From Ectocarpus siliculosus (taxonomy: Eukaryota; Sar; Phaeophyceae; Ectocarpales; Ectocarpaceae), in contig FN649738.1 of the NCBI GenBank assembly GCA_000310025.1, forward strand, positions 1,717,361 to 1,781,360: a DNA stretch of 64,000 nucleotides. The letters are read 5' to 3'. This document shows, one piece after another, positions 1 to 64,000 of the stretch. Positions within the stretch are counted from its first letter, which is position 1. Each line of letters opens with the position of its first letter. The translations under genes and the position numbers were made by a program. Under the pieces are notes generated by a model. It saw nothing but the letters and a program-made list of their open reading frames with translations, was not told the origin of the DNA and searched no databases.

Positions 1-480
1 TGGGTGGGGGGTTTTTCCCCTTTTTTCAAAAAAAATTTTTTTGTTTTTTTTTTCGGCCCCAAAAAAAGGCGGGGTTTTTTAAGGGGGTTAAAAAAATTTT
101 TTTTTTTATTTTTTCCAACCCAAAAGAAGGGGGGGGGGTTTGGGCCGTTTTTTTTTTTTTTTTTTTTCGGGTTTTTCTTTTTTTTGGGGGGGGCCTCCCC
201 CAAGGGGAATGGGGCCCCAAAAAAGTTTTCCCCTTTTTTTTTAACCCCTTGGGGGGTTTTTTTTTTTGTTTTTTTTTTTTAAAAATTTTTTTTTTGTTTT
301 TTTATTCCCGGGGCCCCCCTTTTTTGGGGGGGGGGTTTGAGGGGTTCCCGGGGGGCCCCCTTGGGGTTCCTTTTTGTGTTTTTTTCCCTCCCCCCAAGGG
401 AATTTTTGGGGGGTTAATTTTTTTTAATTTTGGGTTTCCCGGTTTTTGGTTCCCCCCCCCCCCCCCCCCCCCCCCCCCCC
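1..480. other. Homopolymer-expanded low-quality sequence at the contig end
   Basis: The stretch consists almost only of runs of T, G, C and A of 4-20 bases and ends in 29 consecutive C (452-480). Normal, mixed sequence begins abruptly at 481. No codon structure or motif is believable here. It looks like an assembly or base-calling artefact rather than biology. It also cuts off the 3' part of the minus-strand gene that follows. Confidence 0.8.
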
Positions 481-572
481 GACAGGAACATCGTTTCAAC
501 AAGTCTTCAAGCGGGTTGTGATGGATGTAAAACACCGGCAGAACCAGCAGAACATCATGATCGACAGACAGG

Positions 573-2901
573 CTACACAGAGATGGACCCAGCAGTGGCA
601 CAGACCGGGATACTGGGAGCTTCAAAGTCCTTCCACACGCTGCCGGTGCCTTCCTCGTAGAAGCACACCCTCGATGCTGACGTGCCCAGCACGTAGTACC
701 CGCCGGGGGTGCAATAGCACACGGACCGCGCTGCGCTGATGGCATCCTGGGAGCCGTACAAGACACCGCCGCGATACACCACCATGTTAGGTCAGGCGTC
801 CATACTGCAACCACGGGGCCAAGCTGAGAGTACAATCGAGCCCGTAAGTGTTTCGACAGCAAGTGTGTCCTTCGTGGCCAAGGAAATTGTCGCACAGTTT
901 CCCTACTTTCCTCCCTCACGTAGTATTCCCGAGAGAAGTGGAGGTGCGCAGGATTCTAACGCCGCAGGTTTGAGTAGGGAAGCTTCTTTGCGATGATGCT
1001 GCATGCTTGCCGGACGAGGCGGTTGCAGGTGTCACCACACGGGTAGAGTGTGTGTATCACTTGGGTGTGCTGGTACACTGCAGCTGATGCTCCCTCCCTC
1101 ACCTGGACGTCATATTGTCGCTTCATGTGCATGGAATGAGCGTGGTACACGCGGAAGAAGCGCGCGTTTTCCTCGATGATTGCGACAGTGTCGTTCTTCG
1201 GAAAGTACTGAATCTGCGGTGGGGCGCGCACCGGTGTCGGTAGATGAATTAACTCTCCAAACGTAAGCCTAAGTCGGTGTGGTCAACATCACTGAGAGAC
1301 AAAGCTCCTTCGAACGCCTTCATGGACGTGTCTGAGAACGGCACCGTGGGGAACTCGCAAGAGCACATTGGTACCCGCATGCGCCCTTGTACGCACACGT
1401 CGAGCGTGCTAACAAAGGCGGTGCCCACTCCATGTTGTTAGCTGACACTTTTTCAAGTTCACAGCATATCTTGAGGGTACACGCCATACCCTACGGAGGG
1501 CCTCTCGTTTTGATTCAACCTTGACCAAGAAGTGAAAACGCACTGCCCTCCCTCTATTCTAGAACGAAACATACCCTGCTCTTTCTCAGCACCACCCCAC
1601 CTGGTCCGCAGCTTGTGTAGGCCTTGCAGAATCAACCTGTCCAGCGTAGGCATAGTTTGGCGTTCCCGCCCCGCTCTTAGCCCAGTCCTTCATGCCCATG
1701 TCTATCATGAAGGACGACAGCTCTTCCCAGTCCACCGTCCCGTCGTTGTTTACATCCACCTGCATGTACCAAGCGCAAGGAGAACATACGGTACATATCC
1801 GTGGAGGACATGGGCGGCATTCCTTCATCCTGATCAAAAGTTCTGTGAATAACGTGGCAACGGTATTGAGAGACGAACAGAAGGAAACGTCATCTACCCG
1901 CCTCTAAAACCGTATCTCACTTGTGCGAAGATTTCGCAGAAGTTAGCCACCATGCTGACATGAATATCATCGATGCAGCGCACCGGGTTGGATATGTCTC
2001 CTGCGACACACCTGCCGCACCAGCCAACAAGAGCACATTTCGATGGCACGAAGGAGGATTCATGACTCGCTTCGAAAAAACACGCAACATCCGGCATGTC
2101 CCCAGAGGGAACAATGTTATGTTGTAAAGATGTACGCCACGGACGACGGAGGATGTTCCACGCACTCTTCCGATCTATCAACATGGTTCGTTTCAACCCT
2201 TCCTTTTGCTCGTCGCGCACTGACAACACCGTGTTGGGTGGAAGTACTCCAAGGTTCACATACGGTTTACACATGCCGAAGTCTAAGGTGTATGCACAAG
2301 CGTACCTCGGAGGCTGAATTTGTTAATGTTCAAGACGTTTTTGACTGCAATGCGGGTTGTGCCTTTGCACAGCTTGTGGTTTGACAATTGCGCTTGATCT
2401 GGAGGCAAGGGTTATGTGATAGCCCACAACCAATCGATTGCCTACCCGGCTTCGCAGCCCAAGAACAATGCGGCGGTGGATTGCTTGCCCTCGGCTTCGT
2501 AGGGGTAGGAGGATCACTGCCCTTGGTCTGAGTTTTTTGCAGGGAGTTTACGCTCATGATGTGTTTCATGCAGTTTGTGACCCAGCTCCCGAATAGAGCC
2601 ATGGGGCCCTGCTTCCTTTGGATTGTTCAGGTTTTCCCTTGTTCTGTCCTGCCATTTGTTTGTGCCTGAACTTGTCAGGTCGGGAATTCGTTTCTTCTCG
2701 GGCGGCTACTCTCTCCAAACTCTTCAAGTTGCTGTACATATGCTCGACCGCTGCTGGGGTTTGATATGTTGTGACCATGGATACTCTATGCGGATGGTAA
2801 GGAGGGAATGAGGCACGGGTAGAGGTCCAGGCGAAATGGAAAGTGGAGAACACAACAACAACAACAACAAAACAGCAGCAGCAGCAGCAGCAGCAGTAGC
2901 T

Positions 2902-2933
<32 letters not shown>

Positions 2934-3113
2934 TATAATTATGTTGTGCGCAACAAAGAGCTTCAGTTGTGATGCCTGGGAGCTCTCACGTTGCCATGGT
3001 CATGATGAACTCAACGCGGTCAAGTCCAGACGCCTTCTTTTGTATCTCCCTTCGAAGGAACGATATTCGAGGCAAATCCATGGCCGACATGGTCTCAGTC
3101 ACCAAGCTCCTTG
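573..3113 (-). CDS. EF-hand / WD-repeat type protein, partial (3' end lost)
   Basis: Four exons are well supported on the minus strand: about 3113-2990 (ends with donor GTGAGA), 2000-1921, 1759-1637 and 1213-1103. Another, starting at 746, runs toward about 573. The 2000-1921 and 1759-1637 exons join in phase and give CEIFAQ-VDVNNDGTVDWEEL, a canonical 12-residue EF-hand calcium loop (D-x-N-x-D-G-x-V-D-W-x-E). Exon 1213-1103 (FPKNDTVAIIEENARFFRVY) and the one after it (YYVLGTSASRVCFYEEG) look like beta-propeller strands. An EF-hand before WD repeats recalls WDR49/EFCAB8-like proteins, which are common in flagellated protists; that name is inference. Missing exons lie between 2990 and 2000 and between 1637 and 1213. 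A possible exon at about 1440-1264 was not resolved. The C-terminus is lost in the junk at 1-480. Confidence 0.5.
2851..2933. repeat. CAA/CAG trinucleotide microsatellite
   Basis: A run of AAC units passes into CAG units and then mixed CAG/CAA units. It lies in a presumed intron of the EF-hand/WD gene. No open frame through it looks coding. Confidence 0.85.
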
Positions 3114-4773
3114 AGTCAGTGTACCGTGGGCCATCACTTTGTTTCGCTCGTGCTTCACTCGCCCTCCCCCCCCCGCTCACCGAACCGCCCACCGGCGTAG
3201 CACTGCACATCACCATTTTGGAGAACGAGAGGCGGTGCGAGGCTTGGCGAAAGAACGAGTCATTGACAGGATTTTCCAACAATATATCACACACGTTTTG
3301 CTTTAACCCAATGCCATTGTGATGTACATTGTCTTTAGCCGCCAGTTGTAAGAGAAACGTACCCCCGTCCGGTTGAAAATCGTACAGAACGGACACGTAG
3401 TTAACTAAATGCATACCAGACACTACATTCAACAACGTAGAGGCTCGACGAAAAATGTGAGATTGGGATTAACCCTCCTACAGCAGTTGTACGCAGTCCC
3501 TCCGCAAAAAAACATCGCAACTTCTTGTCAGGCATTGGGGATACAGTCCTTCCAAAGGAATCGAAGATTGCCGGGCTCCTTACCAGACAAAGGGTGACTT
3601 TTGGCTTCACGTAGGGACTCTTTTTTCATACTGAAGCCAAGTCAACATTTTTTTCCAGAGCCAGGCTACGGCCGAGGAGAGGCATCACTCAGCATAGTAT
3701 GCCGGTCAAGGTTTCTCACGTGCGTTTCACAGCGGAGTCTCGGGCGACTCCGGTGCGGTAAACAGACGTTTGAGTGCTTGTTGTGTCCCCACAGTGTCCC
3801 CATTTGGGCGTCCAGTACTACGAGGGTCAAGAACACAGCTCGGGGGTGGACCCTGGACATATCTTCTGGTTGTCTATGCTTGTCAGTGGTGACGAAGTAA
3901 GAACTCTTACCTTGACCCGAGTCTTGACGTTGCGGGACCTTTCTGTGTTCTGTACGCGTAAGGATAAAAAATATATATTTGCCAACGCCAACTCTTGATT
4001 TCGGTTGATCTACAGTAACAACAGCAGAGCCCCGGATGAATGGTATTCAAGCGCCAGGAGAAGAGAAGTAAGACGATTGTTTGCTACAATTGCCCTCAGT
4101 GTTCCCGAATTGTGTACGGGGCCAACGACCATCCGCACGTGACGTACCTCACGATATGCGAACAGCTACGATCGATCGTCTTCGGGTATACATGGCGCTG
4201 CAGGACAGATCAGTCTACATAGTCAGCTGACTTCCGCCCGACAACGCAAAACATGGGGCCCAAGCATGTGTGAAAGGCTACGTGCACTCGTATCTGTTTC
4301 ATTGCGCAAGCACTACTGTACCAATCGGATTCTGCCCTCGTGGCGACCCTCCATTCAAACAGTCAACTTCTGCCTGTGATGCGGCTGCTGCTGATGATTC
4401 GTGCGTTTGGCAAATAAAGCCTGGTCGACACCCCCTTCTGTTCGCATCAATGAATGCAATACTAAACTTACTCTTCAGCCAGTGCCACCCCAGTGAGAAA
4501 TGTTGCTGTCGGGGGTAGTGGCGATGGTTTATCTTGCTCTTCGCCGCTCAGCTGTTCGGCCGTCTCCAAGGCCGACATCGATCTGGCACTTTGGTTCGCT
4601 AAATAGGCGACTTGGTCGATCGATCCCGGAAGAGCGATGGCATCAGGGCTCATTGTTTTGCATGTTTTGCATCAGCAGACAGTGCAAAACCGTTCACTGT
4701 CACTCCTGACTGCGTAAATTGTTCCTGCTCTGCAGCGTTGGTCCGTTGAGTGACGGCAGAGTGTCAAAGGTAG

Positions 4774-4808
4774 GAGACATGAGACATGAGACATGAGACT
4801 TGAGACAT
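4774..4808. repeat. Tandem heptamer repeat (GAGACAT)x5
   Basis: Five head-to-tail copies of GAGACAT are present; the fourth reads GAGACTT. The array lies outside any gene model. Confidence 0.9.
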
Positions 4809-4910
4809 GTCCTGAGAAAAGCGTGCCGAACCGGTTTTGATTGCACCGCATCATCCATCAGTGCTGGTTCATTTATTTTATTATTCCTTAATTTCTCATT
4901 TCATTATGTA

Positions 4911-5132
4911 CCATTTACAGATGTATTGTACTTAGCACCAGCTGGTATCAACGATATGAATCATCAGTGTATAGACTTAAATAGACTCGAAATATGTCCA
5001 GTGCCCAGCCGGTTTTAACCCCCACTCACTGAAAAGACTCCACCACATCCCAAAAGGACTCGAACGTGGGTAGACTATATCTCGAATGGGTACATTCAGC
5101 AGTAGTCTTTCTGTGTGTGTATTTATTTTTCC
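4911..5132 (-). repeat. Dispersed repeat family, copy A
   Basis: The reverse complement of this stretch matches 51286-51490 over most of its length. Shared blocks include TTACAGATGT, TAGCACCAGCTGGTAT, ATCATCAGTGTA, GACTCGAAAT, CCCAGCCGGTT, GAAAAGACTCCA and TATTTATTTTTCC, in the same order, with small indels. A shorter part also matches 57790-57995. No protein is encoded and I see no clear terminal inverted repeats, so it may be a short non-autonomous element. Class unknown. Confidence 0.7.
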
Positions 5133-5480
5133 TAGTACCATCTAGACATACATAGAGGTGGAGATCGCACAGTCGAGAGGGGAAGCAACAGCATCCCTTC
5201 TCGTGGTAAAGTTCAAGGCAAGCACGGCAGGGGGAGGTGAACCATTGGGTGGCCAAAAACAATGAAAACACAACAACAGTAGTGGTATCCTGTCTCCTGT
5301 GGCAGCTTATGATGTGCTGATGAGGATGGTGGTGTTTTCCTGAACGAACTTACACCACAGACACGTACTTCACAACTTAAATACACAGAGCGACTACCCA
5401 TTCGAGGTATTTGTGTAGACTGGCTCCAAGATACGCTACATACATGAAAAAACGTACCACCACCGATGCACGGCGTCACT

Positions 5481-5540
5481 CACGAAATATATATCGTGTG
5501 CCCCCATCAATGCACACCAACCATTGATTGATGGGTGCAC
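5481..5540. repeat. Two adjacent inverted repeats (hairpins)
   Basis: 5481-5498 is CACGA-(8 nt)-TCGTG. Directly after it, GTGCCCCCATCAATG (5498-5512) can pair with the right arm at 5522-5540, whose reverse complement begins GTGCACCCATCAATC. That gives a 13-15 bp stem with one mismatch and a short loop. Role unknown; it could be an end of a decayed transposon. Confidence 0.6.
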
Positions 5541-6881
5541 GTCAGAATTTCCTCGGATGCTCGACTCATACGCTAGGAGTGATCGCCCCGCAACTAAACC
5601 TTGTCCTTCTCCAAAGAGTAAATGATCTTGTGCTCGATAGTGGTCAACGAGGAAATGAATTACTGGTACTGGTTGGAACGATGTTCGATATGCGTCATTA
5701 TTAGCTAGCTTTCCATAACATTGTACACGTGTATGGTGACGATACTATGTAGATGCGACTTCGGATCGCAGCTGCAACATCCAGAAGACAACACGCAAGA
5801 CACAGGCCGTTCCGTTAGAGACCTCGACCTTGATGGATTTGAACGGGGTGACAGCAACACTCGGCTGCCCACCAATGGAAACATGAACATCTGAGGTCCT
5901 AGCAGTGGTGCCAAGTCAGCACAGCGAATAGAATCCCACGAGCGCTACATGTATCAATCAACGCAGTTTCATTGCTGCTGGTGTTCGGCCATACACCAAG
6001 ACGTACGGACTGCTACATTTTGCTGTGATACCGCGGGAAGAAGGACGCGATTCATTCACGGTCCACCGAGATATGTGGTACATACGGAGGTGGTGGATAC
6101 ACAGCTCGACTACCCGTACGACAACACTACAGTCGCACGGGATGTGAAGTCATTCAGAGACGTAATCGGCGCAGTCTCCACTCGGCGAGAGAGGCATCAC
6201 ACATCTTGTGCCGGTGAGTGGCAGGAGAGCCAACTAAAAACCCGTTTCGCATTTCTTCATTTTTCATCTGATCATCGTCACAGAAGAACACACGGCGAGC
6301 CATCATCTAAGCTGGCAAGGCTCTGGCCACAAAATAAGAGAACGGATACAAAAACAAGACAAAGGAACATCATGTAGGCGAAAGCAAAAAACAGTGGGCT
6401 TCCAAGGTAACTAACTCCCTCCCGTTTCGCACGCACACGACACGAAGTGTTCCCCAGTAGAGGCCCGGCCGACAAGCAAGCGCGCGGCTACTGGTTTCCC
6501 CACATCCGACAAATCGGCAACCGACACCCTTGCTTAGCAGCGGTTGCACATTAACACGAAGCGGAGAGAAAAGGAGATGCGCCGAGTAATGCACGCTTTT
6601 CCTAGCCGTTTTTCTTGTCTACAACAGGTAAAAAGTAGCCTCGCCCGAGCAAGTCTTAAATTAGCTCGCCAGAAACCGATAATCTACGGTCGGTCACGTG
6701 GCAAAAAAGCGGTTCAGACGCCTGACGGTGGAACCACACGATCGCACGCCAAAAACATACGAGAGCCCGCGCCAGGTTTCAGGTCTTGATGCCCTCCCTC
6801 AACCCCAAAAAATATCTTGCCAGCCTAGCCTCTACAGCGCCGAAACAAGAACGAAAAATTAAACCAATCATCGTCATGTGT

Positions 6882-9340
6882 CTACGACGCCCAGTTCATG
6901 AACTGCTCGAGCACACCACCGTTGGGGTCTACGGCCTGCTGCACAGCCATGCCGAGGAATCCGATCATTGCGAGACGGGCGTGCTTGAGCTCCGCCAGGG
7001 CGTAGTCGGGGTTGATGCCGTTGGCCGCGAGGCCGAGGGGGTCGAAGCCGAGGTCCCCGGGGATGACGGTGTCCTCGAAGACTTGATCCTTGTTCTCCGT
7101 CACGGGGGCGATCTTGGCCGCGCCCGCGAGGTAGTCGGTCTTGCCGAGCGATTTGTTCTTGAGCTCCAGCTTGGTCAAGTCGTCCTCGTACAAGTACTTC
7201 TCGGTGAGGTTTCCCGTGAAGGAGGCCACCTCGATGAGCGAGCACAAGATGACGATCTGCGCGAGGCCCAGCCGGGGTACGGAGGACAGCGCGGCGAACG
7301 CGTTCATCTGCGTGAACTCGGGCGCGAACTCGAACCCGGAGAAGCCCACGGGGTGCTGGACAAGCTCGGGGGCGACCATGCCCACGCACGCCAGCATGCA
7401 GATGCGGCCGTGCTTGAGCTCTGCTGTCCGGAGCCAGACGAGGTCCGCGGGTCCGTTCGCCAAGTTGAGCGGGTCAAAGCCAGCGTCGCCCACCATGTCT
7501 CCGTCGCCGATGAGCGGCTTGTCCGCCCACGGGAGGGCCACGGACTTGGTTCCGTCGGACGGAGTCCACCACGATCCTGGTACCTCGGCTGCAACGGACG
7601 AGGGCAAAGCAGGAGAAAATGTGGCGGGGGTAGGATGAGTGGCCTCATGATTTCAAAAGGGCATGCAAGGTGTCCCATGTGTCCTTGTACGAGTTCTGCA
7701 CGTGCAAAGGCCGTTTTCACTGGACTATTGTTCGCCGCGCATCCATTTCGAGGCAGGGCAATGCTTGTGGTCTCGACTCAAAGGTAGCTAACGCACTTCG
7801 CGCACCAACAGTTGCCAGACTTCCCTTCGATGTATACTCTCTCAAGCACATTTTGGAGGGCGTGGGTCGGCGTCCGTTTGACTCGTCGTCGAGGGGCTAT
7901 ACGGCCCAGTGGCCAAGGAGTTGGAAAACTCACTGCAACAACAAACAGGCGCTCGAATGTTTTAACCGACGGAATGCGTGCAACGGCGAGCAATGGGCAT
8001 TCGCCGAAAACACAAGAACAGCAAAAAGGAGTTGTTGCTTCAGTGCACATGTTCTGAAGACTATCATCACGAGGTCTGCTGCGGCTTGTGTGGGCCCAGC
8101 AAGTGTTAATTTACTGAGAAAACTCCTCGCCACCTTGAGGACCATGCGTGACAGATGTACAGGTATGGGGTCTCACCATTTGGTACCTCATGCGGACATG
8201 ACAGACACTACAATACAGGTAGTATGAACAACATTTCCAGTACTCTACACGTAGTATGAACAAATTTCCATTTACTCTTCAAATTTCATGTTTGAGAAAT
8301 CAATACGCGTGCTTCTCTCTCCTCTCTCTCCGTAAGCAGAATTGCTGTTAGATTTGATGTCGTAGTGAATATATCACCAAATTCGGTGCCGAGATTGATA
8401 ATCTTCAGTGGGAGGGTATTCTTGCCGCCGCCCTCCCCCCAGACCCTTCGCTGTTCCCCCCACTACAACAAGTATATTACAGCAGTATCAGGTGTGTAGA
8501 AAACACCCCACATTTGTTGTCGGCGAAAAGAGCGGCTACAATATTGACTGCCATATAATGCACACATCCCAAGAGTAGCATCGACCGATCAAGCTCGCAG
8601 ACAGAACATGTCTCACACGTAGTCACATACGTGAATGCAGCAGGGCTTCCTCTTCTCGCTCGAATTCGTTTCTTCTTTCGCGTAATTTAGCTTGAATTTT
8701 TACATGAGCCACGTGATCCCACCCCGTTCATTATGACGTTGATTCGCCGATCTAGACATGTGTTCATTGCCAAGTAAAGTACAGTTTTCTCGTGACGTTG
8801 TCTTCCGTGTTGGGACTCGCAACTCACAAGCAGCATTCCCAGATAAGAATGCAGAGATGGGAGGTACTGATGGGTTCAACGCAGCGTGTCACTTTGAAAC
8901 ACGACTCTGCTAAGGCCGCCAACTGGTGTCCTCAAGTCACCGTCAACGCCAGTGTCTACAGCCGAACCTTGAGTCAGCATCCCTTCAAGCAGCCCAGGGT
9001 CAACAACAACAAGGACAGGAAATACCTTACATGCAACAACATCTGGACATTCGAAGGCACCCCTAGAAAACGGGAGGAAGCAGAACAGAGGAGATAGCAC
9101 ATAGAAGGGGGCCATGGTGATCATGTCAGCACCAGCACCCAATGTCAACTGTGAAACAGGTGCATGCAAACTGGTAGGCTGGCGGGCTTCGCCCCACGAT
9201 CGATTGTTGTAGAGATGACGAAACTCACCCATCATGGTGGTCTTGGGCGCGGAAGACGCCACGCGCGACGACACGAGCGACGGTGCCACAAAGGCAGACG
9301 CTGAGGATACACATGCGGCGGCCATCACAGCGGACTTCAT
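6882..9340 (-). CDS. Chlorophyll a/c-binding light-harvesting protein (LHC superfamily)
   Basis: Two exons join in phase 1: 9340-9229 (ATG at 9340-9338, donor GTGAGT) and 7588-6882 (acceptor TTGCAG, stop TAG). They give 272 residues. Residues 1-37 are a bipartite plastid presequence: a hydrophobic signal peptide ending at SASA-FVAPS, typical of heterokont plastids. The mature part has three LHC membrane helices. Helix 1 carries AELKHGR (E94, H97, R99) after GFDPLNL. Helix 3 carries AELKHARLAM (E237, H240, R242) after GFDPLGL. These are the chlorophyll-binding ion pairs. The protein captures light in the thylakoid membrane and feeds a photosystem. The long loop between helices and the double GFDPL motif recall the red-lineage Lhcr group, but I cannot fix the subfamily. 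The 1.64 kb intron (7589-9228) holds no other gene I can see. Confidence 0.93.
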
Positions 9341-9632
9341 CTTTGGAACGGGTTGAGAGGAGAGATGGAGAGAGAGTTACAAAGGGCTTGTGTGAGCGAT
9401 CTCTGCCGGTCGATCAACGAGGCCGGAGAGAGAGCGGGAGATCGAACTAGCGCCAGCTGCGGGCCCCCCAAAATTACCGACGGCAACTGGCTTGGCCAAT
9501 CGCTGAAGAGAGGTACGCTTGAGGCTTGGATTTGGCTGAAATTCGCGGTGTGTTTGCCTCGCCCTCTCTATCGCCCTCGCTGCTTCATCCAACCCGAGAG
9601 ATACACACTCACATCACCAACCTCTAGCAATC
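9341..9632. promoter_or_regulatory. Shared bidirectional promoter of the two light-harvesting genes
   Basis: Only 292 bp separate the start codons of the two divergent LHC genes, so both promoters and both 5' UTRs must lie here. A CCAAT motif stands at 9496-9500. I see no clear TATA box. Common light control of the pair is a reasonable inference but is not shown by the sequence. Confidence 0.65.
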
Positions 9633-12600
9633 ATGAAGATGGAGATCGGTGCCTTGGCTCTTACCCTCGCGACCACGACGGCGTTCGTGGCGCCGTCCGC
9701 GTTCCACGGTTCTCAAATCGCGCGGCCGCAGCAGGCGACATCTGGTGAGCCTCTCTCCATCTCACAGCGGCATCGCATACAAGTGTTGTCCTAGCAGCGG
9801 CTGTGTCATGTTTCGCGGTCTCGCGATGCCGGTTTCCAAGTGCCCTCGTGCGCGTTGGGCAGACTGGGAGTTCTTCTGTTACTCCTGCTAGTGCTGCTGT
9901 AGTGCGAAGATTGAAAACGAGCTGCCGTTCGTCCCAAGGTCAAGCGGGGTGTGTACGTGGTGAAACATGCCCATCTGACCTCTGACTCAAGTTGACTGCT
10001 GTCCGGATCATGAAGACTAGCAAGAACTACCCCCAGATGCGGACTCAACAGATCAGGTTGTTTGCGTAGTGTACGATCGTAGCCTACGTCCATGGGCTGT
10101 TTCTTCTTTCTGCTGTTGGAAGTCCGTGTATGAGACGCAATGACCCTGTGATATACAAGGCGTCACCAACGAGTCCTGTGAAAAACAAGAAATCACGCAT
10201 CTGCACACATCTGAGGGTCCCCTTTCCCCGCTGACTCGACCCTCGTCTATCTCTGGTTTCCTCTCTTCTCTCATCTCTTTCGCTGTGTAGCATCATCCTC
10301 GGTGTCGTTGAACACTACCTGCCACGAACTCATTCGTGACCCCATTGTGGATTGGCATTTTTCAGTCCTTCCTGATGTCGTGTGTACTTCGTACATACAG
10401 AGGTGGATCGATCGCATGCAGATGAAAAATCCAGCAGTTGAACTGAATCGTTCCCTCCCTCACAACACACGGCTTTTGCCCGATGCATGCATGCACGTAT
10501 GCGTGTCCGCGAAATCAACGACTTCATCCAGCCACTATGACCAAGATGGCGGTGAACGACATGCTTGGCGCGGATGTGGAGACGGACGGTGTGTTTGACC
10601 CCCTCGGATACGGCAAGGACGATGCATCGCTCTTCAGGCGCCGGGCGGTGGAGCTCAAGCACGGACGTGTCGCTATGTTGGCCGTCACCGGCTACCTCTT
10701 CGCGGAGCAGTGGCACCCCCTGTAAGTTAGTGGTACCAGACAGCAGTGGTTTGGCCGCTCTACCCAGGTGCATTGAGGTGGATTTTGGGGAGGGGGAGAC
10801 TGGAAGGAGCAAGACGATCACGACGATACGAATGCAAGACTCTCGTGTTCACACATGATGGGCTTGCGTTATGTCGTGAAGGAATGGTGTGGGTGGTGCT
10901 TTGTACTTGGCAAATGTTTTAACTCTTTTACCCTTTCTCCCTTTAGTGACATTGTCTCCATCATCGTTGGCTGCCTCGAAAGTAGGCCAAGATTGCCTTG
11001 TGTGTGCATGAAGAGCCTCGCTGGTGGTTCGGTTGTAATGGCAGAGGCAAATAAATAGGCCGATATGCTCAAGCCGAAGCGAAACATTATCACCGCACTT
11101 ACTGCTGTTGGCGCCGAGGTTGACCGTAGATCCAAGTCGTGCGCGACTGTGGAAAGATGCGCCGATGTCTTATCCAGCAAGAGGTTCTCGTCCGCCAATG
11201 AGGAACGTGTCACACGGCTGCTCGGCCTTGCCGTTTCACTGTTCCAAATGCACATACGCGGAGGCAGGGCAGCTGTGAATGTCGGAATAGCAGCAAACGT
11301 TTGCCACTGCTGTCCTATTGTGTTGCCCTGCCAATGTTTTTCGCTCACACAAATCTCGCTACCGTATGCTTCAGCATTTGTTTTATATTGCCCGTATTTT
11401 TGTGGTCCCAAACACCCCACACTTGTCGGCTACAGCAGTGCATTCGAAAACTCCGTGGGCGAGAGAGCCTCACCTCAAAGCACGCCCTCGGTTTTGCGCT
11501 TAATCAGCAACACGGGCATGCGCTTGACATATCTTACCTAACGGTATCGTCGATTCATGTGAACAAGTGGTCTCGAGAGCGTCGGACGCAAACGATGAAG
11601 TCCACACCGTGATAGGTCTGCTGATTGTGTTGTTCACGTTTTCGCCCTCTCCCTCCCTTGCTGCTGTCTTGTCAGGTACGACGGCAAGCTGTCCCCGGGC
11701 TTGAAGGCCCTCGGAGAGCTCCCGTTGGCAGCGTGGGTTCAGATTTTGGGAGCGATCGCCGTTGTGGAGCTGACTGTGGGGAAGCAGGACTACGAGAACA
11801 AGGTGCACTTGGTTTGCGAAGCGGTGATGTTGCTGCTGGTAGTATGGTGTTTTGGTATTTTCTTGTCGCTCACATCTTATCGCATGCGTCGTGGTTTTAA
11901 CCCACATATCTGTGATGCCAATGCTTGCGAGAGCGACCAACTGCTTTACTCCTTGATAATTCTTTTGTTCCATGCTAGTCCATTTGAGGAGGTCTTTCGT
12001 GGTGCAGTCGACATCCCAGGTCGACGTTTTTCTGTGTCACCAATGACGCCCGCGCTAGGCATCCGCAGGTGTGTGGGTGAAACACGCCGCGTACTAACTC
12101 CTTTCCTTTCCCCGTGTCGTGTCCGACATGCCCCTCGCTGTTTGTTACTTTTCGCAGGCGCCGGGAGAACTCGGCAACTTCGGCCAGGCATGGAACCCCT
12201 ACCCCGACAACCCGGTCGCTTTCTCCAAGCTTCAGCTCAAGGAGCTCAAGAACGGGCGCCTTGCGATGCTCGCGATCATGGGTAAGTTCTTGACGCCGTC
12301 ATCATCGTTGTTCTTGTTGAGTGGCTTTCTCGCTCGCACGGGTTACGTCGGGTGTCAACCGCCGACGGGACAGCCTGCTCCCGCTCGTGTTTCTGCGGAA
12401 GTATTAACCAGACGTCATGTGCACATGGTCGCGAGACTAGCAGACGAGTCCACGACATCGAAAACCCTCATGCAAATTGCGAATAAACCCAACGAAGACC
12501 GGGAACATTGTCGCTCTTTCAACACATGGCCGTTGAAGAGTTGACCGTGGGGCACGTGTTAGGTCAGAAAGACGCAGCGTCATGACGTTTGCGCGATTGT

Positions 12601-13459
12601 TGCCGTGTTTATGCGGTAAGAGATGGCCTCGCTCGAATAGCATCAGCAACGATTTTATTTCCGCGACTAGACAGACGTTCATGTTCATGGGGCACTGGGG
12701 CCGAAGCTTGTCTCTTTTCTTGCGGGTGGAAAGGGTTAAAGTCTTTGCAATCTTGTGACGGACTCGTGCAGCACGCGCTGCGATCGTTAAGTGTGTCGTC
12801 GAGTAACACTACGCAACCTACATCATGGCGAATTCTCCAAAGCTGACGTGGAACTTGCTTGCTAAACACCAAAACTTAGACTTTGATATTCGTAGGGCGG
12901 GTGGGCGTGATTCTAGCAATTGTACAAGTACTCGGTTGTTGTCTTGCTGTATAACATCATGCGTGTTGTCCATCCCAAGGGGTCGTGTCCATATATGTGT
13001 ATGCGTAGCACGTTCCATTTTTCCCGTGATTGTCCCCACATGGGGGGCAGCTTTCTCTTCTCTGAAGTAGGCACCACGTGCATCAACACAAGAATTTACA
13101 ACGTGTTTTCTCGTTGATGGCGTAGACGACCAGAGCTGTGAACGGTGGAGACTTCAGCTTTCACCACAACATTTTTTGGACCTGGCGCTCGGCACCTTGC
13201 TCGAAGTTTGTCCACAATATGACGCCCTTGACGAAGGAAAATCGGCCGTGCAACACGACTGCGGTAGTTGTTGGCCCAACCACACTGTCGCCTTGCCTTG
13301 AGCTGCTGATGAGCTGATTTCGTGTCATTTTCTCTGTCGTCTTGTTTTTTCGGATTCTCAGGCGAGATGGTGCAGGAGAAGCTCACCGGCCAGACCGCAA
13401 TCGAACAGCTCACGTCGGGACACCTCAGCCCGTTCGGCGACGGCCAGGGCGCCTTTTAA
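9633..13459 (+). CDS. Fucoxanthin-chlorophyll a/c-binding protein (FCP, Lhcf-like)
   Basis: Five exons: 9633-9744, 10532-10721, 11676-11802, 12158-12281 and 13362-13459. All have GT-AG borders and matching phases (1, 2, 0, 1), giving 216 residues, the usual FCP length. The presequence ends in TTTA-FVAPS, the heterokont plastid cleavage motif. Helix 1 has VELKHGRVAML (E78, H81, R83) preceded by FDPLGYG. Helix 2 has ELPLAAWVQILGAIAVVEL. Helix 3 has LKELKNGRLAMLAIMG (E172, N175, R177), where N replaces His as is normal for FCPs, followed by VQEKLTG. The protein is a peripheral antenna of the thylakoid binding fucoxanthin and chlorophylls a and c. Its first exon is 112 nt with a phase-1 end, exactly as in the divergent neighbour. 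The introns (about 0.4-1.1 kb) show no further genes. Confidence 0.95.
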
Positions 13460-15988
13460 ATTTTCTGCCGGGACAACGTTTCTATCGTAGCGGCGGCGTG
13501 ATGTCTTGTTTCGCGTGATGAAAGCCAATTTAGCCGGCGTTTTTGTCCAGCCGTTCCTAGGGGGAAGACGAGGCGTTTAGTTGAACCGTTCGCCTGACTG
13601 ACCAAAAAGTCGAAAAGCGAATTGCACTTTACACGCATGCACGCGAGGGTTTACGGGCGAGAAATCAGTGTCTGGTCGCTGGCGCTTTGTCACAGCGAGG
13701 GGGTGTTAGCGCGGGCTACTTGTACGCTCTCGCTTAAGGGCGTGGTGGTCACATGTGTGACAGACACAGCCAATACCGCGTAATCGTTCTAGAACGATGG
13801 CCTCTCTTCCTGATTTTTCTTTCTTTTTTTGTCTTGTGTTGGGGGAAAGGTGCGGGCAAGCGGGTTAGATAGATTTGTCCCGAGTCTGCAGTTGACATGA
13901 ATAATTTTGTTCGTCGCGTCTGCTGTCTTGTTAAGGCGGTCGAGGAGTGGTGCTCACCCTCGCTGCTAAATATCACACGCCTGTGGTAACCGCTTGTTGG
14001 TGTCGAATGTTGCAAAGGTTGAAGGGTCACCCCCCCCAGCAAATCCCTCTTAGTCTTGCAGGCCAAGTCAAAGTATTGTGTCTTACCATTGATTTCAAGC
14101 CAACCTCCATCCCGCGTGATTCGAACGCGTACGCGTGTCCTTGATCGGGGAACAGGTGTCTCTCATGTGTCTCATCCTCCTTGTGACAGCCCGTCCGCCC
14201 GGCTTGGCTCTCCTTGGTGTTCCTTGATTTAGAGGCCGCAGAGGATGCCTCATCTTCAATGACATGATGTTGTCTCCTGTAGTTCAGGGGATAACTCGTG
14301 CTGGCTGAGAGTGGTCTGTTTCCTGTTTTCCTAGTTGTGAAACCACCGTGTACGTGCGGCAAACGAAACACTTGAATGTTATTTGCGTCCCTGGAAAACA
14401 CGTCTCCCGACTCGCAAGAGCACCAGTGGTGGTTGCCGTGTCGCACGGCGGCAATAGTGTGGCCCCCTCCCCCCCCCCTCACAGCACTGAATTTATAGTT
14501 CTGGTTTCGCCCTCACAGCCTGTCGTGGTTGTGTACTCTCGTGAAAACACACAACTACTCGACTAGCACAGCAGTACGGTACGGGTTTGCATGCGACAGT
14601 GAACTGTTCGTATAGTAGCCTAACCACTCTTACTCTCTTTACCTACGGGAACTATCGTCTGGCGTGTATGCAGTGCGTTCTACGTTGGGAGAGGTTACAT
14701 ACGATATCACGCGCAGACGTCTTGGTTGCGTGGTTGGGCAACAACAAAATAAATACACGTTCGGCATGTAGCAATTTGTGTCGGATGTCTCGGCGACAAC
14801 GACCGCATGCGCATGTTTCACATGACGGAGAGAACACGGGTGCCTCTTGTGCGGAGGATGTAGCTGATGATGTAGATAGAGGTGACGGGAAGACCTGAAA
14901 ACATTGGAAAACACTTCGAACACAACACATGAGCTGCGAAACGGGGGTCATATACGCAAGAAATGAGAGTAGGCGTTACGTCCAACCCTGCAGCGAATAG
15001 CGATTGGTCAAACTCGGCCGGAGACCTGCCCCCGTTGTCCTCTGTTGTTCACCGTCCCCGCACAGGACCAGTGTCCCTTACTGCCAACATCTCGCTCACA
15101 CTGACCACTATTTTGTGTGGAGCCAGTGGCGCAGTCGGCAGCGCGTCTATCTACACGGGGTGCCCGAGTCGCTCAGGACCACAGGTCTGCTGTATGTAGC
15201 GTCGCGTGCAGTACATGCTATGCATTTTCCACCCCAAGCCTGCAAACAACGTACAGGCCTTTAGCGTAGACTACTGTAAGAAGTAGTCTATCAGACCTAT
15301 ATTGTAGTCGAAGAGCGTCGGGAGTGGAGAGGGGAAGAATGGTGTCCTTTTCGAGTTCTCCAGAGGCTTCCAGCTAGGGCATTCTGCCTGCAAATATCCC
15401 GCATGTGTCAAGCGCTGCACCGTTATGCCCCAGCACAGATACTCCTCTTTTGAAACACGGAGCGTTGGCGCCCTACTACATGTACTGCTGTACCAACATA
15501 CGTGGCCTTCAAAAGGTTGACACGGTTCTGCAGAACACAAGTCATTTTAACCCAACCCCACCCGGTCTTCGCTGCTGTTTTGGCGTGTATTTGCTCTACC
15601 CCCTCACAACCCAAAAAAGTGCTTCTCGAGCAAAATCTATGGTGTGTTGCCGCTGCGCGATGTCTTGACGACTTTTCCGACGTGATAGGGCCTCTACCGC
15701 TACCGCAAGCTTACCAAAACGTCCGAACACGTGCTCGCCTTCTTTCCTGAGTTATGTATACCCCGCGTGCCAGACATTTATGTGGGCCGGTGGGAGCATC
15801 CGAGCGTTGAAGCTGTGGACGGAAACCCCCCACCTCGTTTGTGCCGCTCCCTAGCAAATCTCCACGGATCTTTTCCCCTGCTGTCTTTCTCCTACCCCCC
15901 CCCTCCTCCGTTGCTTTGCACTTCGTATTGGCGTTCTTCCACGTGCGAAACAGGAGGAAGATCCACAGGCATTGCTAGGCCCGATATC
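13460..15988. other. Gene-free interval between FCP and the unknown gene
   Basis: The interval includes the FCP 3' UTR and the promoter of the next gene. The longest frames (about 80-150 codons) lack motifs, and I found no chain of splice sites joining them. A C/T-rich tract just before 15901 may be part of the downstream 5' leader. Confidence 0.45.
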
Positions 15989-17601
15989 ATGGCGGACTCT
16001 ACGCTGGGCGTCCGCGTTGCTCTGATCGGCCGCAATTCTACTTGCAAGTCTCTCTTCTTGAAAGCGGCGTCCTCTTCCGATAAGCCTCTGCCGGATACGG
16101 CGTCAGATGCGGAAGTATGGTGGACCTCATCACTCGCGCCTAGAGAAGCCGATCTCGCCCATGCCCCCGAACACGGTTTTGCACCGAGTGGCGAACGTCT
16201 CCTCCCGGCACAGCTGAACCACGCATCGGCGGCTAGCGTGCTCGGCGAGGAAAGCAAGCAAAGCGATTGTGACTGCTGTGAGCAAGCTGTTGCTGACGCA
16301 GCTGGGCCGGGTGCCGGCGAGGCGACACCGGCGGTGCTGATGGTTGTTGGTGCCGACATGGCGTTTCACAAGGGTTACCCACGACCGAACCGCGGAGGGG
16401 TGACCCCCGTCAAGGCTGCGGTGTCTCGCGTTCGGGAGCGCCTCGGAGGTGGCCAGGTACCCTTGGCGGTGGCCGTGAGCTTCGATGTTGAGTGGGACGG
16501 TGGTCCGTCACAATCGAGGGCAATGAAGGCCTTTCTTGAGTCGGTAAAGGACGAGATGGCCCTCGAAGGCGTGCCGATTGTCGCAGTAAGCCCCCGAACA
16601 GAGCTTTGGCTGCGCGAACAGGAGAGCGAGGGTGGCAGGGTATCTTATCGGCGCGGAGATTCTCAATTTCGGGTGGGTTTATGCATCGTGAATCGGCCTA
16701 TGCTTTCTTGTCGTATCTCTCTGTTTCTCTCTCGTGTCCTTGGGAGGCAGACTTGCGCTTTAGTTTCCTCTCGCTGTGTGATCTCCGTATTCAGGAGGTG
16801 CCACATTTTATTTCAGTATGGAAGAAGCACATGCTGAACATTCTTTTTCAGGGTTGCGAATGCGCCTCAGCTCTTTCATTCACGGTACTGCTGTTGTTCT
16901 CGCCGTTCAGGGCCCCTAGGCAGCGTCACAACATGGGGCACGAAGATGTTGTTCTTTCGCCCCGACTGAATACGTAACCGAAGCCCCACAACCGCAGGAA
17001 TGACGCTCAAGCAAATCGATGACCGAACGAAGTGATTTATTCGAACGTTACCTCTCCGGTGCAGATACACCCTGCCTTTGAATCACTCATGGACAAGAAG
17101 GAGATCAAAAACGCCCGCGCAGCATTCGAAGTTTGCGGAGGAACCGGAATGTTGGCAGCAGTGTCAACGGCAATAGGCCTCGACCCTCCGACGCTAGTGT
17201 TTCCTGTAGGAGACTTCCTCACGCTGCAGAGCTCAGGGTGGTGCGGAGACGGCGCTCCGGTTGCAACGCTACGCACCTGCCGCTTGATGAGAAAGAACTC
17301 AAGCGCCCGAGATTTGTTCGCGGTGGAAAAAAGGGAAGGAATTCTAGCGGGGGAGTTGGTTGGAGCGGAAGCCTCCTTGGTCACTACGAACTCATCAGGA
17401 CGAGGGGAGCCGTTGCCGCTCGATCTCGACGCGCCGATCGGCAACGGCGGATGGCTCGTGCGGCTCGTTGGAAGCCGAAAGGCGGCGAAAATGTGGAACG
17501 CCGCTCCAGCTGCGGCCACTGGCGGGAAAGGCGGCAAGCCTCTGGCTAGTGTCCAGTTTGGTGATCTTAGAAGTAAGGATCGGCGACGTGGAAAGTCCTG
17601 A
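15989..17601 (+). CDS. Unknown protein with a degenerate P-loop-like N-terminus
   Basis: I do not recognise this gene. Exon 1 (15989-16672) starts at an ATG and ends in CGG/GTGGGT. Exon 2 (17065-17601) follows acceptor GGTGCAG. The join is in phase 0 and gives 406 residues. Residues 8-23 (VRVALIGRNSTCKSLF) resemble a Walker A strand-loop, with Cys where the invariant Gly should be. Later come hydrophobic strands VLMVVGAD (117-124), VPLAVAVSFD (157-166) and VPIVAVSPRTE (195-205). Their order recalls a Ras-like GTPase fold (strand, loop, NKxD-like position, SAK-like position) with the nucleotide motifs lost, as in pseudo-GTPases. That is inference. The C-terminal half is Gly/Ala/Lys-rich. A good donor (GTAAGG at 17573) near the end suggests another 3' exon might exist, so the C-terminus is uncertain. 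Confidence 0.55.
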
Positions 17602-20529
17602 CGTGAAAAAAGCGGCGAGTAGCACCAGTCTTTACTGGCCGGTTATGGTGTGATTGAAGCGTTTCGGGCTTGTTCAGATGTGGGGAGAGGTTCCTTTTGA
17701 TCTCATATTTCGTGTTCACGTTTTTGTTCAGCCCAGCGATGGGTGAAGTTTGTGTTGTGCAACTAAAGACAGCAGTAGTAGGATTTCTCGAGTAAAAATC
17801 GTCCAGGACGAACCACACATGATGAATGGGTGTGAAGGTTGAGGATGTCTCGCGGCCTCTGATGATCACGTTTGAGGTTATCCCACTAGCCGTCAAGCTG
17901 CCATCACGCAAGGTAGATGGACGCCATTGGATGAGCCTCGGTGCCCCCTGCCAGGTGCTAGCAAAGCCCGGCCCCCGAGTCGGCCGAATAGTATACGAAA
18001 ACTAGTCTAATGCCTCCTGAAGCGAAACATGCCTAATTAACATCCGGGATAAAACGAAGGTTACTCATCTTCGATCCTTCGCTGATACCCAAAGAGGAAG
18101 GGCGTTGACAAGAAAACACCCCAGAACAAGGGGGGAAGGAGCATTTTGTTCAGGCGCCTTGCTCTTCCCCGGCCCCTCGCCTCCAATTGTGTCTATGGAA
18201 GAGGATATCTATACCTGAGGTACATGATGTGCGAAACGCCCCCGGCTCCACAGTAAGGTCTCTTGAGCGATTCTGCACTGCCCCGTGCAAAAGAGTGTAT
18301 GGAAAATACGTGTGTTAAGCAATGCCACATGCTCGTCGTGTTGTCATTTGCCGACGTCTCCATCATTGCCTCAAACATCCGTATCACCTCGTGTACGTCT
18401 ACAATCTATATGCTGTCTCGGAACGAACCGTAGACACGGTGAGGCCTCTCCCCAAAACAACTCTAACCGCCGTTGTCTCTCTCTTACCGCCGCCCCCCGC
18501 ACAAACCTTTCACCTCCTGCTGCGCGTATTAGCCAGTCCTCGTTCATCCTTGTTTCAGTCTGTTCCACCTCACGATGGTGGTGTGTCTTGCAAAAGTCAC
18601 CTACAAGCTAGAGGTTTCTTGCATTCCAAGGGAATTGCATCACTTGTCCACGTCGGAATCATCCAAAGACGCTGGCGCGTAGCACAAAACCGAAACCTGA
18701 CCCAGCCATTCTCGCCCAGCCATTTACAGCTGCACAAGACATGGTTCCATCAACAAAGGTTCATCGCGGCGTGGTCGTGCTATGGCGTGGCCTTCATTCG
18801 GGTTGTTCATGACACTGGTCACCTTGTTCGCCAATAAATGTCATGGACAGCCTCGTTGCGTTGGAAGGAAGAACAGGGAATAAATACTACGAGAGCTCCG
18901 GTCAACGCGACCATGAGATGCAAACGCAGAACATGCGCTACCAGAAATTGGTCACCCCTGTACTGACGCAGAACCACATGTACGATATGAGAGAGGAGAG
19001 GTTGCCCGTAACAGCTTGGGAGGCGCAGTTGGAAACAAGAAGAGGGGTAGACAACCGACAGAGTGGGTTAAGGTTGTAGATGACGTATCGAAGGTGTTCG
19101 AATTTGACGAAGTTGATACATCGGAAACGGTTAAGTCTAGAGTGGTTCAAGAACAAGATATCTTGTTTGGAGGCGGGCAGCTTGTTGTCAGAACCGCAGA
19201 AGAAAGGTTGACTCAGGACCTTGGTATATGAACGAGTGCGCCTGGCATGCTAGCTCATGCACATCGGGAGGGGGACCGCCCCTCTACCAACACATACCGC
19301 CAATAATACACGAAACCCCCTAGATCTCCGAAGATAAGTATTGAGTGCTGAGTACTCCCAAACAGCCCCCCTCTCGGTACTCGATATGATCTAAGAAACT
19401 GTTCAAATATCACCAGCTAAAACGGCGAGAAAGTCAACGCCAACAACAGGCATTCATCGTGCCATCCACTCAAACCTCACAATACCGTAGTTCTGTGACC
19501 TCCCCTGAACCTTACAATGCCAAACTCGTTTTCCTTCAGCATACAGTATCCTCAAGAAGGTATGTCAAAGATGAACCAAAATCCTTCTCCATAAGCGTAG
19601 AAATAAATGCAGTACAGTCAAGATGAGGTATAACCCCAATGTGTACGGAAAAATATCAAGGAAAACCTACGACTTACTGCGGATAACGATCATCAATTGT
19701 CCCCCTGCCGGGACATCCTTCCTCCAAAATGAAAGAGCAAATCAAGACCTTCAAGGCAATATACTTGAGGTACAAGAAGAAGCCAAAATCCAAACAGCAA
19801 ATATCAACCCATGTATCGCCAACACACTGCTTGTTGTACTGCAGCGGGAATCATGGTAAGACATTCCCCCCAATGATTGTCGATAGCAATGCAACCAGCA
19901 GTGATTCTGCACAGCGTCCTAGAATGTTTTTCATGACGAATACTTCCAGCCCACAGATACATTGGTAGCTAACAGCCAAAAACAACGACCATAACGGACT
20001 GCCAGAAAACAGAAAATAAGACTAAGAAAAAATAGACGCAATACGCCCCCCCCCCCGCCTAAGACAAATGCCAAACAACAACAGCCGCCCCGCAACTAGA
20101 AAGCGAACATATAGCGTCCACCCCGCTCGAGAAAAGTGCAAAGTGTCCAGCTCGCAGGTAGAACGCGACTAGAATCACCTCCTCCCGAAAATACTCAGGC
20201 ACCGACTTCGCAGGAAAAACGCGATCCGGTTAATAATGCATCCCAAAAAACAAACCAAAGCCAAATACCCGATACAAGTCATATCAAAGCAGTAACCCCT
20301 GAGTGCCGACATGGCAGTCGTTGATCAACTCCACTCCTTGTCCGTCGATTTTGCTTTCGACCATACTCTACCTGCAATGGCATTTCGTCCGTACGTCACG
20401 TCCGCAGCAAGCCCGTCAAAATCTTCGCATCGCGCCTCGGTTCAGACCTCGAATCTTCCGTCACCATATCTCGGCCACATCTGATGCTTTTGCTGCGATA
20501 GAATAACAGAATCTAACCAAAGACACCAA

Positions 20530-20960
20530 GGATAAGGAGGGTCTAGATGTGTACGGAATGTTGAAAGAAGGAAACGGGTTCAGGTACCTTACATGGACCA
20601 ATGGATGCATGGGCAAAGCTGAAGGTCAATCTAGGACTGGGGACATTGGCCTTTGAGAACGTACACGAAGAGTCAGCAATGTAGACGATGACGACGACAA
20701 GTTCAAATGCGAATGCGACTCCGATTGCGAAGATCGGGTTCATGTAGTTGCGGAATGTCCGTTGTACAAGAAGGAGAGAGAAATGTACACGACTGAGCTG
20801 GTGAAAGTAGAAGGAAGGTACAGGGAGATGTTTGAGGCATGGAATAGCCAGGAGAGGACGGTGGCCGACTGGGGCATAGGAAGTGGTTTGAAAAGGAAGG
20901 AAGCGATATCGATAGGATAGATAGGCTAGGAAAACTTTTTGAGTCACCTTTGGCAAAGTA
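20530..20960 (+). mobile_element. Decayed non-LTR retrotransposon, C-terminal fragment
   Basis: The frame from about 20684 to 20920 reads KCECDSDCEDRVHVVAECPL, followed by YKKER. This CxC...C...H...C...Y pattern is the zinc-knuckle-like tail often seen after the reverse transcriptase of LINE-like elements. The preceding stretch (about 20570-20682) continues the protein in another frame and hits a stop, so there is at least one frameshift. No reverse transcriptase core or endonuclease is visible upstream. A frame at 19016-19231 containing KKRGRQPTEWVKVVDD might be a second scrap of such an element, but this is weak. Confidence 0.45.
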
Positions 20961-21476
20961 GGAAGGAATGATTGACGATCGGTGGTCGGTCCTGTGGGAA
21001 CAGTGCTGCGTCCTCTCGAGGATGCGTGGTCAATGGTCTAACCTCTAACCGCTAAGGCATGAAAAACATGAGCGCAACCCCCCCCCCCCCTCCTCCCTGT
21101 GCGGACAGATTATGGAGGGTTGAGTCTACACGCCGACATTGACACGATGCTACATTGGAGGTGTGCACATGCTACAGTTCTTTTGAATGAGCTTGTTGAC
21201 CAACACGACTAATAATATACTGCACCATGTGGGCTGTGTCTTGTCATACAATCCAGCGAGTGGCCGCCGTTTGAGGTCGTGCTGCATCCAAAGACGTCGA
21301 ACCCCCTTTTCATTGGTGTGTCTCGCGTACGTAGTGGGTCTACCGAGATGATGATCACTAGAGGGAACCACCACCTACCGGCGGCCGGGGGTTGCGGCAG
21401 CCAGCCAGGGTCGGATATTTCTCACGATATTCACACGCACCACATCGTACCCGCAGTCCAAAAGATCGCTGCTGTA

Positions 21477-21500
21477 TCACACTACACCATGTAGTGGTGT
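21477..21500. repeat. Short inverted repeat
   Basis: CACACTACA and TGTAGTGGTGTG face each other around a 3 nt centre, forming a hairpin of about 9-11 bp with one bulge. It lies in the repeat-rich island. It may be a transposon end; nothing else supports that. Confidence 0.4.
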
Positions 21501-22980
21501 GAGAAAACACTCACCCCTTTATTGTGGGAAGCTTGAACGACTCAGGCGGTGTGGTTCAGTGGTGGTGGGAAAGAGAAAGGAGAGAAAATTTTCGTCGATC
21601 TCTCACTTGTTGACGTTTCCGATCGCACGCAACACACTAACTCCCGACTTTTTCGATCGGGGCTAAAGGTGGAAAATTTACGGTACAGCACCACGAACAA
21701 CTGAGGTTTCCCCTAGGAAAATAACTCGACGAACGAGTGATACTGTTCAATGCAGCAGTACATACAGTAGGCGACCGCACTTCAGAACTTGGTAATAGTT
21801 CAGCCTCGAAAAATTCAAAATCTCATGCGTGGGAAGGGGGGGGGGGCACCTCCTGAAACATTTCTGGGGGGGCAGATGCGAGCTTGTACACGGCATAGTC
21901 TACCCCTCGTCCCGTGACACTGGGTTTGGCTCAGCCACGCTGTGTGCATGGTGTGTGGTGTGCATACACGGGAACCATGTCTTTGATGTCTGTATGCCTT
22001 GAGACGTTGCAGGAGTTCGGCCATCTGTCGAGGTTGAAACGAAGAGGTTTCTTTCTTGATCGACATTTCGAGGCCATGAAAGAACGTTATTGCTGGCGGA
22101 AACCGCCTCACGAAGGCACACTGGGAGGCCATCGAGTTGACGTGTGGCCTGCAATTCAAACTTGCGTCTTCTCGCAAGAAGAGGGGACCATATTGATGGG
22201 CCAAATCCGGGGTACCATAGGCAGCCTCGCGTTTTCATCTTATAGCAAGCTGCTGACGCACGAGGCGCGTCGTCTCGTGGGCTTTGTTTGAGGGAAGCAC
22301 CGTTAGGCAGGGAGGAGATCCTGTTACAGTAATACCATTCATTGCCGAAAGGGTGGAGGTTCCGCCAACAACAGCTGGAGTGTAAAACTACACGACGGGC
22401 GTGGAGCGGGGAGGACAATAACGCCAAACGTGACCCTCGCGGACATTTACATCTACATGTACGTGGTTCAATGTTGCGCATAATGCCGTGTCTGTATTTC
22501 TACATACCCCTTGGTGATCGCGGAAGCTGCGGTACTTCTGTATTAAGGGGTAGGTCCTGTTGGCCGACGCCTTCTGCTATTATATTGTCTCCTCTCAAGT
22601 GTCAGGTTGAATGCTCCCAGAAGAACAAGACTACTGCTGCTGTTGTGTCCTCATCTGCAAAACTGCTGTGAAGCTCTCGGCGTAGAAACAAGAAGGACCT
22701 CGTTTATCATAGGCGGATGCCTGCTCGAAATAAGAACTTTGAAAAGAGAAGGTACAACACACAGCAGCAGTAGGTGCTCCGTTTGAGGCAGCTACTATGC
22801 ATATAAACATCGAGCCGGCAGCTAGCGGGCGCCTACCGCTAGTTGTTGTAGCTTGCTTGTTGTTTTTGTGACGAGCACCAGCTGGTAGTCTATATATAAC
22901 GCTGCTGCTGTCAACTGAAAAATTGTGTGTGGTCTAGCCTAATCGTAGTAAACAGACTTGCTAAAAAAGCCGATGCAGTA

Positions 22981-23029
22981 TGGTAGGTTTTTCTCCCCGA
23001 GGTATGTATGGTAGGTTTTTCTCCCCGAG
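22981..23029. repeat. Exact 21 bp direct duplication
   Basis: A 21-base unit beginning TGGTAGG and ending CTCCCCGAG occurs at 22981-23001 and again, identically, at 23009-23029. Seven bases separate the two copies. Function unknown. Confidence 0.9.
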
Positions 23030-24578
23030 AGTTTCATTGCAAGGAGTCAACATCCCCCGTACACCAACGCACTACTACTGCTGTTGCTGTGTGTGGTGAA
23101 AACGGGTGAGTCTCTCAGTGAAAGGTGTAACCTAGACTATGATATGTAGTTTCGGGCGAGAGAAAGAAATGGAGAGAGAAAGGGCTAAACACATCATCTT
23201 CGATCAGCGCGTAGAAAGATCCTGTGTCAAGTAAAGGGTGGCATCCTTGTGTAGCAGCTACCTTCGAAGTATTGCAGCAGGACTTGCAGAAGTACCAAAA
23301 TAATTCAAGATGATCAGCGCGGAGAAAGAAGATTGGAACAGCGTGCTCTTCTGTGTCAACAACCACAAGGGTGGCATCTGGTTCTTGACCAATGTTCAAT
23401 GGACATCGAGCAAATACTGGGCACTGGGCACACAAAGGCCAAACATCTGTCTGTACATCCCAAGTAGAAATCTTTACGTCGGTTACACAGCAAGTTTCAC
23501 AAGTCCACGAAGAGAAAACAATCCGTCCAACTTCGAATGCGAAACCGTACCATATGGTAAAAATGAGACATGCAGTGTATTATCACCTTGAACCATCGCC
23601 CCTACAAGCTCCACTCTCCCTTTGAACACGCAATGATCTGCACACATTCTGCTTGCCTCTCGCACACAGCACACAAGGCCCGCGTTCTTTCTGTCTCTGC
23701 CCTCTGCCCTCTTGGTCGCTCCCCCTTCTCGTACCTCTCAACTTGAAGTTTGCATCATCTTGATCGGCTGAGACTCTCGTATCCAATCAGGGCATCTGCG
23801 CTTATCACACGTCAGAGGCTGTTGGGGCTGAACAGACCGCTCAGGAACGATCACCATCTGCCCCGATCGTTTTTTGCTGCCTCTCTCTCTTGGGCAGCAT
23901 TTTTCGTACTCATCCACAAACCACCCTCCACGATCAACATCCTACGACCAAAACAACACCCACGCACGGGTAGGGTCATACCTTCAGAGGCCTCCTCGAC
24001 CTGCCGCCACAAGGGCGAGAGAGGTAAGCTTGCGAGGGAAGCTCCTCTGCCTTGCGATGAATGGTTTCAGTGGTGTAGGGAAAAAAAGAGAGTCAGCACA
24101 GCAGATATTTTGCGCGTGTGCCATTGCCGAGAAGGCATGGGCGGCACGTTATTTGCTGTCGCATGTTGTTCGCCACCTCGTCAATTGCGCTTGAGACGGT
24201 GTCTTTGCCGCCCCGCACGGGAGCGCGAGGGTGGGTCTTGTTGGTGTTCTGTTTGATGTGCCCTTGCGTTCCATGGGCGCCGCGTGTTCCTTTACTTTGC
24301 TCTGTTTACACGTGTATGGAGCAAGCTGTTGTCATCGAACGCACACCACCGGTGACTCAAAAAATGGGCTTCGCGGCTGCCCCTCCCCCTCCCCCCCATG
24401 TCCACCGAAGCCGAGCATACAACTTGACCCCGCTTCGCCCTCCCCTCCCCTGGCTACCGCTCTGACTCCTCGCCGTCCTCGGGCGTGTCAGCCTGAACGC
24501 GAAAGACCACCCCAATCCATTCGAGAAACAACAGCAGGAAAGAGGAAATATACAGATCTAAGAGAGGCAGCGGCACAT

Positions 24579-27500
24579 ATGGAAGAGATGATCGCTGGCA
24601 AGCTCCTTGGCCTTGCTGCCGTTGCAGCCAACTCGGCGGCGGCAGACCTGGCCGCGGCAGGCGTCGAGTCAGAGGAGGAGGAGGAGGACAGATGTAGCTG
24701 GTCACGCGATGGTGGCGGCGACACCGCTTCTTACGAGGAGGGTGGCAGCGAGGACGAGGAGGAGGACGACAGGGCCGGGAAGAGGAAGATGACACCAGAT
24801 GACAGAAAAGCTGTTGCAGCCGACAGAAAGGCTCGCAACCGCGAGCGGAATCGCCTCCACGCGCGCAAGACGCGCCAGCGGAAGAAGCAGCACGTGCAGG
24901 AACTGCAGCTCAAGATCTGGGGGCTTCGCCAGGAACGCCAGCGCCTCCTCCAGCTGTCCACCGACCACCGTACCGCAGGGGTGCTCCTCGCCCTCAGCTG
25001 CTCCCCCAAGCAGTGTCAGGAAGGGCCAGCTGGAAGCCAACATCCATCATCCCGCTCGTCCCCGGCGTTGAAACTCCCCAAGGCAGCCGCGACTCCCGCG
25101 GCAAGTAGGAGCAGCAAGGGCAGCGGCAGGGATTGGGGCGAGGAGGTCGCCTCGCACGAGGACGCCCTGCGCAAGATTACACAAGAGTTTGAGAGGATGG
25201 ACGGGAGCCAGCAGGCCGGCGACGACGAGGAGGCTGCAACGCACGCCGGAGGCAAGGGCGGCGGCGGCTCGCGCGGAGCGAAGGGGACGCTGTCCGACAG
25301 GACCGCGCTGCGGAGGGAGCGGAACCGCATGCACGCTAAGCGCACGCGTAACCGCAAGAAGCTGTTCGTAGAGGCCTGCAGCGTCATGATCGACAAGATG
25401 GTGAGTGAACCAGAGCACGTCTTGTTTTGGATTTTTTTGAAAAATAATATGTCCGGCGTCCTTGGGTCCAAACTACACGGTTGTGAAGTCGGTTGGGAAG
25501 ACACGTGTTTCTTTCGAACAACGACGGCTGCAGCAGCTGTCCCGCCACTCGACCTTTCCCGTCCTTGGGAGTGTCCTCCCCATAAAGAGAGCTTTCCAGT
25601 TGATGTACTCTCCACTTCTCTCACGCCGGACTTGTTGTACGATGTGCATATGCATAAAATGGATGCATGCATATGCATAAAATGGACAGGAAAAAATGCC
25701 GACCTTGGGTGTTCTGTGAACCAGCTCTATCTGAATGCACCGAACTGCCCGCCTACAGACTACCTATGCATAGCCCAGAGCAAATCGAAATCGTTCAACG
25801 CCTCCATTGTTTCATTGCCGAACTTGCGTTGTGTTTGGTCGTCCACAATTCTTTCTTCTCTCAACCTTGGTTGTTACCGACTCGGAATTGCCCCTCTTTT
25901 GAGCAGTGCAACATCAATTAGTCAGAGAGGTTGTATGACGTACCAGGACTGAATTTCCTGCTCTATCCATACTCTTTCGCGGGGTGTTTTCTGTCACCGG
26001 TTGTTCGTCACCATTTATTGGAGGTCTGTGCTTCCGCCCTCTCCCCGCATCAAGCTTGCGAGCTAGCACTCGTGTGGATTTCAGTCTTGTCTGGTCTCTG
26101 TGTGCTGCATCTGCGTGAGTTGATGTCCATCAGTGGACACGCGTTTACAGCAGCGGGCAGACCAGTAGTATTCGGAAGACTTGCGTTACTTTTGTGGACC
26201 ACCGTCGTTGTTGCGTTGTGTTGGCGGTGTGGCCTGAACGTTTTCCCTCCTTTTTGTAGGGGTATGCAAGCATATATAAAATGACTCAAGCGTGCAGCAC
26301 ATTGTTGCCAAGCAGAGATTCAAAGTTTCGCGTACAGTATCTAAATTACATTTCCGTGCATTTCACCCGTGGGCATTGGCCTGCCGTAATCATGTCGTTC
26401 TTTATAGCATCTATCGCCGAGACAAAGGGGGAAATATGGGCATGGCCATCCATCCGCTTGATAATGTTCTGCCCCCCACTGCTGTTCCCTACGGAAAATG
26501 CCTTAGGGATTCGCGGTGTTACATCAAGAACAAAAAAAGCCCTATGGGGCAGTGCGTACCCCACTTTTTCCTTCTTGCATAGCCTCGCGATCGCGCACGT
26601 AGCTGCCAAGTTAGTCTCGGCTGACTATTTCTTATCACAATATTTACCCGTATACTATAATACCTCGTGAGGTACGGATTGTGGGTGGTTGTTCAGCTCC
26701 ATTCGTCATGTACCACAAGCACGAAGTTGATGTATTTTTTTCAATCTTCATTTTTTGCTCCCGCTGACCACTTCTCCCTGAGTTGATGACACCTATATAC
26801 CAAGGCTTCATAGTGCTTTTTGGAGTAATTCATACACCATGAGAAAAGAACAGCAGTTCAACAGCGGGGAATTCACTGACGCGGCGTTTGTCAATAATGC
26901 TGCGATGTGTCCTTGTGGGAGATGCGGTTTTGCGAGCGGATGATTGTGTGGAGGGTTTCATGTCACAGCAAGTGTTGGAGAACTCTGGTCGTTCAACAGT
27001 TTTCCTCTGTAGTTGCTCGTTGTTTCGGATACGGCCAGCGTCGAAAGTGGACCTTTCCGGTTTGAAGGATTTTCAATAGGTGCTTACGCATGACTGGGTG
27101 CGTAGTCATGCATGAACACGATGTGTTTGTTCCTTGAAAATATTTCGAGGTGTTTGCAGTGTTCATTGCGCGTGTTGTTTTTCTTTCTGAGTGAACGATC
27201 CTTGGACATTCCTGAACCAGGTGGAGATTTACGAACTCCAAGTTGCTACACGTTTAATTGAGTCTCCAACCCGTTGCCCTGCTCTGATGTTTTTGCCTCC
27301 CGCCCGCTCTTCTCTATACGTGCCCCCCCGAACCCTGCAGAAAGTGGAAAATGCCCAACTCGAGCACGAAATCCGAGCGTCCGGGATCCAGCTGCCGGAG
27401 GATAACTGGGCAGAGGAGGTGCGAGAGACGATCCCCGAAGAGCCCCTCCCGGAGTACCTGGCGGCGCTCTGGGACTTCGCGGAGGGCAAAAGTCACAGCA

Positions 27501-28261
27501 CCTCCAAGGCACCAGGTTCAGGGGTTGCCAGCAGCAGCAGCAGCAGCAGCGCGACCGCTACGGCCACGCCGGTCTCGCCCCCGGCCACGCCCAGAATGCC
27601 TTCTGCGGGTGCATTCCGACAGAGTCGCCAGACGTCGTCTTCTTCCTCGGCGTCCTCGTCTTCTTGCTCCTCGTTTTTCTCGACCCATAGCCGACGGCGA
27701 CTAAGCAGCGCGGCCACCACCAAGGTCCCGCCGCGGCCCCCGTCGCCGCCCTTGGCGGGGTCGATGGCAATGTCGGTCTTGTCGGAGCAGGCATCGAAGC
27801 AGCCGGCGGTGGCGCCCGCAACGGCCGCAGGTGCTGACCCTGTGGCGGCGGCATCGAACCCCGGGCAGGCGCTCGAGGACGCCTCGGCGCTGTGCGCGTT
27901 CATGGAGGCCGCGCAGACGAGGTCCGTGAAGCGCGTCCGCGTGGCGCCGCAACAGCAACAGCAGCGACGAAAGGATGGGAACACGAGCACCGAGAGCGCG
28001 AAGCAGATGCAGGCGCAGCCGCGGGGTTGGTCGGACCAAGGCAGCACGACCTCGGAGAGCCGTGGCGGGTCGGACTTGTCAGAGGAGGACGCGGCGAACG
28101 AGAGGAAGTCGGCGGACGGAAGCGGCGCTTCGACGTTGAGCAGCGAGGAAGAGGCGGCATCGAGTCGGGACAGCGGCGCCGTCCTACCTCCCGAGTTTTG
28201 GACGTCGCGCCAGGTTCTTGAGCGATATGTGTTGCCCCGGCAGCAGCTTCTACAGGGCTGA
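24579..28261 (+). CDS. bZIP transcription factor with two basic regions
   Basis: Exon 1 (24579-25400, donor GTGAGT) and exon 2 (27341-28261, acceptor CCTGCAG) join in phase 0 to give 580 residues. I chose ATG 24579; the frame is open further upstream, but I saw no better ATG. Acidic stretches (31-37, 57-64) precede basic region 1 (86-103, RNRERNRLHARKTRQRKK), which has a short leucine zipper of about three heptads. Basic region 2 (245-261, RRERNRMHAKRTRNRKK) is followed by a coiled coil that crosses the intron (MIDKM then KVENAQLEHEI). Both carry the N/E-R-N-R-x-H-A-x-x-T-R-x-R-K-K signature. The C-terminal half is rich in Ser, Ala and Gln and probably disordered. It should be a nuclear DNA-binding protein; target genes cannot be told from sequence. 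The 1.94 kb intron contains a small duplication only. Confidence 0.85.
25646..25686. repeat. 18 bp direct duplication in the bZIP intron
   Basis: GCATATGCATAAAATGGA occurs at 25646-25663 and 25669-25686. A related stretch (GCATATATAAAATGA) stands near the middle of the intron at about 26268-26283. Confidence 0.85.
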
Positions 28262-30089
28262 CTGCGAGACCACGGGAGCGTTTTTTCTCTTACGCCGTGG
28301 CGGACAACTTTTGCCCCAGAGGGGTTTTGACGTGACAGGCTTACGGAGGGGGTCGTGTGGAAAGAAAAAGGTTGCACGCGTGTTTTTGGGGGAGAGGATA
28401 CCGGTGTACTCAGCTTTCGTGACAGACTTGGATTTGTCTGAAAACGTCGTGAGCGGTGTCGAGTTCTCGGGAGATAGGGTTTGTGTGTTGCGGCGGTAGA
28501 TTGGTTTCCCGAGAGAAGGCGACTTGATTGCTCTGCTTTACTGTTCTTGCGTGAGGTGACATGTGAGTGTTGGCGAAGTGGGCTCTTCTTTCTCTCCCCG
28601 CGTGTCTTCTTGGAATGCGTTAGTAAATGATCTGTGTGTTAGGCTAAAAGACGACTTGTTCCTGTTTAGAGAGGGATTTACCCTCGTCCCACCAAAGCGG
28701 TCCTTTGCTTTCGTCTGTCCGCAGGTGTGGTGTATAATTGGATGCCTAGAACTAAACGTTGATGGAGCGAGCCAAGCGATTGATTTTTTTTGTGTTGGTT
28801 ACAGGCGTATCTCGCAGAGACGAAGAGTTGTTTCAGTGCAAGATTCTCGGGGGGACACACTTTCACCTGTACAAATAAGCCGTGTGGATAGTGGCGTCTG
28901 TTTTTTCCTGTGTAAAGAGGGCGTCGGGTTTTACTTTTCCCGTGTATTCTCTAGTTCTTCTCGACTTGGTTCTGATTCCTCCTGTTTTGCGTGTTATAGA
29001 GGTTGTTGTTGCGATGTTGGAGACGATGATGGAGTGCCTTGGCTCGATTCGCTGTGACTTGTACTCCAGGTAGTTGGTTATAGGTTTTCCCCCGCGCGTG
29101 GGCGGGAGAAGTTCGTAAATATATTTAGCGGTATTCATACAAGTCTTATTGCTTGGTAGACACTTGTGCGGACAGTTGCTGCCTTTGTCCGCAGTTCAAA
29201 ACATATAGAGGTGTACTTGCGTGGGGGCGTACGAGGGTCGGAGCAGCCTATTTTTCTTTCCTTGTACAACGTGCACCGAATCTAAATTAAGATCACAGCT
29301 CAATTAATTTTTTGTAACACGAGCGAGGAAGGCTCTTTGCTTCCCATCGCGAATTGGTTTACTCTTACCTCGCGCTGCTCTCCTGCTGCTGTGTCAGCCT
29401 GCGAAAGTTGCAAGCTTCTCACGTCTACTTTCCATCTATGGGCACCCGAAAGGGAACAAGGGGATACACAGATCATCAAGCTATCCTATTAGTTTGGCGT
29501 TCTACGTTACCCCTTGCGCCTCTTCTTTGTGCCCTTTTCTTCACTTGCGTCCGGGCTGGTTCCACTTGCACTACCGCCTCTTCCACTACTGTCGTTATTT
29601 CCCTCATCCTCGTCCTTGTCCTCATCCTCGTTGTCGTCCAGTATCTGAACCGTGAATAAGCCGGGACGAACAGAGAGGGTAGGTTTAGCACCCCAACACC
29701 AAGTAGAAATCCCGACAAAGCGGGTAAAACGACATATTTGCGATCTGCCTGTTGCAGACGTCCCTCAGGCCCTTCCCCGGGATTTGATCTTGCAACATGA
29801 GATGAGCACAACAACGCCACGTTCAGCTACCGAAAGGCCGATACAGCAGCAGTAACTTGAAGCGAGTGAAACGAGATGCAGCGGCGGGTTTAGTCTTGGG
29901 CCGTGCCACAGATCAGCATGAACGAACGAGAGTCGATGAAAACGAGAAATAACGGAGGGGACAGTGATGTCATATGATACGCATCGACCAGGTCGTCTTG
30001 TTGTTTGTGTTTTGCAGGAGCGAGTACATCTTCTGAACGCAAATTGAGGCATGTAGAATGGGACAGCTGTAACAGGACTACTCCTGCTG
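28262..30089. other. Intergenic DNA between convergent bZIP and SET genes
   Basis: Both flanking genes end here, so their 3' UTRs fill part of it. Open frames (up to 164 codons at 28563-29057) are T/G-rich and without motifs. I see no RNA gene. Confidence 0.5.
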
Positions 30090-33000
30090 TCATTGGGGTG
30101 GACGGAGCTTCGCCAGGGAAATAGATCTGCAGCTTACCACGCTCATGAGCTGAAGTCTCAGATCTTGGAGGACCTTTTTTTCCTCGTTTACAAGCATCCT
30201 CGCGAGCGTTCTTGCGTCCGCTCCAATAGCCCCTTCGCCCGCGTTTCTTTTAGCGTCCTGTAGCAGAGGGCTGTATTGTCCCATTTTCGCCTGGCTGACT
30301 GCGGCAATAGTCGCGTAGGCGACTTCCTCATCATTGCTCATGGTGAGGATCTGAAAAGGGCGGAAAAGACACAGAGGCATCGTTAGGACAACATCACGGT
30401 TGCGATCATGAGCACGAAAACATCAAGAAAACGTCGATAGTATGGGTCCTTTTTGAGACATCACAGCAGTGCTCCATGCAGTGGTGCGCGAGCTGCCGCG
30501 CCAACCCGACTGCTGTGAATGCACGAGGGCAGAATAGTGAGAACTATTACGGGGTAAGACCAGGCACAATCCACGCGGTACTTTGGGGCACCAACGACTC
30601 TCGTGAATGTACTTCTATGTCCCTCCTTTGAGGTCGGAACGATGTACGATGTGGTGTGTGGTGTAAGGGGTACAAATCTCCGCGTTGGTCGAAACAGCGA
30701 CGTTTCAGACCTGCGTGAGCTTCTGGTTCTTACAAGGGTAGGATTGGCCCCGCTCCGAAAAAACACATGGGCTTAACACGGAGTACGACGAGCTTTTCAT
30801 AGTGAAAAGAGTGAAGATGCTTGAATACGACTTCATTTTCATGAGGCTAGATTGACCCAAGCTCGCCTGGACCATATCCGCAAGACTCTCAGGCAGCAGA
30901 TCGTACTTCGAAACCACGAAGGCCTCTTGCTCCCCCTCATCAGCGTCCCTGTTGCTGGCAACCATCGCCAGTCGCTGCTCCCACGTCTTTTTGGTCTCTG
31001 CCTCGCCGAGCTTATCAGCCTCAAGCTTCACGAAGGTGGCGTAGCACGTATTCACGACAAGCTGGGTCGGGATGAGCACAGTATCAAACGAGTTCCTGCC
31101 AGCGCAACGGCAACAACGGGTACGTTGCTAGGCGGAAAGGCGACGCGGTTCCGAACAAGGCGTTTGGGCATCTCAGAGAGTCGTTTGCGTGCTCCTGCTG
31201 TACAGGAGGAGGGAGGGTTCTTAGAATAAAGTACATAATTCTTGTACCGTGCTCTGACGACACACAAACTCTGCTGGGCCATGACAAAATATCGTGTATC
31301 TCACTCCCAACCTTACCCGGGTAGAACGAACCCATACGAGTTGAGGAGCTGGGCATTCGAAATGTGACCAAAGCTGCTGAACACCTCCTCTCCAGCCTTT
31401 ACCGGCTGCACCTGGGCAGAAGGGCGGACGACAACCGACGAGTGCAATACAGGAGGGCGGGATCGTTTGCTTCGCGTCTTTGAAAGGAGACAGCAGTTTA
31501 GCACCAACAACGCAGATCCCTGAGAAGCGGTGAAGGTTGCGAAGTGTGCAAGTAGCGCCGCCTCAGAGGTGCAGACACCGCAAATGACCTCCGTCTGCCG
31601 CGAGCCCTCCCTGTCCCGGGGCACTCACAGTTTTCATGACGAAATGCTCCTCCCCATCTGTGCCGATCTGCACAGATTGCTTGTTAGGGTCATGGTTGAA
31701 CATGTCGGCTCCGGGTATCATGTGAGGATCACCCATCACTGTGAAACCTCTGGAGCGCACCTGCGACACAGCAGTCATGAGATACCATTTAGCTGGAAGG
31801 CAACGGGGGCAACAAGAATAGGGGGAATTTTCAAGTTCGGGCGACCTCGTTGCAGCCAATACTAGGTAGACGCCTCCATTTCTTAACCAACCTTGTTGCT
31901 GAGGAGAGTTGATGAAGGGGAACAAGAGGCTTGCGGTGTTGCGCCCCGAAATGTTGCCAGCGTGCGCTTTTGCTGTTCGATGTGAGCGAATATATCGAGT
32001 ATCGGTACCTGACCTGCTACCGCCTCACCCAATTCACCCCTTTGGCGAAAGCGGCCTTGGTGCACACGCTGGGCTCCCACACTGTTGGATGTTGTGCGAC
32101 CACACTTTGGAAGGCCTCGAATTGACTGTCAAGGCTTCCGGCCCCCACCAGTGGCTCCGCCGATGTGCCCTGCCCAGCACCATGGCATTATTCAGAGAGG
32201 TGAACGCACCGTACACCAGTCAGTCCGTACAAGTATTGGTTTCGCTCTAAACCTTGCAGCTATGACTAGCTTCTGCGCATGGCGCTTGCCGAACATCTCG
32301 AAAAATGCTGCCGCGTCAGAGCGTTAACGCGCAAACGCAACTCGTAAAGGTGGATGTCAACAAAGCTGCGAAACCAATTTCTGCGAGGACAGAGCAGAGT
32401 TTGAGGGGGGAAGGGGGCGTAAGAGTGTAAGTACGACACAGTATTCTGTCTTTTATCAAACGCTCAACGTGAGATGTAACTGGAAGTAGCTATCAGATGC
32501 GTCCAAGCCAGAGCCCAGGCGATCCCTACTTGCCGACAAACAAACGTGGATAAAAAGGAAAAATCAGCAACACGTGAAGCGGCGCACCTGTAGCAGACCA
32601 ACCTCTGCCTCCGTCCACTCGAGCGGTAAGCGATGGTCTTGCGGCAGAACGCTCAGGTAGGAGTGAAATGGCGAAGATTCCCCCAGCCCTCGCTCGTGCA
32701 GCAGCCGGAGCACCGTCAAGCAAGCCCGGGTCAAGCGCGGCGCAGGAGGCTTGGAAGATTCCCTGCAGGCAGTAGTCCGCGGAAAGGGTTGGAAATGCAA
32801 CAAACCAGGGGCCGGAACGACGTGTGACGAGTTTTGCATAAGGTGGAACGCCACTGCGGTCTTCCCAGATCGAGGAACCTAAGTTGTCGGGCAAAACGCA
32901 ACTTCGACTACAACGGGGATGGATATTGTCAACGTGTCACACACATTGAAATACCCTTGTGGCTCAGCGGCAGGCGGCTTTGATGTTGACTGGACGAACT

Positions 33001-34177
33001 CTCACCCTTGAGTAGTTTTTGTGGCATCCACCGCAGAGGTCGACATCGCCTTCGTCCAAGAATTTTTAGATTCATCCGTGGTCTCTGGTCCAAGGCAACA
33101 GCTGCGTGCAATGCGTACCAGCACGGCGTCGCGCGGGATGTCCTTGGTTGCCACTACCCCTCGATAGCCCTGGGAGCGAGGAGCGCGGGGTTGGGCTCGG
33201 CTTACTATCCTAACGTACAGCACATCCCGCTACCTGGTGCTCAAGGAGTTCAACTCGCTGAAGGGTCCGACGGAGGTACAATAGTAGTACCTGGTACCAG
33301 TAGTTAAGGACTCTTCACAACACTGAAGTGTACTCGTGTGTCGTGCACGTTTGGAAAGCGGCCAAAGAATAGCGGTGGGCATGTTCGAAAACAGTTCGAA
33401 ACCAGCCGCAAGAAGACACGCACGCTCCAACTGACTGTTAGCGTCGGTGGCCAAATCCCGCATAATTGGCACGTGCCTGTTTTAAGTGTTTTTTTACTGT
33501 CCTGCAGGTGTGGGGACGTCAGGACCCAGGATCGTGGATACGGATAGGACCCACCTCTGAGAAGGCGTGAAACAGGTCCACATCTGGCGAGACTTGGAAG
33601 CCCTGCTCAGAATCTGCCCACGCCAGGAATTTTTCCTTCGCCTGGGTAAGATGGCAGCAGCAAGCTTCATGGGTGAGAGGGAAGGCAGCGAAATCTGGAT
33701 ATGGATATCTTCCTGCTGCGCCGAGAGAGAGTCGAAACAGACCCTCTTCTCGTGACTGCAAACTGCTCACAGCAGCACAGCAGCACCGCACCATGCAAGT
33801 ACTTTCGGAAGACATACAGTCAAACAGGTAAGTTTGTCATAACGTTGCCGATCCGACAGCATACATTATTGCCTGTTGGGGATGACAGGGGCAGAGAGCA
33901 CGAAACATGTCTCTGTTCAATTCAACATGGCAGAGGTCATGCTGCTTGCCTTACTGCCTTTACTGTACCTGTCGTGCACGTGATGTCACAGCAGGAACAT
34001 GTTTCCGCATAAAAGAAAGGGCGCGGCTATCGGAGCTTCTCCAGGTCTTCTTGTTCGATACAGGCTCACCTCGTGCCCGATCACTTTGGTGGACGGTGGT
34101 GCGACCTTCTCTACCATGGTGCTGCCGATGTAAGGCTCGTCGCCTGGAGCCAGTGCCGCGTGTGAGTGCAACGGCAT
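30090..34177 (-). CDS. SET-domain protein-lysine methyltransferase (SETD6 / Rubisco-LSMT type)
   Basis: Nine exons on the minus strand: 34177-34070, 33641-33555, 33169-33006, 32762-32588, 32169-32029, 31760-31629, 31411-31317, 31095-30867 and 30350-30090. All phases agree and the product has 463 residues, normal for the family. Motifs in order: FLAWADSEQGFQVSPDVDL (N-SET), GYRGVVATKDIPRDAVL (SET start), PFHSYLSVLPQDHRLPLEW, then MIPGADMFNHDP (NH at 247-248, the SAM-binding core). GEEVFSSFGHISNAQLLNSY follows, with catalytic-type Tyr295. The C-terminal part (about 300-463) matches the Rubis-subs-bind helical domain. The enzyme should transfer methyl groups from SAM to a lysine of a non-histone protein; the substrate is unknown. 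No plastid presequence is seen. The eighth intron appears to use a GC donor (CAG/GCGAGC). The gene is head-to-head with RRP9. Confidence 0.9.
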
Positions 34178-34314
34178 GGCGGGGCCGTCTCCTACCCTCC
34201 CCTCCCCAAGAATCCTTCGGGAACCTACTGAAACCCGCGTTCTTCGCACTTCGCACCAGATTTCAACCACCCGCAGCCAGAAGCAGCGTCTAGCGTCTGT
34301 CCCACACACCCACG
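34178..34314. promoter_or_regulatory. Short bidirectional promoter of SET gene and RRP9
   Basis: The two start codons lie only 137 bp apart and point away from each other. Both 5' UTRs and promoters therefore overlap or abut here, unless upstream non-coding exons exist. I find no TATA box. Confidence 0.55.
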
Positions 34315-37300
34315 ATGCCACCCAAGCGATCAATTGGCGCTGCCGGAAGCAGAGGCATGTCATCTCGCACAGGGTCTTCTCGGGGAAGAAGCTCACGACA
34401 AGAGCCAAGGACCGCGAAACGTCCTAGACAACAGGTAAGTGATCAGCGGTACAGCCGGCTGGTTGCATGGCCTGTAGAGCACAGAGTTCGGTGCCAGGCA
34501 TCCCCGTACCTGCGTTGCACTCTGAACGTTCTACCGATTGCCTTCATGCTGGAGTTCTTACCCGTGGACACGTCCTGTGTTTGGTGAACATGGGATGCCC
34601 CCCCGCACTTGAGAGACGGCTTCAGCGATGCCCTGCACATCTTCTCTTCATGATGCGTAGTCTTTGTGTACCAATGTACTGCTGCAAGGGCAATCCAGCA
34701 ACCGTTCAATCTCATTGAATGCAGTTTTTTATTTCACGTGCCAGCATCCGCAAGTGACGCTTGCATTCCTTCCTTGCTACGTATGCTAAATTCACTCGCC
34801 GCCAGGCACAATCCGCGCTCGCCTGGGGTGACGATGATCCAGACGCCGGAGATTCAGACTCCGAGGACGGGGATGGGGGCGGCGGTGCTGGAGCGGCGTT
34901 GAGCAAGGAGCGTAAAGAGGTTGAGGAGGCCAAGGAACAAGCGGAGGCGGAGGCTAGAGAGACGGCGGAGGAGAAACGGCTGCGTTTGGCCAGGGATGTA
35001 CTCATGAAGCTGGACGCAGAGCAGCGAGAGAACGTGGGTTAATGCGGGTGTTGGTGATTGCGTTGTCGGTCCATCCGCGGTGCCGAACCAAACGTTGATA
35101 CCATCGAACGTTGTCACATCTCACAGCCCTCGTCACGAACCCTGCTATTTGGATAAAAATAGAGGCAACACATGTTTTGACAGAGAGCACCAGCCTGTAC
35201 TGAATTGTAGCGTTGTTGGCATTGAAGGTATCTACCAGTAGAGCATATGTATGGCAACAACTATTGCGAGTCTCGTAGCACCCGTCCCGCCAGAGAGTGG
35301 CGGGTCGGGCGGGAAGGAATCGCCTGCGTCTGTGTGCTGCTCGGCCCGCCGGAGCGGGCACGCGGGAAGCAAAAGAGACTGTACCCTCAGTTGAGCGCTA
35401 GGAACTATACATGAGATGGTTACCGACACCAAGGATTACGCCGACTCTTGACCGGCCAAGTCCTCCACTGGAGATGGCGATCCGGCTTTGTATAAATTCT
35501 GATCCTTGCTGACCCTTCACATGCTTTTTGTTGTTGCCAGCGAGAAGAGGGGACTGACGAGGAGGACGACGATGCCCCTGGGGACTACATTGGGGATAGA
35601 CTGGCACACGCTCGTCTCGAAGCAACCGGGCAGCTCTACAGAGAGGTGTGTGTGCCTTGTAGCATTGACCCACTGGGAACTAAGGAGGTGCTGTCATGGG
35701 ATCGGTGTGGGGGTGTGCCTCTCCTCAATGCAGCTGCGGCTGCTCTGTGAAGAGTATCGTCGTGTATTCAAACGCTCCAACCTCTGTTCCCATCGATAGT
35801 TGACATGTGCTCCATCTACTTTATGTGTGTTCGGATCCAGCTCCGTGAGCACAGCAGCAGCGATGTAGGCTCTCGCTGCTTTAACACAGGTTGCTCATGT
35901 CGTCTGACTACTTCGTGCCCATTATCTCGCACTGAGTACTTGCCTTTTTCCTCGACCCATTGCAGGTGGCGAAAGGTCTGCAAGGTCAGCAGATATCACC
36001 AACGGCTGTACGGCATATGCGCGGGCACAAGCTGAGCCCGACATGCGTGGTGCTGTCACCGGACGACACCACGGCTTTCTCGGGCAGCAAGGACAACTCG
36101 ATAATACGGTGGGACGTTGAAACCGGCAAACGTGTCACCATGCTACCCCACTGGCGTAAGCTTCCGGGGGGCAAGGTGCCTTCAGTCAAGGCGCACAGCA
36201 AAGAGGTCAGTCTTGAAGCGGAAACTGGTCCACCCAGCCATTTCCACTCGGTTGACGTTGAGCCGAGGGTGTATCTCTGGCGGTCTGTGCTCTATGTTTT
36301 GCAGTTCTTCAAGCACCATCTGCCCGCTTTCGAGTGGCAGGATAGCTCACACGGTACTTCCCACGCCCACCATGTTGCCACAAGGTTCTTACCCTTGCGG
36401 TCAGCGGGGATGGTCGGTACTTGGCTTCCGGAGGCCGAGATCGCCTCATCAACGTGTGGGATTGTCGTACCGACACCGTGGTGGAGACGTTCCGTGGCCA
36501 CCAGGACACGGTATCCTCTCTCGCGTTCCGGGCCAACAGCCTGGCGCTCTTTTCGGGGTCTCACGATCGATGCGTCAAGGTTTGTGCGCTTGGCAGCCTG
36601 CCCTTTTTTTTCTACGAAGCCAATTAATTATCACATGTTGACAACCCTCGACTTCGTAATCAAGTGTCATGTGTACGGTACCGTTTGCATTGTAGCAGTT
36701 TAACACAGAAGCGCTCACCGTGCTTTCGACAGAGGACGTCTCGCTGCCGCTGCCCTTGTCTCATGTGCGGTTTCCCCCGCGGATGTACCTCAAACGAGAG
36801 TCAGTCTATTCTCATTTGGGTAAACATCTAAGACCTCGTCACCCGAACTCTCTTCCCTTGTGCAGCATTGGGATCTCAACGAGATGGGGTACGTGGAGAC
36901 TATGTTTGGTCATCAGTCAGAGATCAATGCCATTGATTCGTGGCGTAAAGAGCGGCTTGTCACTGGAGGGCGCGATCGCACGGTGAGCGTGGTGGGCGCA
37001 GCGCCTTCCCTTCCTCATTTGCCGAGTGTGTCCGGCACGGTGGTCGAAGGTTGCGCTGTAGTTGACAACGAGAACGGCCTGACACGCTGCTGTGCTGAGG
37101 GAGGGAGGCGCTCATATCGTGTAGTTACGATTTACTGCAGACAACTCCGTTGATTTTTTCCTTTTTTGTCTTGCATGACAGGTCCGACTATGGAAAGTGC
37201 TGGAGGACAGCCACCTCGTGTTTCGCCCTGTTGGGGGAGGTAGCATAGACTGCGTCAGGTGAGATATAGCTTCCCGAACGTCGACGCATCACCTCTATCC

Positions 37301-38202
37301 TGCCGCCAATCGCTTCGTGTAGTATGACTTGTCAATCTGGACTGCTGATTGTGCGGTTCTGACTGGTGCGATTTCCGCAATGTAAAGTTCGCGATGATGA
37401 GTTTCGCTCTCGATCGTCATGCCTGTAGGATGCTCAACGAGGACTGGTTCACGACGGGGGGTGAAGATGGGAGTCTCGCGCTTTGGTTCGCCATGAAGAA
37501 GAAACCCGCGATGCTGGTGCCGGCGGCGCACGGGTACAGCGCGGTGGGCATCCCGCGGTGGATTAGTGCAATCGGCTGCCTCAAGCAGTCGGACCTCGTG
37601 GTCAGTGGCTCCAATGACGGGTCGGTCCGACTGTGGCGTGCGGACGTTGAGGCGAGATCTCTGGAGCAAGTGAGTTCAGACTGGCATGCCCGTGGTGGAT
37701 TCACCGCACGTTTGCAACGATGCTTTGCCACGCTCAATAGCGGCAAAGGGAAATCTCTGTTGTTGAAGATCCTGCTTGCGTAGAGGACCGTGTACTCTGT
37801 TGCTGCCCTTGACCCGACTGCATTTTTGCAAGTGGGGAGGGAGTTGTCGGGCGTGTCGTTTCTGTCTCTTGCCCAACTGCCTTCGTTCGCGGCCATCAGG
37901 GTGCAAAAGTCTCATGTCTTGTGTCTGGTGTGCGCTGTCTTGGCTACCGTCCTGTGCAGGTGGCATCTGTGCCGCTGGAAGGGTTTGTCAACGGGCTTGC
38001 TGTGTCTTCCACTGGCAAGTTCTTGGTAGCAGCGGTAGGGCAAGAGCATCGACTCGGGCGGTGGGAGCACCAAAAGAAGGCTCGGAACGAAATATGTGTG
38101 GTGCCGCTCCCTTCCGGGGCGGAAGACGAGGTTGCCGTCGCGATGGACACCGAGAGCGCGGAGGAAGACCAGGGTGATATTGACGGGGAGGAAGCCGGAT
38201 AG
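34315..38202 (+). CDS. RRP9: U3 snoRNP WD40 protein RRP9 (U3-55K)
   Basis: Nine exons: 34315-34434, 34806-35033, 35541-35645, 35966-36205, 36385-36579, 36866-36982, 37182-37258, 37429-37669 and 37960-38202. All have consistent phases, giving 521 residues (human 475). The N-terminus is Arg/Ser/Lys-rich, then acidic (DDDPDAGDSDSEDGD). It is followed by the family signature ETAEEKRLRLARDVLMKLD and the helix YIGDRLAHARLEATGQLYRE. WD repeats begin at about residue 170: MRGHKLSPTCVVLSPDD, SGSKDNSIIRWD, LASGGRDRLINVWD, FRGHQDTVSSLAFR, FSGSHDRCVKHWDL, VTGGRDRTVRLWKV, SGSNDGSVRLWRA. The protein binds the box B/C part of U3 snoRNA in the nucleolus and serves early 18S rRNA processing. The C-terminal tail is acidic. 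Confidence 0.93.
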
Positions 38203-38784
38203 GATTGAATTGGATTCAATCCAGCTGTGTTTTAGGCAGAAAAATTATTGAATCACCTGGAACCGTGGGCAAGTTCAATATGCACATGTTGTGGGTGTAT
38301 GTGATGTGCAGTTTCTCGTTGACGCCATGGGCCGCGATAATGTTTCCAAAATATTCTGGGATAATGAAGCGCCTTCTGCCACGAGAGCTACAGGTGGAAT
38401 ACTCCGAGGTGGAACATTTCCCTCGCTTGCACATGCTCCGTGCACATCCCAGGTCTCGGAATAAAAACGCCATGGGGTTCGTTTGTTGGTTGCTGCGAAA
38501 TCTCCGGGAAAATGTTTTTGTCCAGGTACATTGTCAACAAGTTATTTCAGCTCACACTCAGACCTCATACCCTGCCCTCAGCGACAGGAGAAGATCTGAC
38601 CGCCTGTATCTCCGGCGACCCTCCCACAAACGTGCTGTTTCGTATTCTGTGAGACGCACACCGGCATTGGGGAACTGTACCCTCGCACGCACGCGCACTT
38701 ACATCAACACCAACTAAATTCACAGTTAACAATATTACGCTACCCAAGCGATCTTTGAGTGTGCAGAGGATATGATACATTGGT
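38203..38784. other. Intergenic DNA between convergent RRP9 and dynactin genes
   Basis: This holds the 3' UTRs of both genes. No other feature is supported. Confidence 0.6.
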
Positions 38785-41036
38785 CTACGATCGAGACGCG
38801 TGTTGCCGCTCCAGTTCCGCGACTTGATCATCCCAGTGCACGAACTTCTCCGACACAAGATTCACCGCCTGATGGACCAAAAAAAAAAAATGGAACATCG
38901 TCAGACCACCTCGCAGGCGAGATTCGTTTTACCAGGCAGGTTGATCAAGCGAGTGTTGTCCCAAGCCTTGAAGGAAAACAAGAGCAAAAATATTGGTATT
39001 GGTACGGCTGTATGCATACTTGCTTTCAAAATATGTGAGTTCGCCTCCAGCGTCTTGGAATAAACTACTTTAGGTTTTGGGGGAGGGGTACCATCCAGGC
39101 GGTGCCATTCCGGTTTCGCCATAACCCCGTACGAAGAAATCGTGCGTTACCTCACTGTAGTGGAGGAGAGCGTTCTCGGCGCGCTCGTTTATTCGGGCTA
39201 CCTCCGTTGCCTGTTGCACATAGGTGCCTTCCAACCGGCTCAGGCGTGCAGTCAACTGCGGCATATCTGGTTGCAAGCGTGAGGCATGGGTCAAACCAGG
39301 GGATGGGAGTCAAGCATGAGTGCTGGCCTTCGATGTGTAATGGATAGTGGTCGAGACCCCAACCAAGTCTAGCTAGGACCTTCCACGTGTAGAATGCTAC
39401 CTACCCGACGAAGAGCGGGCAGCCCACTTGCAACCCTTTACTCTTGACTTCCACACTTGTGCAAAATCCGTCACCTTTAAGGTACGGAGGGTTGACGTGT
39501 TCCTGCAAAGTCTTGACTTGCGACAGCAAGCGCGCGGTGGTCTCGATCTCCTCTCTCGCCGCGTACAAGATGTTTTCCTTGAGCGCCACGGTGTGGGTGG
39601 ACGCTGCAGTTGTCGTAGATGGCAGCGGCGAAAGTAGCCCCAGGCGTGCAGCTGGTACAGAAGATGGGCGGCGTGAAAAGGCGGAATACGACCGTTAGAG
39701 GGGCACCTTGAGTGGCAAGCGGGGTAGGTTTCGAGTCGCGGTTGTCCAGCACGTACCTTGGTGACGGAAGGGAAATAGTGAGCTTCGTGCTACGAGGACG
39801 AAACATGCAAGAGTGGGAGGCAAACGAACAGTGGAACCCGAAAACTAAAGAACCCCGGTGATGGAGGAGGGCGAGATGAAGGCAGGCTGATAGACAGATG
39901 CAAACAAGATTCGGCGCGCACGCTGCCAGAAAACCGCGCTGCCTTACCGGTGCTTTTATTCGCTTGTCAGGATCGCACGTACGTAGTGAGCTGTTCCAAT
40001 GGCCTGCGTTTCTGGTTCCGGAAAACATGTCTTCCCCACCAAATTCACACAATGGTAGCGTCACTTACTCCCAATCTCCCGATCAGAGACTCCAGCTGAC
40101 GTTTTCCTACAACGGCAACAGCATTCCTTTAGTACACCGTTACAACAGGTTTTGACAAGCTTCACAAGTGGGATCCAAACGCCCCATTGTCTTCTCCCAT
40201 ACATACAGCCTACCGGAGCAGCAATTCCCATCACCTTGTGCTGCGATGTCCAGGAGATTCCGATCACCTCCTTCCGCTCGCGCTACATTCTTAGAGATGG
40301 CCTTGACCTTGGCTGCTAGAGGCTCCACTTCTCGACCCAGACTGACGGTACCCGAAGAAGCGGCCGAACATGATCGGCCAAAGACAAGTCGCTCTAAGGC
40401 ATCCAACCGACGGAGCAACACGGCCTCGGCTTCCTGGCAAACGAAAACAGCAAGACCATTCCAACACAAGCTTTACGTCAGAGTGGGTGAGGCATGTACG
40501 AGTGAGTATTAAAACCGGGCATCCGCAGACGGTCATGTGTCCCACACATGAGAAAACACTGAACAAATTGTACGTATGACTCTTCAACCGTTGTGATGTT
40601 GTGTTGCGTTGTCGGCCCCTCCCCCAAGTGGACAGCCCCATTCGTGCTCTTCAGACCGGCCACCGCTTGCCACCAAAGTAGAGGGGTGTGGCAAGAAAGT
40701 CATAGCCCCATGCGCGAGTTGCTAATGCCCTCTTTTGTCATCCCTCTGTCAACGTGACACATGTCTGAGCTGAGTTCAGTCTGCTGCTGCAGGCGAATGC
40801 TTGTCGCAGTTTTCTGGCGGCAAATTTCGCGCCACTGCCGGCCGGTCCGCAAATGTAGATCTATGGAATACAAGTACGTTAGGATGAACACATGGTGTGC
40901 ACAATGTTGCGCCACTGCGGGGATCGTCGTCAACGCCCCCCCCCAAAAAAAATATGAAATCAGAAACGATCACGAGCCTACAAACCTGCTGTCGAACCAT
41001 TTTCACTCCACCCTGGTGTTGCAACTCCCTAGACAT
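38785..41036 (-). CDS. DCTN3: Dynactin subunit 3 (p24)
   Basis: Exons on the minus strand: 41036-40986 (first exon, less certain), 40433-40235, 39651-39475, 39266-39151 and 38868-38785 with stop TAG. Phases agree throughout (0, 1, 1, 0), giving about 208 residues (human 186). Family marks: LLRRLDALERLVFG near the start (human LQARVEELERWVYG), the middle helix REEIETTARLLSQVKTLQEH, then MPQLTARLSRLEGTYVQQAT with ERAENALLHYSE. The C-terminal LVSEKFVHWDDQVAELE aligns with human MLLSKQFVQWDELLCQLE. The protein is all-helical and sits in the dynactin shoulder, linking dynein to cargo. The first exon (MSRELQHQGG..., donor GTTTGT) was chosen by phase alone; the rest is firm. It is divergent from the methyltransferase gene. 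Confidence 0.85.
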
Positions 41037-41776
41037 GTCGTAGAGTCCTCCAAATCGCTCAGTACCCAAGGGTCTCGTTGTATAGACATAGCCTTACAGC
41101 GGAATGCTTTGCCGATGATTGAATCACGCGCAACCTCAGCAGCACGCGCCCGTAGAAATGCTGCTTCCCGGTAACATGTACACAGCAGTAGTGTACGTTC
41201 GACCGCTAATAGCAGAAACCTGCAGAAACTATAGATAACCTCCATTGTGGAAAGCATGTGAATGGCGGTTCTACGGTACAGGTTTACAGGGGAGGGCAGC
41301 AGCACAGCACACAAGATGAAAGGACAGGTGCAACAACACCAGCAGCAGTGTATTATAGTAACATCGGATCGGTGATTTTGGAAGAACTCTCTATTGTACT
41401 ATGTGAAAAAGCGGTGCTGTATCTCTCTTGCTCGGACCGCACGCATATCCTCTTACAAACACAAGAAATCCCAGGAACTGCAACCGTTTCCGTCGTCAAT
41501 CTTACATGTTCGCCCTCATGTCGTGGGCTCGTTGCCATGAGGGTGAAGAGGTGACCTGTGATGCAATGTGTCCAGGGCAGCCCACCAGCTGACTGGAGAG
41601 CGGAGAACCTTTTATAGCGAACCCCCCCCTTTGTCCGTTCGTTCCACGATCCACGATGCCCCCTCAACGGACCGCTTATTTATAGCGATACCACACACGA
41701 CAGCACGACAGACCAACCAGTTAGACAGCCGTGTCGTCGCCTCTCCCTCTCGCGCACGTCCTCTGTGGTGTGTGCG
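41037..41776. promoter_or_regulatory. Divergent upstream region of DCTN3 and the methyltransferase-TPR gene
   Basis: 740 bp separate the two proposed start codons. The frames here (for example 41003-41314 minus, 41258-41554 plus) show no motif. No promoter element can be named with confidence. Confidence 0.4.
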
Positions 41777-44700
41777 ATGGCGACGAGCCAGGTAGCGGTG
41801 CGAGAGGCCAGTTGCGTGCAGCAGAATGCTGGTGAGTGAGTGAGTGTTGTTGTATTCTGTATCTCTCTCGCTCATTGTCCAGTTTTTTTTTTTTTGCGAA
41901 ACCTCTCGTCTAGGAAGATACAGGACATGTCGTTGGGTGGCCGCACACACGAACGGCACAGTTTCCCAAGCAAAGCTATACTGTAAGTCCAAGAAGACCC
42001 ACTGGTGGACACCAACACACTTTCGTGAGCCACTGCACGTACAACCACCAAACGCGCGGACGAGTTTTTTTGCCTTCCGTGGCTCTCTCAAAACCAAACA
42101 GCAGACAACGGCGTACAAGAATCGCCCGAAGTGATTGCCATGCTGGCCAAGCTCGAGGATGCCTTAGATGGGAACCTAGAGCCGTCCGACTGGGGCGGAT
42201 CGAGCCCTCCCCCTAGGCACGTACAGCATCAGCAGCGACCAGGAGGGCACACGGCTTCCGATACGCGGAATAACAACGGCGAATCGGGTGGTTGGGACGG
42301 ACGACAACAACACAACCGTGGTGCCGGCGGTATCGGTGCCGGTGCGGGGAACGAGCGGTGTGTGCTGGAAGATTTCACCCAATGCTCCAAGTCGCACCTG
42401 TGGAAGCTTATGATGAGCTTTTACGACCGCAAAGGGGTGGAGTCCTGGAGCCAGGTGTGGGTCTACTGCTGGAGCGCTTATTTAGATACGGGATTTTGAT
42501 CCTTGGGGGGACGGGTTGCCGACGATTGTGTAGATACGGTGGTGTGTGCATACCACCCACGTTCATCATTTTTTTTCTACCCTCTGCCCAAAGACACTAC
42601 TTAGCAGTCGACATGACTGCTCATTGGCACCTTGGCGCATTTTCTCCTTGGGTTCGCCGAAATCAGTACACGGCTACAATCTTTTTTTGCTCATGGGGTT
42701 TTTCTCTGAATAATGTTGGTCCGATGTGCATGGTGCACAAGGCCAAACTGCAGACGCTCTGTCCTCACGTGAGACTTCGAGGAAAAGTCTGACCTTGCTT
42801 TTCAACCACTCTCGCACGTGTGCTTGTATACGATCATGATGCAGCAGTAGTTTGTTGCCTGCAGCCAACCCGTTCGTTGGTGCATAGCGCAGGTGCTGAC
42901 CTCCTTTGCAGAATTCGAGTAAACGAAAAAAGGTTGCATGGTAGGATACCGTGACTCTGAACCCCAAGGCTTAATATTCCAACAGCCACACGGTTCGTTA
43001 TAGGCAAACGGCATTTTGGGTAAATATTTAGTAAATAGACCCCCCGTTTTGAGGCACGTTGGCTGGCCGCATTTTTTTAAGCAAGGCTTTGTTGGACGAG
43101 TGCGGCGCGCTACAACGCCTAGGGTCAAAAGTCAAAAGGTGCTGCGGCGAAACAAGATTTCAGAAGAGTTTCGCGGCAACTGTGAGAACAGCATACATCT
43201 GTCAGAACAGCGCTGCTCTGTTGGCCTTCGGGTTCAGCGTAGATCTCACCCCACACGTTACCCTCGTGAACGTCGTTGATTGTCCGTCCGCCACAACGTT
43301 TTCTTCATGCATGCATGGTTGCGAGTGAAGGCCATCGAGGCGTTCGCGGCGTTGCTTAATGTTTGCTTCGCCTTGCCGCTAAATCGCTGACCCTGCCGGC
43401 TTCACAGGGTATCGTGCCCCACTTTATCACGTGCAACGCCTTCATCGGGCGCTCTTACGCGCAAGTGCTAAGCGGGTTTCTACGGGACTGCGTGAGGGGG
43501 GCAGGCGGCATGAAGCTGGACCCGACGGAACCACTGTATATCATCGAGCTCGGCACAGGGTCTGGGAAGTTCAGCTTTTTCATGCTCAAGGCTTTACTCG
43601 AAATGAAGGTCAGATGTACGCACCACAGGGCGCCTTTCACTCCCTTGAGCGGTGTTGCGACGACACGGTTGGCAGGTTAGCACGGCGATGAGAGAGCCGG
43701 GGCGGAAGGGAGCGAGCGCGTGCGTGATCCATCTGGCGGGCATATCGTTGTGTTTTGCCTTTGGGCTGTTTGTCTTTCGAGTGACCTGCTCGAATGGCAG
43801 TATGCTACAATAATCATGCTGGCGCTGCTATTCACGTGCAGATGTATGTGTGTGTTGCCGACCACACCTCTACAGAGGTGCTGCTGTAGCAACTGAACAT
43901 TTCTTGTTCGCGAAGGAGCTTGCTCAGCTGGGTGCGTTCCGGTACATGGTCCCCTGTAGTTGTCAGCCTCTTAACTGCTGTGTCGATCGAACCCGACAAT
44001 CCTCGCGGCCGAGCAGGAAGTGTGCGACTTTCCGGTGGAGAAGATGGTGTACGTCATGACAGACTTCACCGAGAGCAACTTTAAGTTCTGGGCGGAGCAC
44101 CCGGTGAGTGGAGAGGCAGAATTCGCACGGCGTCGAGCCTGTAGGGCATGCCAGTGTTTCGCAATGAAGAGCACCAGGCAAGCAAGGCATTGTGGCTTCC
44201 GATTGCCTTTTCACCGGGCGAGACAAGGCCAACCGATGTTCCGTTTGCTAGGTTCGCATCTAACTGTGCCTGGTAGCGCACAGCCATAGACCGTCTAGTC
44301 CGTTGCAGCTGTTAGAAACAGGCACTTGAGTACGCCCAAACACAGCCTGCTCCCCGCATATGTGGAGCAAGCTCGCCGCTGCATGCAGGTGGTGGCCGAA
44401 AAGGTGGAAAGAAAATGTTTGGGCTTGAAACTGGCAGGCAGTAGCCAAGTGGGCGTGCTTAACGACGGGCCCTTGGTTTGATGCTGCAGGTGTTGAAGCC
44501 CTTCCTAGATTCTGGTCAATTGGACATGGCCATCTTCGACGCTGTAAACGACACGACTATCAAGCTCAGCCGATCCGGGGTGTTGCTCGGGCCTGGCACG
44601 TGCGTTAACCCCATCTGCGTCGTGGCGAACTACCTTTTCGACACCTTGTGCCACGATATTTTTCAGGTGAAAAGTATGGAAGCTTGTGCTTGCGCGCAAC

Positions 44701-47700
44701 ATATAGATGGAAGAGTGGGCGTGGTGGAACGTGTCTGTCTGTCTGTCGTTTATACTTGTTTTGAGCATGCCGGACGTTGTACTTGTGTTCTACGGAGACT
44801 CGCTTCGACGAGTTGCAAGTGACGACAAACTGCCACGGACATTTCGCGTTCGTTCAAAATCACAATGCACAAGAGCAGAGCGCCATATCGGATGTGTGCT
44901 TCTGCGTGCGATATATCGCGAAGAGCCAGCCAGCTGACACTCCACACTTTTGCACCTCCAGAAGAAGGCGAGCCACGGTGTACCTTTTGGAGAATGGCTC
45001 AAACCTTATCTGCCGAGGAAAACACCCCCTGTTAAATGCTGGGGTGCGGTTCGGTGTGGGTCCACAGGTAGACCAAGGGAAAGCGAAGGAAGGGCTGATC
45101 AGCGTTGGGTCGACCCAGAAAGATGAGCCAGACCCTTTAGACCCAGAGATTATCCAGCGGCTCGACAACAGGTTCAGCTATCAAGATATCCCGGACGATT
45201 ACTACACGGACGAAGACGGCGATGAGGTGTGTGTTTGTTCTGTCGAGGTTTGTGCTCTAGACTAAAGGCAAGGGGCGGCGTGATTGTTTGCTGTAAGGAC
45301 AACGCCGTACTGGCGTTTGCATACGTTCGGGTTCTTAAGGTGGGGAGAGGAACCCCGTGGTGTGTTGGTTTCCTCAGACCGTTTCGTTTGCCCGATCGAC
45401 GTCGATGCGTGTTTATCAGGATGAGTATCAGCATCGTGCTTAGGACGGTATCGAATTTTTTTTCCATACTCCTAACATGTGGGTGTTCGAGGGAAAACCT
45501 TGGGCATGTCAAGTGGCGACCTGGTGTAGCTATTCATCGTGCTTGCGGCTCTACTGGCTGCCGCTTTTAGTAGACGTCCCAAAAAATTACGGGGTTAGGC
45601 AGGCCATTGTGGAAACCACTCAGGCTGTAAGGGTGTCTGTCTATCGTGTCGCAACCACCGCCGACGTTGGGGTTGACTATGCTACATTTTCCTCCCCTTG
45701 TTGTCCCTCTTCTGAATTTGATTGGGTGTCGGAAAACAGCCGCATTTCAAGCGAATACTGGACTGGTACGTAGACTACGCGGCGCAGGGTTCGGGCGGGA
45801 TGTCCATCCTCTTTCCCGTGGGAGCTCTGAGGGCGTTGAGACGATTGATGACATTCAGCGACAACCGGTGAGTTGAGGCCGCAGACAGACAGACAGACAG
45901 ACAGAGGCAGATAGATCGCGTGCCCAAAATTATGGTGTTTTTCAAGCTCAATACGATCTAGGGTAACCTTTGGTTTTTCGTACGGTTCTTCCGTTCCACG
46001 GCGAGAGCATCCCTCTTGTCCCTCTTGTTGCAAAGTGTGTACGATAGAAAGACTGGCCATGCTGGATGATATCATCCAAGAACCCGTGTAGCCTGGTAGT
46101 CTCAGCTCTCCCAGCCTCCGTGAGCCTGACGTTAATGATGTGGCTAATCGTAACTCCCCGTCCCCCCGCACCTCTACCATAATAGCGCTTTCGTCATCTC
46201 GGGGGACAAGGGGAACAACAACCCAGAGCAATTCAAGGGCTTGATGGACCCGCACATCGCGGTGCATGGCTCTTTCTCAGTGATGGTGAACTACCACTCC
46301 ATCGGCGCCTACTTTACGAGCAGGGGCGGATTCGCGCTACACAACCCGCAGGAAGAGGTGGGAGCATGAAGAATCGTTGCGCACACCCGAAAATGGACCC
46401 GGGAACTCATTCTGGTGTCGGGAAATTGGCCGGCGGCGCCGGCTGTAGTTTTCGGTTGCAGTAAGCTAAAACACCCGCCGCTCCTCGCCAGTGGCTATGG
46501 TATCGCTCAGCTTGAGTTTCTGCTTGAATATATGCATATTAATCTCTTGTGACAACACGTGTTGTTTTTTTATTTAGGATTATGGCTTGCGTCTATGATT
46601 GAACCCTTTGTACCAGTCGGCCCGCACTGCGGGAATTTTTTGGTGTATGAATGGCGTCTTTGACGCGACCAAAGTGTGATGTTTTATCATGAAGGCGAGA
46701 AGACACAAACAGGCCTACACGTGGCATCAAATCCGGTTTCCTCGTAACAGTTTTGACCTGTCCTGCCGTACACAATAGCTTGTGTGTTCGCTATCTCGGG
46801 GTTCAACAGGCGGGAGGACTAGGGGATGGATCCCCCGCCTTCACCCCCACCCCTATGTAGCAAGTGCCTCTGCCAGCCTGAAGGCTGCCAACGGTCTGCA
46901 CACCGTTGATTGACGTCTGCCACTCGGCCCTTTTGGCCTGCCTGCCCTCGACGCCCTGTAATGTAACACAGGCCAGCTTGAAGGTTTCGACGTTCGTGCT
47001 AACAGGGGATTCGGGAGACGGTGAGTCCCTTCCGGGTCATGGCGGAATTGCAGAGAAACGGCAGCTAGCCTGGTCGAAGGTTAAAAACGAAGGCTGCTCC
47101 AGAGCTTTGAAGGTTCTGTTGCGGTCGACTTGAAAACCTGTCGGCGTGCTTGCCAGCTAGACACGGGTGTGACCTGTGAACTGTGCGTATTTTAGCCTGG
47201 AACGGTTACTGGCGCTTGTCAATCGTTCTGCGGGGTACTATGTTGTACATGGTGCCTTCAGAGGACACATTCATTCGCGGCCTACATGTACCCCGAGAGT
47301 TTTTGCGGCGGGCCTTTCTGCGTTCGAGGTTGACTCATCCCTATTGACACAGCCTCCGGTTGGGTGGGTCTTGGATGTGACTCTTGGTTTGGCTTGTGTT
47401 CTCTTGTCTCGCGTGCGTATGCGTACACAGACGAGGACGGGGAATGGACGGGGGAGGCAATGGACAGAAAAGACTCGGAGCGATCGAGCCAGTTCCCGCA
47501 CCTGGAGGCCGCGTTCAGAACGAACGTGGAACAATTCGGGCCCAACGACTTCTTTGTGATGCAGAAGTGCATGAAGGAGGTGAGAGCCAGCGCGGTTTGC
47601 ATATCCCCTGTTGCCGTTGCTATGTAATTCGTGAGGAGCAAGATGATGTTGATGTGTTGTGTTTTCTGTTCCCGCCATTGGCGTCTCGTAAGGAGAATGG

Positions 47701-49905
47701 TACCGGCATGGGAGTAAGTTTTTGCTCGTTGAACACATACGCTTGACGGACTCACTGCGCCAGAAGGCGTTTTGGTTCCGCCGCCAGGATAGGGTGGGGT
47801 GTGGCCATGGGGTCCGCCCGAGTATCTAGAAGACCGAGTCGTTCAGTTAGATTTGGGCGGCCTTGTGTGGAAAGTGCATGGACAAGCAGAGCAGGGTGTG
47901 AGCAGTGGCCCACGCGAACAAGAGTGTACAAATATCGTTCAAAACGCGCTCATTGTGACGATACTCTCGAGTGTGTCGCTGCGGTTGCGGACGGTGTATT
48001 GTACTTGGCTTTTTGGCTCTCTCTCGCTGATTCCAACTCGTGTTTGTGATTCTTCTTGTTGGTTGTTCTTGTTTCAGGACGCCGCGACACCAACACTCAA
48101 GAGCGTCGTGGCGCTGTTGAAGCTGGGCGACTGGGATCCCGATGTGTTTTACAAGTTCAGAGACACCATCCTCAACCAGGTAGACTTGCATGTTATAGAC
48201 TGCTCGAGATGAGACCGACGCACGGCATGGCATAAGTTCTTCCGGTGTTCGTTGTGTACTGCGTGATTACATTACGTTGAGCGGGCGATATTTGCTGTCG
48301 GACGTTATTGCATGGCGGTCGTCGGCGTTCACGAGATTCTGCGTTTTCGCTCTTTGAGTCTTCGAGTCTTGGCAAGGCGGAAGGGGTACTAGGGCGGCCG
48401 TCCGCGCTTGGTAAGCTCGAGTTTTGGCAAAGCACCGCCCGCTACCCTCCGTACTCTAAACATGAAAGTCTGTCGGATCTTGGTGTGTTCTGAAAGGTTT
48501 CGACGGCGGTGACAAAGCTGAAGAAGGACCTGTGCCGAGGAATTCCGCGCGTTTGGAGCAACTACTACATGCTGGATAAGGACAAGGTATGGTAAACTAC
48601 ACTATTGTAACTCATCGTGCAGTGAAAGCAACTCGATTCAGCCATGTGGTGTCGTATCAAGAGTCACAAGGGCCCGGTCGTGAGTTGTTTGTTGAGGCGA
48701 AACGGTGTAGCTGTCGCTGCCGCTGTCCGGCCACCCATCACAGCCCACCTGTGGGCGTCGTGGTTACCCACGAGCCCCGAGTTTTTTTTTCCAGCCTGAC
48801 TGGCAAAGCTTTCTGCGTCACAGCCACCACCAGGTGTTGGATTGTCTTGTGTCCAGAGAGCGGTCGGCCTTGTAGAATTGGACGGGCGCATTCCACACCC
48901 GACACTAACGAACACCAACATATCAGTGTCCGTCCGACTTGTGTCGTTACGCTCTTCTACATGGTGTACGTGTGGGCGAGCGACTGCACATTTTTTTTTT
49001 TTTTGTGTATTCACAGTCGGACGGCCGTTGTCCCCTCCCTCCCTCTCGCCGTGTCAGGACGTGGCGTTCGAGATCGGGCGGTTCTACTATGGCATCCGGG
49101 AGTACGAGAATGCTCTCGGGTTCTACCGGGACAGCTCTGAGAGCGTCGGACAGCACCACGTAACGTTCCACAATATGGGGCTGTGCTACTACAGCATGGG
49201 TGAGACCCCTCGCAAACGTTTGCGTTGGTGGTGTATGTAGCTTTGCTATTTTTAGTCTGATTTGTTGTTACGACGCGCAAGTCTGCCGCTACAACGGGAG
49301 CCAAGGTCTCACAGCGCTCAATTTTGGTGTTGAAGTGTGTGTATGACATTTAACACAAGAGCGTGTTGTGCTGGTCCTGACACCGCATCCCTCTTCGTAA
49401 CATATGTATCTATTATAACAGGAGATCTGCACCAGGCCAAGATCAACTTCGAGCTGGCCTTGGATATGAACGCAAACTACGAGAAGGCCAAGTCTTGGCA
49501 ACGCAAGGTAAACGTATCGCTCGCTCGCCGTACACATGTGGTAGTCCACGGCCATAGCGCGAGAGATGTCGCGGAAACGAGGGAGATAGAGGGGTGGGGG
49601 CAAGGTTGGTTGTTTTTGCCAGCTTTGGTGCTTCGACCTTTGGAAAATTTACTGCAACTCAAAACATAGTTAGTATGGTAAATAGACGGAAGAACTGGAC
49701 CATTGTTGCCCTTGTTTGGGGGGCGAGCGATGCATGTCTTCGTCGAGTTTTGCATGGCGCTCTCTTTGATGAAAGCAAACACCACGAGTGCCGTTGTTGT
49801 TGTTGTTGTTCCAACCGGCAGGTCCACCAGGAGTTGAACTGCCCCGAAGTGAACGGAGAACCAAACGTCAACGGCACCGCGTCAACGACACCAGCGGCAG
49901 GTTAG
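41777..49905 (+). CDS. Class I SAM-dependent methyltransferase with C-terminal TPR repeats
   Basis: Fifteen exons: 41777-41831, 42105-42454, 43408-43608, 44017-44103, 44490-44666, 45068-45226, 45740-45867, 46186-46357, 46972-47020, 47431-47579, 48078-48179, 48497-48586, 49058-49199, 49422-49507 and 49822-49905. All phases match, giving 676 residues. After a Gly/Asn-rich stretch, SAM motif I reads YIIELGTGSGKFSFFM (about 179-194). VYVMTDFTESNFKFW, LDSGQLDMAIFDA and ICVVANYLFDTL follow, as in a Rossmann methyltransferase; ANYLFD loosely recalls MidA/NDUFAF7. About 570-650 holds TPR helices: IGRFYYGIREYENALGFYRD, FHNMGLCYYSMGDLHQAKIN, FELALDMNANYEKA. It probably methylates a protein held by the TPR part; the substrate is unknown. 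No targeting signal is obvious. The border of exon 4 (44017) has a weak pyrimidine tract and is the least certain join. Confidence 0.85.
45883..45904. repeat. GACA tetranucleotide microsatellite
   Basis: Five to six GACA units stand in the intron after exon 7 of the methyltransferase-TPR gene. Confidence 0.85.
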
Positions 49906-52246
49906 GTTGATGGTTTGTAGGACCGCGAGTTTTCCCCGAGTCCTCGTTTAGTTTACATCTTAATCTTGTCGTTCGCGAGGTGGGCGAGCACGTGACGTCA
50001 CGTTACCTCTGAGAAACGCATGGACCGCCCCATGCTTCCGTCGTTGCATGCATTGACTCGGTTGTTGCCTTGCGAAGGAGGTTTGATACCCCGGAGTATG
50101 TCTTCTATACGCAATGGTGCCTGAATCAACCGTGCATGGTAGGGAGTGGTCGGAACGTAAATGCAAGGTAAGCAAGTGTTTCAGGGGTCATGTCGCAAAA
50201 ACCTGCTGGTAAGTGTGGATAGCGAGTGGCACTTGCGTTCCTTCGGGTGATCAGGGCGTTTTCGTGATGGCCGCGTTTCCAACCTCTTCTCGAACCTTGG
50301 ACAGGTACCACCGACGCTGGAGTACCCACGTCGCCCAGCGCGGAATGGACCGTCCCCACCCCGCTGGCTCCCCCAGCTGGCGAGGAAGCCGATAGCCCTG
50401 GAGATGGACTGCCACTGGCACCCCCAGCGGAAGACTTGAACACCCGATGATGGCGTTGCGCACCGCGATGTTGTTGTGGATTCATTCGCGGTTTCGGCCT
50501 CACCACCGCCGAGCACGCTTAGGTTGTTGCCCGATTGCATGGGGTCAAGGCACGTGTCGTGTCCGGAAGAAGCGGAAGGATCTCACTGTTGCATTGACCA
50601 AAATATGAAATATGTTGATCGCCTCGAAACGCGTGTGTACGCGCGTGGCGCAATTCGTCCTTCTTTTTCTTGCACCACATCTATCTCATGTCTTCACGCT
50701 TTTAATTCACGACCTAGAGGCACCAGGCCGCAGTGTGTAAAGTTGCGCTGTTGTCGTGCGCGCTGCGGCCGGCTAGGGCGCCAGCATAGTTGTATACTGT
50801 TCATGCTCCATTGTTTTGGTGAAGTCAATCGCTGTCTTTCTCGGTATAGGTGTTGTACGCGAGTGTGTGGCACTTGAAGGCTCTTCTTTTGCTCGGTAGG
50901 TCGTTTGTACAGTAACAGGTATCGGAGTACAAGGGTATGGTCGTATTGTGTGTGGGCTGGTCATGTTTTTTTGCAGCATCATGCGTTCGTTCGTTGGTTT
51001 GTTGATGACCATAGCTTCGTAAGCCGGAGCTTGAGTTTTTGTATCACTCTCTACTTTGGTTGTACGGGATAGCGTTTTTGTCTGTCGTGTGTGTGGAGAT
51101 TCGGGCTCAAACTGCCGGCCCCGAATGCCGGCGGCAATCTTGGAAGTAAAGTATTTTCCACCGAACGTTGACACAGCTGACGAGCACTTCTCCTTTTGCC
51201 CAAAACAACGTGAACGTTGGTTGTGGTGCTATGGGGGTTCTCGAGGTCTCTGCACCGGCCTTCCCAGTCTTCCTTTCAGGTATTTGGAAAAATAAATACA
51301 AACACCGAAAGACTCCCCGTTCGAGATATAACCACAGTCAGACGGCATGTGTTGGAGTCTTTTCTGTGAGTGGAGGAGAACCGGCTGGGTACTGGGCTTA
51401 TTTCGAGTCTGCTTTGAGCCTTACACTGATGATTTCAGTGATAATACCAGCTGGTGCTACATAATAAGCACAAAAACATCTGTAAGGTACCCTACATTTT
51501 ACAATACATCCCCTTGTAGTTCTCTACTGGGTCAACGACAAAAAGATCGAGGGAGAAGCCCTCCGTTTTATCGTGTGTCATTAAATGAACTTCCTTCACA
51601 GGAAACACGGCGCAGTGTCTTTCGACAACTTGCTGGTCTACCGCTGTTTATTATGTTGCTGTCACAGCAGTAGTACAATAACTGTTGTGGATACGATTTT
51701 AGGAAAATTGTTTGTAAAACCACGGAACCATCTACGGGCCTCTCGCCCACTAAAAGTTGGATGATGATGAGTAGAGCAGGCAAACCGCGCAACCGGCGGC
51801 GACCAAACACTCCTACTATAATCGTGGTACTTCGTTGTAGTAGCATATCATAGCATGGATTGATTTGATTGGTCAGCCGAAGATTCCTGAAGATCGCGCG
51901 GCAGGAAACATGCGCACTGATCGACTCAATGAACCACGAATTTGAACCTCCACACACCAGCCATCACACATCAACCAAAGCAGAAAGGCGGGCAACACCA
52001 GGAGAGGAAGCAAGGGGGTACGTAGGACCTATGGGTGGGGGGGTTGCAGGAAAGACCCCTTCTCAACCACCGTGTAAACAAATGGCCACCTGTGTGTGGC
52101 GTGTGTGGCCCAAAGCCCATCCACCCGATCACCCCGTTCACAAAGAAAATGCGGCGTAATTAATTTGACCCACCGCCCACACCTCACCACATCACCCACG
52201 CTACCTGCCAACTCTCACTGAGCGTCGCAGGTACCAGAGTCACCAA
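49906..52246. other. Intergenic DNA before the GST gene
   Basis: This holds the 3' UTR of the methyltransferase gene, a copy of the dispersed repeat family (51286-51585) and the GST promoter. No gene is supported. A frame on the minus strand at 50126-50540 is Gly/Ser/Pro-rich but has no start context or motif. Confidence 0.5.
51286..51585 (+). repeat. Dispersed repeat family, copy B
   Basis: 51286-51490 matches the reverse complement of 4911-5132. 51330-51460 also matches the copy at 57790-57995. The tail (about 51490-51585, with CTACTGGGTCAACGACAAAAAG) resembles the stretch at about 53490-53575 (CTGCTGGGTCCAACAACAAA). The order of blocks is kept, so this looks like the longest copy. It encodes no recognisable protein. 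Confidence 0.65.
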
Positions 52247-55200
52247 ATGTCTTCCATCACTCTGACGTACTTTGACATCCCGGGGCCTGCGGAGGCGATT
52301 AGGCTCGCTTTCTACGTGGGCGGCATACCGTTCAAGGACCGAAGAGTTTCGCGGCAAGAGTTCGCGAAAATCAAACGAGGTACTTGTACAATACACATGA
52401 CAGCAATGCTCAAGCCATATCGACATGCGTGCGTGAAGCTCTTTTGTGGGATCAGTAGAATGCTTTTTGGTGGGGTTGTGTAGACCCAGTATGTAGTACC
52501 AATGCGACTTCAGATTCTTCCTTTCTCTGGGCTACCGCGTGGTCTTCCATAGGATAGAGTGCATCGGCTGCTGTCATGCTGTCTCAGTCTCCGTTGGAAT
52601 TCTACCCGTATGCGTGCCTCGTATGCATACCAGGTACGCATGTTGATGTATGGGCTACTGTAGCCCCCCTTGGTTGGGCTGACACATGGACCGTGGGATA
52701 CGTTGTTTATGGTGGACTGCTCGTGGAGAGTTGTTGGCGATGATTCCGGTGCAACTGAGCACCAGCAGCGTTGGCCCCGCAGTTGGTAACACGGGGTGGA
52801 ACACGTTCCGTCCGATTCATCCGTAACTTCAAACTACTGGACAGAGGAGCGTACCGGTTCGAACGTTCGAACTGTATCACGCTCTGATGCTCCGAAACGT
52901 CATCTTCCACATACATGTACACACCCCCTCCCTCTTTGCCCAAGGTCCCTTTGCGTTGTCATGCCGTATACCAGACCTTCCGTTCGCCCAGCTACCAATC
53001 CTAACGGTGGATGATGAGGTCTTTCCCCAGAGCGCTGCGATTCTCCGATACGCTGGAAAAATCGGTGGACTGTGAGTGAAACAAAAAAATATCACGTAAA
53101 TTTATTGCGCCAAGTTTGTTTCTTTCCAAGATGCGTGTGGTGTGTGGTGTGGGGTGTGGGGTGTGCAGGCACGAGCAATCTGTTTTTGCAATCCTTACCT
53201 GCATCTTTGTAGGAAATTTATAATTGTATACATCGCCAAAGAGAGACTATCCGCTCGAGACGATATCCGTTCGGAGGAATGTGTTGCAGACAGCTCCACT
53301 AGGTAGTCCAGATACAACAGCACCTGCCGAATATTAGACTGTTGTTTGCGGCCAAGTCTTCACCCTCGGAGGAATCAGTGATGCCGGCGGGAACAACAAC
53401 TCCTGTAGAGATGTGACCTAATGCTATTTTTGGAAATTACACATAAACCACGAAAGGAGACTAGCCACAGCAGTCGAAGGGGTGTGTTGAAGTGAATGTC
53501 CCTATAAATCTCTGCTGGGTCCAACAACAAACTGCCAGGGAGGACCCTCCGCGGTATCATGTGGCGTACGTATCGCAGTGGCTGGTGACAATTTGCTTGA
53601 ACTAATTACTGTTCCTATGGTAAAGTCTCACTTATTAATGGTCTTGGAATCCGTGATCACGATGTACATGTTCTTGTCAAACAATGTTCTCTGCAAACCC
53701 ATCGACGGAGAGAATATTCACCCAAGGGACTAGGTTTTACACAGCGCCAAGCACTGAAGTGTGAGCCCTACTGCTGTACCGCCCGCGTGTTGGGAGTAAA
53801 AGTGGCCTATCCACTACAAGTACCACAACAGCATGGTTCCATTTGGTACGGGGGATGAGGACGTTCATAGTCTCGCAAGATTCGCAACACAGCTTAGCTT
53901 GTACAAGTACCACTGAGCCCTTGAATACCTCTCTCGTGGGGCTGCGTAACGCAACGAACTCTCACATTTGTATTCGGACGCACCTACTGCAGAAGCGATC
54001 TAAATGTCTACATCGCAGCAGTCAGCAGCCACTGCCTACAATGGTAGCAACCCAAAGCACCGTTTCCGCCTTTCATTGTGAACTGTACCCAGACTCAACA
54101 AGTACACGTAAGGGGGGGCGTACCCTGTTGTTGGACAATTGATCAGTGCCTAGCGTCAACAAGTACATGTTGGGGGTGTTGGGCACTGTTTATATCCCTC
54201 GAGTAGATTCATCATTTGCCCACGTAGGATTTCCTCGCATAGGACTCGTTTCATGTCACTGGTTTTCAACGCTTCTATCGCACCCCGTCGTCCGCTCTTG
54301 TTTACCGAAGGTATCCTTCGGACCCGATTGCAGCAGCCAAAGTGGATGCCGTAATCGATTGCATGTTCGACATCCAGGCCGCTATCCGACCGTCAATTTA
54401 CGAGACGAACGCACAGCGCAAGGTAGGCTTCAAAAGCCGCCCGCAGGGTCCCGGTTGGGAGATCGCAAAGCACAAACAGTTTGCCCAACGAGGTCTGTCG
54501 GAGAACTGGCCCCAAACGTTTGAACTTGCACGTTGCGTGAGGAAGTCCAACCCCGACCTTAGAGATCGATTGTACCACCCCTATGATACCATCGTCACAC
54601 TTCCTTGGACCGGAATGATACATGGAACGTCCCGTCAGGCGTGACTTCGACCCGTCTCGAGCGCTGTCCATAACCTCTTCTTCCTCTGTTTTGCGTGCGG
54701 TACGGAAACAGCTGAGCATGCGAAAGGAGCTCTCGGAGGTGACTCTGCCGCTGTGGTTGCAATACCTCGAGCGATGGCTGGAGCGCGCAGGAACCACGTT
54801 CTTCGTCGGAGAAGAGATCACCATCTGCGACCTCGTCATCTATACAAGGATGAAGTGGTTGAGGCGCGGGGTGAGATTGTACGCGAAAGCCCGTTCAACA
54901 AGTAACAGCTTACGGTTCTTGTATTCTGACTGGACTATCCTCTTTTTGTGCGGATGTATGTAAAGCAATGTGTTCCGAAACAGGAGCGATGTGATACAGG
55001 AGAGGTTGTTGTTGTCAGCCTGCTGGAGAGCAAATTTAACATTATCCATGTGGCGGACTCTGCACGAACGATACATTGCTACAAATGTCTGCACCGTAAA
55101 TCTATCTGTGTAAACTAGAGATAGATGAGTACGCGACGAGCACAGGGTGGACCGCTGACATGCCGTTGTCAGAAAACGCCCGCGAAGGGTTTGCAACCTT

Positions 55201-55836
55201 TTTCGCAGTGAAGCCAGCGAGGGATTCATGCCGCCGTAAAACAGTTTGCACCTTTGGGTGTGTTTGGTCTCGAAGGAAACTCAAGTTGATGCCCTATGTC
55301 TATCGTCGGGAGGCGCAAACTTTACTTCCCAAATAGGGACATAAGGTGAATGGTTGCCCGCACGGTCGTTGCTTCGTCTGACGTTAGGTGCTCGTCGGGA
55401 TCCCCGACACAATACTGCGAAACTTCCGGAGGGTTCGCGCTCACTCCGAAGCGGTGAGTCACAAACTGGCTGCAATGTACCTGTGGTCGGAACGGTGACC
55501 GGTGTGCTGTTGTCGCGAGATAAACCGCTTCTTTCCTCTCATCTAGTTATCGCTTCCAGTGTTTAGGCGTGTTAACTTCTTGTGTTTTCGTTACTTGTCG
55601 AGACTTGCGGCCTTTTCGCGGTGGCTCTCAAATTGCTCTTGTGTCTACCTTTGTCGAAACAACTACCTCGTATGCCGCACCCTTGTAACCATGGGCAGGT
55701 TGCCAGCCACCCGAAGGTCGACGACTACTACAAGAACGGGCCAGGAAAGGTCACTGGAGACGGTTCACCCCCCATCCCGCCCTCTCCTCCGCACTCTCCG
55801 CTTACGCCGATAACGCTGCCTAGCAATGGCGACTAG
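52247..55836 (+). CDS. Glutathione S-transferase (sigma-like)
   Basis: Six exons: 52247-52379, 52975-53071, 54311-54422, 54712-54870, 55388-55453 and 55699-55836. Phases agree (1, 2, 0, 0, 0), giving 234 residues. The thioredoxin-like half starts SSITLTYFDIPGPAEAIRLA, with the glutathione-activating Tyr8. It continues with AQLPILTVDDEVF (cis-Pro52) and QSAAILRYAGK, where Gln63 replaces the usual Glu of the ESxAI motif. The helical half has PLWLQYLERWLERAG, TTFFVGEEITICDLVIY (the N-capping box and Asp of the GST core) and GIPDTILRNFRRVRAHSEAV, then ASHPKVDDYY. The last 25-30 residues are an unusual Pro/Ser-rich tail. It conjugates glutathione to electrophiles, or isomerises substrates as sigma GSTs do, in the cytosol. 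The second intron is 1.24 kb and holds a degraded repeat. Confidence 0.9.
53225..53575 (+). repeat. Dispersed repeat family, diverged copy C (GST intron)
   Basis: The block near 53246-53300 (AGAGACTATCCGCTCGAGA, then AATGTGTTG) and the block near 53490-53575 match copy B in the same order and at similar spacing. Identity is low, so this is an old copy or a partial coincidence. Confidence 0.35.
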
Positions 55837-57191
55837 ACACCCTTGACGCCAATCGTCGCGCATTTTGGAGGCTAAAGCAGTAGTGCGTTGCGGAAGACTC
55901 GAGTACCTTGTTAACGTCAAGGAACCGAGGGTAGCAGAATGCTGCAGGTGTCACTGAGTTCCCGCAAGGAACGAAAGCGACTGGCCACATTGCGTTACTT
56001 ATCTTAGAGAGGCGAATGAGTGCGTCGATTTTTGGTGGAGGAGCCGGCTGCGATGGCGTTTTTGGTAGGTTCGATGAGTCCCTCGGCCACGCCACGTGCT
56101 CAGCTTGTACGGGTTTCTGTCAGTTTTGCTGTTCGTGGAAGTATTTGCACCGCAGCTTGCTCTGTCTCGGTTTGTGTCCCACGAAAAGATGTAGAAGTAT
56201 GCGCAAGCTCCCTGCACTTGTGGGGCCCGGCCGTGTTGTAGCGTCGCTGCGTGGTGTTGGAAACGTACACGTTGTAGAAATTAGGTACGTTCGTGTATTT
56301 GGTGGGACGACAAGCGTCTCTGCTAGGTGCACGATGCTTGGTACGTATGTGTTATAGAATATCACAGACAAGGTCTAAGTCCGGAAGTGTCGGATGGTAT
56401 GGTGTACTGCCCCGGGACGACCACGGGCAAGATCTACGAGGCTCCTCTTCGGGAGTTTAGTGACTTGCCTCCTGGGGGCGACGCAAGAGGACATGGCCAA
56501 TGTTATCACGGTTGTATCGCGGCATCTCAGTGTTCGGGGGTGCCGGATTTCCGTACAAACTCCAGTATTAATGTGCTGGAATTATTTTTTCTCACCGCGA
56601 CTTTTCGCTTTTGCGTCAGTGTGTTGTTTGGGGCTAGCGGCTTCCCTGCCGCAGATCCTACCGCTGGAACCCGCTGCGTTTGATCGCGTGGCTCGTGTGT
56701 AGCGTGTTGCTCATGGTCTCATGGTGTGTGGGAACGTGTGTGCGTTGCGCAGTAATAAAAAGGTTTCCTGTTTCATGCAAAGAAGTTTTGTATTTCCTGC
56801 GAAGGCTTTTCTTTTTGGAAATGCATCCCCGCCAGATGAAGTCAGTCGCGGCGGAGTACACGTGCCACGGATGACTGAAGGTCTTCGCGGTAATGTACCG
56901 ATGAGCCTTGTACGTTTCCCCCAGAAGGAAGCGCCAGAAAATATTCGCTGCCACCAGAGAAAGACATGCCGAAGCACGAAAAATATCGACATGGCAAGTA
57001 CATCTTGTCTGTCTGGAGGTTGAAGATCACCGGTTTTCTATCTGGCTGCCAGGGGCATGTTTGTCATGGAAAGTTCTTGAATATTGTCAGACGTTCACGC
57101 TGACTAAAACATCGTGACGTGCAGGAAGGAGGCGTGCTGCGCCGTACACTACCCTGGCATTCTCGTAAACTGAACTGACTTACCGGTTGTC
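55837..57191. other. Intergenic DNA between convergent GST and GRAM-VASt genes
   Basis: Both genes end here. No exon chain, RNA gene or repeat is recognisable. A few frames of about 100 codons are open on both strands but carry no motif. Confidence 0.5.
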
Positions 57192-60100
57192 TCATGGTTC
57201 TATGTTCCTGTCTACGTTGCTGCGCATCTCGCCGACAGCGTTCACCAACTCTTCCACTTGCCCGCTGAGTCGCTGTACATCACGCTGCTGCTGCATCACT
57301 AGGAATAGACACAAAAACGTCAAGACGGTCGGCACACCCGCCGACTTTACCGCAGACACTCCATTCTCCACCAGCCAGCGGGCCGCGCCCACAACAAGTT
57401 TAGCCCAGTCTGTGCTTTTCTCCGGTGGCTGAATTGCCGGTTCCATCTCCGTACCGCGTGACGCCTGTCCGTCGACGCCTGCCGTCGCCCCGTCTTGAGG
57501 CACGAAGTCCCCGGCAAGCGCGAAAATTCCTTGAGGAGGTTTAGCCGCGACCCCATCATTGGCGGCCGTACGACCGAGCTGGTGTCTTTGATACATGACC
57601 ACCTTCTTCGAGGCCGCCAGCCAAGACTTCCACGAATTTCTGACAAGCAACACGACGGAAGCGGTGCGCTCAGGGTTGTAACGACGGAACCAACAATATG
57701 ACGACCACAGCCAAGGCCTCTCTAGAAAACGTACCACGCGCAACATTACCTACCCTCAAGAGGACGTGTGTTGAAGACTCTACAGAGTTACGAATCCACT
57801 GGGCACTGGATATACTTGCGTCTGTGTGAGTCCATACACTGAGGAGCTAGTGATGCCAGCCGAAATTGAAACACCCGCAAGAGGCATGGATTCTATGGAT
57901 TCCAGAGGACCTCCGTCACAAGTCTCTGCTGTCTGTCTGTCTGTCTGTCAACCACAAGCATGCCGGGGAGAAACCCTACGCGGGGTGCTACTACAAATCT
58001 CCCACACACACACATGGCAATTGATTTCTCCGAAAAAAACGTGACAGTTCTTTGTCAAAAGGTTTTTTGCTGTAATAGGAGTCGATTTTTGTACAAGAGG
58101 CGTTCAGTTGAGTTTGAAGAACATTTAGAGGGTTTCTCACCTCGTTTCTTCTTGAGCTCCAGAGCGGATGGCGCCTCGAAGCATCGTACTCCGATGGAAT
58201 GCTACATCGAATCCTATGCACACGCGACACCGTGGTTCTTGATCTTGGCCAGGGGGGTCTCGAGATAAAACTACCTTCCCGAGAATGGTGAAGTGGTCAG
58301 CGAGTGGAGCTCCTCGCTCCATCATGGTCGTCTGCAGCCCGAACACATATGGCGAACAGGCGCAGCATTCAGCATTCATCATGGCGCCGGCGACGAGGCA
58401 GACAAAGAGGAGAGGAGAGCGCGCGCTAGAGAGGCAGGTGGCCTTCTCGACGGCACCAAGTTGTTTAAGAGCTTGATCCGCATTAAGTAGATGGCACACA
58501 AACGCTGTGAGAGCTTTGTCGTGCCGATAGTGTTGAGTCGAATTACAGGTGGGAAGACCCCTGGTGGTAGTGATCAACCTCGGACTCCCACCCTTCACGA
58601 CTGCCAAAACGGGTTTCCGGCACCCTTCTCGTCCATTCTATGCTGAGAGCCTCGCAACACAATTGCACCATGGCACCTTTCAGCAAACGCCATCATCGTC
58701 TCCCGGGGGAGCTGATCATACAGCTCCTACCTGGCACAAGACGACTCGATCCATCGGCCTTCGCGATCCAGACCAGTCTTCCCGCCGCTCCACGCGGTAA
58801 CCTTGCACCTGCCGCGTCAAAACCTTTTTGGGGCCTGACGAATCACAGCAGCATCAACAAAAGGGGGAAACGGGGTACTAGCTTACACATTCGGCGCAGC
58901 GCCGCAAGCGATATAACGATCAAAGGCCCAATCTCGATAGCTCGGCTTGGACACACGAATCCCGCCCCCGAGGCATCGCACGTACCGACAACGAAGCCTG
59001 TTCGAGGGTGAGTGAAGGTCAGCTCCCGCTGCTCATCGAAAGCTTCTCCCGGAAACAGACCCCTCAGTCCTCTTCCGGCCTCGGACTGCACTACAGTCTT
59101 TCCCCAGGGTGTAATCGTAAGCCCAGTCTCTCCTTGGGCACGAAGGAAGTCAGCCCAAAACCTCGTATCCCGTCCCCATAGCCACGCGAAAACCTGACAA
59201 GAGACAAAAGACAGTGACACAAGCACAGCGAGGTTAGGGGTTTGGCTGCCGCTCACATCCAATTGGTCCATGGATGCGCGGGAAATGACATGCATCGCGC
59301 TAACACTGAAAAATAAGCAATCTTGTCAGACACACAGGAAACAACAAAACTAGAATACTGTGTGACAGGGCTCAAGCGGTATGGAGAGTGGCCTCTGGAT
59401 CAGCGTATACCTGGGCGGTAGTGCAGGGAAGAACTGCTTCGACCATGGTTTCGAACTTCGAATCGCCCGGGCGGCCTGCTACAGCGAGAGCGCGGGATAT
59501 CGCTGTGCCAGGGGCGGTTTCAGAGGGTTCCGGAGCTTCAGGTAAGTTCTCAGGGAGCTCGTCTGAACTGCCCTCTAGAGGCAGCGCACCGGTCGGGGTA
59601 CCAGGAGACACTCCGTGCATCAGAGAGATGGAGCCAGAGACCTTGACCAACCTCAAGAGGAGAGCGTGGCAGTCGTCGCGGAAGAGGAAAGACCCGAGAG
59701 TGACCTTTTCTCCGCCCCTGCTCACGAGAACGGACCCAAAACGCATCAAGCGAGCGAGCGCAACCACACGGCAAAATCGAACAACGCAAGTGTTGGTACA
59801 GGGCATGTGAGTGTAGCGTTCAACGTATTCACAACGCCAACAAACGAACATACCAATCTCGTTCCACGATTTGTGCTTCGATATAGATCGCTCTCATTTC
59901 GCATTCAAGTGCGTACAAAACACCTCAGACGTACCTCTTGACGAGGGTCAAGGCGTTGGGCACAAAGCGGAGAGTAGAAGTCTTCTCCACCCCAACCACG
60001 CCTGACAGCAGTACGACCACCTGCCGTGCCAGGTGAAGAGCGGCGTTGGATACATGCTGTTAGTCGCGAAGGATCGCATATCAGGCATACTGTGCGTGCA

Positions 60101-62845
60101 GTGACGTATGGGCCATGTCAAAAATATTGTGTCATTGCGGTTCTCCCCGCCGTCATGCTTCTTCGGTGCTAAAGGTTTAATGGAGGATTTCTCACCTTGG
60201 TGTTACGCCAGCCTGAAAAAAGAGCGTATTTCCCGGTGACATAGAGGCGCCCGTGTAGCGGCAGCCCCCCGCTATATAAGCCGCATGAGAAACTTTCGAT
60301 CACCTGGGGGGCGGCCGAGGCAGAAGAGAAACCCGGGCTCCATACCGTTAGATCTGCTCATTTATGCTTGATACAACTCCCGGTGTGGTGATGCGTCACG
60401 TTGTGCGTGGGACCACCCCTCGAAACCCCCTTGCCTTGCGATCTTGCTATTAATAAGCTTACCCAGACTCCGCACGGTCTCCAAGTGGTACAAGAGAGCT
60501 TCCAAGCTGAACCGGGGTCTACGAGATACGCTGACAATGCCCCCTGCGAGACTCCATCAGACTATGTTCATAGATACTCACCTTTTCTTGCAGATCTTCC
60601 TTGGGAAGGTCGAACGAGTCCAACACGTTCAACTCGTCTGATGCTTGAGCCGTGGAGGCCGATATACCGGCAGTTGTTGACGACTCACGGTAAAACGCGG
60701 CCACACCACCGCCGGAGTCGATCTGTTCTTCGTCGCTACTTGACATTCCATCCTCCTGCGAATATCAAGCATGGGTGATGACCAGAGACGTCCATTCAGC
60801 GAAGGCCTCGAGGAGATGCACCGCGGGTGCACACCGCAGATAAGCGCGGAAGGACGCTGGTTCGCTCGAAGCTATACGCCACCGATACATGGACTTTAGC
60901 TTACGGAAGCATGAAGCACCATGACACTTCGGACGGCAGGTGCCTCGGAAGCGCCGTACTGTCCGTAGACGCACACCAAAATACGACAACTGACCCTGAC
61001 TCGGAAGACAACCGATGGGGATACATACGACTCTTCCATAGGCCACACGTTGTTCGTGGAAAGGCGGGGCCTCTTAAGGGCACCACCGTGCGACTCTTTT
61101 CCTGGGTTTTTCCTTAACTAAACTCCACGAAAATGCATCTTTCGGCCCTTAGTTTAGCTGGCCAAAAAAATCATCACGTTAGCCCCCAGACACATTTTGC
61201 ACCGAGGTCGTCGACTTCTAGTATGCATATTGTACAACAAACTACATGCGTGCAAAGACTGAAAGAGCGACGCCACAAAACATACGCCACATAAATAGCT
61301 AAATGGGGACACCTGGCCCTGTTGTGCACTGTTTTCCCAGGATAGTAAAACCAACAAGCATTAATCAGACGCGCAACGGTGAGCCGCGACTTTTCATACT
61401 CTCACACGCCACCCGCCAGTACCTTCTTCCCAAGGTCCTGCTTTACCCTTTTCCCCGGTCATGAGAGTTCCAATCCTCGATTGGTGTCAAACCAGAAAAA
61501 TGATTAACATCAATGCATATACCTGTTAAAAAACAGGTAAGAGTTTCTTGGGTTGCCTTACCTCCTCGCCTCCCGACGAAAAATCGTCTTGTTCACGGAG
61601 CCGGTTCTTGAGATGGCGCAGAGAGGGCCGACGTTCCGACCTCGGCGACTCTTCTTTCACGGCCATCTACGATACATTAGGGACGCAAGCGTAGCGTGTT
61701 CGCGGAAATCCATGAAATAACTCTCTAGAATTGCAATTCCACCAACCAAAGGCGAGCCAACGTCCTATACTGAGAAATGGTGATGGTAAATATGGCAATG
61801 TCCAGAGACATCGAACCTGCGACGTGATAACAAAGAGGATAATTAGTTTTGTCGCTTCACCTGTTCTTTCCGGGTGTCTCTGGAGTGTACAAGAGAAGAG
61901 AAATCAATGGGCGAACCCACTCTTCCTGGTTCTTGTCTACACCTAGGGGCTGACTCTTCCGTGGGAGCCACTTTCTGTTCCACTTTCGCAGAACCCACAT
62001 CTTCCGCTTCCTCGGTAGGTGAGACCTCCACTTCCACGCGAGACCGCTCGCTCCTCGCGACTTGGTCGAGTCCACCCGTGAGCACCACGCCATCTCGCTC
62101 CGACTGAATTCCCTGGTCTGCGAGACCCGCTGCTTTTGCCACGTCGGCGCTGAGAGTACCGAGCTTCGCTTCCTTCACTGGGGCACCCGGCGGTGGCTCC
62201 GTCTCACTTTCCGCCTTGACTGTCGGGTGAAGGTCTGCTATAGTCGCAATGGCAGCCGTCACTCCGGGTGCTTTTTGCCCGTGACCATGGATTGTTTCCG
62301 GCTCCATTACGCCTCCCGCAGCGCCAGATTTGGCGCTGGGAGGTGCTTCCGTGGGGTCGACCGATGCTTCTACCGGTGACGGGGGAGCCGGAGTGCCTCC
62401 GCTTCCGCCTTCTCCTGATACTATCGCCGAGTTACTGTCGTTCGGCACGTCGGTGCCTTCTCCCTCTGTAGGGTCTAGCTTGCCACCACCCAATCCCGGA
62501 GCACCTTCGGCCTTCGCCTCTGGCACATCACTAGCGCTACCGCTCTGTTCGGCATCCTCCACGGGCGGGGATGAAAGCACACGGTCACCGGTGCCGACCC
62601 GGGGACTGCCAAGACCGCTCGTGCTCACTGACACCGTAATCGGTGCATCTCCGACGACCTTGGTTTCCTGTCCCTGTTTGGGCGAATTCGCGTTCTTAGA
62701 GTGTGCCCGCAAAGATATCGCGCTGCTGTGCCTTGAGTACGACTTGGTTCCGTGCCTAGAGCCGTGCCTAGAGCCATGCCGGGAGCCGTGCCGCGAGCCA
62801 TGGCGAGAGCCCCGGCGAAGATTCCCATGTAGAGACCCGCCGTGC
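57192..62845 (-). CDS. GRAM-VASt domain membrane protein (Aster/LAM-type sterol transporter)
   Basis: Exons on the minus strand: about 62845-61861, 61666-61562, 60755-60582, 60303-60196, 60020-59935, 59717-59411, 59193-58986, 58801-58731, 58331-58141 and 57639-57192. The N-terminal exon is disordered, Pro/Ser/Glu-rich, with GSRH repeats. The GRAM domain spans three exons: ESFSCGLYSGGLPLHGRLYV, VEKTSTLRFVPNALTLV, GGEKVTLGSFLFRDD. The VASt domain follows: KFETMVEAVLPCTTAQ, WADFLRAQGETGLTITPWGK, YRVERRED, APLADHFTILGKVVLS, VCIGFDVAFHRSTMLRGAI. A membrane segment (VPTVLTFLCLFLVM) and a coiled coil lie at the C-terminus. This order is that of GRAMD1/Aster and yeast Lam proteins, which sit in the ER at contact sites and carry sterols. 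All joins from 61861 on agree in phase. The start codon was not found, and the gene may extend upstream. Confidence 0.88.
57790..57995 (+). repeat. Dispersed repeat family, copy D (in a GRAM-VASt gene intron)
   Basis: CACTGGGCACTGGATATACT, then GAGTCCATACACTGAGG and GTGATGCCAGC, match copies A and B in order. The array (TGTC)n at 57928-57949 lies inside it. It is antisense to the host gene and sits between exons 58331-58141 and 57639-57192. Confidence 0.55.
62752..62811 (-). repeat. Coding 12 bp tandem repeat (GSRH)x5
   Basis: Five head-to-tail 12-base units read Gly-Ser-Arg-His on the minus strand. They lie in the N-terminal exon of the GRAM-VASt gene. The two units nearest the low coordinate are identical and the others differ at a few sites. 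The frame continues into TKSYSRHSS and the disordered region. Confidence 0.75.
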
Positions 62846-64000
62846 CTTTACGACCAGACCACGACCAGACCAAAACGTACGGAGTACCCAAAAAGCAAAG
62901 AGTACGGATTCAGCTTTTGGCGCGTTGTGTACGGTCCACAATTCGGGACGTGATGCACATGCATCGCATTCGATTCGACTCGTGGTCGCAGTTTGGTGAC
63001 ATCCCAACAGCACGAGCACGAAGCGGCCTTGTTTGACACTGGAACACACCTACCTGGAAGCATTGTCGTCGCACACCACCACCTCAGAGTCACTGAAGCA
63101 ACTCTCCCTATTCTCGGGCGCCCTGATCTTTCGGCGATGTCGACGGTGATCTCTGCTGGGAAAACGTACAAGAATGACACATCGTGCGCGGGGTGCTCAG
63201 CGTGCAAAACGCTTGCGAGTAATCTTGGCTCTGCAGACCGTGCAAGACTTGAGCGCAACGTTTGGGGTCTACACCTTGCCCGGAGAACTTTCGTTGATCA
63301 ACACACCTCAGCACTGGACGTTGTCGCGACAGCGACGTGGGACCCTCCTCTCCATCCGTGAGAGATGCCGGAAATGCATGGGCGGCCGCATTTGAACCAC
63401 CAACGCCACTCGCTGCTCCCTCGTTCTCGCGACCAGTGTCTTCCTGCCTGGCAATAATCTGCCGCCTCTGTTGCTTGGCATGCGCCTGTGTGCGGCACGT
63501 TTTCCCCAACCAGATAAGATCGAAATGTTTGGTTTTCCTCGTGGCACTGGGGTACCCATACGTTGCAAATAATGAACACTACTTAGGGACCTCCAAAGTT
63601 GTCTTGAAAACTCGTTTTTCGAAACAAAAGAGAGTCCGACACGATCCCTTCCGTGCCCGATCGGTTGCTCCTTCAAGGGTATACGTTAAAAAATAGTGCA
63701 TCGGTGCATTGGACCAAGAGTCACATCGACTAGGCTAACATCGCCTTGGCCAGACTGACGTAAGCTGACGCCATCTCCAGCAAGCTGCAACCGGCTTCGA
63801 GATGAACATGCCAACCTGATCAGCTCGAGCTGATACGGCCGATGTTGTGATTGGGAGAAAAAACATCGCATTGAGTATGCATACATGAGGGGAAAACGCA
63901 TAGACACAACCAAGGCTTGTAGATGTTCCTGATGCCTTCAGCCGCACAGGAACATGGTTTCGTCTGAATCTCTGATGAATCTCTTAGCTTCTCACCTGCG
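62846..64000. other. Upstream of the GRAM-VASt gene; possible missing N-terminal exons
   Basis: Minus-strand frames here (for example FLYVFPAEITVDIAERSGR at about 63200-63130) could be further exons of the GRAM-VASt gene. I could not join them by splice sites and phase. No other gene is supported. Confidence 0.35.

Follow-up and report, generated by a model that had tools for sequence, protein, structure and literature searches.

Whether a single chain can carry two complete bZIP units, and how such a chain would then pair and bind DNA, is the question raised by this locus. Obligatory dimerisation is the defining trait of bZIP factors, and the choice of heterodimer partner is their main combinatorial device. 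Within the window (the whole stretch of DNA analysed, 64 kb in length), joining positions 24579-25400 to 27341-28261 on the forward strand gives in translation a protein of exactly 580 amino acids followed by a TGA stop codon. Exon 1 (24579-25400, +, 822 nt) reads in frame without interruption and encodes residues 1-274, comprising an acidic N-terminus, a first bZIP unit, a linker, and the basic region together with the start of the zipper of a second unit. Exon 2 (27341-28261, +, stop codon included) is open for 306 codons and encodes the end of the second zipper and then a tail rich in serine, alanine, proline and glutamine. The start codon is putative, as the exon 1 frame is open from 24195 through the donor to a stop at 25950-25952 and holds another ATG at 24273, upstream of the modelled start. 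G+C at third codon positions amounts to 0.781 in exon 1 and 0.785 in exon 2, and the G+C content of the intron is 0.481. In mononucleotide shuffles, a weak control in which codon structure is ignored, the exon frames stayed open in 5 of 5,000 (exon 1) and 2 of 5,000 cases (exon 2). Exon 2 by itself matched no Pfam family over cut-off, neither exon had a match in NCBIfam (a prokaryote library), and tRNA and Rfam scans of the window returned no match. A 381-codon open frame (27493-28638, -) also runs opposite most of exon 2 and the adjoining 3' flank, probably as a by-product of GC-rich codons on the other strand.

The doubling itself is seen in the basic regions, both of which are encoded by exon 1. 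Basic region 1 (24837-24887, +; residues 87-103, starting at residue 87) reads NRERNRLHARKTRQRKK, and basic region 2 (25311-25361, +; residues 245-261, starting at residue 245) reads RRERNRMHAKRTRNRKK. The claim of the first-pass annotation that one chain bears two full ERNRxHAxxTRxRKK signatures holds, the 15 residues being complete at 89-103 and again at 247-261. Written as a degenerate DNA pattern, the signature matches exactly twice in the window (24843-24887 and 25317-25361, both +) and not at all in 100 dinucleotide shuffles of it, and a looser regular expression for bZIP basic regions, run over all six frames, picks out these two places alone. When the 580-residue protein was permuted 20,000 times, 10 of the permuted sequences contained this loose motif one or more times. 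A chance repeat of a basic stretch is ruled out by these shuffles and permutations. Both units also contain the N-x7-R motif of the bZIP superfamily (NRLHARKTR and NRMHAKRTR), with histidine at position 4 in each, counting the asparagine as 1. The doubling is thus confirmed, and the view that two bZIP units lie on one predicted chain is supported by the motif, by Pfam and by the predicted helices.

Because both basic regions sit in one open exon, the doubling is independent of the join of 25400 to 27341; the second zipper alone depends on it. A wrong splice fusing two genes is ruled out on the same ground as the source of the doubling. The case in which the two basic regions belong to different mRNAs, which had been named earlier as one that would overturn the finding, is unlikely, since both occur in a single 822-nt open exon; splicing within that exon or an alternative promoter might still bring it about.

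Heptads were counted from the conserved arginine of each unit (Arg99 in unit 1, Arg257 in unit 2), and an in-register leucine zipper of several heptads with its first d position at Arg+10, by which the bZIP superfamily is recognised, was found. Zipper 1 (24888-24968, +) has V, I, R and S at the a positions and L, L, L and H at the d positions, lies within a predicted helix (residues 73-139), and carries Gly115 in its second heptad. The heptad count bears out its earlier description as only about three heptads long, and zipper 2 likewise extends over about three, with V, I, N and I at a and C, M, L and S at d. The first d residue of zipper 2 (residue 267, window 25377-25379) is a cysteine; a 2-2 homodimer would set two Cys267 face to face, where a redox-sensitive disulphide could form.

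Zipper 2 requires the splice. Its 5' part (25362-25400, +) reads LFVEACSVMIDKM and its 3' part (27341-27385, +) reads KVENAQLEHEIRASG, and the heptads stay in register across the join. The predicted intron between them (25401-27340, +, GTGAGT...CAG) has the donor GTGAGT; its acceptor, which follows a run rich in pyrimidines, ends in CCCTGCAG, and the junction falls in phase 0. Joining raises the score of unit 2 against the Pfam family bZIP_2 from 18.5 to 28.1 bits (+9.6). From the donor at 25401, 139 joins run through their first 29 residues without a stop, and only the proposed one has 6 of 7 core positions (13 score 5, 33 score 4, 30 score 3 and 62 carry a proline); with every donor tried taken together, 8 of 935 stop-free joins score 6, this heptad score being a consistency check rather than an independent statistic, since its rule set was drawn up with the proposed join known. 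The 25400/27341 join is therefore likely on the predicted protein sequence, with in silico support from both the Pfam score and the heptad register. What had been described as a second zipper split by a 1.94-kb intron stands as far as the 1940-bp, phase 0 intron interrupts zipper 2, and the support for its removal is computational.

The gene model could nevertheless be materially wrong, either because exon 2 does not supply the rest of zipper 2 or because isoforms separate the parts, through retention up to the stop at 25952 or through a transcript that starts from an ATG at 27287. In favour of such an error, the exon 1 frame runs on past the donor to 25950-25952, the exon 2 frame is open from 27191, and a second join, from a donor at 25405 to an acceptor at 27345, equals the proposed one in scoring 6. 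That donor reads GTGAAC, however, which by general consensus is poorer than GTGAGT, and it reaches the same downstream heptads (the ENAQLEHEI zipper). Reading through without the join places a proline at the third a position and leaves bZIP_2 at 18.5 bits, and even with a failed join both basic regions would stay in one exon. We regard a material error of this kind as improbable. With regard to possible isoforms, the exon 1 frame past the donor (25401-25952) comprises 183 sense codons, and a transcript retaining the intron would encode both basic regions but a broken second zipper. The ATG at 27287 is in frame and upstream of the exon 2 acceptor, and a transcript beginning there, inside the intron, could yield the tail without any basic region.

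Searched as a whole, the 580-residue chain exceeds the curated Pfam cut-offs for the bZIP superfamily, with bZIP_1 at 29.5 bits (E 8.2e-7, cut-off 27.6) and bZIP_2 at 28 bits (E 2.4e-6, cut-off 22.3), and each family matches two stretches when E values up to 1 are admitted. Exon 1 alone gave bZIP_2 at 27.3 bits, likewise in two stretches at this limit, and bZIP_1 at 21.7 bits, under the cut-off; the unspliced 585-codon frame as a whole passes for bZIP_2 (24.1 bits; bZIP_1 22.1 bits), but none of its individual stretches reaches E 0.01. Unit 1 is the weaker bZIP match despite its complete signature, because when excised it scores under both cut-offs (bZIP_1 19.6, bZIP_2 19.0 bits), whereas unit 2, excised with the join, passes for bZIP_2 at 28.1 bits and fails for bZIP_1 at 23.2. 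The two units have 20 of 60 alignment columns in common, and BLASTP of one against the other gave 17 identities in 33 positions (52%), with an E value of 1e-8 that refers to that single comparison. Their 17-codon cores encode the same residue at 12 positions, and because 7 of these 12 codons are identical, the copies do not stem from a duplication of very recent date; the small number of codons allows little more to be said.

The unequal scores bear on a reading in which unit 2 is the sole working DNA-binding domain and unit 1 is degenerating or accessory, serving for instance in nuclear localisation, in nonspecific DNA affinity or in autoinhibition by pairing with unit 2. It would fit the failure of unit 1 at both Pfam cut-offs, which unit 2 clears for bZIP_2 (28.1 against 22.3 bits), as well as the charged third a position and the glycine of zipper 1. 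Basic region 1, however, keeps its full signature, unit 1 has leucine at d1-d3 and is in this respect better than unit 2, and its helix is confidently predicted; we consider it rather unlikely that unit 2 works alone. The prediction in question is an AlphaFold2 model of exon 1 only, made from a single sequence and of low overall confidence (mean pLDDT 65.9, pTM 0.39), which places helices at residues 2-25, 73-139, 186-221 and 238-273. The helix of unit 1 reaches block pLDDT values of 90-94 at residues 71-120 and 83 at 121-130, and that of unit 2, which is clipped by the exon end, has values of 60-80 from residue 241 on. Foldseek with this exon 1 model listed one match (E 3.3). The linker between the units (24969-25295, +) has about 110 residues, 49% of them glycine, serine, proline or alanine. 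Its predicted helix at 186-221 (window 25134-25241) has block pLDDT up to 85 and matched no Pfam family in the scans that were run.

Three pairings of the units are possible. By the charge rules for g-e' contacts the pairs 1-1, 1-2 and 2-2 tie, each with 2 repulsive, 4 neutral and 0 attractive contacts. They differ at the third a position, which brings together Arg-Arg in 1-1, Arg-Asn in 1-2 and Asn-Asn in 2-2. Because arginine would face arginine there, the core rule disfavours the 1-1 pair and would allow both 2-2 and 1-2; taken together, the pairing rules do not decide the mechanism. A Gaussian-chain estimate, which ignores the predicted linker helix 186-221, put the effective concentration between the units across the linker at ~0.1-1.4 mM over the distances tried. 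Because of the core rule at the third a position and this high effective concentration, the reading we prefer, tentatively and with somewhat less than even confidence, is an intramolecular pairing of unit 1 with unit 2, spanning the linker of about 110 residues. The linker, being flexible, would let unit 1 zip with unit 2 of the same chain, and with arginine (unit 1) against asparagine (unit 2) at the third a position this pair would escape the Arg-Arg clash of 1-1. The resulting single-chain pseudo-heterodimer would grip one DNA element of two half-sites with both basic regions of one molecule, a FOS/JUN-like grip for which no partner protein would be required.

Several findings speak against the 1-2 pair. 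Electrostatics give it no preference, and by the core rule the 2-2 homodimer with its Asn-Asn contact is at least as acceptable. Both zippers are short, with Gly115 in zipper 1 and cysteine and methionine at d positions of zipper 2; unit 1 on its own is under the Pfam cut-offs and unit 2 on its own passes for bZIP_2 and not for bZIP_1; and the structural model (pLDDT 65.9, pTM 0.39) is of low confidence. The units might instead act as two independent bZIP arms, each dimerising with another molecule, of its own kind or a different bZIP, so that multivalent complexes bridge two sites or bind clustered ones. A long, flexible linker would suit such arms, the asparagine at a3 makes the core of unit 2 tolerable for a 2-2 dimer, and unit 1 resembles a heterodimer arm, having arginine at a3 and two K-R like-charge contacts in the 1-1 pair. 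Some oomycete bZIPs are speculated by their authors, in the accessible part of that study, to be obligate heterodimers (PMC11267843). On the other hand, the partner unit on the same chain would compete, at its high effective concentration, with partners from solution, and we judge independent arms to be unlikely, if still worth serious consideration. As to the intramolecular 1-2 pair, we are doubtful whether it makes the protein a natural single-chain bZIP dimer, that is, a monomeric protein whose two units zip intramolecularly and read one composite DNA site, doing away with the partner-choice step that underlies combinatorial control by bZIP factors. Between the two modes of action proposed in the first-pass annotation, one chain binding two half-sites alone or bringing two sites together, the sequence rules lean slightly to the former.

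FOS was the best listed solved-structure match of the 580-residue query, aligning without gaps over unit 2 and in the same register, with an E value (0.086) that is not significant alone. FOS has lysine where unit 2 has asparagine at a3, and JUN has asparagine at that position. The FOS/JUN (AP-1) pair thus sets a charged a3 residue in one zipper against asparagine in the other, as units 1 and 2 do here, but the present protein differs in having both zippers on one chain, in their length of about three heptads and in the lack of attractive g-e' pairs.

The gene appears to encode a bZIP transcription factor with stramenopile-like basic regions and predicted DNA binding. Histidine at position 4 of the N-x7-R motif is common to both units and to six of the nine aureochromes (stramenopile bZIP-LOV photoreceptors) named for Saccharina japonica in the accessible text of one paper, SjAUREO1a/3/4/5 and 1d/1e (PMC9416419), but it is not diagnostic, as the other three of the nine do not have it and the comparison covers aureochromes only. 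At position 3 those six have Glu or Asp, whereas the units described here have Leu or Met. Aureochromes furthermore carry a LOV domain C-terminal to the bZIP; this chain has two bZIP units, and no LOV or PAS family occurs among the Pfam matches of the spliced chain and the exons (E up to 1) or of two longer frames (E up to 0.01). An aureochrome identity is ruled out, since the LOV domain was not found. A search of papers for aureochrome-like peptide strings gave 0 hits.

Elsewhere in the window, a frame for a chlorophyll-binding antenna protein lies at 6882-7652 (-), covering positions 6-161 of the 162 of the Pfam profile Chloroa_b-bind in one frame (E 3.1e-48). Among the best 60 of its 658 solved-structure matches, LHCI chains are on top, and fucoxanthin chlorophyll a/c and chlorophyll a-b binding proteins are both present. 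This putative antenna gene points to a photosynthetic eukaryote and fits a brown alga without proving it. An assumed stramenopile setting agrees with it and, within the aureochromes of that partly accessible paper, with the histidine at position 4 of both units. An exon-like frame at 35936-36700 (+) has a WD40 repeat (E 7.3e-6) whose 26.8 bits are slightly below the 27 of Pfam, and an open frame at 61843-62847 (-) contains, close to its start, an SRHG-type peptide repeated in tandem and has no Pfam family at E 0.01.

Lettered names given to diatom bZIP proteins are possible names of two-domain chains; the open-access literature, in the portions available, contained nothing under such names that bears on two-domain chains. 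The only two-bZIP chains found in the accessible portions of that literature, a scope outside which the stramenopile survey of Rayko et al. 2010 falls, are VRI candidates of Asterias rubens and Magelona mirabilis (PMC9939569). They have two bZIP domains on a chain, as here, but are animal clock-gene candidates from transcriptome assemblies, mentioned, in the part of the paper available, in a passing remark without a mechanism. The wording 'two bZIP' has 0 occurrences in the main text of a eukaryote-wide bZIP survey that includes Ectocarpus (PMC4736632) and 0 in that of a study of P. infestans transcription factors (PMC11267843). In the accessible text of further papers similar wording refers to an ordinary bZIP dimer rather than a two-domain chain (PMC9658026), to two kinds of architecture (PMC9437623), or to other senses (PMC4398384, PMC5816651, PMC1769443, PMC6946401, PMC4599898, PMC13293076).

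The searches for relatives covered viruses and prokaryotes, so an empty result in them is no sign of a unique protein. With the exon 1 protein, 38 stretches of the viral collection matched the pattern and 0 were confirmed; the DNA signature had 0 matches in the viral and 0 in the prokaryotic collection; and a two-row alignment matched 43 viral and 117 prokaryotic stretches, with 0 confirmed in either. Chains with two bZIP domains are already known in kind, and the double basic region seen here is, judged by its sequence, a plausible new variant. A chain that contains both halves would either make the pair a genetically fixed one or serve as a built-in two-site tether. And if the organism is a brown alga, the gene would represent another elaboration of an ancient transcription factor family in a lineage with independently evolved multicellularity.
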